This document shows positions 1 to 64,000 of a stretch of DNA of 64,000 bases, piece by piece. Each line of letters begins with the position of its first letter. Position 1 is the first letter of the stretch. The position numbers and the translations under genes are program-made. Below the pieces are notes generated by a model. It made no database searches and was not told the origin of the DNA. It was given only the letters and a program-made list of their open reading frames with translations. The stretch lies in NCBI RefSeq assembly GCF_020921035.1, contig NC_063156.1, positions 3,348,001 to 3,412,000 of the forward strand, in the 5' to 3' direction. The stretch is from Rhodamnia argentea (taxonomy: Eukaryota > Streptophyta > Magnoliopsida > Myrtales > Myrtaceae).

Positions 1-479
1 CCGCTGACATTCGATATCAAAAGAAACGGCACGAGTCACGCATGCTATCTACTTCCGCCTACAGTCCAAAGATTTATGCTCTTGAAGTTTGGTTCCATCA
101 AGCTAGTAAGGATTAACCATCTAAAGTTAAACACATCTTGGTTTGTTCTGGAGGGTGTCAGAATTGACACCCCCGGAGGGATCCTGCCAAGTGGACGGCT
201 CCCATTAGCTCTTCGTTCACTGCAGTCTTTTCCCTGGAATTGGAAGTTTCTTCCTTTTTATTTAGGGACAACAAAATTTTGAAAGATAAATGTTCTGTTT
301 TTTCCTTTTAGGATAATGTCTAGTGACTTAAATGGGCTGACTTAGAAATGACACGTATGTGGCCTTTTTATCAAGTTGAATGTCACCATCTCCCTGTACG
401 GACCCGAAAGTAGCCCTCAAATTCATGGGGGTTTGATGTCTCAGTTTCTCTCGTGTGTGTCTGAATTATTTTGATTTTT

Positions 480-532
<53 letters not shown>

Positions 533-1186
533 GTATTGAAGAATCTTGTTGGACTGTTGACGTCCTCATTAGTATGTGTTGGCGTGAGCAGTTGTGGACA
601 AAAAAGAAAATAAAAAAATTAGTCCCATCTTAGTCGTCAAGATGGACTAAGTTCGATCAGTTTCTCCAAGCTAACCTGTATTTTAATGCACAATTTTGAC
701 AAAAGATGCCAGGGAACGAAAAGGGTCCTGTTCCATCTGTGAAATACAGGTTGCTTCTCATGGGTTCTTGAAAGTGGAAGAGGGAAAGAACCACGCCCCT
801 TGATTTCAATGGTGAAAGCAGAACCAAAAGAAGAAAGAAACTTGCTTTCTCCCAAAGAATGATGATTTACAGATGAATTGCAGTGCCTTATTGCAGATGC
901 AATGAGGCCATAAGCAGACACTAGAACAATCTTGTTTCTGTAATTTGTACTACACGACCAAGAGAGGGGAAGGAAAAGAAAAGTGGGTAGTTTGAGAGAT
1001 CACATGTACTCATTGTTATTCAAAAAGATGATTGAAAACTATCATAGCTATACACAAATAGGAAGAAGAAGAAAAATTGCAGCACACACCTGTAATGCCT
1101 GTCTCGGTATTTTCTTCGAGTTTTTCTCCAATTTTGGGACGAAAGATCCGCAATTTGATCCTTCATTAAGCAAGAAAGAAGCATGC
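1..1186. other. Gene-free stretch downstream of the MYB gene
   Basis: I see no coding exon here. The stretch holds a long pure CT microsatellite at about 485-523 and a short perfect hairpin at 153-172 (arms of 8 bases around a 4-base loop). The last few hundred bases before 1187 are the likely 3' UTR of the minus-strand MYB gene. Short open frames on both strands show no family resemblance. Confidence 0.5.
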
Positions 1187-2758
1187 TTAAATGTGTCCAA
1201 GTAGAGCAGTGAGTCTTTGGATGTTCTTAGCACCTGATGATATATCAGATGATGGCAAAAGTCCTTGGTCTTGCTGATTTTGAAGCCACGCGGCACTGGA
1301 GCTGTAATTGGGATCGAAGTGAGGGTCCGACTTGATCTCGTTGTACAGAGATTGCGGCACCTGGTGTTGCGAAGCGGCTCCTATCAATAGCGGGTTGTGA
1401 AAATAATCGGGCAACTTCATTTCCCCGACATGGCCGCCTGGAGAATTGTTCATCTCGGCTTCTTTCCCCATTGCGTTGCAATTCTCTAGGCCCCAAGAGA
1501 ACACGCTATTCTCAAAGTAAGAGCTGCTGCTTAACAATTCCGCATTCCCCGCGCCGCTATTGCTAGGAGCATTCACTTCCCAATATCTGGAATCATCGAC
1601 CGGGAGCGACTTGAAACAGTAATTATCGTTCGGAACGGTCATGGGAGGTCTATAGCCTACTGGGTCATGATGAAATGAAATGGTTGAATGTGGAATGATG
1701 GCAGGGATTGTGCTGCAGCCGAATTCTGTGTTCATGCCGAAACTTTTGCCGCTTTGTCCAAACCAAGGACTATGGTTGGAGATTGCTGCTGCGAGTCTTG
1801 AACTGGATGCGTAATCACTCAGTGGCTGAAGTGGGAAATGACCCACCAAATCATCAGAAGGATGAGAACTGGAGGTAGAGCACAAGAGTCCATTTTGGAA
1901 GCAGTCTTTGTCAAGACCAGAACTCATCAGGTTGCTGATCTTGCTGCTAGTGTTGGCGTTTGAACTGGAACAATGCTCAAACACATTGTTCTCTGAATTG
2001 GTAGCTTGTTGGGTCTGGGACAGGCCGTTCGAGGACCCAGAGAATGCTGCTCTTTCTTGGCTTTTGGGTGTGGTATTCATGTCATCACCACCATGTTCAA
2101 CCTCAGAGAGAGGCTTGTGAGTGACAGGGTCAATGCCCTTTTGCCTCAGCTTCTTCTTCAGGCAAGAGTTCCACAGATTCTTGATCTCATTGTCTGTTCT
2201 TCCAGGCAACTGTGCTGCAATCTGAGACCACCTGTTTTGAATTTTGGTCAACACATCATCAGTATGAAGTATGTCACATATATATGGAAGTTCTCGGTCT
2301 TTCCTTTACTTGAATGTTTACCTGTTCCCCAGAACTGCATGAAGTTCAATGATGAGGTCCTCCTCTTCTTGAGAGAATGTGCCTCTCTTCAAATCAGGCC
2401 TCAAGTAGTTAATCCACCTCAATCTACAGCTCTTCCCACACCTCTGCAGACCTGCCAGGAGAAAGAAAGAAAGAAAAAAAAAATCCCATCACATTCACCA
2501 AAAAAGCCATTAAATTTCTCATTGCCCACAGAGTTCCTATCATTTCTCAACACGCACAAGCACCCGCACACAGAGGCTGAAACACGCTAATGAAGGGGGG
2601 AGAGAGAGAGAGAGAGAGAGAGGACCTGCAAGCTTAGGAACAGAGCTCCAGCAACCATGGCCATACTGCGTGATGTACCGGAGCAGCTTCTCGTCTTCCT
2701 CGGGCGACCAGAGGCCTTTCCTCAGCTTCTGCTTGTAGCAGCAAGAGTGCCTCCCCAT
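1187..2758 (-). CDS. R2R3-MYB transcription factor, MYB86/MYB55/MYB61 type
   Basis: Nuclear DNA-binding transcription factor; this MYB group is linked in other plants to secondary wall, lignin and stomatal programmes. Coding exons are 2626-2758, 2322-2451 and 1187-2231. The first two are 133 and 130 bp, the classic R2R3-MYB exon sizes, and all donors and acceptors are GT/AG with matching phase. The predicted protein is 435 aa. The N-terminus begins [17 protein letters not shown], the R2 repeat carries the regularly spaced Trp residues, and R3 ends in [20 protein letters not shown], followed by [14 protein letters not shown], the hallmark of this group. The long Ser/Asn-rich C-terminal tail (about residues 130-435) is the usual variable activation region. 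Intron 1 contains a GA/CT run next to the donor. The family assignment is firm; choosing between MYB86, MYB55, MYB50 and MYB61 orthologues is not possible here. Confidence 0.95.
2600..2623. repeat. GA microsatellite in MYB intron 1
   Basis: A near-pure GA run ends a few bases from the intron 1 donor of the MYB gene. On the transcribed strand it is a CT tract directly after the splice donor. Confidence 0.85.
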
Positions 2759-3010
2759 TTAAAGAAGCGCCCAACTGCGGTTGAACAAGTATGAACCTTT
2801 CCAAACTTAGCCAAGAAAGGGGGAACTTGGTCGGGAATTTCTAGGTGGAATGTCAGCAGCCACCGACAGCGGCGGCTCTGAGAGCGGATCTTTAGGGGGT
2901 GTGTTTCGAAAAGATGTGAAAATCGCGCAGCGAGAGAGAGAGAAAGAGAGAGATGGGGGCGGAAGCTGAGAAAACGAAGTAGCAATAGCTGAGAAAAGTG
3001 AGTTTCGAGT

Positions 3011-3024
3011 TGTTCATATAAAGA
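3011..3024 (-). promoter_or_regulatory. Possible TATA box of the MYB gene
   Basis: On the minus strand the sequence TTTATATGAA lies about 255 bases upstream of the MYB start codon. It is only TATA-like, and no transcription start can be seen. CT/GA-rich sequence between it and the ATG would be 5' UTR. Confidence 0.25.
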
Positions 3025-3059
3025 AGACCCCTCGAGTAGAGAAAAGTCACTCTCAATGC

Positions 3060-4384
3060 GAGTTCAACTTTTTATTTTTATTTTCCTTTTTTCTACCCAC
3101 TTTTTAATTCGCAGAAAAGAGAGCCGACTGTTAAATCCGAGTTAAAATTTTCTAAAATTTATCAATGCCTCCTCCGAGGTTCGGCGTCCACGAGCCCGTC
3201 ACTGCAGTCCCACCTTAAATGCCAGTCGTAACGATAAGTCTCTTCACAAGACGTGACATAATGTGCGAAAGGTGCAATTTACCAGAGATCCGCTCATGGC
3301 GTACTTTGAATTTTCTACCTGAGATGAGCGACTCATTTGTTATTTAGCTACTGCGCTTGATGAACCAACATGAGTTTTTCTAAATTCCTTTTCTGTTTTC
3401 TTTCGAAACCGCATGATGTCATATCGCTTAGTGTGTTTTCCCTTTTCCGCTTCTCTTTTTGTTTTTTTTCTTAATTGAGAGAATACGCTGAATCATCGAG
3501 TTGGTACCTCGATCAGATAAAAGCTCACTTTCAAGTGATCAAAAGTCTGTATCACGCGGATCTGAAATGGGGATCGGACCCATGTCGATGTCTTGCACAC
3601 CATCGGTTCGATTTGACGAGTCCAAAGGAAAAAAAAAAAAGCTGACGGATGATGGTTGGCGTGCTCCAATGCATGGGAATTTCTTTGTTCTTGTCAATTT
3701 CAACAAGGCTTCTTGACTTATTAGTTCTGACATTGAAGCGAAATTAGAAGCATTGTCATGTTTGCATCGTGAGGACGTGGGCTTACGATGCTTTTATGAG
3801 CATCCGTGAAATTGTCTGGTCAGGGCGTCTAAGGATTAACGTCGTTTGAAGAAATTAGTGGGACCCCCCCATTTTTTTTTTATTTTTTTGGCTAAGGATA
3901 TTAAATGGGGATTTATATTTTAGGGGGGGGAAAATAGAAGTTGATAGGTAACTGCTGAGTTCTGATATCTCTGTGTTTATAGCTGGTGGAGATCAAGGAC
4001 AGATTTCTACATCGACGATTCGAGGCCAAGCAGGGAACTTTCTTGTGGGTTCAGAGCTTACCCCATTTTCGTTCATTGACGTCAATGCTACTTCCTGAAT
4101 TGTTGATGCCCACAAAACAAGCCAAGGGAATTCCATGGAGTATTGCAAATAATCTCCCCAAAAATGGGATGAAATTGGGTACCCTTTTTTTCCCCTATTT
4201 TCCTTCGATCGAATTGACCCGAGTTCTCTCTGAATTCTTGACATTTATATGCGCCTCTCTTGAAATGTTATATGACGTGGGCGCCTTATTTGCTTGTTGT
4301 AAAATTACAATTAAAAGATGGTGCATATGAGGTTTTATTGCCCCGAGTGTACGTAGCCTAAAAGACGCATGGGCAGTTTGTTAA
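3060..4384. other. Gene-free spacer upstream of the MYB gene
   Basis: AT-rich spacer with several homopolymer tracts and no exon-like coding signal. The proximal part is the presumed MYB promoter. Short open frames at 3501-3733 and 3986-4330 occur on both strands and resemble nothing I know. Confidence 0.4.
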
Positions 4385-4392
4385 CTATTAAG

Positions 4393-4959
4393 CAGGGGTG
4401 TGCAATTGGATCGGAGTTACCTTAAACCCGGATTGGCCCATCCAAAAAACAAGATCGGGACTCGGTTCTCGCTTAAACCGGTCCGGGAATCGGTTCTAAT
4501 TTTTGGGAACCAATTGAAACCGATCTGGTTTCCGATTCTAGGTGAAGACCCACCCGGACCGATTTTAGAACCAGTTTTTAGTTTTTTTTTTTTTTAAATC
4601 CTAGTGTCTAGTCCATCGTCGCTTGCCCTTTGGTTGCCTCACGTCCCTCGCCTCCTCTCAGTCCTCTGTTTCTTCCTATCTTGTCGTATTATCTATTATA
4701 TTTTGGATTGTTGCTTTTGATGGATTATAATTTTTATTGCTTATTTCATCGATACTCATATTATTTTGATAAATAAATTAAAAAAACAGGTGTTCGAGTA
4801 AACCCTGGAACCGGATCGAAAAACAAGGTCGGTTCCAAAACAGGTTCCAAGACAAACAAGGTCGGTTCTCGGTTCTAAAAACTATGAACCGGTTATAACA
4901 AGGTCGATTTCGGGATCTAGGTTTGGACCCGGCTCATCCGACCCATGCTCTCACCTCTA
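4393..4959. mobile_element. Non-autonomous hAT-like element (MITE) with 8-bp target duplication
   Basis: The 567-bp unit begins CAGGGGTGTGC, and the reverse complement of its end begins TAGAGGTGAGAGC, fitting the YAGRGGTG start of hAT terminal repeats. It is flanked by a perfect 8-bp direct repeat, CTATTAAG, at 4385-4392 and 4960-4967, the target duplication size used by hAT transposases. The interior is full of short GGTTCC/GAACCGG motifs in both orientations and has no transposase frame. It therefore depended on an autonomous relative elsewhere. Confidence 0.8.
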
Positions 4960-4967
4960 CTATTAAG

Positions 4968-7637
4968 CGACATTTAAGTTGGGTTTTGTCAATATATCGA
5001 ATCCTCTCTTTTTTTCTTGATTTGTATATACAATGATTCCGAAGGTTAAATCTTTTCTTGTCATGCATGTTTAATACTGGCTAGCTTCACCTCACATCTA
5101 AATTTGTTCAACTTAGGATAAGAACCCCTTTATTTTTATTTTTATTGTAATTGATTGTATGCTTATCACTTTATTAATAGGTAAAAATACTGAAAAGAAA
5201 AATCTAAACATATTATATTGATTCCAATTCAGTCATAAACTTTTTAATTAGGCCAATTTAGTCATACGCCTTTTCATATTTGTATTAATTCAGTCCATCC
5301 AGCTAATTTAGGCCAAAAATCTAGCCATAAGTTTGGAACTTTTTAAGTGAATTGGTACCACAATTTCCGGCCTTCATTGACAACAATGTAACATCAAACG
5401 ATTCTTCACTCTCTACTTTATTTTAATGGCCTTTTGGGCAATTCTTCTAAATCATGTGACGTTGAAAAGTTCCATCATCACGTGGAAAGTATTATATATA
5501 GTGGTTGTCTTCTAAAACAAGGAGTCTCCTCCTTTTTTTAATTGGAGTCCACCGGCCGTTGCGTACTTAACAATTACCCCGTGACCTTTTTATTTTTCAA
5601 AAGCTTTTCTTGTTTACTTTTTTGGGTTTCTTGAAAATTTAGATGAAGAGATGCCTCATATGCACGTATTCACCCATAATTGATAAGTGATGTGATATTG
5701 TAAGTAACTAGTTGAACACATTGAAAGGGACTGTCTCTGGCTTTCTTGCATCTAAATAGGAAACAAACACTAAGGCTCCATTTATTTTGCAAAAAATGAA
5801 TAATTCGAAATTTTTTTCATAAAAATAATCGTTTGCATCGCTTGAGATAATTAGACAATGAAAAATATTTATATTAACGACATCGATTTATGTCTAAATA
5901 TTTACGTAAACGATCCAAAATACATCGTTCATTCATTTTATAAGCAATACAAGTTATCGTTTTTAGAAAAATATTTTTCAAATCATTCATTTTTCGCGAA
6001 ATGCGTAATTACCTTCTTCTTTCTATATAAGAATGTGCTTGGATTAGACATGGAAACATAGTTACCAAGAATATCAATTATTCTGATTTTTCCTAATTTG
6101 CTATAATTTTTTTCCAAGCTCTAAGATAGAGAACTTGTTTCTATTAACAGATTATCCAAGTTTTTCTTTTTCTTCTTCTTCTTCTTCTTCTTCTTCTTCT
6201 TGAAAAAGAAATTACTTTTGCAAGTCAATGGACTCCATTCAAACCTTTAAATTCATTAATTGTGAAAGTAATTTTTTTCAAAAATTTAAGCTTAATCACA
6301 TTGGTAATGGCCTCTACATTACGTTGCCGACGAGGATTTTGAGAAAACCTGACATAAATATTGTAAGAAATCTCAAAATCGTCCTTCAATTTGTAACCAA
6401 GAAATATTAGACTAAATCTCCCAATTCAAGAGCAATTAAGATTGAAGAGGGAATGGAATACATTCTTTCTTGCAACCCCAAAAGAAGCGATAAGTCAATC
6501 TCTGGTAGCTAGGAAATCATTGGGTGTTTGCACATGGCAAAAATGAATAAAGAATTGCAAGAGAGGATTCTCTTTTGGTGATAAGATTTATTTTTATCAA
6601 TGATTAGAGGCCTACACCAGCATCATGCTTCATACAATTCTCCATATTTCGATATTTTACTGTGAATCTTGTTTTGAAAAAATAACCCATAAATGGATGT
6701 ACTATTCAGAAAAAAGAAATGTAGAAGATGCTCCAATTGTACGTACCAATCAGCCCAAAATCCTTGCTGTTTCATTGGTGGTCTTGGTTCTTTTTCTTTG
6801 GAATCCAAGAAAAAACAAAGTTATAAAACACACACCTACATATAAATATTTATTTATTTATTTATTTATTTTGAAAAACTTAGTAATTCTACATTACAAG
6901 TACTGTCAACTAAAAAAAAATCATATTATGTGTGACTTCTTCCGGACAAGAGTTATGATTTGCTTCTGACACTATACTACGTAACCAATCGAGATAAATT
7001 GCATTAAACCAAAGTAGGGTGTGCTGATAAAATTTGCGAACGATGAGTTAATAAATGTTTAAGTGAAATCACGGAGAGCAAGAGATAAATACTGTTCAAT
7101 TGCCAGATAAATATGGAGAAAAAGAAGATAATTTGGGGGTGCTGCTACAAGAAACTCTCTTTGTTTGTACGGGTAAAAATAACCGCATAGTTTCAAGTTA
7201 TGAAGAGGAAAACAATACTTAGTTAGATATCATTTGGCGGCAAACTTTAACGTGGGATATAAGAGAAACGACATAGTTTGGGACGTGTATAAATGATTAG
7301 GGTTGCACAAATAATGCAAGCATTTTAATTATTCTTTCCCCCGCGAAACGTGATTGATTTTTATCACTTCCAAATAAGTTGTTTTGCAATAATTGATTTA
7401 ATTAATAAATGAGTGATAAAAGGTCCGCCGGCGGGAAAGATTCGTTTCTTGTGCTTGTTGACGAGAAGCAAAATACAAACTTAAGAACGGAAGAAGAAGA
7501 ATAAGAAAGGGAAAGACAAGATTTTTCAGAGGAAAAGAAGATTTTGGTGTCAGAGAGTCGTAGAGTTCATGGAAAAAAAAGAGTCAAATATTCCTATGAA
7601 GTGTCAAAACTCTTAAGTGATATCCAAACACCTTCTT

Positions 7638-7670
<33 letters not shown>

Positions 7671-8939
7671 AAATAACAAAATAAATCTCAACATTTCTAA
7701 CTTTTTTCGATTTCATTCCGACTTTTTAAACCTATGAAAAAATACCCAATTATTCAAATTATAGACCTCATTTTGCTTTCTTGATTTTCAACTTTGCCCT
7801 TGAAAGAAAGAAGATTTATCTAGTTTTATTCTTCAAAGAAGGATAATCAAGAAAAAATAATTCAACTAATGTATGACTCAAGAATGTATAATTCAAGGGA
7901 GGAATATTTGGATTCATGGGTCGGTCAATTTTTTGTTCATTAGTAATGTTTTCGAATTTTTTGGTGTGAAGGAAAAAAGGAAAAATTAAGTTCTTCTACA
8001 AAATATAGCAATGTTATAAGTACTTAACGCCTGCAAAAAGGCTATCAAAAGACAAATTTTTTGGAGGGAGTCTATTTCGGGATAGATTTTATGATTTTGA
8101 AAGGTAGGGGTAAAATTGAAAAGAAGAGAAACTGCGGCGAGCTTCATTTCAATTTGCCCTACCCAAGTGCAATATATCTAGGTTTATAGTAAACGGATCT
8201 TCTCGACGAGTGCTTCAAATTATCAATAACAAGATAGATATTCGAAAACTCCGATGATACAAAAAAAACTTTTGAACACTCTAGCTCTACCTCTTCGGTT
8301 TTTTCTTCTTTTGTTCATAATTCTTTTACATATTTTTACACAAAGCTACTCTGAATTGAAAAAGGAATATCCCATCCAATCCATGGACTTGTGAGAAAAA
8401 TGAAAAATAAATGCACTTTTTTTTTTCATTTTTCATATTAGGGTTTGTCTCCTAGTAACTCCATTACGAGGCCACCCTTGACCTTTGCAATGTCCCAATT
8501 CACACACCCAATAAGGTCCAAACTATCAATATTGCAAAATAATGAGATGATGCTTGTAATCTCCATGCCCTTCATTAGACACTCGTGAGCTTATCATATG
8601 CATGCACATGAGCTGTTCCCTCTAGTCAACCACATTCCCCTCATTATCTAAACATTTCTTATTTGGTCCAAAAAGAAAAATAACCCTAAAGCTTCCATAG
8701 TGGGCGGCAGCAATTTTAAATCGTTACTACATGTAGCCAAATGAAAATGCCCATATAGAACCTTTTCGTTCGTTGCTTTATTCGAGCATCAAGTTGGCAA
8801 TCTTTAATGGAGGACCCGAGAGGTCTCGTGCCAAGAAGCAAGATGACCTAATCTTCGGAGTTAATCCTCAAGTAATGTTATAGGACATTGAGATTTTAAA
8901 CCAATATTCATCTATGCGACGCATGATGTTGTTGAAATA
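4968..8939. other. Gene-free AT-rich spacer with simple repeats
   Basis: No gene is supported. Contents include a TTC/CTT run at about 6171-6201, a TTTA run at about 6846-6872 and a CT run at 7643-7670. A fragment at about 5195-5360 is related to the inverted-repeat element at 18815-19438. Small open frames (for example 5858-6061 and 6625-6969) are Phe/Ile/Lys-rich, as expected of random AT-rich DNA. Confidence 0.5.
5195..5360. repeat. Half copy of the 'AATTCA-GTC-ATAAACTTT' repeat family
   Basis: The stretch carries spaced motifs (AATTCAGTCATAAAC, then TTGTATTAATTCAGTCCATC, then TTAATTTAGGCC). They occur in the same order and spacing in the left arm of the element at 18815-19438. I see no matching right arm nearby, so this looks like a truncated copy. 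Confidence 0.5.
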
Positions 8940-9125
8940 CACATGTGAATTGTGTTAGATAAGTCCCGCATTGGAGAACCGATACGACATCGAATAGATA
9001 TTGGCTTAAGCTTTTGAGTGAATATGGATTCAACTGGACATATTGACGGGTTCGGATTTAGACTCCCTCTTAGCAATCTCCCTGTGTGAAGGTATCGGAT
9101 TTCTGATACTTGCTTCCAACAGATA
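8940..9125 (+). repeat. Possible LTR-retrotransposon terminal-repeat fragment
   Basis: The sequence around 8957-8985 (TGTTAGATAAGTCCCGCATT) resembles a motif common near the start of plant LTRs, followed by a 'GGCTTAAGCTTTTGAGTGA' stretch typical of the same class. No primer binding site, internal domain or partner LTR is visible, so it would be a solo or broken LTR. The call rests on remembered motif resemblance only. Confidence 0.35.
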
Positions 9126-9791
9126 CATGACCCTAGTTCTGTTCAATATGTGGTGATCTAACATTAATCAATGCTTTTGCATAGCTGTCCTCCCTGATCT
9201 CAAATGGTATGTTCCAAGCTGTATTTTTATTATATTTTTTTGCTCTGTTTGTCTGAATTCTAGTGTCTAGCCTCATACGGAGAGTTCATTACACCGACTG
9301 ATGAATTCATCGAATTAAGGGAATGCAACCCAAAAAAAAAAAAAAAGCGTTGTGTTTGAAGTGTACTGGTGGCGTCTCTAAACCCTTCTTTATACGACAT
9401 CTGATGGACATTTCAGTTCCGTGTCCGCTTCCTCTCGCCCCTTAACTCCTCGCGAAATAGAGACCGCATAGGATTAGCACGATGGATTAAGATTCATTAT
9501 ATTAGAAACAGGGCCTAACTGTAGCGGAAGTCGGGCCCTGGACAAAAAACCATTATTTTGCTTTGAGAGATTATAATTATTTATGGGGTCTATAGAGAAG
9601 ATCGAGAATGGTATCGAGGTAGGACCGTCGGTCTTTGGCTGTAACAGAGGGATATGGCGGTGGCGGCGGTGCTGGTCTACGTCTATTGTTCACACGAGTG
9701 TGTATTAATGGACCACATCAAATTAGGAATCGATGTATGAATTATTAGGTTTTTGTGGGGCCATTGTATGTATGTCTGCCTCGTGTATGAC

Positions 9792-10813
9792 GGGCCTGTT
9801 TGGTTCAGCATTTTCAAAGGACTTTGGGGCTCTACAATCTTTTGGCCAAATGCAAATAGCGTTTGGTTTGTTTTTTGCTCAACTTTGAGAAAATACAATT
9901 GTGTTTCCAAAGGCCCCTAAAAGCTTTTAGCCCAAAGTAGCTTTGGAGGTACTTTTGAAAGTTACATTTCTGGAATGCAACTAATTTTTTTTTCTTTCAA
10001 CTTTATCCCCTCCACTTGTCGCCGCCCGTCGACCGCCACCTACCCTCCATCGTCACTGCCGCTCATCCCTGTCATCCGTCGATTGCCGCTTGCCACCCCT
10101 CGCCGCCCACTACTCACCACCGTCGACGGTCGACCGTTGCTTGTCGACCGCCACCGCCCGCTCACCACCGCTTGCCCTCGCTCACCGTGGCCCGTCGAAC
10201 CATCGACCGCCGCTTGCCACCCGCTGCTCACCGCCGCCGCCGCCACTTGCTCACCACCGCCCGTCGACCGCCACTACCCACTACCGCCGGTCAACCTCCA
10301 CCCGCCACCATTCACCACCGCCCATCAATCGCCACCCGCCGCTCATCGTCGCTGCCCACCGCACGCTGCCGTTTTACCCCCACCCGTCGACTACCGGTCA
10401 ACCGCCCCCCACCACCGCTGCCCGCCGCTCACCACCGCCGCCGCCCGCCGCTCACCACCGCCGCCCACCGCCGTCGCCCCTTGACCACCACCTGCCACTC
10501 ACTGCCGTCGCCCATCGCCATCCATTGTCGCATGTCAACCGCCAAACGCCACTCACTACCACCGCCCACCGCCGCTTGCTTCTGCCTCCCATCAACCGTC
10601 GACAATTGGCCGGTGCAAGTAGTTTAAATTTTTTTTAAATAGTAAACATTCTTTTTTTTCTTTCAAAAAGTAAAAATACTTTACAAAATGTATTTTTCAC
10701 CAAACGACATTTACGTCAAAGTTGCTTTCCAATGTATTTTTAAAATACAAATTGGCCCAAAGATATTTACATTTCCTCAAAGTCATTTCCCCAAAGCTGA
10801 ACCAAACAAGCCC
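9792..10813. mobile_element. 1-kb terminal-inverted-repeat element with C-rich core
   Basis: The left end starts GGGCCTGTTTGGTTCAGC. The reverse complement of the right end starts GGGCTTGTTTGGTTCAGC, so the outer 18 bases match at all but one position, with weaker similarity further in. The outer about 200 bp on each side are AT-rich. The centre (about 10016-10610) is a degenerate array of CCGCC/CACC/GTCGAC motifs, very C-rich and G-poor on the plus strand. The end sequence resembles PIF/Harbinger or other MITE termini, but no clear target duplication flanks it. There is no transposase. Confidence 0.7.
10016..10610. repeat. Degenerate C-rich minisatellite-like core
   Basis: Short units such as CCGCCGCTCACCACCGCC recur irregularly across about 600 bases with strong strand asymmetry. 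All three plus-strand frames stay open for 500 bp or more, giving Pro/His/Arg/Ser/Thr-rich translations. That is explained by the near absence of TA-containing stop codons in C-rich repeats, not by selection for a protein. Confidence 0.7.
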
Positions 10814-11836
10814 AACCTCGCAAAACATGAAAAGAGCTATAATCATTTGTCACGTAACGTGTTATCATGGATCGCCCTACAAATTCTTCAGGCTTTCTTT
10901 TCCAAGATACATAACTATCATCAATCAACAAGTAAAACGGCGTAATTAAACTTAATTATTTGATTATTGGACGCCACGCGATATAAGCGTTCGTCGGGTG
11001 ATAAACTTCCCGAGGATAAAAATGATGTGAGAATTTGCATGGATAAGGTTTCGTGTTGTTGAGGTTGTGGGGATGAGGTTTGTGAAATATGTGTCCCTAG
11101 TCTAATTTGACCCCACTGCCCTAGGGACATGTCCTCAATCATTTTGCCCCTATTAAGGTTCAAAAGTAATGCCAAAAAGGGATGTCCCATTCTCATGAGT
11201 TACATAGAAAAAAGTCATACATCAGTCCCACCCAAAACTAGGGTCGCCCAATGAAACCAAGGACTATGTATTAGACCAAGCAAAGGACACACATATTTCT
11301 CGGAAAAACAGCCAAAATTTATGTATAGCACTTTCTTTAATTTTAAATTTTTTCGCCGACTCATTTAAATGTCAATTTTTTTGAAAAGTAATCACTTAAG
11401 TGCCAATTTCAATATGTTAGGCTGGAAATCCTATGAGATGTTTTTAATTAAAAAAAACTAATAATTGATACATCAATATCTTTTATCGTATTAAAAACTT
11501 TAGCACTAAAATGGATGCCATACACAAATTTTTTCTAAAAAAAAACGAATGGAAAAACTTCAAATAGAAACTTGAAGTGACATCATTTTTAAAAAAAAGA
11601 ATCTGAAGTGATCAAATCATCTCAAATAACGACTTTCGGTCTGAAGTGGCCCGAAAGGAATTCTTCCAGCTCTTAATCTTAGCTCTGGCATTGTCGCATC
11701 ATGCGACAATGTGAAGTTTGTGGAGTCATCGCATTCCTCAATTGGTTTAAAGCAGTGGAAGCACAATCTTGGCCAGCTTGTTGGTGTGTCTATCTTCATG
11801 CAAGTGTAATTTCTTTTGACTTTTAACCTAACGCAT

Positions 11837-11876
<40 letters not shown>

Positions 11877-13557
11877 GTTAATGAGAAACGAGAGGTGAAA
11901 TGCCAAGGGAAACCATCGAAGAAGATTTATAAAGGCGAAATAATGCGCTGCCGTTTTATGAAGAATAACTCACCAAATCAAATAAAAAGAAAAGCAGGTG
12001 TGATACAGTGACCAAATTTACGAACACGCGGTAAAGAATCCGGAGCCGCCGCGATTGGATCACAAATGGGAATCAGAAGTTACGAAGTAGGTTCTGAATT
12101 TTAAAAGTTCGAAACATGTCTATAGTAGATTTCGGTGCGTGTAGGGTGATATACCACCCTCTGTACCTCTGTACTTGATCATGTGCATACGCAGTTTGCA
12201 CTCTACCATGCGTGATAAGACGTGGAATTTTGTAACGTCATTTTTAACTTGCATGTGTATGTATTTCGAAAGTTATGAATACATCAAAAGTTGCGGGTGA
12301 AGTTAAGTCGTGTCTTTTCAAATGTTATGTTGTGCGATGCGTTCTTATCGATAACGAACATGTTCTAATACCCGAGAACTTGTTTCTTTCTGTTGAATAT
12401 GCTAGTGATTCAGGGTAAATCTCTTGTTTAGTACAACTACGTACAAGAAGAATTCGTCTTTTTTCTCCGCCCGGCAATCCCATCCCCAACCCAAAAGAAA
12501 AAGAAAAAGAAGACAAAGGAAGAAGAAGGGAAGGAGAATTGAATAGCACCTGTCAAAATCTCTCCGAACATTCACATCCGATACGAGACCAAAGCTGAAC
12601 CAAGAGCTGTCCTCATTAATTTCCATGGGAACACACCAAACTAGCTTCTCTTGCTTCCATTATTGTGCGTGTAAGCAATATATATATTTTGTATGTAAAT
12701 CTTGAAGTGTGTGTATTTTTCAGATTGGATAGCTTGGCTCATCCCTTTTCACATCCAATAGATCCGACTAAGGCCCCCCAAGAAAGGGGCAAGAAATTCT
12801 CGTTTGACAAAACAACACACACCCTCTACTCTTCCAAGGATGTGTCGCATTCCTCATGTCAACTACACACGAATGACATAACATCACCAAAGGGAACAAA
12901 AAAAAAAAAGAGAAGATAGGTGGGGTCTAGAGCGTGACCGCCGAAGCGACGCACCATTTCGAAATCTTCCCCATACCCTCCGAGTACACTGGTGTTACCA
13001 GATTTCGAGTCGTCGTTATTCATTGATTTTAACGAGATTTCGATGCTTCTTATTACAGATTGATGGTTCGTAGAGTCTATCAGGTCAATTTGGATGGACG
13101 GAGATACTTGTGTTTCGAAGAGTACTTGAAAATCATTATTGGATTCGGAAATGTAAATCTCAAAGTCCTCGAACATTCATCTTACTAGAAGTGTGAGGAA
13201 GGATGTGGTCGAGGCCCCACGACATTAAACGCGCAAATTCACCAAAAGCACGAATTTTTGGTGTGGGCCTTCGAATCGCCCTTCATCATGCATGTGCCCC
13301 ACCTAATGAGTAGTGATCCATCGCCCCAAGCTGGGCCGTACGACCTGATTTTTATCGTCCCTATGCATTGCACTTACTCGTTAAAAAACTTCAATTAAGT
13401 CCTCGATTATTGCGACCCTTAGAGGCATCCTATAGCCCTTTTGCTTGCTTTTAATCTCGACCTAATAGATTTCGTTTGTTGGGTAATCGATCGTTCGTAT
13501 TCCGCTAAGTCCTCGTGTTTAATGTTTGAGCTCCTCATTATCTGCAATTTATAATTA
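10814..13557. other. Gene-free spacer
   Basis: I find no supported gene. It contains a CT microsatellite at about 11837-11876 and weakly repetitive AT-rich stretches around 11300-11640. The minus-strand open frames at 12325-12626 and 12859-13176 have no recognisable domain and no splice-supported extension. Confidence 0.4.
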
Positions 13558-13803
13558 GAGATAAGTGGACTTACGAAGTGCAATTGAGTCTCAAAACTTT
13601 TGAATCCTAAAATTTTCAAAAGGTGCAATCAAGTCATTACATTAATACCATCCAACTTGATAGACGAAGAATGCTAAAAAAATTAGGATTTGATTGCACC
13701 AACTTAACAAGTTTTAGGACTCAATTGCACTTTGATGACGAGTTTTATGGCTTCACTGTGCTTTTTGAAAGCTTTAAGACTTAACGATGCACTTATCCCT
13801 TAT
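13558..13803. repeat. Inverted-repeat (MITE-like) element
   Basis: AAGTGCAATTGAGTC at about 13577 is found inverted at about 13712-13730 (GACTCAATTGCACTT). A second pair, GGTGCAATCAAGTC and GATTTGATTGCACC, is nested inside in the expected inverted order. The outer ends share GATAAGTG-like sequence. There is no coding capacity. The imperfect hairpin is about 245 bp long. Confidence 0.55.
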
Positions 13804-14243
13804 AATTTGCTGCTAGAATTGGAATTTGTACTTTTGAGTAGGATTATATGGTCCGCATCATTGTAGATTTGGTCTTAAAAAGAGCAAGTAAATTGTGACA
13901 ATCGAGAGCGTAAATAGTGATTTTCATATTCGGCTTGTGATTCTTTTATATTCCTCACCTCTCTTTTATCCTATTAAAATTGTATCATAACATTCTCCAC
14001 AAAAAGCAAAATATAATTTTTGTTTAACTCATTATTCATCTCTATATAGTTAGATCTGAAAATCTTCATTTAATTATATGGTCTCCATGAATCATATCTA
14101 ATCTTGAATATCGCAAAAGTCTTGAGTCCCCGAGAACCCTTTAGGCTTTCTTTTTCCCTGCCTATTTCACTCCTTTTTTTTTTTTTAACTTTTTCTAATC
14201 CTATTAGGATATAACTTTTTCACATAAAAAAATATCCTTTTAG

Positions 14244-14616
14244 GTTAATATCAAGAAAAATCACAAATTGGTATATTTGCGATAAATTTACCCCAAATTA
14301 TTTTTTTTACCATAATAAACCCCAAATTAGTACACGTGTGATAAATTTACCAAAAATTATTTTTCTGGCTACTAAAAATCTCAAACTGGTACGTATATGG
14401 CAAATTTATCCCAAACTAATTTTTCGACGATAAAAAATCCCAAACTGTTACAACTGTGACAAATTTACTCCAAATTAGTACACATGTGACAAATTTACCC
14501 TCATTTAGTTTGGGATAAATTTATCATAGACTTACAATTTGAGTTTTTTGTGGTAAAAAAATTAGGAATAAATTTATTACAAGTATACTAATTTGAGATT
14601 TTTTGTTGTATTAATC
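14244..14616. repeat. MITE-like element with exact 59-bp tandem units
   Basis: Three consecutive 59-bp units start at 14264, 14323 and 14382. Each begins CAAAYTRGTA and contains a AAATTTA(C/T)C block. Two shortened units follow at about 14441 and 14471. The right half carries the same motif inverted (TTTGGGATAAATTT, TAATTTGAGATTTTTTG), and the outermost ends match as GTTAATAT/GATTAATA. The whole is a non-coding inverted-repeat element whose left arm was internally amplified. Confidence 0.65.
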
Positions 14617-15520
14617 ATATACTCATTTATATTTCTTTTCCTGGCTGAGAGTTGCCATGACAACTTTATAAAGACCAAGATTCGTCGGGGGGAGAGACGG
14701 GGGGTATTGTGGAGACAAGAATATGACGTAATTAGCACAGTAATTGTCGGCAAAACCTTGTTTTAAAGAAAGGGGTAATCTCAATAGTTTTCTCCACTAT
14801 TTAATCTCGATTAAGAAATATAATCTCTTGATTAGTTTGCACTTTGCACTGCTTTGTCTGCCATTACTCGGTTTAACTTTTCACACCAACATAAAAGGGG
14901 AAAAAATAAAGAAAAAAATAAAGAGAATCACCAGGTTAACTCCCTCTCCTGCCTCTCAAGTGGTGAACATCCACATATTGAATCTGACTTCTGAAATAAA
15001 ATAAGATAAAGTAAAGGGTGGCCATGATAAAAAGAGAATCAAGCTTTTTCTAGTTTGACTTCGGACACTTGATTAACTTTTCTTTAACTGTTGTTACTCA
15101 TTGCTTATGATCTTTTATATTTTTTGCAGTGGATCGAAGTCATAACCGAGTGGGAGCTGACGGGGACAGTCCTCAATTCGGATATACAGATCCCCATTGT
15201 CTCTCTTTTTCTTAGCCTTCGATTGTACGCCTGCCACTAGCGAAAAGGTGCCTGGTGACATAAAGAAAACACAATTTGCTGTCACTTTCAATGAATTAAA
15301 AGGGGATTTTATGTGGAATGAAAGGTCGGCAAAATTTTCATGGAGTTAAATCTTATGTGATTAGTAGGCTTGCGATTTGCCAAAAGAAGGAATCTCGTGA
15401 TCGTCACTTGCAATCAAAAGTTCTAAGGTGCTATCACGATAATTAATAGTGAGAGATTTGCGGACGATGAGTCCCCATGGGTACATTCAATCCAACTTCG
15501 ACCTATATTCTAGGAAAATT
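14617..15520. other. Gene-free spacer
   Basis: I see no exon, RNA gene or well-formed repeat. An 86-codon open frame at 14744-15004 has no recognisable features. Confidence 0.35.
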
Positions 15521-16222
15521 TTCAATTAAGGGGCTGAAGTGCTCTCGTTCTTTCAAATAATGGTCTGAAGTGGATATTATTTCAAATAAAAGCATGAGAT
15601 GCCCTCATTGTTTCAAATAAGAACCTCTCACGAATTGATTATGGGCATTTCCATCATTTGCTCTCTTTATTTTGAATTTTTTTTCCTTGTTAATTTCTCT
15701 TTTAGTTTTCTAAAAATTAAAAAAAATTAAGAAAAAAACACAAGCAAACGCCGCTCCACCGGCAATAGGGCGGCAATGATTGCCTTCGGGGTTGCCAACG
15801 ACCCTGCCGACTAGTGGCGAGGGCCACGACCCTCTCCCAAATCTGGACAAGGTTTGCTGGCCCTCGCCATTGGTCGGCGGGTCGTCAACCTCCGCCGAGG
15901 CGCCGGCGACCCCGAAGGCAACCACATGTGGGAGGGCAACCGTCCCGTCTGTGTTTCCTCTTTTTTTTCTATTTTTATTTGTATTTTAATTTTATTTAAT
16001 TTAACTAAAAATTGAATTAAATTTGTATTTTGACGAAAATATCTTTGAGTGATCGGAATATTTAACCGGTTGGCCAGCGAGGTCAATCCCTTATTTGAAA
16101 TATGCATAATCACTTTAAGTCTTTTTTTGAAACAAAGAGGACACTTTAGGCCCTTATTTGAAGTAAGGATCACTTCAATCCCTTATTTAAGAAAATAATG
16201 ATAGTTCGGGCCCTTAATTGAA
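15521..16222. mobile_element. Inverted-repeat element with GC-rich core
   Basis: The left end TTCAATTAAGGGGCTGAA pairs with the reverse complement of the right end, TTCAATTAAGGGCCCGAA. Inside each arm, a TTTCAAATAA...CTGAAGTG motif recurs several times (left arm 15555-15625; right arm 16085-16195 inverted). The centre (about 15740-15955) is strongly GC-rich and open on both strands, which explains the short open frames there. No transposase is present. Confidence 0.6.
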
Positions 16223-18814
16223 TTTTTTTTCCTTATTTTATGGAAGCTATGTGTAATGCTTAGAATTGTGCTTAATCATGTGATCTCTAATCAATCAGTG
16301 CTATCGTGAGTCTTGCCCCAAAAATGTGCGAATGACATTGTAGGTTTGGGCAGAGGACTTCCTAAAAATTTACATCAAAATCACTTGAAACTTCATTTCA
16401 TAAAGTCAAAAATTAACTCTGAAACTTATAACTCATTATAAGTTTAACTGACGTGTATAAACCATCTCTATCAACATGCCACGGTCGGCATCATTACAAC
16501 AAACAACTCAGAGCAATGCGAATTCTAACCACAAATTTTCTCAACTCATCTAGTGAGTCATTATTCTCATAAATAATTGATAAACAACACTAAGAAGTCG
16601 CTAACAAAGGGAAGATAAGTAAAAAGAACTCAATTGACATGCAAGGGCACATATAGCAACATTTATGCTTTAGAAGTCAACCTCTGACCAAAATACGATC
16701 TTTTTTACCTCTGGACAGAAGTAAGTTTTTTTATACTTCTTCAATTGGCTCCAAAGATATTTCTGGAGCAAAAAAATACTTTAGAAATAGAAAAATGAAA
16801 TTACGTAACCAAATGAATCTCTACTCTAGAAGTCGCGTTATTAAACAGATTTTTTTTTTTCAGAAGTGTTGTGACGCGTGTCCCAAGCTACTCAATGGGT
16901 AAAATAGTGCGTAAAATTTCTCCAAAAGAGGAAAAAATTAGTGGTAAAACAAAAACCCTTTTTTTACTTTTACTAGGCTAGACTAATCACCAGAATAATG
17001 GCGCGGAATCCCAGAAAATAGCCACGTCAAAATCAAATCAAGTGGGCATGTCACAATGATTTCGAACACAAAAGTGCAATTAATTAAAGGGGTGGGGGAA
17101 TAAATTTTTTTTTTCCTTCTTACATTAACTTTGTGTCAATTCTATTTTGGGATATACATATGTCATATCATGACTGGTTAATCATTGTAATGGAAGATGC
17201 TGCTGCTTTCAAGAGGTGAGGCCCACTTTGCGAACGATTGAGGATTTCGGTGGGACCCGTCAACTACTTCATCCAACTGTAAATCCAACGTCACATCTTT
17301 CACTAAAGTGAATTCGGATGTACCAGATCGCTGGCCCCTCTTGATTGGGTGGCTGTTCTGGTTCCCATAGGGGAAATTACTAAAGAGGACGGAACCATGA
17401 GTGCTTACCCCGTTTCAAAATTGAAATTGCCGGCCTGAACTTTGGGGTCACTAAGCTTAATAATAGAGATAAACAGCAAAATATAATTTATGTCTTGCAA
17501 CATACACCTCGAAAGTTGGGAAATTTCCATTGCGGCCCTAAGCTGGGACCGTTTTCTTAAAAGGGCACTTTAAATGGATCTTGTCTCGAACAATGCATTG
17601 AAGTAGGCAACTTTAATTTCAGGCTGCGCGTCCCACTTATTTCTTTTACGGGTCACTCTTTACTTCGCCAGATTCATGTCTGTTTACGTGTTTTTTTTTT
17701 CCTCGTATTGCCAAGGAAAAGGTAAAGTTGAACGTCCATTTCATTCCAATTGTTTCATTTCTTTCTTTCGAAACAATTTCACGGCCTCCGTGTGCACGCA
17801 CGATCTGCTCGTCACATGAAATCACGAGAGTCGTCAAATCCATTCCATTCCCGGCGTTATTTACTTCATCCGGTTTACGTCATTCACGTCTTTTCAAGAG
17901 ATTTGAGCAGATAAATCACGATGCAAAATTTAGAAATTCGCACGCACGAGCAAATGTCGGCTTTCGATCCACATGTGGAAGTGGGTCTTTCCGGGAATGC
18001 CGAAAAATAGTATTTTCTTGCTCGAAAAAGAAAGCCCTTTTTCGGTTAGCATGGAAGCCTCCCAAAAAAGGAAAAAGGGGGCCAAAAAAAAAAAAAAAAA
18101 GAGAGAGCCAAAACAAAGAGAAAAACAGAGTTTGGAAGATGGAGATGTCCATGAAGAACGTACAGAAGCCGGATCGCCGTCCACACGGTTGTGTTTACAT
18201 GAGCTGTTGTCGAACATGAGATCCACCTAATTTTAATTTCTCTGAGCCACATTTTCGAACCACAAAAACTTCTGAAATTACAAGGGCACTTGAAACATTT
18301 TTGTTTGGAATTTCAAGAACGAGGCATAAGATGAGCCTAATTCTCTAGAAAGACCCTCGATTTTAGGTCCAATCGCAATTTTACTCTGAACTTTTTTGTC
18401 TTGGAAAATAAAATTCCCCGTTTCATTCTGGTGTCAAATCCGCCCACGGTCCATAAATCAAAGGTAGTTTCTTCAAAGTGATCAACTTTAGGGCTAATTA
18501 GGGATCTATTATCAAAACTTGCGTCTTCATCAATACTCTCCCCTTCGTATGGAACAACAGCTGCCTCCCGGTGTTGATAATAATAAAAAAAAATCGGTGT
18601 CTATTCTCTGGACACCGTGATAGATTTGAGATTAGAGTGAAAGTTTGAGGTCTTTTTAGACAAAAATTTGGACATAATTGTGATTTGACCTAAATTTTAA
18701 TTTTTCTAAGGAATTAACCCCCATAATATGTTTATATAATTTAGTTTAACAATAAAAAAATATATTTTTAAACTAAATCATATAATTTCCAACCTAGAAA
18801 ATCCCACGTATTTG
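16223..18814. other. Gene-free spacer
   Basis: No gene is supported. The open frames between 17646 and 18252 on both strands overlap one another around a poly-A/poly-T tract (18084-18101) and look spurious. The stretch at 16690-16870 has paired 'TTCTGGAGCAAAAAAAT'-like motifs that may be another degraded element. Confidence 0.4.
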
Positions 18815-19438
18815 AGAAAATTACCAAAAAAATCTCAAATCTATTGCAAATTGTGTTAATTCAATCATAAACTTTTTTTTTTCCAATTCAAACCTAAACC
18901 TTTTGTATTTTGGTTAATTCAATCCATCTGATTAATTTTGCTAAGAAAATCGTTGACATGTCAAATTTTATAATATTTTAATATTTCTTGAATTATATTA
19001 GTTTTAATTTTCTTTTTTTCCCTATTTTCTTCAAACTCCGGCCGATCGCCGAGGTCCAGTAACATGGTGAGGGCCAGCAACTCGTCACCTCACCATGTCG
19101 CCCCACTGTCGCCGGGAAAAGGCAGCCTCGCCAAGTTATGGCGAGGCTCGACCTCCCCCTCCCTAATGGCCGGTGAGGATGAGCTTCGCCCGAGGTTGGT
19201 GAGTCTCCGGCTGGAGGTTGAAGAAGATAGGGAAAGAAAAAAAAAATTAATTTTTTGAAATATTATTAAAAATTATCACATTAGCGTCGACATCGCCTCG
19301 TCACCTATTTCCTATCAAAATTAGGCGGATGGATTGAATTGATATAAATAAAAAAAAGACTTAGAATTGAATTGACAAAAAATGTTTAAAATTAAATTGA
19401 CACAATTATAATATGCTTACGATTTTTTCGATAATCTT
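18815..19438. mobile_element. Inverted-repeat element with GC-rich core
   Basis: The left arm, starting near 18816 (GAAAATTACCAAAAAAATCT), aligns over about 55 bases with the reverse complement of the right end (AGATTATCGAAAAAATCG). This includes GTGTTAATTCAATCATAAAC against GTGTCAATTTAATTTTAAAC. The centre (about 19035-19215) is GC-rich with repeated GGCGAGGCTC-type words. It has the same architecture as the element at 15521-16222 but different ends. A half copy lies at 5195-5360. Confidence 0.6.
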
Positions 19439-21130
19439 CCCCGACTTATCTTGCCACCACGAGTGTCGTCGGATTCTCAACTTTGGATGAAACTCTCCAT
19501 CATTCCATTTGCCCCTGCATATCATCATCTGAGAATGGATAATATGCACGCATCACCACCACCCTAAGTAATTATCATGCAAGAAAAGAGCACGATTAGT
19601 CCTTGAAAACCCCCCAACGAAATGGGGATTGATGGGATGTTTAATGGGGGTCGTCAGTGAATGTCGAGGTTCACATCATTCAGACACAAGGATTCTGAAA
19701 GTTCAATCCACACCAAACAAGAAAAAAAAAAAAAAAAAAGGAGGAAGAAGAAGAGGAAGAAACCACCCTTTTTCCTCCGATCTCTCGAAAACCTCGACCA
19801 GCACAATCGAGATGTCCTTGAACAAGAACACACCCCCATGGACACGTCTTCCCACCCTCCTTTTCCTCCCCTCCTCGAGCAGAGAGGATGACAACCCATT
19901 GACAAGAAAGATCAACCATAGAGATCGAGAGACAGAGAGATAATGGGATTAGACAACCTTGTGCTTAATTGCTATCCTTCATTAGTTCCGTTATAATAAT
20001 CGCAAATTGCCCATCTAGTTGCACTTGTGCGGACTCAACAGCTGCCGATGGATCGATCGTGTGTACTGATCAGGAAGTTGTAGGAACCCTTTGATGTTAA
20101 TGCCCTAAGAGGACATGACCCACAGTTTTCTTTTTCTTCCAGAAAAAGGAAAAGGCTCTACATCAATAGGAGGCAAAACCACGTTGGCGGCGAAGCGCGA
20201 GAAGCCCTAGCGCTCGCGACAATCTTTGAAGAATAGACCCGTTGGAAACATTAGATGCAACATGAGCACATGCTTGTCATCTCTCTGCATGGTTTCATTA
20301 ATTATATGGGCACCGGAGAAATTCGATTATGTCGAATCAATAGGGATTTTTATCAGTTGTATTGAACGAAATGGAAACATTAGTCTAATTCATTTTTGGT
20401 GGTGTAGAATTCAAGAATGTGATCTGGAGAAAAGTAAAGCATGTGCAAAGATTAAAAGAAGAGGGGCAGAAATTGTTGCGCCAATTTGATCACTTTCAAG
20501 TAAGGAAAGGAGGAAAGGAGGAGAGGAATTAGGAGAGGATTAGGCAACTTTAGTGGTATCCCAAGGTGAAGGATTTGACAGAGTCAATGAGAAGTCTGTT
20601 GTCAAAGCTTAATAATGCCGATCAAGATATTGTGTCCTCTCCAAAAACCCTAGAATTATTGCAAATCCATTCCCTTCCCTCTCTTTTTTCAGTTGTAGTG
20701 GGAGATGATAGTCAACTTTCATCATGCACATTGCATCACTTTGACATCCTCTTTTTAATCTGGGTCTAATTAGATTTTCTCCTATTGACGATCCATCTTC
20801 CCCTTACTCTCCCATTATTTGTTATGTGATCGGAAATTGGTTTGATTGAGCTCTTGAATGACGCATGTAACGGCTAGTCATGAGAACGGAGGCGCATTTT
20901 GCCTACCAATATTTTTTTCTCTTATGGGTCCCGCCCGATCGAGAACTGACAGATTCTTGGCCTGATGAGAAAGATTCGTTGTATCACGTGATCTGTCGAC
21001 GGACTTTTAGGATCAAAACCAAAATGCTTGAGACGGGATGTTGACTCATCCCAGGAATCTGTCAAGTTATGAGCCATATTAAGGGGGGTAAGTCTAACGA
21101 GAAAGGTTGCCTTAAATCGTGGCCTTAGGC
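19439..21130. other. Gene-free spacer
   Basis: No gene is supported. Poly-A at about 19722-19739 produces Lys-rich shadow frames on one strand and Phe-rich ones on the other. Open frames at 20226-20489 and 20566-20769 match no family I recognise and lack splice-supported partners. Confidence 0.4.
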
Positions 21131-21850
21131 ATTTTTTTTTTTTTGTCGAAAGACAGATGCCATTCATATATCAAAATAATCAAGAAGTATATAAAAGACT
21201 TTCGAGTCTAGCAAATCCTAAGTAATTGGGAAACAAAATAAAAACTTAAAAACACATAATAAAGCACGGTCTACGGCTAGAAGCACACTATCATCACTCG
21301 AGAACAGATCTGTTATAGTAAACATTTGATGACTGATCACCAAATTTAGTGACGAGCACACGCCGAACTCTTCTACTCCATTTGCAACGGCTTGCGGTAT
21401 GCATCTAGGATTGACACCCTCATCACCATTGCCTTGTAGAGACACCAACATCAACATATTGAAAGAACACAAATGAAATATATGCAAGGAACTCCCAAAT
21501 CTATATTTGAGTCTAGCTCGAGGAGAGTAAAACCCCAAAACTTGACCCAAATTTAAATTAGGAGAGGAGAACGGCCTAATTTTGGAGAGGTTGTAGAGCC
21601 ACATCGCGATCATCCTTCTCGTTGGTTGTCGATCGGAAGAATGACCGAACCGGTCTCCACATCCACTCAAGAGCAGCTCTAGAAATTTATTCACAGACAC
21701 AAACTCTCGGAGCAGATCGGGGAGAGAAAAGAAAGACAGCTAAAATGAACATTAAAGAAAAGCAGGCTATGAAAGAGGTAAAGTGGAAGAGGAGAGAGGG
21801 GGAAGGGGAAGGAGGGACAATATGTCAAAGTATACTTTTTTTTCTTATTT
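21131..21850 (-). mobile_element. Retroelement (LINE-like) 3' end, minus strand
   Basis: Read on the minus strand, the stretch ends in ATATGAATGGCATCTGTCTTTCGAC followed by 13 A residues (T run at 21132-21144), a layout common at the 3' ends of plant LINEs. Upstream is a 160-codon minus-strand frame (21218-21700) without recognisable reverse-transcriptase motifs. The 5' boundary is not defined, and I see no convincing target duplication. Confidence 0.4.
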
Positions 21851-22031
21851 GAAATGGGTAAATGCATAAGATATATATGTAGTCTTGATAAATATTTTTT
21901 TCACGAGCATACGGATCATTGATTACTTCCCACGTGTCTTTTAAAAACGCAAGGCCCATAAAAACCATAGCAACGGTGGAGATACTTGGGCCCCAGATAG
22001 AGATAACAAGCCCAATCTTCTCTACCACCCC

Positions 22032-22034
<3 letters not shown>

Positions 22035-22072
<38 letters not shown>

Positions 22073-22090
22073 GTGTTGTTGTTGTTGTTC
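22035..22090. repeat. Compound ATT / GTT microsatellite
   Basis: About twelve ATT units at 22035-22071 run directly into GTT units at about 22074-22089. This gives Asn-run shadow frames on the minus strand. Confidence 0.9.
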
Positions 22091-22639
22091 AGATCTTTCT
22101 GCTTAGCCAGAATCTCTGCATTAGACCTCAGAGGATGCACTTAACAAAAATCAGTACAAGGTGACTCCATTTAAGAGCAAATTATTGAATTTGACTAAAA
22201 TTTCTGATTTAAATGTGGGTTTCTTGCCCTTAGTTTTTCACACATTGTAAGTACGCCAAACAGATAGCAAAGACCACGTTAAAAATTGGACAAGAACGAA
22301 GATTAGAGAGAGGCTATAAAAAAAAGTTGGATTTTGAGGACGAAAATAGACTTAATAACCTCCAAAAGTCCTTCCTAATAAAAAAATTATGACCCGTCAT
22401 GGCTGACGCATCCACATTTCTATGATGGTGTTTAGGACTTTTTCGACAATGATCCTAATTTTTTTTATCCAGTGAGGCTCCAAACTTAGTTTGTTTTGGC
22501 GGAGTTTAGCTCTTGACTCTGCTCGGTTCGGCTCATTAGTTTGAACCGATCTTGCCTGTCCTTGACGCCCCAAGCACGACGCTTTTAGGGGGGGCAAAAG
22601 AATTGAAACCAACATGCTCGAATTGTTGTGCTAATTTAC

Positions 22640-23110
22640 AGAAAAAACAAATAAGTTAAGTAGCTCAAATAACATATGGTAATAATTCAAATGAAAGTTG
22701 GTGATTTCGTAAAAGAGTGAGTAAATTGATGTTCTTGGTAAGTTATGAAAAGAATAATGATTGATTTCTGATGCTGGCAATTTAAAAAATGAATTTGGTT
22801 ATATCACTCAAATTGAGGTTAGTAATGTCAAATTAGGAAAAATTATTCAGGGAAAATTTAATAAATATCTTAAATAAAAGTTGGTAAGTCAATACCAGAG
22901 TTGGTATATATTGTTAGGTCATGGCAAAAGATGGTAATCTATGGAACCATGTCTGATAATAATAATAATAAAAAAACCAATTACAAATTGGTAAGCCACT
23001 AAAAATTATGTTGATAAGTTCATAAACAGTTGGTAAATTTAAATGTCACATAAATAAAAGTTAGTGTACGAGTAAAATGAATAAAAGGTGGGTAAATCCG
23101 TATAATTTTC
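22640..23110. repeat. Degenerate array of GTTGGTAA-containing units
   Basis: A word close to AAAGTTGGTAAG recurs about ten times (near 22695, 22733, 22775, 22878, 22900, 22930, 22985, 23028, 23057 and 23085) at irregular 20-100 base spacing in AT-rich DNA. It looks like an old, diverged tandem repeat. No coding frame is present. Confidence 0.4.
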
Positions 23111-24464
23111 AGTATGTGCTCATCATTAATAAAGATATGAGATCTAATGGTCAGCCGTCAATTATTTTGCTTGCAGATCCATTATTATAGAATAAGCATG
23201 TGCTTAACCCTCTCGGTGCTTTGTTGATCCTTTTTGTTTTCTGGATTCAAATTTGTATTACAGTATTCTGAGCTTTGTTCTGCTTCTCTTTGTTATGAAG
23301 TCTATGTATTTCTGATATATCCTTCTAAGCAATGAATATGAGGTATCCTTTTAAGCAATGAATAGATTTTTTTTTTTGTCTGGTTTTATCCTATCCTATT
23401 TTATCATACAATATTTTTTGGCTTCCACTATTTCACCGCTTATTGGCTCCTGACACCCCCTTACCACTTTAAATTAACTACATTATCCCTTGCGGGTCCC
23501 AGTCTTGATTTAAGATTATTTCTTACCTTCTTTCTTCTTCTTCTTCTTCTTTTTTTCTCAATTTTACTAAAGGAAAAACTTACCCACATCCGTTCCAAAC
23601 TTTTTTTTCACCCTAGCCGCTTCTCCACTCCCATATTTTTTCACTCTAGCCACTTCTTCCACGTCAATTACATTTCAACGTTTCCTTCGTATTTGTCTTC
23701 TTCTGAACTTAGCCTCCATTATTATATCTTATGCAAGCACTAATCATATATTACTTGTAAAAAATGTTACTTTTATCTGCAAATTGTTTATTTTATTTTC
23801 TTAGATTATCCTCATGATCGTAAATTTTTTGAATTTGATTTTTGGATGGAACGTACGAGAATTTACTCAAAAATAAAATATTATAGTTGATGTATGACAT
23901 ATAAACAATTTACATATAGATTATCCTCTTATTTGTGCTTAAGTTATATCTCCAATAATAGTTCCCTAGTACAAAAAAAATAAAAATAAAATATACAATT
24001 CATTAATAGAATAATTAGTTTTTTTGTCATAAACATAACAATTAGTTAGTTATCTACCAAATAAACTAATTTTTGGAAAAGAGGCACACTGATTTTGTTC
24101 GAAAGGGAGAAAGAAAAGGAAAAAAGAAAAACCGGTAAATCAAGAGTATTCCCCACATTTAACCTTAATAAATGTTGTTAGAGAGGAGTATGCGTAATTT
24201 CGCCTCTAGTGAAATTGAAACAAATCAAAAAGAAGAGAAGAAGGGTAAGAAACAATCTCAAATCAATAGCGGGACCTACAGAACATAATGAAAAGTCAAT
24301 TCAATATAAATGGGGTGTTAGAAGCTAATAAAGAGGTAGAAATAGCGCGAGCCTTTTTTTTTTTGACCAAAAAAAAAAACAATAGCATTTGAAGCTCATG
24401 AATATTTACAAAAAATTGCACCGATTTTGTCTCTTTTGGGCTTAAGACAATAAATTTTGGGATA
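23111..24464. other. Gene-free AT-rich spacer
   Basis: I see nothing that can be supported as a gene. Pyrimidine-rich tracts (CTT runs near 23530-23550) and short T/A homopolymers are the main landmarks. Confidence 0.4.
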
Positions 24465-24886
24465 ATGACAGAATCTTGATATCTGAACATTGGCCCAATG
24501 TGTAGTATAATCATGAACTTTAATCTAATTTTTAATGTAGTTCATGAACTTTTAATTTGTTCAATGAGATCTATGAACTTTTGGTACATATTCAATGTAG
24601 TCCTTGGACCATATGACAATGTCTAATGTAGTCTTTGGACCATATGACAATGTCCAATGTTGTCCATGATATTAAATTAACGGAAGGACCACATTAAACA
24701 TTCTTATATAATTCAAGGATTAAATTGAACATGTACAAAAAATTCAAGAGATACATTGAAAAAATTAAAAGTTCAGGAACCACATTGCACATTAAACTAA
24801 AGTTTAAGATCCACATTGAACAAATAAAAGTTCGGAAATAACATAAAGTTCTGGTAATATTTGTGACATTTTTCCTAAAATTCTAC
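24465..24886. mobile_element. Palindromic MITE-like element with 31-bp tandem units
   Basis: The left half repeats AATGTAGTYC(A/T)TGAAC-type words. The right half carries the same words inverted (GTTCAGGAACCACATTG, AAGTTTAAGATCCACATTG), so the element can fold on itself over most of its 420 bases. Two direct 31-bp units lie at 24594-24624 and 24625-24655, with a partial third after them. It ends about 160 bases before the PPR start codon and is non-coding. Confidence 0.6.
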
Positions 24887-25046
24887 CCTCAATCCTATGA
24901 ATTTGGTACTTCGAAACTTCAAGCGTATGATTCTTTCTTCTTGTGGGGATTCATTCACAAAGCCAAGATCTTCAAACGAACCAAACGAGTATGTGGAAAT
25001 CAAATCCTCCTCTTCTTAAGTTTGGCCCCATCGTTATCCTAGAAGT

Positions 25047-27344
25047 ATGCTATGTAAAACGAAATTGTGGAGTGCCACATCGTCCACGTCCATCTCCCAT
25101 CTGAACCCACTTCACAAATTCTTTCACCAAACCAAGCGATTGATCAAATCCACGAGTACCCAACAATCAAAAGCCCATTTGGCGGAACACTCATCTTCGC
25201 AGCACTTCTCGGATCAAATTTACAGCTACCTGTTCTCTCGACTCAAGTCACCCTTCGATCTCCTTGAAGCCAAGAGACTGCACGCCGTTTTGATTGTCGG
25301 TGGGGTCTTTGAGCCAGGGACTAATGATGGGTTGTTTGGTTCACAGCTCGTCAACGTTTATGTCAGATTTGGCCGTCTCGATGATGCACTTGATGTGTTC
25401 GAAGAAATGCCCAGGAAGAGTAATGTTGCTTACAATGCCATTCTTAGGGGATTGGTCAGCGCGGAGCGGTTCTCCGAAGCCATTGATTTCTTCCGATGGA
25501 TGCTTAGGGAAGATATTATCCCTGACAATTTCACTTATCCAATTGTTCTCAAGGCTTGTTCCGGGTCAAATGACCTCGAGGTGGGAGAAAAAGTGTGCGA
25601 CTTAATCAAGTTTAATGAGACTAAATTTAATGCAAAACGGAATGCTTACGTTGAATGTGCCATGATCGACATGTTTGCTAAATGCGGTAGCTTAGCAGAG
25701 GCACGCAATGTATTTGAGGAGATGCCGAGGAAGGATTTAGCTTCTTGGAGTGCAATGATAGGCGGGGCCGTCCACAACGGGGATTCGCTTGAAGCATTGA
25801 GTCTGTTTAAAAGAATGGGGCAGGAAGGGTTGAAACCCGATTCTGTGACTGTGGCAAGCATTTTGCCTGCGTGCGGCAAATTGGAAGATGCACATATGGG
25901 AATGGCATTGCAAGGATTTGCAGTGAGGTGTGGTTTTGAGAGTGATATATACGTTTCAAATGCTCTCATAGATATGTACGGTAAATGCATGCTCCTTAAC
26001 AAGGCAAGTGAAGTGTTTTGCAATATCGTGAATAAGGATGCAGTGTCTTGGAGTGCCATTATTGCGGGTTACTCGCAGAATGGCGAGTATTGCCGGAGTG
26101 TGGAGCTTTATCTAGATATGAGCAATGCGGGCATAAAAACTAATGTCATTGTTGCATCGAGAGTTTTGCCTGGACTTGGAAAGCTGAAGTTGCTGAAACA
26201 TGGAAAAGAGATGCACGGTTATTCACTTAAACAAGGGTTTGAATCTGATGGTGTTATAGGGAGCGCACTAATTGATATGTATATGAACTGTGGAACAAAA
26301 AGAGCAGCAGAGAATATTTTATACACGTCGCCTTTTCGTGAAATTGTGATGTTCAACTCAATGATTGCCGGTTATTCAATATCGGGCGATTCTGATTCAG
26401 CCCTTGGCGTATTCCGGAATATCTGGAAGTTCGATCTCACACCAAATGCTGTAACAATTCTAAGCATTCTTCCTGTATGTACTGAAACTGGGAATGTTAC
26501 CCATGGAAAAGAAATCCATGGCTACACAATTAGGACAAGAATTGGAGAAGTGGTATCTGTTGAAAACTCTTTGATAGAAATGTATTGCAAGCGTGGACAT
26601 TTAGAAGTCGGAATCAAGGTTTTCAATGGCATGATGGAAAAGAATATCGTGACATATAACACGATCATCTGCGCTCATGCAACCCATGGTCTGGGAGAGC
26701 AGGCACTCTCATTTTTCGAAGAAATGAAGGAGTTGAGAATGAGACCCAACAAAGTTACCTTCATTGGACTCCTTTCGGCTTGTAGCCATGCAGGTTTGGT
26801 TGAGAAAGGATGGCGTCTCTATGATGCAATGAGAAGCGAATACAAGATTATGCCAGAAAGGGAACACTATTCATGCATGGTGGACCTTCTGGGAAGAGCG
26901 GGACAGCTCGACCGTGCGTTCATCTTCATCAAGGAAATGCCTGTGGAACCGGATATTAGTGTCTGGGGAAGTTTACTGAGTGCTTGCAGACCTCATAACA
27001 ACGTTGTGCTAGCTAGTTTTGTGGGAAGGAAAATCATAGATGAGAACCTGATAGATCCAGGACACCACATGCTTCTGTACCAGATTTACGCATCCTGCCA
27101 GAGATGGCAGGATGCTTCACTTGTCAGGTCGGTGATAAAAGAGAAGGGCTTGTCGAAGACCCCTGGAAGGAGTTGGATCCAGATCGGGTTTGGAATTCAC
27201 ACATTCCATGCAAGAGGTCAGATACATCCCGAGTCGGACAACATCTACCGAGTTTTGGATCTCTTGCTATTGGAGATGAAGGAGAAAGGGGACGTACTGG
27301 ATCAAGGTTCTTCATCCGAGGATCTAATAGAGAAAAGTGGCTAG
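25047..27344 (+). CDS. Pentatricopeptide repeat protein, PLS class with E/E+ domain, probably mitochondrial
   Basis: Sequence-specific organelle RNA-binding protein; PLS-class members mostly specify C-to-U editing sites. It is a single 765-aa frame without introns, as usual for the family. Residues 1 to about 45 are rich in Ser, Thr, Lys and Arg with no acidic residue, fitting a mitochondrial presequence. From about residue 95 onward, P, L and S motifs alternate, with repeated signatures such as NALIDMYGKC, EMPRKDLASWSAMI and GLKPDSVTVASILPAC. The C-terminus has E and E+ motifs (WGSLLSAC, then KGLSKTPGRSWIQ, then HPESDNIYRVLDLL) and stops without a DYW deaminase domain. It would therefore need a DYW partner if it acts in editing. 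The start is the first ATG of the frame. Which named PPR protein it corresponds to is not clear. Confidence 0.95.
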   Translation: MLCKTKLWSATSSTSISHLNPLHKFFHQTKRLIKSTSTQQSKAHLAEHSSSQHFSDQIYSYLFSRLKSPFDLLEAKRLHAVLIVGGVFEPGTNDGLFGSQLVNVYVRFGRLDDALDVFEEMPRKSNVAYNAILRGLVSAERFSEAIDFFRWMLREDIIPDNFTYPIVLKACSGSNDLEVGEKVCDLIKFNETKFNAKRNAYVECAMIDMFAKCGSLAEARNVFEEMPRKDLASWSAMIGGAVHNGDSLEALSLFKRMGQEGLKPDSVTVASILPACGKLEDAHMGMALQGFAVRCGFESDIYVSNALIDMYGKCMLLNKASEVFCNIVNKDAVSWSAIIAGYSQNGEYCRSVELYLDMSNAGIKTNVIVASRVLPGLGKLKLLKHGKEMHGYSLKQGFESDGVIGSALIDMYMNCGTKRAAENILYTSPFREIVMFNSMIAGYSISGDSDSALGVFRNIWKFDLTPNAVTILSILPVCTETGNVTHGKEIHGYTIRTRIGEVVSVENSLIEMYCKRGHLEVGIKVFNGMMEKNIVTYNTIICAHATHGLGEQALSFFEEMKELRMRPNKVTFIGLLSACSHAGLVEKGWRLYDAMRSEYKIMPEREHYSCMVDLLGRAGQLDRAFIFIKEMPVEPDISVWGSLLSACRPHNNVVLASFVGRKIIDENLIDPGHHMLLYQIYASCQRWQDASLVRSVIKEKGLSKTPGRSWIQIGFGIHTFHARGQIHPESDNIYRVLDLLLLEMKEKGDVLDQGSSSEDLIEKSG

Positions 27345-28205
27345 CAACTAAAGGAAAATTATCGGTTGGGTATAAGAATGCTACCGCGAGGACCGGACAA
27401 CAAGACAAACAACAGTTGTCGTCTGAAAGCGTTCCCTCGAGAATGAATCTCCTAAAGCTCGGAGCAGAATGGAGGGCTGGTTCCGTGAGGAAAAGAAGTT
27501 GTAGCTTGCTCCACCGATTTCGCTGGTCTAGGGGTGGCCCACTCTTCGGGAGTCGCCAGGCGGGTTGAGATAGTGTTTCCAGTGGCTGCTGGTGTCGGAC
27601 ATAGCTTCTATGCTTGGCCTTCAGGTATATCATGATCACAACAGGCACAGAGTACATCCAATTGTATGCTCCCCACAAAGGCTGACTGACAATAATTCCC
27701 CCACTAAACTACTGAAAGGAACATAATTTGCCAGCACCGGCCAACTAAGCAACTATGCCACAATCAATCCTACTCTTTTTTCCGAAATGTAAATATATTG
27801 TCAAATTGCTTGAAATTGAATGAAGATGCCTTTCAAAGTAGTTGTTGGAAAGAATCATGTCAGAATCTGGCTACCAGCTAGTGAAAATAATGCCTGGCAT
27901 TACGTGCTGCACTGCTTCAAATATCAGAAACAAAAGGACACCACCTGTTTGCTACGAACGGATCCCGAATGTCATTCTTCTATAACCTTGTTACCCTCAA
28001 AAAGCAATATCAAGAACGGAGTGGGCCTACGTTACCACCGTCGATGGTGGAGATCTAAATATGAGAATGTACAAGCAAAAGCATAAAGTATGAAAGATGT
28101 TTCAGATTAGAAAGACTGATTAGTTTCAGGCTCTTCGTATGGTTTACCATCCTCCAAACCGGTCCCCAGAGCGGATGCCGTTTGCCAACCAAAGTAGACT
28201 CGATT
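27345..28205. other. Convergent 3' region between the PPR gene and ASY3
   Basis: The PPR gene (plus) and ASY3 (minus) end tail-to-tail about 860 bases apart, so this stretch should hold both 3' UTRs. The open frames at 27104-27568, 27124-27678 and 27820-28086 have no family resemblance and overlap these UTRs. Confidence 0.5.
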
Positions 28206-31200
28206 TCAAGATAGAAGTCCGCCTTCTAAACACTTCTCCATGACAAGTTTCAACTGGAGCATTTGCTCCCTCGCCAACTGCAATCAATTTTGAAAAAGAA
28301 AATCGTCACAAGGCCATATGGAAACTCCTAATCTTGTCTCGGCTCTAATTTAGTCATAATTCGTGCGTGATCACGTGATGTCCTATCACCGTAATCTTCA
28401 GAGAATTAGACCGCAAACAACATAGCATGAGTAGTTGGAGGTACAAAATATTGCAAAGACAATAATCTACATGAAAACAATCAAGATCAAAACAGAGATC
28501 AAAATCCGAGCCACACTTCCTTGTAAGTGAAACAGTCCAATGAGTAGCGCTTTTGAATGTCTACGTGCCACCAGTATATTTTTGCGGGCATGAGGTCAAG
28601 AAACTTACCTTGTTCATGTCTGAGATCCTTTTCTCAGCATCATGGAGTTGGGTCCCAATTGCTTCTTCCAGTTGCAAGATAAGTTTCTTGTGTGAAGCTT
28701 CTGAAATTGCAGAAAGTGAAGGGAAGTGTTAATATTCTTGAAGGATGGGAAAACCAACAGTATCAAATCTTAAATTTCAACATAGTTGCACCTGCACCCA
28801 ACTCATTTCATCATTATGTAGTGAAGAGAACAACTCAGTTGATTAATACAAATCAGTTAAGCCACAGGTCTAGAAGCATATGGGAATTAAGTAATGTTGT
28901 GCTTAAAGTACCTTCTTATACTGCATGTGGGTTTCTCAAAGAACTAAAAGACTTAATCTTATCTGTACTCAGGCAGTCAGGCTCAACTCTCAAACTTCCG
29001 TTTAAGATTCTTTATTGATGCCTCTTTAGACGCAAGGATTATTTGTGAGGTCACATTTATCTTCAATGTCCCAGAAAATCTTGATTTATGCCAACTTATG
29101 TGAATTTCAAGATGACCATGCACTTCTAAAGAAGTCAAACTACGCTGCTCATGCAGTCTTCATGCAGCAAACCCCACCAGAGCAAAAGAACATACTCTGC
29201 TTCTCCATAACTTCTGCCAACTGTAATTTGTTCTTCTCAAGACCTTCAATTGTCCCTTTGAAACTCTGAAGGTGCCGATTAATTTCTTTTATGAAATTCC
29301 CGTGAATCAAGTTGAGTTGTTCATCTTGCTCTGCAATTAAGAAGCAAAGAAACGTTGTGATGTACAAGACTCCTAATGGAGCAAAGGATGACCAAGGCTA
29401 CTCAAGAATGAACCTTCCAAAGGCATGATGCAAACAATGAAACACGTACAATACCCTCAGCGCCACTATAGTATATGCAAAGTCAAATTAAAATAGTAAC
29501 CATATTACGAGAGTTATCTTAGCTCTCAGCCTAATGTCTGAAGTTCACTAGTACATTGTAGATAAAACTTTTCCACGGTCAGGAAAAGTTTCACCGAAAG
29601 TTAAGTCATGCCAATGCGAAAGTAGTAACAAGTGCCATTTATCATATGCAAGGATCATATATGTATGTATGTGTATATATGCATAAGGGTCATTTAATAT
29701 GTAAGGGCCATATATAGTTCTAAACCATGGCAATATGATGAATAAACTTATCATCATGGTCATTTTCATCTGGTGACATCACCTTCCAACAATCATTTCT
29801 GCAAGTCACTGGAGGAGGACCTTGACTGTGGATTGTGGTCTTCCTACTCTAGTAGATAAAGGCTGACAAATGGTTCTTACAAAATATTCAAACAATGTGA
29901 CAGAACATTACCCTCCATTGATTTGTTTCAAAATGTAATGAAAGGATGCACATAGTTCATAGTTGCTATACGGGAGTAAAAGTTTGGAAGTGTTACAAAC
30001 ATTTAGTCAGTTCCACATTTCAATGCTATCATCGAAATGACTATGGCAGCCTGGGAGATAATAGTTCTTACCTTGGAATTCTGTTTCTAGACGTTTCCTT
30101 TTTTGTTTGTTTAGGCTTTTAAGCTTCCCCCTAAAGGAAGAAAAGAGAGATTGTAACGCGCAAGGATATTGACTGTTCAATTAAGAGCAGCCTAGCTTAC
30201 ATACACCTACATGTCTGATTGAATTTGAGACTCAACAGTTTGCAGTTGCACACGAATCCTCTCAGTAACGGATGTCATAATTTCAGCAGACTTCTTCCTG
30301 GTAACTGACTTCAACTTGCTTTTAAGCTTCTCTAAGGCCAAGGCAAGCAATCCAAAATCCCTGAAGAATCATTTTCATGCAATGACAAGCGAGCAGGAAG
30401 CAACTTATGAAGAGACTATACTGTTATGTTAGGAAATTGAATGAGGGGAAAAGAAAAAAAGAAGCGAACCTTGCATGTCCATCCTCTGTATTTTCTTCCA
30501 CTGTATGTCGCAGCAAATTGCTTTCTCCAGTCTCTGCAATTTCGAGCCAGACAATGATTTGAGAAGCTTATGCACAAAGAGAAAACAACTTATAAGGTAT
30601 TTGAGACTAAAGGAAGGAAGAAAGAAAGATAGTGCAGGACTAATGCCTTTTGGAGAGCTTGAGGCGGGATCAGAGTCACAAGACTTAATTCCTCCATCAC
30701 TGCACTGCCTCTTAGTTCTATGCAGCATAAACTTCAGTTTCTCAGCAACACCAGTTTCTGGTGAGAATGCCTCCTCTTTGTGAGGACCTGCAGGAGAACA
30801 TTATAAGCAGCTAAGAAAATTAAAATGGGGGGAAGATGGGCGGATAAAAGAGAAAATAATATAAAGGAGAAAACTCCAGAAGGAACAGGCAGAGGCCACA
30901 GCAACTGGTTAAGACCAATAAATCATGTAGTACTTTATTTCACTCCAAGCGTTGATCTCAAATACTTGGTTAAACGCTTCCATCCAGCATGAGTACCCTC
31001 GTCAACCAGTATTTCAGATTAAGCGAATATCGAAGTAGTAGACTATAATATGCTTGGCCTAAAGACATGCTACTTCAGTTGGATGATTACAATTCATGAT
31101 ATAATTGTCAGCGAAACTCACCAACACTGCACCTTAAATATAGTTTTATTAGATAGTCCTTACTGAAGTAAATCTTAGGTTCTACTTGTGACAGTCGTTC

Positions 31201-33417
31201 ACTTCTGCAAACTATTCTACTGAGGCAACATGTCTAATCCCAGACATAACAAGAGGATTTCAAATTGCCATGCGCATAAGGGAACAGATATTATTCTTAA
31301 CCCAACTTAAATTATTATTTTAGTGATAAATCCAAGAACGCAGCTCTTCTAAACTACTAATGACTCCCAACACCCACATGTAAACAATACATCTGCATGA
31401 CAAAACTATATTTCAGTAGTTATCAAATTTAGCCTTAATTACAGAGACACATTTGCCTTAAACATCAATTCCTTTAATAAGATATGTACAGCAAGTGCAC
31501 CCCCCAATCCCATGATGCTTGTAATCCATGGGTAAATAAAATTAAAGCACTAGTTATTATACCAATATCCACCTATCATCAATTCTGTGACGGAATTTGC
31601 AATCAACTACTGGAACAATGGGTTCCATGATGGATATACCTTCTTCCTCAGAGCTCTCTGACTCTTTCTCTTCAGATGATGATTCAGATGAGCTATGATC
31701 TACGTCTTTCTCCTTCGAAAGGACTGCATTTCTCAGAGGAGAATCTGGAAGCTCCTTTGCAACTTCCTGGATGTTTAATAAGGAAGTCCATTGACAGACA
31801 AAACCGAATTCAAGTACATATAGTATAAAATTCCTTATCAATGATTCAATATCATCAGTAAAAAGAAGAAACACGATAAACAACGGGGGATACAAAAGCT
31901 TCAGATTGCACCCTAGATCCATCTTGAAGCTTCCTTGAATGAAAACTCTTGAAGCCGAAGATATCTTCCTTGTCAAAAATTCCTTTTCCTCGCACAAAAT
32001 TACCAGCTTCCTGCTCCACCTGGTCTTCTTGAGTCAATGGACTTGGCGAGGAGCCCGCCATCCGAGTTCTTTGAAGTGTTGGACTTGGGGAATCATCTTG
32101 TTGATCAACATAAACTTTTGGGAATGTGTTACCAGTACATTCTCTCTGGTCCTTATTATTGGCTAAAGCTGGGCTGTTAATAGCTTCATGCTGACATGGT
32201 TTGCTTACTGCTGGTTGCTTCGGGAGATCTTTTTCTCGACAAATCTTTTTTGGTTTGATGTCGACAGGCAAAGTGACGTTAAGCAAGCTTCGTCTTCTGT
32301 AACCATGTGGAGATGATCTTTCCTCTGATGGTGAATTTTTATTTCTGTCAGTTGAGCGCTGATTCTCATCCTGATTGTTCTTTGACGAAAATGAAAGCTT
32401 CCGTGGATCAGTTCTGGCATATTTTCTCCCAGTTTTCTGGTTGCTGATAACTTTTGAAGAACTTCCTTTGGCAGTGCCTCGTATTCCAATGTGCCCCTCT
32501 TCAAACCTAAAGCTATTTCTTTCCTTGGATTTCTGTTTGTAAGACGAGAGAAGGCCACTTTCTAATTTCTTCAGACGTGACTTACTTGAGGCTTTTTTTC
32601 GGGTCAAAGCTCGAGTCACTGGCCTTCTATTTGAACAATCTGGGCTTTCAGAATCGTTCTCTATCGTATCTGAATTTTGTTTAGGCTTAGCAACTGTATC
32701 AACTGTTCGATTCAAGTTCTGCTCTGACTGAAGCGAGGTGACACCAACCTCAACAGGCTGCCAGCTGGACTTCTCTTTGTTAGGTGAGGAAACAGTTTCC
32801 AGCAACTCCCGGAGCTTGATCCTCAAAGATTCACTTTGATTCTTCACTTTACTTCCAGTCCTGTCCCCCAGAGTTGTTCCATTTGATGTAAGCGCTACCC
32901 TTACAGTCGAAGATGCACACTTATGCACAGTCTCTGCAATTTCATTCCTCTCTTCATTCATCTTGTGGTCATCGAACCTTTTCTGGCTGACATGATCAGA
33001 CTGTAAAACTGAGGCCTGTTTGGGAAAAAGTTGAACTGAGTGATCCACTGGTGCACCTTTCAATCCATTGGCTTTGCTGTGCATCTCATTTTTGTCTGTT
33101 TTAGTTCCAGTAAGCTTTGCACGCAATACACTTTCTGAGCCTGCTGAGTTTTTGTAATTAGATCTCTTGGTAATCCATGGGGATCCTTCATGCTCCTGAC
33201 ATTCATTTTGCCTTGCTCTGTCAATAGCTGCTACACCTCCTCCAGGTAAATCTTGTTTGTTAGCGTCTACACCAAACTCAGTTGGCACTGAACCCTCATC
33301 GTCCCTCACTGGTCCAGGTATCCTCCTTGCTGATGAGTCCACCATAATTCCTATGGAAATTTTCCTTGATTGGCTGCTTGTAAAGAAGTTACTTCCATAA
33401 CTGCGATTGCCACTCAT
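28206..33417 (-). CDS. ASY3: Meiosis-specific chromosome axis protein ASY3
   Basis: Axis protein that works with the HORMA protein ASY1 in homologous synapsis and crossover formation. Coding exons are 31894-33417, 31640-31766, about 30641-30787, 30470-30533, 30211-30360, 30072-30130, 29196-29330, 28609-28700 and 28206-28277. Phases close throughout and give about 789 aa; from memory Arabidopsis ASY3 is 793 aa. The N-terminus MSGNRSYGSN...SSQSRKISIG is the conserved N-terminal segment that in plants includes the ASY1-binding closure motif. NSDTIENDSESP followed by RRPVTRAL is a second conserved block. The C-terminal exons encode a long coiled coil (about residue 620 to the end), the oligomerisation region, ending LAREQMLQLKLVMEKCLEGG. 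The start was chosen by homology: the ATG lies six bases after a good acceptor that ends a 5' UTR intron. The donor after exon 30641-30787 is ambiguous (GT after 30641 or GC after 30647; two-residue difference). Confidence 0.93.
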
Positions 33418-34228
33418 CTGATTCTGCACCCAAGATGAAAACTCTGGTCGAATCAATTCTCAAATGTGTTGTTGCAAGATTTCAGCCCATACATAACAAA
33501 TTTTCCTTTGGAGCATTAATTACAAAATCCTTATAAAGACGCATGAGCGAAGTAAACCAGAAAGGCCTGATATAATGCACAAAGCTTGAATTAAATTGAA
33601 AAGTCTAAATTAACAGAGCGAACAAAAAACATGTTCAAGCTTGCGACAATCAAATTAAAGAATCCAACAGTCAATTTCAAAGAGGATTCTGCAAAAGGAC
33701 CACTGATAGCAGCAGATGAGACTCGACAAATTGTACAGATAACATTGAGCCGAAACCGGGCTAAGTCTCCAATGGAAACCAAATTAGATGCTTAAATACA
33801 CTAATCCTCATTCCTCCTCATGGATAATGCCACCATCTATTTGTTTTTCAGATTGACTCTTTTCGGACGAATCCAGACACCTAATCAGCTGACGATGCAA
33901 ATTGCCGACGTCAGAATTCCACAACCGTGTTTAAGAAGTCTCCTGAACTTCGCCGTTTCTCAAATCATCACAACAGCAAAAAATGCACCTACGAAATTCA
34001 GACAAGCACAGAAGAGACGTTCCTTGACCATCCGATTCTCCAACTTCCGCAGTTCCGATACTGACGAAAACAAACGAAGCACGAAGCTCACTCGCAAACT
34101 GATCCGCCTCACTGTGAACTGAAGGAATCAGAGACATCGACTGATTACCTGATTCGAGCGAAGGACGAACTCGGATACAGACAAACAGAAGCCGAATCGC
34201 TCGAGGAAGTGCAATCGCCAAGATATAC

Positions 34229-34435
34229 CTGAAGACGCAGCAAGCGCAGACTTCGGCGATCCAGGGAGAGGTGAGGCTCGATCAGAAATGTCGACTACCG
34301 AGACTTCGTGGAGAGAGAGAGAGAAGCGAAGCTTTCGCTCAGTCTCTCGAAGTCGCTTGAAGAAGAAGAAGAAGAAGAAGGAGAATCGACTAGCAGTGAA
34401 CTTGGGCGGGAACAGAGGGAACGCGAGCATTTAGT
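34229..34435 (-). other. ASY3: 5' UTR exon of ASY3 and its leader intron
   Basis: On the minus strand a CT- and TTC-rich leader ends with CTTCAG followed by GTATAT at 34228-34223, a good donor. It pairs with the acceptor just before 33423, giving a leader intron of about 800 bases. A CTT run (34359-34381) lies inside this exon. The transcription start is unknown; if it lies upstream of 34430, an ATG there would open a short upstream frame. Confidence 0.55.
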
Positions 34436-35501
34436 GAACTGGAACGATTAAGTTCATGCTAACGTACTCGCCCGTGCGCAATGCGCACCCGCGAGGTATT
34501 CAAAAATTTACAAACTGATAATTTCGCTTCACTACCGCCAAATTATTTTTCGGAAAAAGGAAGTTATCCGCTTTACAACACCAACAAGTGATGTTTATGC
34601 AAACTATTTTTTGGTCTTAAAAAATGTGTTCGAGAGCTTTTATTTGATTAGCATCAAAATTAAAAAATAAGTTCTTGCACGTGATGACATTTCAAGTTTT
34701 TAAATAATAATTATATAAATATCACTATTGATGGTCCCTTTACTTTTGCTTGAAAATAAATAAAAAATCGAGTTATTATTTTTGTTTAAATATGATTATC
34801 TACTTTCTAAAATATGCCATGATAGTCAAATTACTGATATGGATATCAGAACACATGAGTCGTGTTATAATTTACTCGATATTATTTATGGGATGTTAAA
34901 TAGATTTCATATCAAGCAACATAAAAGCTAGAAAAAGAAACAAAATAAAGAGAGCGGGGATGTAAACCGAGCTTGAGCTTGAGCCATTGCTCGTCCCTCG
35001 CAGACGTTATGGTCACTCGAGCTATAATCACGATGATTGTTGCTGTGAGATCTTGAGCTCGCAGATTCATAGCTCATGATGATGACCAATTGAACTTCGA
35101 TTTGGTGATCGTGTGAGAGAGTCGGTTATAACATGTCAAAAAAAAAATAGAAAAGAAAAAGTATTTGTATGAATGAATATTTGACGGGGTCGGCAAATTC
35201 CGTTATCGAATCAGTCATTGGTCAAAATTTTTTAAAAGATGATTTTTTTTTTGTCTTTATTTTTTTTAATATTAAAAGGTAGAGAGACGATTTTAACTTT
35301 CGAGAAAATTTACCGAGCAGCTGACGTGGCACTCCGCGTAAAAATGTAGATGAGCCCCGCCGAGAAATTATCCGGCGCAAACCAATAGTGTCTCCCCAAT
35401 CCCGCGAAGAAGATATCATCATCCAGTAACAGCTCTCCTTTTCGCCATATCCTCAACATTCAGTGAGGCAATCCACCAAACACCTCTCCGTCTCCCCCGC
35501 C
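34436..35501. promoter_or_regulatory. Shared divergent promoter region of ASY3 and PPO1
   Basis: ASY3 and PPO1 are transcribed away from each other from this roughly 1-kb AT-rich stretch. A CCAAT pentamer in the PPO1 direction lies at about 35381-35385. I see no canonical TATA box for either gene within the usual distance. Confidence 0.45.
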
Positions 35502-38500
35502 ATGATGGCCACTCTCACCACCGCCTCCTCCTCCTCCTCCGTCGTCCACCGATTTCGTACCCACAAGCCCTCCCGCACGGTCCGGACCCCCCGCGCGCCC
35601 GCTGGGATCCGGTGCTCCGTCGCCGAGGGCCCCGCGATCTCCCAGTCGAGGGCCGCCGGCGGAGAACTGGCCGACTGCGTGGTGGTCGGGGGCGGGATCA
35701 GCGGGCTCTGCATCGCCCAGGCGCTCGCCACGAAGCACCGCGACAGAGCCCCCAACGTGGTCGTCACCGAGGCCAGGGACCGCGTGGGCGGCAACATCAC
35801 CACCGTCGAGAGGGACGGCTATCTGTGGGAGGAGGGCCCCAATAGTTTCCAGCCGTCCGATCCCATACTCACCATGGTGGTGAGTCATATTGCCCTAGCT
35901 GATTTTTAGCCCGTTTTGCTCTTGGTGGATTTTCAGTCTGGGGTGGGTATCGCGAAGAAGCTATCTAGGGAAGTTGCTTAGTCGGCAGGTCATCAGATAA
36001 GTGGAATTATGGCATTTTAATTCACGAGGAGAATTGCGGCGGCCAGAAGAGGAAACGAGAGGCACATTTTCATATGCTTACCAGTTAGCTGTGTGCATTG
36101 TGTAACTGCAGGACCGTCGTTTTAGCTTGGTACTGGACTGAACTGTAGCTTGTTGGAGAGATGAGCCAGAAAGAAAGAGAAGTAAACATTAAGAGGAGGA
36201 TGCTTCTATCAGAAAGCTGAACATATAGATGAATTTAAACTTTTATTTAACTGTATTTCTAGTGTTGATTCGGTAAAGCTGGGTCGCGTTTCGTTGGTTT
36301 GTTTAATTCTGAACTCCTTACATTTGAAGACTTTTATAGACTTGGTCTGGTTATAAGAGGAATATCCCCTTTTAATTCCTCCATTAGTAACATGTGTTGC
36401 CATGCATGTCATGTAATTGCATGTACGATGTGCTGCTTCTGTTCAATGTTGCAGGTGGATAGTGGTTTAAAAGATGATTTGATACTGGGAGACCCTAATG
36501 CGCCTCGATTTGTATTATGGAATGGGAAATTGAGGCCAGTACCCTCGAAACCTACTGATCTTCCATTCTTTGATTTAATGAGCATTGGCGGCAAGCTCAG
36601 GGCCGGCTTTGGTGCACTTGGAATCCGCCCTCCTCCACCAGTGTGTCTTTTAACCTTTCTCTAGCTTGCTTATTTTAGTTCATATCACCGTTCGACATGG
36701 TGAAGATATGCATCACGTCTAATATAGATAGTCATTTGGAGTAAATAGCCTCATTCCTTCTAGTATTTTGACAAAGGTGACAGGGTCATGAGGAATCAGT
36801 TGAGGAGTTTGTGCGGCGCAATCTTGGTGATGAGGTTTTTGAACGCCTAATAGAGCCATTCTGTTCAGGTGACATTTTGTCGTTTTCACCAGATAGTACA
36901 TAGTCATTGAAAGAATTTTATTTTTGGACATTTTTTGAAGTCGGTGTACTTCATCCTGCATTGTTCCTTGATCCTGGACCTTGCAGGGCTCTGACAATGG
37001 GACTAGCAATACCTTGAGAAACTTTTCCCCTGTTCACAAGGAACACAATTGTAATGAATTACAATATGCATTTCTCATTTTGATTTAAGAATCACTCCTT
37101 TATGGTATTCATTCCTTAAAATGTGCATCAATTTTCACTTAGATTGGTCTTACCTAAATACCCGGTGCGTTCTAAGTCCTAATATCACTACCTTGCAGAA
37201 TATGATTTTGAATCAAAGAAATATTGTAGACATGAACCTGCCTTTTGTGAGACTAAATATACAATTGCTGCTTTCATAATTCTTTTGTAAAATGTTATAG
37301 TCGATGATCGTTTGCTTTCATCATTAATGAACCTGTTGTCTACAGCTTTCCCCCTGGCGATAGGTCTCAAGAATAAGTTGGGTATGTTGTATGGTGCAAT
37401 TAATTAGAGGTAGTCAGGAGAACATAGTCTATTGGTTTCTCTGCAAAGATACATCCCCGACTGCATTGGTGGCAGTGTATTTTACAAATTTTCATTGATT
37501 TTAAGATTAACAGTGGCAATTTCTTCTGCTCAGGCGTTTATGCAGGTGATCCTTCAAAACTGAGTATGAAAGCTGCTTTTGGAAAAGTATGGAAGCTAGA
37601 GCAAATCGGTGGCAGTATTATTGGTGGCACTTTCAAAACCATCCAAGAAAAAAATAAAGCTCCTAAGGCATCTCGAGACCCGTAATGACTTGCAAATAGT
37701 GATTCTTCCCAAGTATAGTCCTTCTTTGCCTCACCTTTTCACTTGGTTTAATTTTTTGGTTTTTGTAGGCGTCTACCAAAACCAAAGGGCCAGACAGTTG
37801 GATCCTTTAGAAAGGGACTCATGATGCTGCCAAATGCAATATATGAAAGGTCTCTTTGTCCTTTGAACTCTTCTTTTGGAAAAATGAGTATCATCATTTT
37901 TTGGCCTGCAGAATTTTGGCTACTCATTGCAGGATTTTATTGAGTATACCCATATTCTTGACTGGCTGCAAATGACTTGGCAGGTTAGGTAGCAAAGTAA
38001 AATTATCCTGGAAGCTTTCAAGTATTGCTAGATTGGATAATCGGGGATACAACTTGACTTATGAAACGCCAGAAGGAGTGGTTTCTTTGCAGACTAAGAG
38101 TGTGGTCATGACTATCCCGTCCCATGTTGCTAGTGGTCTATTGCGTCCTCTATCTGTGAGTCTCTTTTCAATCCAGACTTAAAAGTGTTTCAGTTCCTTT
38201 CTCCTGCATAATTTCTAAAACTTCTTGCTGAATTTGCTTGGGTAAATATAAAGAAAACTTGTTTTGTTTAAAGTTCCAGCTTCAAATTTGTTCTCGACAC
38301 TTTCTTCTCTTGTTTGGTCATCTGCATCAGCTGGCGATGATTTTAATCATAAAAGAAATCATCAATGAAAGTGTCAGGACTGAGAGGATTCTCTTCAAGT
38401 GTAAAGCCAAAAGCAGCCACAAGAACAGGAACAAAAACAAAAATGTATGTAAAAAATTTTATTAGAAGATTATTAAAAACATTCGTTCAGTTTAGCAAAA

Positions 38501-40818
38501 AGGGAGGAGCTGAAAGTAAAAACTGTCGAGTTTCAAGTCTCTTTTCAGCTTCAATTGATAGTGTTATATTGATCCTGCCCGGTATCCTTGCAATTTTGTC
38601 ACCGGACCATCTGCTGGCCTGCCCTGAATCTTCCACGTAGGTGGGGCAAACCACAAGTATTGTGCTGATTCATGTGATGTATAGAGATTATGAATGAAAT
38701 ATCAAGTATGATGCTAATTAGACAGATTGTTGGTATTCTTTGTGGGCATGTTTTTTGGGGCAAACTGAAAAGTCGGATTCAGTACTACGAACAAATACGA
38801 AATTGCTGCTCCATTTATTTGTTTTTTTATGTTCTATTGTAGGATTTCTATTTTGGGCTTTTGTTGCTACATTTAGTCAATTAAAGAAGCCTGCGAGATC
38901 TTTTACTATCTTGTGCCACATATTACGTAGGATTCACTCAATTAATTCATCAACCCTCAGGATACATGAAAATGAATGGTTCCATTGTGCATATAGGCGT
39001 GGTAGTTTTACCTGATTATAGCCACATAATCAGAGGGCCCACCATAAAGTTAGATGAATTGACGATGCATCTCCAGGCCTTAATTTTCAGAGTCATTGTT
39101 AGTAATTTCTGTTCTCTTGTTTCAGGCTGCTGCTGCAGATGCATTATCAAACTTTTATTACCCACCAGTTGCTGCAGTAACCATTTCATATCCAAAGGAA
39201 GCTATCAGGTCAGAGTGTTTGATAGATGGTGAACTCAAGGGGTTTGGTCAGTTACATCCTCGTAGCCAGGGGGTGGAAACTCTAGGTGTGGTTTTAATTC
39301 TTATAACAGTGAGCTTTTTTTGAGAGAGAATATATTCATGCAGTAAAATCAATTGTTATTGTTTCTTGTCAGAATTTAACAATATTTCCTGCCAGCTTAG
39401 CTGCTTGGGTTGCCCTGCAGGAACTTTATACAGCTCATCACTTTTCCCAAACAGAGCACCAGAAGGAAGGGTTTTGCTGCTGAACTATATTGGAGGGGCC
39501 ATTAATCCCGGAATTGTATCCAAGGTAAGAGGTTTGTGTAGTCGAATTGTCAATTTGGTTTAGGTCCTGTAGGAGTAGTTAATGACTTAGTGAGTCATAT
39601 GGTCATATAAGCATTGATTGATTTCAGCTATGATGGTGGACTTCCATTTTGTAATCCTGCCAACTTTTAGTGTGATGAAATGTCTTCATCAACATACACA
39701 TCTCTGAATATTATCAAGAATATTTCTGGGATTGCTGGAACTTTCTCATGTCAAAGGCACATTAACATGTCGTTATTCTCCTGAACAGCACATGAAGAAA
39801 GAATCAATAATGGTTTCTCTTTTCATCACCATACACCCCCTTCTTGATAGCTCAGGAAAGATAAAAGAACCACTTAGCCAGCATGTATGGGTAGCATGGA
39901 TTAGTTGCCAATGCTTGTGTAGGTTAAATTATCTAGTCAATTGGTGATATTTTGTGCAATCTGATGTGGTGTTGAGGGAGGTTATGTCAGGATAATGCAG
40001 AAAAGTGTTACTGCATGAATACAACATGTGGGATTGGGTATGCTGATACAGAAGAGACTCTCCTTTTGTGGAGCTGCTATGAGCACTTTTTCTCTCATAT
40101 TAGCTGTTGTGAAGTATTAAGAAGTCAATCATCTGGTATCAAGAGGGTGTAGATTACATTTTTGTCCTTTCCAAATGGTGCTAATTTTTAGCTATTTGCA
40201 AATCAGTTATAACAGTTCCCTGGCTTCTTTGGGAAGCGGAATATATTTCATGACTAGTCATATTGCAGCTTCACTCCATATCTGTCCTTTTTGAGTGTAC
40301 CAAAAAGCTTGAAGTGATCTGGAATTCTGTCTTGCAATAAGAAAATCTCGTAGTTAAACAGGTTCAAGTCTCATGCCAAATATGAAAGTTCGAGCCTCAT
40401 GCCAAATCAAAATTGTTCCACAAGCTTAGTTAATTCTAGCAGATAGCTTTTAAATGACGTCGTGTATTTTCTCTGATGCCTCGTACCTCATACTCTTACA
40501 ATGGCACATATATTGCAGACCCCGGGTGAACTTGTGGAAGCAGTTGATAGGGACTTGAGGAAGATGCTTCTAAATCCCGGTGCAAAGGATCCCCTTGTCT
40601 TGGGTGTAAGAGTGTGGCCACAAGCTATTCCACAATTTTTGGTAGGTCATCTGGACCACCTAGATTCTGCCAAGGCTGCTTTAAAGGACATTGGCTTCCA
40701 AGGTTTTTTTCTAGGTGGCAACTATGTATCTGGTGTGGCCTTAGGCCGATGTGTTGAAGGTGCTTATGAAGTTGCTGCGGAAGTATCAAAATTCTTGTCG
40801 CTATATGCTTACAAATAG
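35502..40818 (+). CDS. PPO1: Protoporphyrinogen oxidase, chloroplast (PPO1)
   Basis: FAD enzyme that oxidises protoporphyrinogen IX to protoporphyrin IX, the last step shared by haem and chlorophyll synthesis; it is the target of diphenyl-ether herbicides. Exons are 35502-35879, 36455-36640, 36784-36868, 37534-37681, 37769-37849, 37984-38155, 39126-39285, 39421-39524 and 40519-40818. All junctions are GT/AG with closed phase, giving 537 aa, the same length I recall for Arabidopsis PPO1. Residues 1 to about 38 form a Ser/Thr/Arg-rich transit peptide. The dinucleotide-binding motif VVVGGGISG is at about 60-68, followed by [10 protein letters not shown]. Conserved blocks include [31 protein letters not shown] and the C-terminal [20 protein letters not shown] second ATG follows the first immediately, so the start could be 35505. 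Exon 1 is much more GC-rich than the rest. No break is seen. Confidence 0.96.
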
Positions 40819-42417
40819 TCCTTCAAGTGCTGGATTGAGCTTTTTGTGATCCTCAGTTTAGCTGCATAATGTTTTGAAACTAGTGGCACTTCTTGTTTTA
40901 GGCATGTAGTGGGTAAATGTTTTTTATCTGTAGGAGTTGCTCGATAGAATAGAAGAGGGGAAGATTACATTTGGATGGTGAATCTATCTATATTGGGTTA
41001 TAACCGCTGTATCATTTTTCATTGGGCTATGAGGCATGTACTGTGTTGTTTAGAGAGGGATTTCGTTGATGTAAATCTTACTTGTTATGCTCCATTTTTT
41101 TTTTTTTTTTATCATTCGTAGAAGCGACTCTTAACTGATTAGCATTCATTAGACAAATTTCCACCTTGCCAAAAAGCACTTTGGGTAAGATTTCAAGATG
41201 GAATGGACGAAAACATGTACCGGGCCTTGAGGTACATAATTAGATGGTGTTTGGTATTGATGTCGTAGTTGTATCTACAGCTTTTGAAGAGGCGGTTTCA
41301 GCTTCAACAAGGTGTTCGACAAATGCGTGAAATTCGAGCATCCCGGGGCTCAATTAGCTCGCAAATGCTTACTCGGAAGCCCTCTCACTCGCTTCAACAG
41401 AGTAACGAGTATAATTTCAAGCCATGTAATTAGCTTCTTTTCTTGTGTTGTGAATCTCTATTAGCTATAATATCAGATGGACCTCCTATGTATGTATTTA
41501 CGTTGGAGGCTCGAGCTGTATACATCTTGCTACGTTTTAACTCTCACGCCATTAATTTTCAACGCTGCGAAGTAAAAAGTCATCAGGCAAATCACGTGTG
41601 AACAGCTGTTACAGAGGGAAAGTTGTCCCCAAACACAGGCTAAAAGCGGGATCATGCCTCGGTTGGGGGGGCCCTGGGATTCGGAGACGGACGATGGAAA
41701 AAGGCGAAATCCAATCTTTGACCGACCGCAACCTCGACAGTCCAAAAGGTCGAGACAAGATCATAAAGACGGGGGAAATCAGCCAACGAAGATTCCGATC
41801 TACAGGACGAAAGGCAAATTTGTCTCCAACCATAAGACAATCAGGCTTTTCGGAAAGTACTAGCCGGGTGAAGCAATGTATGAGCATCAATTCTTGACGA
41901 ATTTTCACACCATTTTGGGAACTTTTCGTTCAGTGACTGTAAAACTAGGATCGAATCCAAGTATTTGTCGGGAGAAATCAACTGTGGCCAATGAATTCTA
42001 GGTAAATAAACCATGTGCGGATGTCGTTTTGTTGCCAAGAGGGAAACGCTGTCACCAACTACAATCATAATTTTTTTCCATTTTCCACGATATGCAAATC
42101 GCTCCCACGTTTTAGAATCTACCGAGAAATTGTCGGTCGAAAACATCGGATCACTGAGGCATGTCCGCTTTTGTACGACGATAATAATTCAATTGTTAAT
42201 GAGGAAGACCTTCAAATTAGTCCCCGAAGTGAGCTCGTTTTTATAAAGTACACATCTGATCTTGAATTTGTTTCAAACGACTACGGGAGCTTGACAAATG
42301 TTGTATCAATGTACCCCCCGCGCCCACTCTAATTACTCTGTGGGAAAATTGGAGATCAAACCCTGGTCGGTTCTTGGCTGGCATTGCCACCACTGTCCGA
42401 CTAGCCCTACCCTGCGC

Positions 42418-42458
<41 letters not shown>

Positions 42459-45180
42459 ATTGTAATTTTCATTGCAATTTTATATTTTCTTGACGAAATT
42501 GCCCCCGCAATTGACACGCGAGGCACGCAGGCACGGCTGCCGACCGTTATTCTCAACACCAATTGTCGTAGGAACTGATGGACACGCACTTGTCAAGTTC
42601 AGAGCACCCATTCGAGACAATCTCAACTTCAGAGATGCTTTATAAAAAAACGATCCCACTTCAGGGACTGATTAGAATTTCCTCACCACATAATGGCGAA
42701 ATATCTTCGTCGACCAAGCCGAAAAAAATTAAATAGAAATGTCAAAAAAGAAAAAAGAAAAAAAGGAAAGGAAAAGTCTTTGGCCCAATGTAATTTCGTA
42801 AAAGAAAAAGGGTTCACCCTCGGTCAATCGAAGCAAACAATGTGGTAGGGTAGGTGGGGGACAGCAATCCTTTTACCTCCCCCTTCCTTTTCCTTTTCTC
42901 CTTAACAATCCCTGTTGAGAAATTTTGAAATGATCCCATGAATCTTCTGTGCATTTGGCGTTTCTTTAGGTGCAAGATTGATTTTCTTTGTTCCCTTCTA
43001 GTGAAAAGCACCAACGGGGAGAGGGACATGAGAGAGGGACAATCGCAATCGGGCACGTGAACATTGAACACGTGGGCGGGCGGAGAGGAGGAGAGATTTG
43101 AAGGTTTTGTCGTGGAGCGACAAGGAATGTAAGTTTAAGCACTTTGTGCATGGTGGTGTCGCTCACTTTTCGATCTTTGGCCCTCGTTCTCGCGCTCCCA
43201 AATCGGCAATTGATTACTCGTCCCTTAAATTTGGGATCTTATCCCCTTAATTTTGTGGTTAATTGGCATTGCATTTCAACGTTGCTAGAGCGGTAGCTCA
43301 GCTACCATATATGAATCTAGTACAATTATTTTCGATTTTGCTGTTCAAAAAAGGTCTCCTCGTCGCATCACCGCGTCGATTCGTACGAACCGTTTTCGCG
43401 TATTGATCGGCTAGGAATAGTCTCGTTCGAATGGATTAGAGAAGATCGATGTGCTTCTGCAAAGTGTATCCGTGTATACCATCGTGGAATATGAATTACC
43501 GATTATCAAGATATCTTGAATTTATATTGATTATTTGATGAAGCTCGTTAAGCCAACGCTCATCGGATGTGGACAATCGATGGATGTTTTTGAATTCGAC
43601 CAATTCAATCATGAACCTGTCGAAAACAACGGCCAATTTACTAAACTTTTTAATTTGGCCGCTTCGACCCTAGACAATGCAGTTTTTCCGGCTAATTTTG
43701 ATCAAAAGCCACCGAAGCCGATCGTCGTATGTGACACGGATGTGCCATCAGACCCATCTTTGCACACGCCACGCCGCGTGACACGGTTGGCAGGTGCTGA
43801 CATGGACGGCTTTAAATACTCGGATCCCATCGCCCTACATCGGACGAAGAAGACATTATATATACTCTCGCATCACGCAACGGGGTCCATCACGCCACGG
43901 CCATTTATACGTGGAACCACGTTTCGTGCGTTCATGTCTCGCGACCGATGGTCGCATGTTTCCTCATCCCTAAACATCGAAAGGAGCCGGCGGGGGGGTT
44001 CGGTTCAACCCCCATCTACCTCTCGGCTTTCGATAATTCTTCCTCGGCTTCTCCATTACCGACACAAAACCACGTTTAAATCGCATTAAAAAAATCGGCG
44101 GCTATTCACGGAACGGGAATTCAATGCACTGATCCATTGAACGCTGATCCGCGGTCGTGCGGGTCGAGTTCGGAATTAATTGTCTTTGTCGTGTGATTAA
44201 TGAGCTTCCGCTCGCATCGATGGATCCTCCGTGTCCACGTCCGATGCACGGGAGCTTTGTCTACGTTCATTCCTTTCGAATGTGAAGGGGACAGATTACC
44301 AGGAGGAGCTCGCTCGTGCGTAAACCACGAGATTTTAGGGAAGGTTAATTTACTGGTGAGGAAGAACAATCTCTTTTCTACGTAAATTTCTCAACTGAAA
44401 GAGGGGCCCCAAAAAGAAGAAATTTACCCCAATTTGCATGAGCAATTTTAATTCGCGGCTAAAATGGAAGATGTAGCTGAAAAGGGTCGTTGCCGATGCT
44501 CGACCAGGTCTGTCGGTTCGATTCGAACCAAAAAACGACCGAGGTCGAAAAGAGTAGGTTGTGCACGAAGCTACACGACGGCAGTGACAAATTTTCCATA
44601 AAAAAAAATGATTGTTCAACTTCATGTGAAATGAACGATGATAATTCAAATTTTTAAAACAGTTGACAACGATTTCATAAAATCTTACAAAACCGACTTG
44701 GATGAGAATATAAAGGAAGATTCAACAAATCGGAGTTTAATGTTATTTGAACCGTTAATTCGAACGTAAATCGTTGGTCATCGTCGTCGTCGTTACGATG
44801 CTCTATCGTGGCATATTGGTCTGATTTTATCGAATCGATGCCGATGTTTTGATGGATGATTTCTGCAAGAGACAACCCTTCCGATGACAAGGAGTACGTG
44901 GAGCCGACCCTAAAAGATGTGGCCGGTCAAAATCTTGGTCCAAGTATCGCCGTCGCCACCACACAAATATGTTCAAGAGACGCAAGATCATACGTCAAGG
45001 CCATTGCTTTCTCCAATGCATGCGCGACACGTGTATTCGTGTCCCCTCCCATGATGACATCCTAGTCCAATGGGCGAGCGATGGCCGGAAAAGGAACTCC
45101 GGAAGGATCTCTCTCTCTCTCTCTCTCTCTCTATAACAATTTGTCAAGTTTCGATTTTTATCTTATTTTTACCTTTTCAA
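40819..45180. other. Gene-free spacer between PPO1 and the Aux/IAA gene
   Basis: The first few hundred bases are the PPO1 3' UTR. Beyond that I see a CT microsatellite at 42420-42453 and another near 45110-45133, but no convincing exon. A 184-codon plus-strand frame (about 43538-44089) has no recognisable domain, and its codon pattern is not gene-like. Confidence 0.4.
44869..44874. promoter_or_regulatory. Possible auxin response element (GAGACA)
   Basis: GAGACA, the reverse complement of the ARF site TGTCTC, lies about 400 bases upstream of the Aux/IAA start codon. A single 6-mer is expected by chance about this often, so the support is only its position. Confidence 0.2.
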
Positions 45181-45183
45181 ATG

Positions 45184-45190
45184 TATAAAT
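45184..45190 (+). promoter_or_regulatory. Probable TATA box of the Aux/IAA gene
   Basis: TATAAAT lies 94 bases upstream of the Aux/IAA start codon. Downstream is a GAG-repeat leader (45253-45277) that ends at the ATG. Confidence 0.4.
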
Positions 45191-45277
45191 TACACACTTC
45201 GTTGTATACATAAGAAGCAAAGGTGGCGGCTCAATCTGGTCACACACCGACAAGAGGAGGAGGAGGAGGAGGAGGAA

Positions 45278-46316
45278 ATGGGCAAAGGAAGCAGCTCATC
45301 GTCGGCTTCTTCATCCACAGCTTCGTCTCTGTCCCGCCGTCTCAAGAAACGCCTCACCACCGATCTCAACCTCGCACTCGGATTCTCGCCAGATTCTCAC
45401 CAAGATCACAACCACCCTTTTTCTCCAAAGTACTCATCTCATCGATCCATTTGCTTATCTGTTTAATTTTTTGCCATTTTCCTTCGAGATTTTACCGATT
45501 TGTGTCTATCTCTCTCACGTTCTTATTGCTCTTGTGTTGGTGGTGCAAGGGAGGCTATCGAAGAAGGAGATGAATGCGACAATGTGGCTACCTTCTATGT
45601 GAAGGTTTACATGGAGGGCATTCCCATCGGTCGGAAACTGGACCTGTTGGCTCATGATGGGTACTGTGACTTGATCAGAACTCTCGACTGCATGTTCGAC
45701 ACCAACATCATGTGTAAGTACCGAGTATCACAAAGTGTTCTTTGTTGTTCTGTTCTGTTCTTTCCTTTCTTTTGTTTTTGTTTTTGTGGGTTATCTTGTT
45801 TTGGCTTTCGCCAAGAACATGTTTAAGTTAGTAAAGATCGATGGGGGGCTTCTGAAGTGGTTTGGCTAGAGCAGGGTCAGAAGAGGAAGGAGCTCAATGT
45901 GGAGGGTGCCATGTGTTGTTGTATGAAGACAAGGAAGGGGACTGGTTGATGGTTGGGGATGTTCCTTGGGAGTAAGTTTCGACTTCATTCTTCTTCCCTC
46001 TCTTTTTAGTCATCTCCATTTTCATGATGTTTCGACCTCGAATTCGGTCGCAAGGATATCCGATCTCGTCCGTTCGTTAAATAAGGCGTCGAGAAGTAAG
46101 TAACAGATGAATCTCGCCAGAACATGCCTGTGGAGCATGCTAATGAAGAACTGTAGAACATGCGAAAAATCACTTTAAAAATGGTCCTTTTCCGACACTA
46201 ATCTTGTGTGTTTGTGGAACTGTTTCGTGATCCTTGTTTTCTTTTGGGTCGATTTGATCCGATGCAGGATGTTCCTGTCAAGTGTGAAGAGACTGAAGAT
46301 CACAAGGATAGAGTGA
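45278..46316 (+). CDS. Non-canonical Aux/IAA protein of the IAA20/IAA30/IAA31 type
   Basis: Nuclear repressor that binds ARF factors and modulates auxin-responsive transcription. Exons are 45278-45429, 45550-45713, 45875-45971 and 46268-46316. Phases close exactly and give 153 aa. After a Ser-rich start, LNLAL at residues 30-34 is a short domain I-like LxLxL motif. The PB1 (domains III and IV) region follows: [19 protein letters not shown] with the invariant Lys, then [19 protein letters not shown] with the acidic cluster, ending [10 protein letters not shown]. The GWPPV degron of domain II is absent, as in the IAA20/30/31 group, so TIR1/AFB-dependent auxin-induced breakdown should be weak or missing. 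The start is the only ATG in frame at the head of exon 1, directly after a GAG repeat. The exact orthologue within the trio is not resolved. Confidence 0.92.
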
Positions 46317-47853
46317 TTTTGCACGAGGGTTGCTGTCCTGTTCATCCACCAGAAGACAAATTTTGCACCCTCTCTCTCTCTCTCTCTCTCTGCCACTCAG
46401 CATCTCCTTTTTGCAAAGCAATGTGAAGATGAGTAGTCCATGGATGTGCCTTTCTTTTTTGGGCCCAAAATCACACACACATGTGCTTAAAAGCCCGATC
46501 ATAGTTCTGTGTATATAACTCACACCGAATGATATCACGACAGTCAACAAGAGTTTCTTCTCATCTTTTCCTTGTATGAGTTGCTCAATGGTTGAATCAC
46601 TGTGCATGCCCAAATTTCACTTCTTTTCTGAACAAACTACTGCAAATTACAGTAAGTACTTAGATCTCGCATCCACAGTCCATAGCAAAAACTGTAGCTT
46701 TTTCCGAGCGTGCGAGAGCAAATTTGAGCTTCAGTCCAAAGGAAAAACCAAGTAATATGGGCTCTGCTTGTGGCTATCCCCTGTCTGAGCAGAATATAGT
46801 GGGCCTGGCGTGCGCCAGTCCAGGCACAACTGAACACCTCCACTCAGCTTCCATGCCACCTGCACATGATTTTCAGACCCATTTAACTTGTCAAAAGAAA
46901 TGGGCTGATGGAGAAAGGCAACAGATTTTTCGCTCCGTAGCAGAATCGACTGAAAGTTACCTTGTGGCTCCGAAGGAAGAAGCGGGGGCTTACTGCTGAT
47001 TCCAAAAGACAGAAACTGTGACGTCCGCCGGCGTAAACCAGTCAATACCTTGCTTTGTACTGACTCGCCTCATCCCCGTGGCAACCCCGGAATTACATCT
47101 TCTGTCACGAATTCGCACCGGCATTTTGTTCCAATTAATAAGATCCTTCTTGAGTTCTGAATTCACAGTTCATCAGAAGTTCCACTGGTAATTAGCTTTT
47201 ACTGTTGTGAATGAAGACAAACAAAATGACAATGATGGTACACAGGTGGAAGTTTCCCCCACGAGCTGAATGTTTGGATTGTTCATTGCTGAGATTCCAA
47301 TTCACACTTTCGTAAAATGCAAAAAAACAAGAACTTCAGATGATGATGTCAATGCTAAGATATATTTCCCTTTCATGTTGAGGGGACGCAGCTTCGTGGA
47401 AAAACCATATTTCACCAGTTTGCTTCATCAGTATTGCCAACATATTGTCCTCAACCAGACGATGATGAAATTCTTCATAGAATTATATGCGAACGCTCAT
47501 TTATTGCGACGGCCAGATGGACAAAATAAGAGAGGACAACTTAAGCTACAATAAGAGAAAATTTACAATGATTACAAACCAATCTATATTTAGTATGTTA
47601 TTTTACACAAAAAAATTATTTGTGACTGCACACCAAGCTACAAGGAAAACAATCATCTCTCACTACCATCTCACGGTTCAACAACCATCAGCAACCCAAT
47701 TCTGCTTTTGATGTTGTGGACACATTTTTTTTTTTTTAATTGTCGCAGGGAAACGGCAATGGCCGGTCACTCTAAGAGCTGGCAAAACTTCAAAAATCTT
47801 CAACAAATATTCGACTTCCAATGAAGAAGGTGCTTTGGCCTCCAAGATATGTG
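46317..47853. other. Convergent spacer between the Aux/IAA and GH28 genes
   Basis: Tail-to-tail region holding both 3' UTRs. A CT run lies at 46373-46391. I recognise no gene; open frames at 46724-47045 on both strands and at 47270-47554 lack family resemblance. Confidence 0.4.
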
Positions 47854-50800
47854 CTATGTTTCAAGGTAAGTCCACCAAGATAGCAACCGAGCACCTTTGT
47901 TTCGTATTCTATGTCCCTGCGAAAAACTTGATAGATGGTAACACTCAGTGCAATGATCTGGGAATATACTTTCTTCAAGAAGCTCGCAAGTCTGAGGGCA
48001 AACTAAACTGGAGTAACCTTGAACATTCGAACAGTTCCACGGAGACATCGAGTTTACGCCGAGTGTGATGTTGTATAGGCAGATATTAATGAAACTATCG
48101 CCCTCAATACCCTCCATAAGCCCTGCAACTGTTATGTTCTCCCCGCGGATGTCTTTAAAAGTGATCCTTTCTACTTTGGGCAGCGCATTGGGGTCATAAG
48201 ATTCATCTGGGTGCTCCCCATAGAGACCGGTGAATCTTATGGCTGTATTCACATTAGCCAATGTAACATTAGATATGAAGATGTTCCTCACATAACCACC
48301 TCTTCCTGGAGATGTTTTTATTCTAATGCCATCGGTGGAGTTGAAGAACACGATGTCCTCTGCATGGACGTCTGATACTCCTCCGGACATCTCACTTCCA
48401 ATCGCGATACCTGAGCTACGAGTCTCACCGATGAGCCGGCGAATGATGATGTTTTTACTAGGACGACCATATGATATGCCGTACTCATCCCAACCGCTTT
48501 TGATAGCAATCACATCATCACCCGTGCTTATGTAACAGTCTTCTATGCATACATCATCGCTGGAGTCTAGATGAATTAAAAAGTGAAAAAATTCAGCGCT
48601 CTGTTTGACATCATGCAGTGGAATAGACAGTTCGTGAAATATCAACATGATATCTAGTCTATAATGAAAAAGCATTATAATAAGGGAGTTTGACGGGAGG
48701 AATTATGAAATTAGAATTTTAGTTCATCCACACATTGTGTTGGAATTGGAAGGAGATATTCTCACTTTTCCATTGGAATGAGCAGGGAGGGGGGATCTGT
48801 TCATAATAGGTCAGTATAGGGGAATTTCAGATTGTTACATGAGCATCTGATCGACTAATAGAAACTAAAAAAGGGTTACAGATGCTAATGTTCCAAAAAG
48901 CATCACGGGTTTGTAACAAGCATAATGGAAACTTGACTCGGATGAGCAAATTCAATAAGCTCGATGGATATAAATCTTCTGGAAATATATTAAAAAAAAA
49001 GTAATAAATAACAGCCTAGCAGAAAGACCTTACCAGGATCGATTCCATCTGTGTTCGGTGAATCAAGAGGAGCACGTATGGTGACATTCTGAACGATAAC
49101 TTGGCTGTGAATCGAGAAAAACAATCTCAACTCCCCCTAGTTCATAAAAACTTCAACTTTGCACAGTTTATACAGGCAGATTAAAAAAATCAAGAAATTC
49201 AAGCCTCCAGATCAGACAAACCTGCAATATACAGGATGGATGGTCCAGAATGGCGAATTTAAGAAGGTGAGGTTCGAGATCACGACCCCAGTGGAGTTCA
49301 TCAACTCAACTAGATGTGGCCGAGTATAGTCAAGGGTTTTGTTTCTGAACCGTTCCCACCACATGCTGCCTTGACCATCAATAGTTCCATTTTCGCCTGC
49401 ACAAGGGAAATATGCAATATGAAGAGGAAGCACAAGGAATGCAATTCTTCATTCGTATCACTCACCTGTAATAACCACATCGGTTAAATTGCGTCCAAAA
49501 ATGAGACTCCGATGACGTCCACCAGGCAACTCCCTACCTCGGCCATATGATGGTAAGGGATCAACAATGGGCCAATCCTCCGCGTTCTGAAGCAAAGATT
49601 TTGAGACTCTTCACTAAACTGTGCATCATCTTTTTGCTTCAATGCTACCACATTGTGCAACTCCAGTAAGACGTTAGTTACTGATACCCAGGTGATTTAC
49701 AGACGTTACATTGGCCAAAAATGAAAATTATGTGTACCCTTCTCTTCCTTTATGCTTTAGGCCAAAATTCTTCAATATTCCGTTTAGAAAGGGCTAACTT
49801 GGAGCATCAAATGGTAAGACATAGTGAAAAATGAGGACGTCCTTTTTTTTTGCTAGAGAATTAAAAGAACACAGAACAAGCAAAATAAATGTAGAGACCA
49901 GTACACTAGTTTCGAAAGACTGGTCAAGTCCCTCGATATTGCAAAATTAAATCAATTTTGTCGACCTCAGTTAACGATTAATCAATACCATGGATCCAAG
50001 AATTACTGCACCCTTGTCCAGCCACAGGGTGAGATGGCTGATGAGGTCGAAGCTTCCTGTCAACCACTTTCCAGCAGGGACAAAAAGCTTGGCCCCTCCT
50101 TTGTCCGCAAATGAATTAAGATAGAAGATGGCATTCTGAAATGCCTTTGTGTTGAGAGTGACGCCATCTCCGACGGCTCCAAATTCAGTGATTGTGACGC
50201 TGTGAGGTCTAACCCTTTCTTCATTATGCCGTTTGCAATGTGAACTTCCCACAGCAACCCATTGAGTAGGAACGAGCAATGCAAGTAGCACAAGTACATC
50301 CACCAACTGAAATCATGGAACCTCTACAATTTCAGTAAACAAACAATTTCGCGTGACACTACTTCAAGAAGCTCCGAATGGAGCATTCTCATATATGTCT
50401 CGACAGCTGTATCATCATCAGCTAGTTCAGACACAACCTAAATGGGTAGAGGGAATAAAATGAAAACTCCAAAGGTGACGAAGCATCAAGCAGGTAAATC
50501 AAAGCACATATTCCAGCTATTAAAGCTCCACCTATATGAAAGTTTAAGATGAATCCCACTGATTTAAAACTTCCCCATATGGTTAATAGAACAAAAAAGC
50601 TGGTCAGGATAGCAACAATTTGTCAAAAAGATATTCAACCCAAAGTGAAAAAAAAGCCAAGTCCATTAAAGGTGTGACAAAAACAAAAGAATTCAACCGC
50701 TTTGCTTGAACAATTGAGCAAATAACAGTAGGATTTCACCAAAACACTTCTAGCTTCGCTCATCAGATCCCAACAAGCAGTCTTTTCCAGCTAATGAAGC

Positions 50801-50986
50801 CAATGTGTTTCATGGGTAGAGCCGGACTACACTCTTAGCTCCAGTACTGATTGATTCATCTCAACCATTCCTGGGAGATCTTACGACAAACACTACTTGT
50901 ACGGTTCAGCTTAGTTTTCCCAATGAAAAAGAGAGAGGAAGACAAAATATGAAGAGTCTTAAACTTACAATAAAGTGACTCCTCAT
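47854..50986 (-). CDS. GH28 polygalacturonase-like protein, secreted
   Basis: Cell-wall pectin-degrading family with a right-handed beta-helix fold. Coding exons are 50969-50986, 49989-50306, 49466-49586, 49222-49396, 49034-49104 and 47854-48566. Phases close and give 471 aa. The start ATG sits in a mostly untranslated exon (50969-51038) that contributes only MRSHFI; the next exon opens with TTG (Leu), so a start inside it is unlikely. Residues 1-27 form a hydrophobic signal peptide. GH28 motifs seen are SPNTDG (226-231), GDD (250-252) and RIK (316-318). The usual catalytic-region GHG is replaced by SSG in RSSGIAIGSEMSGG (about 284-297), as in one plant subgroup, so true hydrolase activity is uncertain. 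Several N-glycosylation sites (NLT, NVT, NIT) fit secretion. The C-terminal 30 residues after FPDHCTECYH are less typical and rest on read-through to the first stop. Confidence 0.88.
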
Positions 50987-51290
50987 ATGACTGAGATCTG
51001 GTCTACCTTCCCAGGAGCTCAAGCACCAGAAAGAGAAGCTGCAATAAAAAACCAACCAAAAATTAAAAACAAAAGATTAACAAACACCTGCTTTGCTTAA
51101 TTCTCTGCCGATCTCAATCCTCAATTGAAGGAAAAAAAAAACCAAAACAAAAAACAAAAAACCAGGCTTTGACAAGATGAAACAGAAAAGAATGGTGTTG
51201 ATGGAAATCAAGATCCAATCCAGAATAGTTCGAGTGGGAACACTGGGAAGTGATGAGAGAGCTCGCACAAGCACCACCAGTTCACGTACA
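50987..51290 (-). other. 5' UTR region of the GH28 gene
   Basis: An acceptor (ATTGCAG) at 51039-51045 precedes the exon holding the start codon, so at least one more upstream leader exon exists. Its donor and transcription start are not resolved. An open frame at 51077-51277 may be part of that leader but has no supported splice link. Confidence 0.35.
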
Positions 51291-51724
51291 AATCATTGAT
51301 TGACAGCGACCGTTGTTGCCACCCAAAAACATTCAGCAAGTTGGTCCACCACGACTCTCCATTACCTCTGCCTCTTGAAAAGCTCCAACGTTTCTAATAT
51401 GCAACTCGAAAAGAAAGATCACTTCTTTATCAAGACCCTTGTGGTGGGAACCGTAATTGAGGGGACTGAGCGAGGCAAGACAGAGAGGATCACGAAAAAA
51501 TGGATAGAAACTCAAGGTGGGGTTATGGGAATTCCTTTGTTCTCGCGTCTCCGAGTGTGCTGCGTTTGATTCAATTTGAGAAGAGGAAGAACAAGAAGCA
51601 GCAGCAGCAGCAGCAGCGGGGCAGTGGCTCTGTCTTTATATCTCTTTCGAGAGAGTCTTGTCTGTCTATATATCTCTTCGGAAAGAGTCTAATCGAATGC
51701 TTGTGCTTGTGTCATGTGCGCTTC

Positions 51725-51770
<46 letters not shown>

Positions 51771-51924
51771 CATGGGCATCTTCCAGTCTCTCTCACTCGC
51801 ACGCTGACATCTCTCCCCTCTTCGTCCTCGTCTCAATGCTGTTCAGAAATTGGCATCTTCCTTAAAAACTCAATCATAAAGGTTCGTGATTTCCGCTGAA
51901 CACTGGCCCTATAGTTTCCCCCTG

Positions 51925-51963
<39 letters not shown>

Positions 51964-54900
51964 AAATGGGATTTACAGCCCTCTCTCCATAATCAAATAT
52001 CGAATAGACCAGTCGAATCTAACTACACCCACTTCTCACTACCTTTTACCGCAGCTTAGAATCCTAGACTCTGTTTCCTTTCTGGTCCCAAACACTGTCT
52101 GGTCAACCTGTTTTTAGCATTGTGAACTTTGAAGAGGACAATTCAATATCTTTTCCCCATGGTAATGTTAATCCCAACCAAGCTCGGTCCAATTAGTTTC
52201 TTGGGCCGGCAAAGACGCGAAATGACCGGAATGTCCCTGAGAAATTTTGTTTGTTTTTTTTCCCACATTGAACTAGAGCCGTAGGTTTCGACCCCACCCC
52301 ACAAAAAAAAAAAAAAAAAAAAAAAAAAACACGAGAGCCTCAGGTTTGTGGATGACATTTGGCTGTTTCATGTTGAGGGACCACCAGCCAGCTCAGATTT
52401 GACCCCATAAGGAAGCTACATACTTGGCAGAAAAAAGAAATGGAAAAAAAATGAAAAAAGGAAAATTAATTTCTTTATGTCTAATGATAGTAGTCCTCCT
52501 TGCTTTTCACTCTTGTCCCTTTTTCCAGTGTTAAGGAAACACAGTGTTATTATGTAGGGAACACTATTATTAAGCCCCCCTCTCCCAACATGTGAAAGAC
52601 TGAACGACAGCAATCCCTTGGCTGATCAATAGTAACAAAGAAGAAAAATCGGATCTTGGGGTTTGAGAACGCTTGACGTTATAGTATACGTTAGCACGGA
52701 TGAAAACTATATTAGGCTAGCTCTCATGACGACCAATCTAGAGATCTATCGACTCTGAGCACTCTTCGACGGAAAATGCGTTCAATGAGCGAACGTCTGT
52801 TGTATCAGCACTTTGCGAATTGGGATGACTGCGATCTATATTCTCAATTGGTTATGAACAGTTGAAGTCAGTATTTCACAAGGAAAAAGGCTATTAAAGA
52901 AGAAAAGAATTAAACATCAAGTGACCTTAGAACTTGGAGAACTTACTAATGGTCGGAGGAAACAATGTCAAAAAAGAGGGGGACAGTGGTGGAAGGCAGG
53001 ACAAGAGAGGAACAAGGAGTGAAAGTGAGATGGTTTTGGTTTCCAAAGTCAGGCATCCAATGCCAATGCCAGTGCCTCTTGACTTCAAACCTATGCATAA
53101 AAAGGGACATGAGTGTCTCTCCATCATGTCCGATGAAATCATCAGACTTACTCTCTAGTCCTTGCTTGCGTTTCTTTCTTCGTTCCTAGCAGAAGACTCA
53201 TTTTACATTTCGTAGTTCCATTTTTCTTTTCTTCTTTTTTGCTGGGTATTCTTAGTTCAATGTTGTTTGTATTTAAATAGTAAATTGCGCGGTTCCTGGG
53301 CTATTTCAACTTTCGAGATGATAAATTGCGTGTTTAGTTTCATGCGGCGTTGGCACGGGGCGAGTTCCAGGTTTGACTCCTACGGAATGTCCCGTTTCGC
53401 ATCGTCTTGCTTGCACATGATGGATTTCGAGCATCCTTTCTCTCCTTTCTTTAAGGAGTAGTACATTGTTGAACAATTTAATGAGCATTTATAGCTTAAA
53501 GCTATGATACCGAAGTAGGGCGAGCTTTATGCGTCGCTTCACATGCCCAACATTCATATCGGCCTATATTTTTAAGGGTTTGTGTTGCGTTCTAATCATA
53601 ATTTTAACTCGTGTGTATCTATCTTGAGCAGTGTGAGATATACCATGCCGCCGTCGTTCCTATTCATCTGCATACAGGAGAGATTGCTGCTTTCTATTCG
53701 ACAAATAATTTAAAGTCGTTGAATGAACATGATATGAGAAAAAAGGATAAAGTTTCCTTCCGGAGCGGATCATCAGGCATGAAGATTATGGTCCTAGGCA
53801 TCATCAAAGAGCTTAAGCAATCTGTTGCTTCGATTTGATTGATGTGGTGTTCCTTAACAGCTACAGAATAATCATCTGTAAACTCTAATTATGAGCGATT
53901 GTTCTGTGCCTTCTTCACCTATACACCTCCGACGCAATCAGTTTAACTACTCGGATGTCCCTAGACATGCATGTACACGCATAATAATTACAGACATTAG
54001 CTAGTGACGCGATTCTTGCATTTTCATGAATATGGGACATGCATTATCACCATCACTGATGTTATCATCTTCAACTTCACCAACTTTTGACAAGCATACA
54101 CACACACATATATACATATAATTATTAAGGTATATGTATGTTCACTTATAAGTTTAGTTACCATATTAACAGAAAAAATTTCCTTGGGAATGTCCTCTTT
54201 ATTATATTTACATAATTTGATGTACACATTACCCTACAAAGATCGATGCTTCTAACTAGTGTGCATTGAAGAACTTGCTCGCATGATTAGATTTGCTAAA
54301 TCAGGGTTACGCCATGGATCAATCTTGCGGCTAACCTAACTATCATTTCTTTCGCGCGAAACGCTATCTTAGCTATCCTCAAGATAGCTAATGATTTGTT
54401 GATGCAATTCTTATGCTGCTGGACTCAAAGTCAAGGATCGAATCCACAACCATCCTCAAGGCTAGCTTCAACTCAATTGAGTTGGATCGGAGTGCGTTGA
54501 CGCCGCCACTATTCATCTCCTAATTAAGTGACTACAATGGCCAAACCCTAATCACTCGTCGCTCGAAACAAGGGCCACTACATTGTAAACTCCTCATTGG
54601 GTAATTGAAAAGCCTAGTTATCATCCTAGTAATTAATCAACACAACCCCTTAATGGCAAGTCTATCTCGTAATTAGGTAGTGGATCGAGTTCAAAAGAAG
54701 GTCTCACGTACCCAAGATGCAAGCTAATACCAAATACTTGTAGCGCATATGCTTCAGGGAAAATCCTTCTATTCTTTTATCGACAAGAACCTTAACCAAT
54801 GCTAAGGAGAGAGAGAGATCTCAAATCTTTATCCACACTGGTCAAGTACGTTAGCTAGCAAATACATATCCTTGAAATCACGCTCCTTGGTAGCTACCCA

Positions 54901-55721
54901 AGACATGAATAATTACACGTGTTGATGGGACAATTTCCTTGCTCTTATAAATATGAATCGTACTAGAAAAATGTCAATTATCATCGTCTGTCCGCAAACG
55001 CACAAATGGACCCCCTCAATGGGACACCAAGGCCAACCTAGTCTTGTCTTTAGCACATTAACAAACTTCAATAATGGAGATGGGAACATGAGCACCCATC
55101 ACTATCCTCATGTGGGGGACACCCATAAATTGATTTGAATTGGAATTTCTTAAATAAATAAATAAAAACCACCTCTTACGTTGGGAATACGTCTCAAACA
55201 TATCGTAGAATTCAATGTGCATCAAACCCTAAGTGTGAAATACGGTCTATAGTAGATTTATTTATATGGTCAATCCCATTAGGAATGGGGGCAAAAAATG
55301 TTAATGAGAATGACGGGCTTGGCTTATATCATTTAACTTATAAAGGAGGGAAGAATTCACATCCAAAAAAGGGTGCCCAATTTTACATTCTTTTTTTTCC
55401 GGACAATTCATTTTTTTCTCCAGTCGCTCATAAGGTATACAAGATTTAGCTGCTTAATTACGTGGAGGGGTCCTTTTGCTATAGGAACGTTATTAAACCT
55501 CTTCTAACATAGCCGTCAATCACGCCGTTAGCGATGATTAATCTGTCGATGGTACAAGGTCCTATTGGAATCACAATGACCTTTGCATCATATAATTGAA
55601 TGGCCAAGAGTAAGAGTGGGGGTCTTATATCAGCAGAAGGAATACTGATGTTTGCACTTCGGAAGCATGGGTGTACACACGCACTTCACAAGACTTATGA
55701 ACCTCGTCTTTCTATTAGGCC
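51291..55721. other. Gene-free spacer
   Basis: No gene is supported. A 27-base poly-A at 52303-52329 has no identifiable retroelement body before it. The part at 54290-54850 has a style seen in degraded LTR elements (AAGTCAAGGATCGAATCC near 54429), but no ends can be defined. The open frames at 52927-53189 are overlapping shadows on both strands. Confidence 0.4.
51596..51767. repeat. AGC and GA microsatellites
   Basis: An AGC run at about 51596-51617 and a pure GA run at 51728-51767 lie 0.6-0.8 kb upstream of the GH28 start. A CT run follows at about 51931-51955. They are simple repeats in the promoter-side spacer. Confidence 0.85.
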
Positions 55722-55734
55722 ACCAATGACATAT

Positions 55735-55956
55735 ACATATATATATATATATACATATATATATTGACAACCGAGATGTCATGGCCAGCTTGCGAGCACT
55801 TCGACTATTCCTCGGGAGAAACTAGCACAGCAATCCACCGCCATGGTCCCCTACTTAAATCACAAGTGTTCAGCTGAGGAATCGAACTTAAAACTATTGT
55901 GCCTAATCACATAATTTCAAGTGCGCCCTAACCAATTGAGCCACCCATGGGTGGGT
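55735..55956 (-). mobile_element. tRNA-derived SINE with 13-bp target duplication
   Basis: On the minus strand the 222-bp body starts with GGGTGGCTCAATTGGTTAGG, a good RNA polymerase III A box. About 45 bases later comes AGTTCGATTCC (complement of 55878-55888), a good B box. The tail is an AT dinucleotide run. Both sides carry the perfect direct repeat ACCAATGACATAT (55722-55734 and 55957-55969). The body is longer than a tRNA and the tRNA fold is not kept, so it is a SINE and not a tRNA gene. Confidence 0.8.
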
Positions 55957-55969
55957 ACCAATGACATAT

Positions 55970-57870
55970 TTTATCTCTTCTTTTTCCGCTGAAAAATCAA
56001 AATTCTGTAGAAGAAAAAAAAAATCATCAATTGGTGGAAAAAAAAGAAAGGGAAGAGAATCACATGCTGTATTACCTTCCAAGTTCCAACCAAAGATTAA
56101 TTGACAGAAGAGGCCAAATCATTCTTTGGGGAACCACCTGTGACTCCAGAACCCTAAAATAATTGCTCCAATCAGCAGCTACTGTTGTGTTTTCTATTCT
56201 TCTCTTTGCTGCTGTAACTTCAGATGCTAGGGTTTTGCCATTTGGCCACATTGCATTCTCCATTTTAAAAAACTCAGGATCTTGGCCGACTGTTGTTTGA
56301 TGTTTGAATTATAAATTGTAATGGCTCCAAGATAAGCTGCTTTAATTTGTTCTCATGCTAATTATTATCGAATCAATTCGATAGTGGGCTCACAGCATGT
56401 ACCAACTCCTTGGACCTTCCCAGATCTACCTACTCGTATTTATGCCTATGGAATCTGTTTATTAGAAGGTGGAAGGATGATCACGGGTGGGATTAGTGCC
56501 GCGGAAGGGATTAAAGAATGGATATTAATGCGATGTAGGAAAACGCTATTTCATAATTGTATAATGTGACATTCTGACATGACATCATAGATTCAATCAA
56601 GTTTTTGTTTTGTTTTTTTTTTAAGAATGAATTGAGGAATAAGTCATCTGGCTTCGTGGATTATGAGATAGATCATCGTGTTATGTGACGTAATGCAAAA
56701 GAGTTTCTTGCGTTGTTTTCTCACACGGACACGTACTTGGAATAACCACGTGAATTCCACAAGATTTCGACAAAGAGATGAAGGTTAATGAAATGACAGA
56801 AACTAGTGCTTAATCTTTGCCAATGTTCGAGCTTGATGCTTCATCTGCTACACAATATGGTTCAACTCTTTCTTCCGCTACTTCGTAACCTTTCACATGA
56901 GTTCCAAAATTCGATGAAATTGAAAACTTCTCATCTTTGTTTATGCAATTTAATAATGTGCATTTTGGGTGAAAAAGACAATAAGGAAGTCGAAATACGT
57001 AAATTGTTAGCATTTCAATATGTTTACGTTCGACCAAAAAAAAATATATATATGTTTATGAAATACTACCCAAACAGTCCCCGTAGAAAATATCTTAATA
57101 ACTCCAACTATAAACCTTCCGTTGCAACATAAAATTATGTGAAAATTTCACAAACCATCTCCACCATGAGGAGTGATAATGCAGATCGATATGAGATCAA
57201 AACTTCAGGATGATCTTTTGAATTTCTCGTCAACTTTCATTTATTTCTTACTATACACATCTTGCTTGATCATGTAATCGATTACTATAAGTCTCAATGC
57301 CCATACATAAAAGGAGGAGTATGGAGTAGCTACGCAGACGTTCAGGGCTCCTCTTCTAGTCAGGTCAAAGCTCAGCTCGGAGGCTCGACTTATGATCGCT
57401 CGAGAAGCCGCTTCTCGGAGCAACACGTCGTAACTTCACACACATTTCCAATTATTCGATACAAGATCTCACAACATACAAGTACTTATAAACCAACAAG
57501 TAAGACTATGGCGAATACGCGTTGCAGATAACAAAAAAGTCAGAATTAGGACAGAATGTTCATTAGCAAACACGACAAGAAGAAACGAAAACATAACCGC
57601 ACCTCTCTCATTGCTTGAAACTAGAGTAAATTATGTTTAAGATGTCAGAGTATCCACTCTCCAAAGACATTATCGACATGGAAAAATGAGTACCCGAGCA
57701 GCCTGTGGCTAGAGAAAAACTGATGTTTCACTTCTGGTTAACAAATGATCATTCCTATAAGGCTATCAAGTAAACCCGGCAATGAAGAAGAAAGACTTGA
57801 ATTACTTCCTTGCAGAAACAAACAATTCTGAGGCACGTTTGAGATACTGAAACTAGCTGATCAACAAGGC
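55970..57870. other. Gene-free spacer
   Basis: Short open frames only (for example 56806-57132 and 57262-57531), AT-rich and without family resemblance. No RNA gene or clear repeat was found. The last part would be the 3' UTR side of the decayed ProRS locus. Confidence 0.4.
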
Positions 57871-60800
57871 CTAGTAACTTCTGCCCCAGTAGGACCATTT
57901 TTTGGCTGGCTTTCCCGACACAAAGCATTTAGTACCTGCATGCATAGTTAGATGCGGATATCATATGAATGACATTGCCATCTTATAACATGGTTGGTAC
58001 GCAAATGAAATTTGGTGATGAAGGACCGAGTTAGACACACTCAACAATATGGATTGTAATATTACAACACCATGGAGTTTTGCAAGTTCAATTGTAGAGG
58101 TGCGTATGAAACAAGCAATTCATAATATAAATACCTTCGGATCTGTTAAATATGTCTTGAATTTTATGTACCCGAACCGGTTTATCACCCGACCCGAAAT
58201 ATTTTTGTGCGGCCCAAAAAAGTGGAGGAAAAATTGAGATTTAGTTCGCCACGCGGAGAATTGGCCCAACATATTCTGCCCCAGGCAATGCGAAGTTGCT
58301 CCTTGTATACCACGACCAGTGTCGGGAATGAACACCTGCCACATGATACCAAAAGGAAGTAATGGAGAGAATAATATTTGTATCAAAGCAAACAGCCACT
58401 TTGTTCAATAGAAAAGAAGAAAACAGAACAGGCACAAACTTTTTGCCATTTGGTTCTCAGGGTACCTCAACAGTCGTCGTGTAAGAACCACATCAAACTT
58501 TTCCAGCTCGCTTTTCTTTCCCTTTATGACCGGGACAGCTAAATATTCTTCATATATACGTCTGTAGAGTTCCAACATATCAAGAACCTGAAGAAAATTA
58601 TGGACTACTTGTAAGTATTTCGATATGACATCAATTGCTCAGGGTCGCGCTTCTAACTGAAACTTAGTCAGGCACTGTTAGCAAATAATAAGTCACAAAT
58701 AGAGGGGTCTAAGTCAAAGTTGACAGTGTTCACAATTACTTGTGAAATCTACTCAAGTTTTCAAGGGCCTTCTCATATGTTATTGGTTGTAATTTCACTT
58801 CAAATATATCATACACTTTACTAATAAAGAATTGCTCTTTTCCACAGAAATCTATCATAGTGTAGCACCGCAAAACCCCGAAATCAAACAGAGAAAATCA
58901 AATATTATCTTCTACACAAATTTTTACGCCAAAATCATATTATGAATCCAACAAATATAGAGAGGCAAACCTCTGCATCTGCCTCTTCTTTTGTTGCAAA
59001 AGCAGTATGACCTTCCTGCCAAAGAAACTCGCGACTCCTGCAGATAAAAGATTTATAGTTCACTCAAGAATCATCTTTCCAGTAGTGGACGAACTGTTAT
59101 ATAATGACTTATGCAATCAACTATGCTTGGGGCCAAAAGTAACTCCTGAAGGGGGAGAATTTTCATAGAAAGACTGTCAAACTATTTGGTGAAATAAACA
59201 TTCCAGCTGACAAAACCAGCAGGATGTGAGAATCCCCAGTACTGTACCGTGTAGCATATACATTCACAAATTGGATTGTTGCAGAGCTTAAGTGATGAAA
59301 ACTATAAAGCATCTCACTCTTTGACCTAACATCCACAAACATATGATAAAAACAACAAAACAGCCACATTATCCAGATAGAAACCTGATAAATGGAGTAG
59401 GATGGCTGAACTCCCATCAGACAACATTGCACCATTGATTGAGTTTCAAAGGTAAATCTCTGTGTCCTCTTATCCATTTTGAATAGTATGGGTGCATGAC
59501 AGTCTCACTAGTTGGCCGGATCGCAATAGGCACTTCCAAATCAGATTCCCCTGATTTAGTTACCCAAGCAACCTGAAAGAGTCATTTTTATTCAGAAAAA
59601 TATCGTGAATATTCCAGAAAAGTAACCCACAAGCTATCAATTTATGCCTACATTTTTTCAAGCATATGACAAGAGAGAAGCACATGTTACCTCCGGAGCA
59701 AAAACCTCTATGTGGTCCTTCTCCCTTTGTCAAACACCAGGAGAGACAAAAAGAGGGAAATAGCAGTTTTTAATTTTCATTTTCTTGATCTCTGCATCAA
59801 AAAATCCCTGCAAATAGAGCATTGCTATCAAATTATTTTCTTCGCCAAGTGAAGATAGCTTTGTGCCAATGGGATCAAGGTTAATGCATGGGAATATTTA
59901 GAGGAAAGAGAAAATAAATTATGACATAGATACTCAAAAATCAATATCACATAATTTAAGAAGAAAATATAGGTGAGAACAAAAGAAGGCGCTAATGTGA
60001 AACACACTCTTAAACTAAACCTGGAGATATAGCCAGAGAAATTGTGACTAATGAAAGAGAAGGACAGAGGAAAAAGAGTATGAATTAGCGAATTCAATAA
60101 AGAAAAAAAAACCTTTTTGACTCAGTTACAAGGAAACATGCTCAATACTCACTTGCATGATCTCCCAAATAGCCATTGCCCAAGGCCTCAAGATATAACA
60201 GCCAGATATATCATAGTATTCAATCATCTCGCCACTCACAACAACCTGCATTGTGTGAAGGAGCATAACCGATTAAAATGTCCAACCAAATATATCACTC
60301 CACATACTGCTGAGTGGCCCCAACCTGGTAAAATCAGATTTAATGTTTCTGAGGTCCCTACCAATATGCATGCAAGTTGTCAAAAAAATTTCATTTTCTG
60401 ATATACCAAGAATTATGAATAGCAGATCACACTCCACTTCACACTCTGCAAACGCAATAATATCACAAGAACCCTTTTTTCCCTTAAACGGCACATGAAG
60501 AAGATCACAAATTTTGCATGAGTTCAATCTTTCTATCAAGATTCTTTAAGTAGATTATTTCCTTCGATTTGCAACCGACTACTCCATAGAAATGCTGGAT
60601 ATTTACAAAGTGATCGACACCACGTAGCCCCAAAGAAGGCAGTCAAAACATACCTCCAAATACCACTCTCCAAAGTTCTCATCCTTCTTGTTGGAGAGAC
60701 CTAAACCAGTCTCCTTCTTCACCTCCTTCTTTTTCCCCCCTGTATATCACTAACACAGATCAGACACATCTTCACACCGAGCATTATCTCACAATATAAT

Positions 60801-60886
60801 AGCACAAAACACCACTGCAATAACGTATGAGATCACTGACCGGCACCTGCATTTGCATTGGACTTCTTCGTTTCACCACCAGCCAT
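57871..60886 (-). pseudogene. Cytosolic prolyl-tRNA synthetase pseudogene
   Basis: The intact parent charges tRNA-Pro in the cytosol. Exon remnants on the minus strand are 60841-60886, 60654-60739, 60153-60245, 59691-59807, 59385-59572, 58971-59037, 58466-58587, about 58273-58335 and 57871-57935. They read MAGGETKKS at the start, then blocks such as [42 protein letters not shown] and GIQGATSHCLGQN, and finish CFVSGKPAKKWSYWGRSY. Lesions: TGA at 59730-59732 where Leu is expected after SPGV; TGA at 59417-59419 where Arg is expected in NVV-R-WEF; a 1-base loss in exon 58466-58587 (122 rather than 123 bp, within the expected EKFAGG region); and no exons between GQN and the last 21 codons, removing class II motif 3 and the anticodon-binding domain. 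Introns are kept, so it is a duplicated copy and not a processed one. The lesions are described, not repaired. Confidence 0.88.
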
Positions 60887-61074
60887 ACTCTGACCTGATC
60901 ATTAGCCAATTCCCACAGAAAATGCAAAAGGGTTACCAAATTTACGCTAAAAATTGCTTCTTCACGACCAGAATCGACCGTCTCATGCATATATATCACA
61001 ATTCTACTGAACTGTGCAAGGGAATTGAAGGTGCAAGAAAATTGAATCGACCCATTAATACATGGAAAAATTAT

Positions 61075-61081
<7 letters not shown>

Positions 61082-61119
<38 letters not shown>
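61082..61119. repeat. GA microsatellite upstream of the ProRS remnant
   Basis: A pure GA run of about 19 units, roughly 200 bases upstream of the first ProRS exon remnant. It would lie in its promoter or leader. Confidence 0.9.
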
Positions 61120-61121
<2 letters not shown>

Positions 61122-61499
61122 GGTTCTTACTGGATAGTGTCTTGACAGGCCCGTCAATCGTTTCACAATCGAAGTGAAGGTGGTAAGATCACAGCCAAGC
61201 GAAGAAGTTGGCAGTTAAAAATAGGAGCTTGCTAAAACCCTAAATCAGAGGCTTCAAGTTCGTGAATCGTCAAAGATTTGGACAGGGCAGGGTTGACCAG
61301 CCAATCCCAACCAAAATGAAAATTAAAACTGGCCTATCTTTTCCTCTCTTTTTTTTGGTTATCTTTTCCTTCTTCGGTTTCTTAAAAAGTCTGCAAATTT
61401 CTTCTTCATTCTTCAATATTCCAAAATAAGCGTTTGGTGGTACCATAAGAAATTTACTTTAAGAGTTTTTCTTCTAGGTTACCACCAAGCCTACTGTTT

Positions 61500-62635
61500 G
61501 TTCATGGGCATGAAAGAAGATTCTTGACCTCCGCTCGGATTTTCACTTACAATTTCGATGGCGGATTGGGGATGGGTGCTCCACCTCGTTCTGGTTTGAT
61601 CATTGGCACGACAGGGGTCCGCTGTACAAGTTCTTTTCCAATGCAGATATATATCAATCGGGCATCCCAAGGAAGGCCTCGGTTATGGACTTTGTGTCTT
61701 CGATGTAGCAACCTTCTTATGCGTTAACCACCTTCACTTCCCGGCCCGAGGATGCTCCAGTACTCACCACGGGACGAGTCGATCGATTCTCATGGGTGAA
61801 TCATCACTCGGGCTCTTTCTCTATATCCTCGGCGTGGGAGGCCATCGGACACAAAGGGAATGTTGCCCCATGGTCTTCGTTCATATGGGATAGATGCATT
61901 ATTCCGAGGCATGGTTTCCTCCTTTGGCTAGCCACCCTTAATCGACTACCGACCCGGGTATTTTTGTTAAATTACCGTAGAATTACGGAAGTTGTTTGCG
62001 GCTTTTGTCAATGTAGACCCGACTCGATCGATCATTTATTTTTCGCATGTAAAGCTACGGCCACCCTTGTCTTGGCCTGGGTTGAGAGATGCAATCTGAT
62101 ATGGCGTAACGCGAATTGGCAGGCCAATCTTGAATGGGTCATTCACAATACTAGGGGACAGCTTTTTCATCAACGGGTTGCTCGGTTATCCTTTGCGGCT
62201 ACATGTTATATTATCCGGACAGAACGCAATCATATTCTATTCGGAGATCACACTTTCTATGGGCCCGCACTTTTGAAACATCTTGAGAGGGTCGTCCGAG
62301 ACAAAGCCCTCACTTTTGATCATGTTGAGGATACCCCTCGTAATAGGCGGATGCAAATTAGTTGGGGGATCTCGTCGTCTATCTTTCACTAGGGAGTTCT
62401 TGCCCTTATTTGTGGCGTTTCTTCCCTGCGGGGTTGTATTTTAGCCGTTTATTACTATAGGCTGTGTATATGTGCTTCGGCCTTTCGCTTTGCTTTTGTT
62501 TAGCTGTAACACCTTTGCACCCACTATGAAACTTCCAAGTGTTGTAACGGGTACGAGGTTTTTGTGTTCGGCTACCCCTTTGTAAGTAGCGTTGTGAAAA
62601 GTTAATATATTTTTTACCTTACCAAAAAAAAAAAA
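61500..62635 (+). mobile_element. 5'-truncated LINE (non-LTR retrotransposon) 3' end
   Basis: An open frame, usable from about 61796 to its stop at 62390-62392, encodes the C-terminal part of a plant L1-type ORF2. FIWDRCIIPRHGFLLWLA followed by RLPTR and CGFCQCRPDSIDHLFFAC is the zinc-binding domain found after plant reverse transcriptases (zf-RVT). The reverse transcriptase and endonuclease are missing. A 3' UTR of about 230 bases and 12 A residues at 62624-62635 complete the structure. The left boundary is approximate, and I could not find a clean target duplication. Stop codons upstream of 61796 in the same frame show decay. Confidence 0.75.
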
Positions 62636-63617
62636 GGAAATTTTTCTTGAGAACATTAATTTACAAAACTATTTTTGTCCTTAAAATAGGTTATTATTAT
62701 CATTTTGCAAACACGTCCTCGAAAAATAAAAGATGAGAACATAATTCTTTTCGATACGTTATTAAATATATAACGAAATCGAATGAACGGCGACTAGTTA
62801 GCGCGGGGGCGTGACCAAGTACAAAAGAGAAGTATCCTTCGACTTCTCTCGTGTCAAATGCTTCATTTCCATTACCAGATGTTTTTCTAGGACCACGGGA
62901 CCTTCCATATCCAGTGCCGTTCATTAGCATCTCCGAATTCTTCGTTCACTGTAAAAGCCAGTGGTAGCCTGACTTTCGCTGAATGGGTGTACCATCTGAT
63001 GTTACCATGCCAAATGAGGGTGGTTGTCTTCCGGTGTTGTCGCCGTACAAAGAGGCACATCTGCCTTCTTACATTATGATTCATAGCTCCAACAAATGCT
63101 TACCAACAGACAAGCATAATTTGCATATGCCTTACCAATCTCTAGACCTTATAAATGGATGGGTCGAGTTGGATCGGCAACCTCATAGCCGTTAAAACTT
63201 TTCAATCTCCTACATGACATCATAAAACCTGAAAAGCATTGTAGTGCAACATTAGTTAAAGGACCAAATGAACAAATTTTTATTGCCCATGGGCTTCATA
63301 GAACTGTCATCTGTGAATTCGAATGGATAGACAACTTCAGCTACACATTCACCAACCAAAAAAAAAAATCAAATGTTTAGGGCAAAAATTTGTAAGGTCG
63401 GAAATGGTACTGCCAATCGATATACCCAACACTATCCCCCAGTGTTCTCGTATCCCCTGAAACTTTGCCAGGGAAAACCGAAAGTAAACAAGAAGAAACA
63501 GAAGTGGCCGAAAAACAATTAGGAACAGAAGATGGTCTCCTTTTGGCAATATGACGGTGCGAATCCAAGCATTTGAATTTGGAAATAACTTAGCCACAAA
63601 AAATCCACAGGACTGCA
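62636..63617. other. Spacer and 3' UTR side of the right-edge gene
   Basis: No separate gene is supported. The region nearest 63618 would be the 3' UTR of the minus-strand gene that leaves the window. Open frames at 63349-63660 overlap that exon in a different frame. Confidence 0.4.
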
Positions 63618-64000
63618 TCAGCTGGCTTCGGGAGGAACCACCCTTAAGCTTCTCATCCACTCGCAGAAGCTAGGATCATCGAAGTGAAGGAAACTGCTTT
63701 TAAGCTTTGTCCTCTGTTCTGCCGTCAAACTTCGAAGTTGTTGGAATCTTGCTTCCTGCGAATCAAAATCAAATTGCATATTCAATCCACACTCTTAATC
63801 CTTGAACTTAGTATATCAAGCCTCACCTTAAAAACATGAAACAACATTTGGATGTACAGATAAGTGAGAGTAAATTTATGAATTTCCCATCAACAATAAA
63901 AAAACACAAAGGGAACGAATAAATAGTACGATGCGATGCTAGTTTTTACCACTTACCTGTTCATAAGGAGGATCCTTGTGTGCCGGAATCAAACGGGAAA
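63618..64000 (-). CDS. 3' end of an unidentified gene (last two exons, partial)
   Basis: Two minus-strand exons are supported: 63957-64000 (cut by the window edge) and 63618-63755. The donor GTAAGT and an acceptor CAG join them in phase 0. The joined C-terminus reads RLIPAHKDPPYEQ, then EARFQQLRSLTAEQRTKL and continues to DDPSFCEWMRSLRVVPPEAS, then TGA. It looks like genuine coding sequence (clean splice sites, charged and helical composition), but I do not recognise the family. Confidence 0.65.

Follow-up and report, generated by a model that had tools for sequence, protein, structure and literature searches.

A broken prolyl-tRNA synthetase copy in Rhodamnia argentea is very probably the dying member of an ancient gene pair

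Does the locus at 57871-60886 on the minus strand of the window analyzed here, a stretch of 64,000 nucleotides (C7:3348001-3412000), still encode a prolyl-tRNA synthetase (ProRS), and if not, on which gene does the genome rely? Nine exons of a eukaryotic ProRS were placed in this interval by hand, with frames and borders checked. The start codon lies in exon 1 (60847-60886), which is followed on the same minus strand by exon 2 (60654-60739), framed by GT-AG borders, and by exons 3 (60153-60245), 4 (59691-59807), 5 (59385-59572) and 6 (58971-59037), which, like exon 1, were delimited by frame and border checks. Exons 7 (58466-58587) and 8 (58273-58335) were compared with a complete copy on contig C8, and the last exon, comprising 21 codons and the stop (57871-57935), was recognized through its match to Pfam ProRS-C_1. 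Seven introns, all of GT-AG type, interrupt the stretch from exon 1 to exon 8. The initial annotation had described the gene ends and most splice sites as still readable, and the start codon, these seven introns and the final 21 codons bear this out.

Two in-frame TGA codons reported in the same annotation were confirmed: the first (59730-59732, minus strand) falls in exon 4, where the complete C8 copy has a sense codon, and the second (59417-59419, minus strand) falls in exon 5 at a position that is Arg in all 80 prokaryotic relatives kept for comparison. The proposal that the second stop arose by decay of a methylated CGA is not established, as the aligned codon of the C8 copy is a different Arg codon and another single change is equally possible. 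Exon 7 measures 122 nt against 123 nt in the C8 copy, which breaks the frame and agrees with the 1-base deletion previously assigned to it. Exon 8 is kept only as far as its GQN segment (63 of 153 nt); the window holds no match to the other 90 nt or to the next three exons of the C8 copy, and nothing recognizable as ProRS lies between the GQN segment and the final 21 codons, so the exon loss described earlier stands. Sequence comparison did not find the missing exons in the window or in the fetched flanks, and their transfer to another place within these regions was rejected on that ground. The window sequence contains zero N, and it yielded neither tRNA nor Rfam matches at gathering scores.

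The family identity of the remains is clear from a read-through translation of 259 residues, in which X was set at the stops and at the frameshifted stretch. Against solved ProRS chains this translation matched 26 distinct sequences at E <= 0.001 (best E 1e-112), and against NCBIfam TIGR00408, a type that we take to be the cytosolic ProRS partly from the naming of At3g62120, it scored 1.9e-89 over model positions 3-230 of 475. The portion ending at GQN reached 300.7 bits and so missed the full-length TIGR00408 cut-off of 437; no anticodon-domain match was obtained in the window remains up to GQN by Pfam and NCBIfam profile searches. The last 21 residues matched Pfam ProRS-C_1 at 1.5e-7, with 31.9 bits against a cut-off of 31.5. 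In a prokaryotic conservation set of 80 relatives, kept out of at least 589 confirmed, the window differs at 14 of the 81 columns that are at least 90% conserved; four of these differences are the inserted X, and several of the remaining 10 agree with the human residue.

No ProRS is recognizable in the 337 bp that separate exon 8 from the final one, and the junction here appears to involve a transposon. Bases 6-129 of this filler (58267-58144) match a dispersed repeat with at least 47 genome matches, itself counted, a lower bound given that the best 40 of 227 candidates were scored; the other matches are 88-94% identical to it. Beside the broken exon 8 we therefore place a 124-bp piece of a foldback transposon arm (58144-58267, minus strand), identified from these genome repeat matches, and next to it a stretch in which comparison searches recognized no match and which is perhaps a remnant of the last intron (57936-58143, minus strand). 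Among five repeat copies with long flanks, four are about 1.68-1.72 kb long and palindromic over nearly the whole element, while the fifth is longer, with arms of about 0.9 kb around a spacer. Target duplications of 9 bp, a mark of Mutator-like elements, were read by eye at the ends of three of the five copies and not in the other two. In the single copy inspected for open frames, the longest one runs for 79 codons, which makes the repeat look non-autonomous. The window holds a single match of 124 bp to this repeat, seen against both arms, and it differs on average by 8.1% from 17 arm rows that differ by 6.1% among themselves, three of these rows being the same places fetched twice. The idea that the filler is a remnant of exon 8 or of other parts of the C8 copy was rejected, since shuffled sequence scored as high as the real one at least 33 times out of 200 in each of 12 comparisons, and a small scan at the filler for inverted repeats and target duplications found none. 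Palindromes are known to be unstable, and the simplest account would be that the gene carried a foldback element, probably within an intron, and that a deletion took everything from exon 8 into one arm of this element. Two further features lie close by. A direct repeat (57868-57889 and 58263-58284; 77% over 22 nt, 11 nt exact) links the exon 8 end with the gene end and looks like chance, and a zf-RVT (reverse-transcriptase zinc-binding) piece at 61709-62389 on the plus strand, presumably from a LINE-type element, lies about 0.8 kb upstream of the ProRS start.

Other ProRS genes were sought across the genome (346.7 Mb in 74 contigs) with the window read-through and Pfam ProRS-C_1 as queries, the best candidates being scored. 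The read-through gave at least 17 matches in three places, namely the window locus, C8:25333423-25337172 and C10. Alignment established that an intact ProRS does exist, at C8:25333423-25339026: this copy is complete, with 11 exons encoding 511 aa and ten introns that are all GT-AG, and it matches TIGR00408 in full (568 bits against the cut-off of 437) with three Pfam domains present. The ProRS at C10:11465071-11469252 is more distant, and with pieces only 36-66% identical it was rejected as the intact cytosolic copy; we take it to be of the organellar type. The ProRS-C_1 search picked out C10 and the window and missed C8, presumably because introns split the domain there. Intron positions match between the window and C8 copies apart from one early intron: intron 1 (60740-60846, 107 nt) is found in the window copy and not in the C8 copy, a gain or a loss since the duplication. 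Introns are thus kept, the reading frame is disabled and an intact paralogue is present in the genome, the marks of a duplicated pseudogene. Judged by its sequence, the window copy is a duplicated, non-processed pseudogene, and the lesions together with the complete copy elsewhere support the initial annotation's view of a disabled, intron-containing ProRS.

How old are the duplication and the death of this copy? The window and C8 copies share 255 aligned codons, in which 645 of 765 nt and, at the protein level, 232 of 255 residues are identical. By the Nei-Gojobori method dS over these codons is 1.23 (bootstrap 0.85-2.0), dN is 0.042 (0.025-0.061) and dN/dS, which covers the whole shared history, is 0.034 (0.017-0.058); at E 1e-8 the DNA match between the copies scarcely extends outside the exons. 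The high dS, the low ratio and a DNA match nearly confined to exons together imply an old pair that stayed under constraint during almost its entire existence, its age being rough since dS is near saturation. When the 21 missense differences, the two stops set apart, were polarized by the human residue alone, 5 fell on the window side, 6 fell on the C8 side and 10 stayed unplaced; the placed changes thus show no excess on the window side. At one of the five window-side positions most prokaryotes (58 of 80) share the window residue, and one unplaced difference, in exon 4, has Val in the window and Gly in both the C8 copy and 79 of 80 prokaryotes. A neutral decay model that used the C8 codons, a chosen transition weight and an assumed indel-to-substitution ratio of 0.1, and that left the large deletion out, gave 0.0135 substitutions per site (0.004-0.0285), which amounts to a few per cent of the distance covered since the copies separated. 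From missense changes only, the best t was the lowest value tried, 0.0005, ranging up to 0.02, and from the stops and the indel only it was 0.0275 (0.007-0.0705); the former is younger and the latter older, with overlapping intervals. The two stops and the indel exceed what the missense counts alone predict, a point against the reading favored below; the ratio of 0.034 and the lack of a placed-missense excess, examined for signs of neutral drift, fit a recent death. The duplication looks ancient and the death of the window copy looks recent.

Which of the two copies occupies the ancestral position was addressed by comparing gene order in this genome with published Arabidopsis gene numbers, which follow chromosome order. 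Pfam matches in the window identify one exon of an ASY3-like gene (31858-33459, minus strand) and one of an Aux/IAA gene (45467-45823, plus strand), as well as a glycosyl hydrolase 28 (polygalacturonase) gene (47857-50312, minus strand) with its GH28 domain at 47857-48702 and a pectate-lyase-like N-terminal piece at 49974-50312. To the right of the window lie a SEC23/24-type gene, an aminotransferase class V gene, which from its sequence we take to be a probable cysteine desulfhydrase, and an ABC transporter. In Arabidopsis, ASY3 is At2g46980, IAA20 is At2g46990 and IAA30 is At3g62100; At3g62110 is an entry in a pectin lyase table and appears 12 times in extracts of a polygalacturonase-family paper; and the cytosolic ProRS is At3g62120, listed as full-length in a table excerpted from PMC7564348. 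L-cysteine desulfhydrase is At3g62130 and ABCB21 is At3g62150. The C7 order of ASY3, Aux/IAA, polygalacturonase, ProRS, probable cysteine desulfhydrase and ABC transporter agrees with the Arabidopsis numbering around At3g62120. Here we assume that the two Arabidopsis blocks, At2g46980-At2g46990 and the At3g62100-At3g62150 neighbours, are duplicates, and that the window Aux/IAA and C7 ABC genes belong to the subtypes named in the Arabidopsis block. An exon of a flavin amine oxidoreductase gene (40477-40815, Pfam), presumably resembling protoporphyrinogen oxidase, and the SEC23/24-type gene stand between partners, and the conserved order is to that extent interrupted. Elsewhere in the window, a long PPR protein frame with an E motif (25020-27341, Pfam) is open over 774 codons.

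The surroundings of the C8 copy look different. Over 90 kb they hold an amidohydrolase piece (17.6 bits, under the cut-off of 25) and kinase, phosphoesterase, HPAT, ABC transporter and DUF702 frames; ten frames were tried against Pfam, three of them without a family. When 94 kb of C7 were compared with these 90 kb of C8 using frames of at least 40 residues, the matches were ProRS, repeats and one ABC pairing, in which two C7 ABC-transporter frames met the C8 ABC gene at 36% and with a different Pfam make-up. The window polygalacturonase had no match on C8 among the 11 matches listed. Since the C7 order, and not that around the C8 copy, agrees with the numbering around At3g62120, it is the broken copy that apparently holds the gene's old chromosomal address.

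We consider it very probable, from the comparison of the two copies, that the window copy is the dying member of an ancient cytosolic-type ProRS pair. For almost the whole period after they arose, both copies would have functioned under strong purifying selection; the one at the conserved address would then have become dispensable. A deletion ending inside the foldback transposon would have removed its middle exons, and two stops and a small deletion would have been added, in whichever order; now the window copy would make no functional synthetase, and cytosolic proline charging would rest on the C8 copy. The strongest competing explanation, that part of the damage is assembly error, or that it marks a single null haplotype, in a species that keeps a working gene here, draws on the single assembly examined and on remains as constrained as a living gene, at a ratio of 0.034. 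We regard it as unlikely, however, given that the lesions differ in kind, that one breakpoint runs into the 124-bp transposon piece, and that the missing exons were not seen in the window or fetched flanks of a sequence whose window contains no N.

Might the remains be kept for a short protein, or for a regulatory RNA acting on the complete copy's mRNA, as the initial annotation had suggested for the N-terminal region? The start codon, the seven GT-AG introns and a frame that runs for 98 codons before its first stop if no exon is skipped are in keeping with such a role, and excerpts of PMC7564348 propose fragmented aminoacyl-tRNA synthetase (aaRS) genes of Arabidopsis as candidates for other roles. 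However, only 6 of 128 exon-skipping combinations reach the native end, all six without exons 4, 5 and 7 and the longest giving 137 aa, and we infer that none of these products could be a synthetase. Before the first stop dN is 0.028 (5.5 changes) and after it 0.049 (19 changes), with dS at 1.83 and 1.07, respectively; as the changes are few and dS is also uneven, there is no clear extra constraint before the first stop. Action on the complete copy's mRNA likewise found no support: the remains lie in sense orientation, their longest exact runs with C8 exon sequence are two of 23 nt, and among the 14 inverted pairs at 56500-63000 no arm exceeds 28 nt (75% complementary), with 16 nt for the best exact pair. 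We thus consider this role highly improbable. The idea of a recent copy, dispersed or reverse-transcribed, that was never functional has, beyond the existence of a complete copy elsewhere, nothing in its favor and a negligible probability, a retrocopy or young duplicate being rejected by the kept introns and the dS of 1.23, which with the ratio of 0.034 needs long function, and by the place of the window copy in conserved gene order.

The dying member of an old pair seems to represent ordinary gene loss observed at an early stage, which is an event of a known type. An essential pair kept very long and then lost on one side would mean that duplicates can be lost late as well as soon after they arise. 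With a dead copy at the conserved address, position alone would name the wrong gene as the working enzyme, and one or two false ProRS models, which the initial annotation had foreseen, are to be avoided at the window locus.

In maize, duplicate genes were lost by short deletions, a process known as fractionation (PMC2893956, in part). As far as that excerpt describes it, the likeness lies in the loss of one member of an old pair while the other stays and in deletions inside exons; unlike in maize, no shared gene order was found here that would place the two copies on sister segments of a genome duplication, and the junction lies in a transposon arm, with no flanking direct repeat reconstructed. 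Fragments of aaRS genes are known in Arabidopsis and rice from the portion of PMC7564348 used here, in which At5g10880 is likewise a catalytically null ProRS remnant beside a full-length cytosolic enzyme; in At5g10880 it is the C-terminal region, anticodon-binding domain included, that survives, whereas what remains of the window copy is its N-terminal half and its final 21 codons. By the same table At3g62120 is of the same family, with the same neighbours by gene number, but it is listed as full-length in Arabidopsis and its counterpart is dead in the window, a likeness drawn from listing and gene number rather than from sequence. A reciprocal loss, in which Arabidopsis kept the IAA30-polygalacturonase-ProRS-LCD address (At3g62120) and reduced the other copy to At5g10880 while this species recently did the opposite, is conceivable but doubtful. 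LRP1 is At5g12330 and ABCG6 is At5g13580, numbers in the At5g12-At5g13 range and not far from At5g10880 in the Arabidopsis numbering. It is genes of this range, LRP1 and ABCG6 for example, that the C8 neighbours (DUF702, ABC transporter, kinase and amidohydrolase piece) presumably recall.
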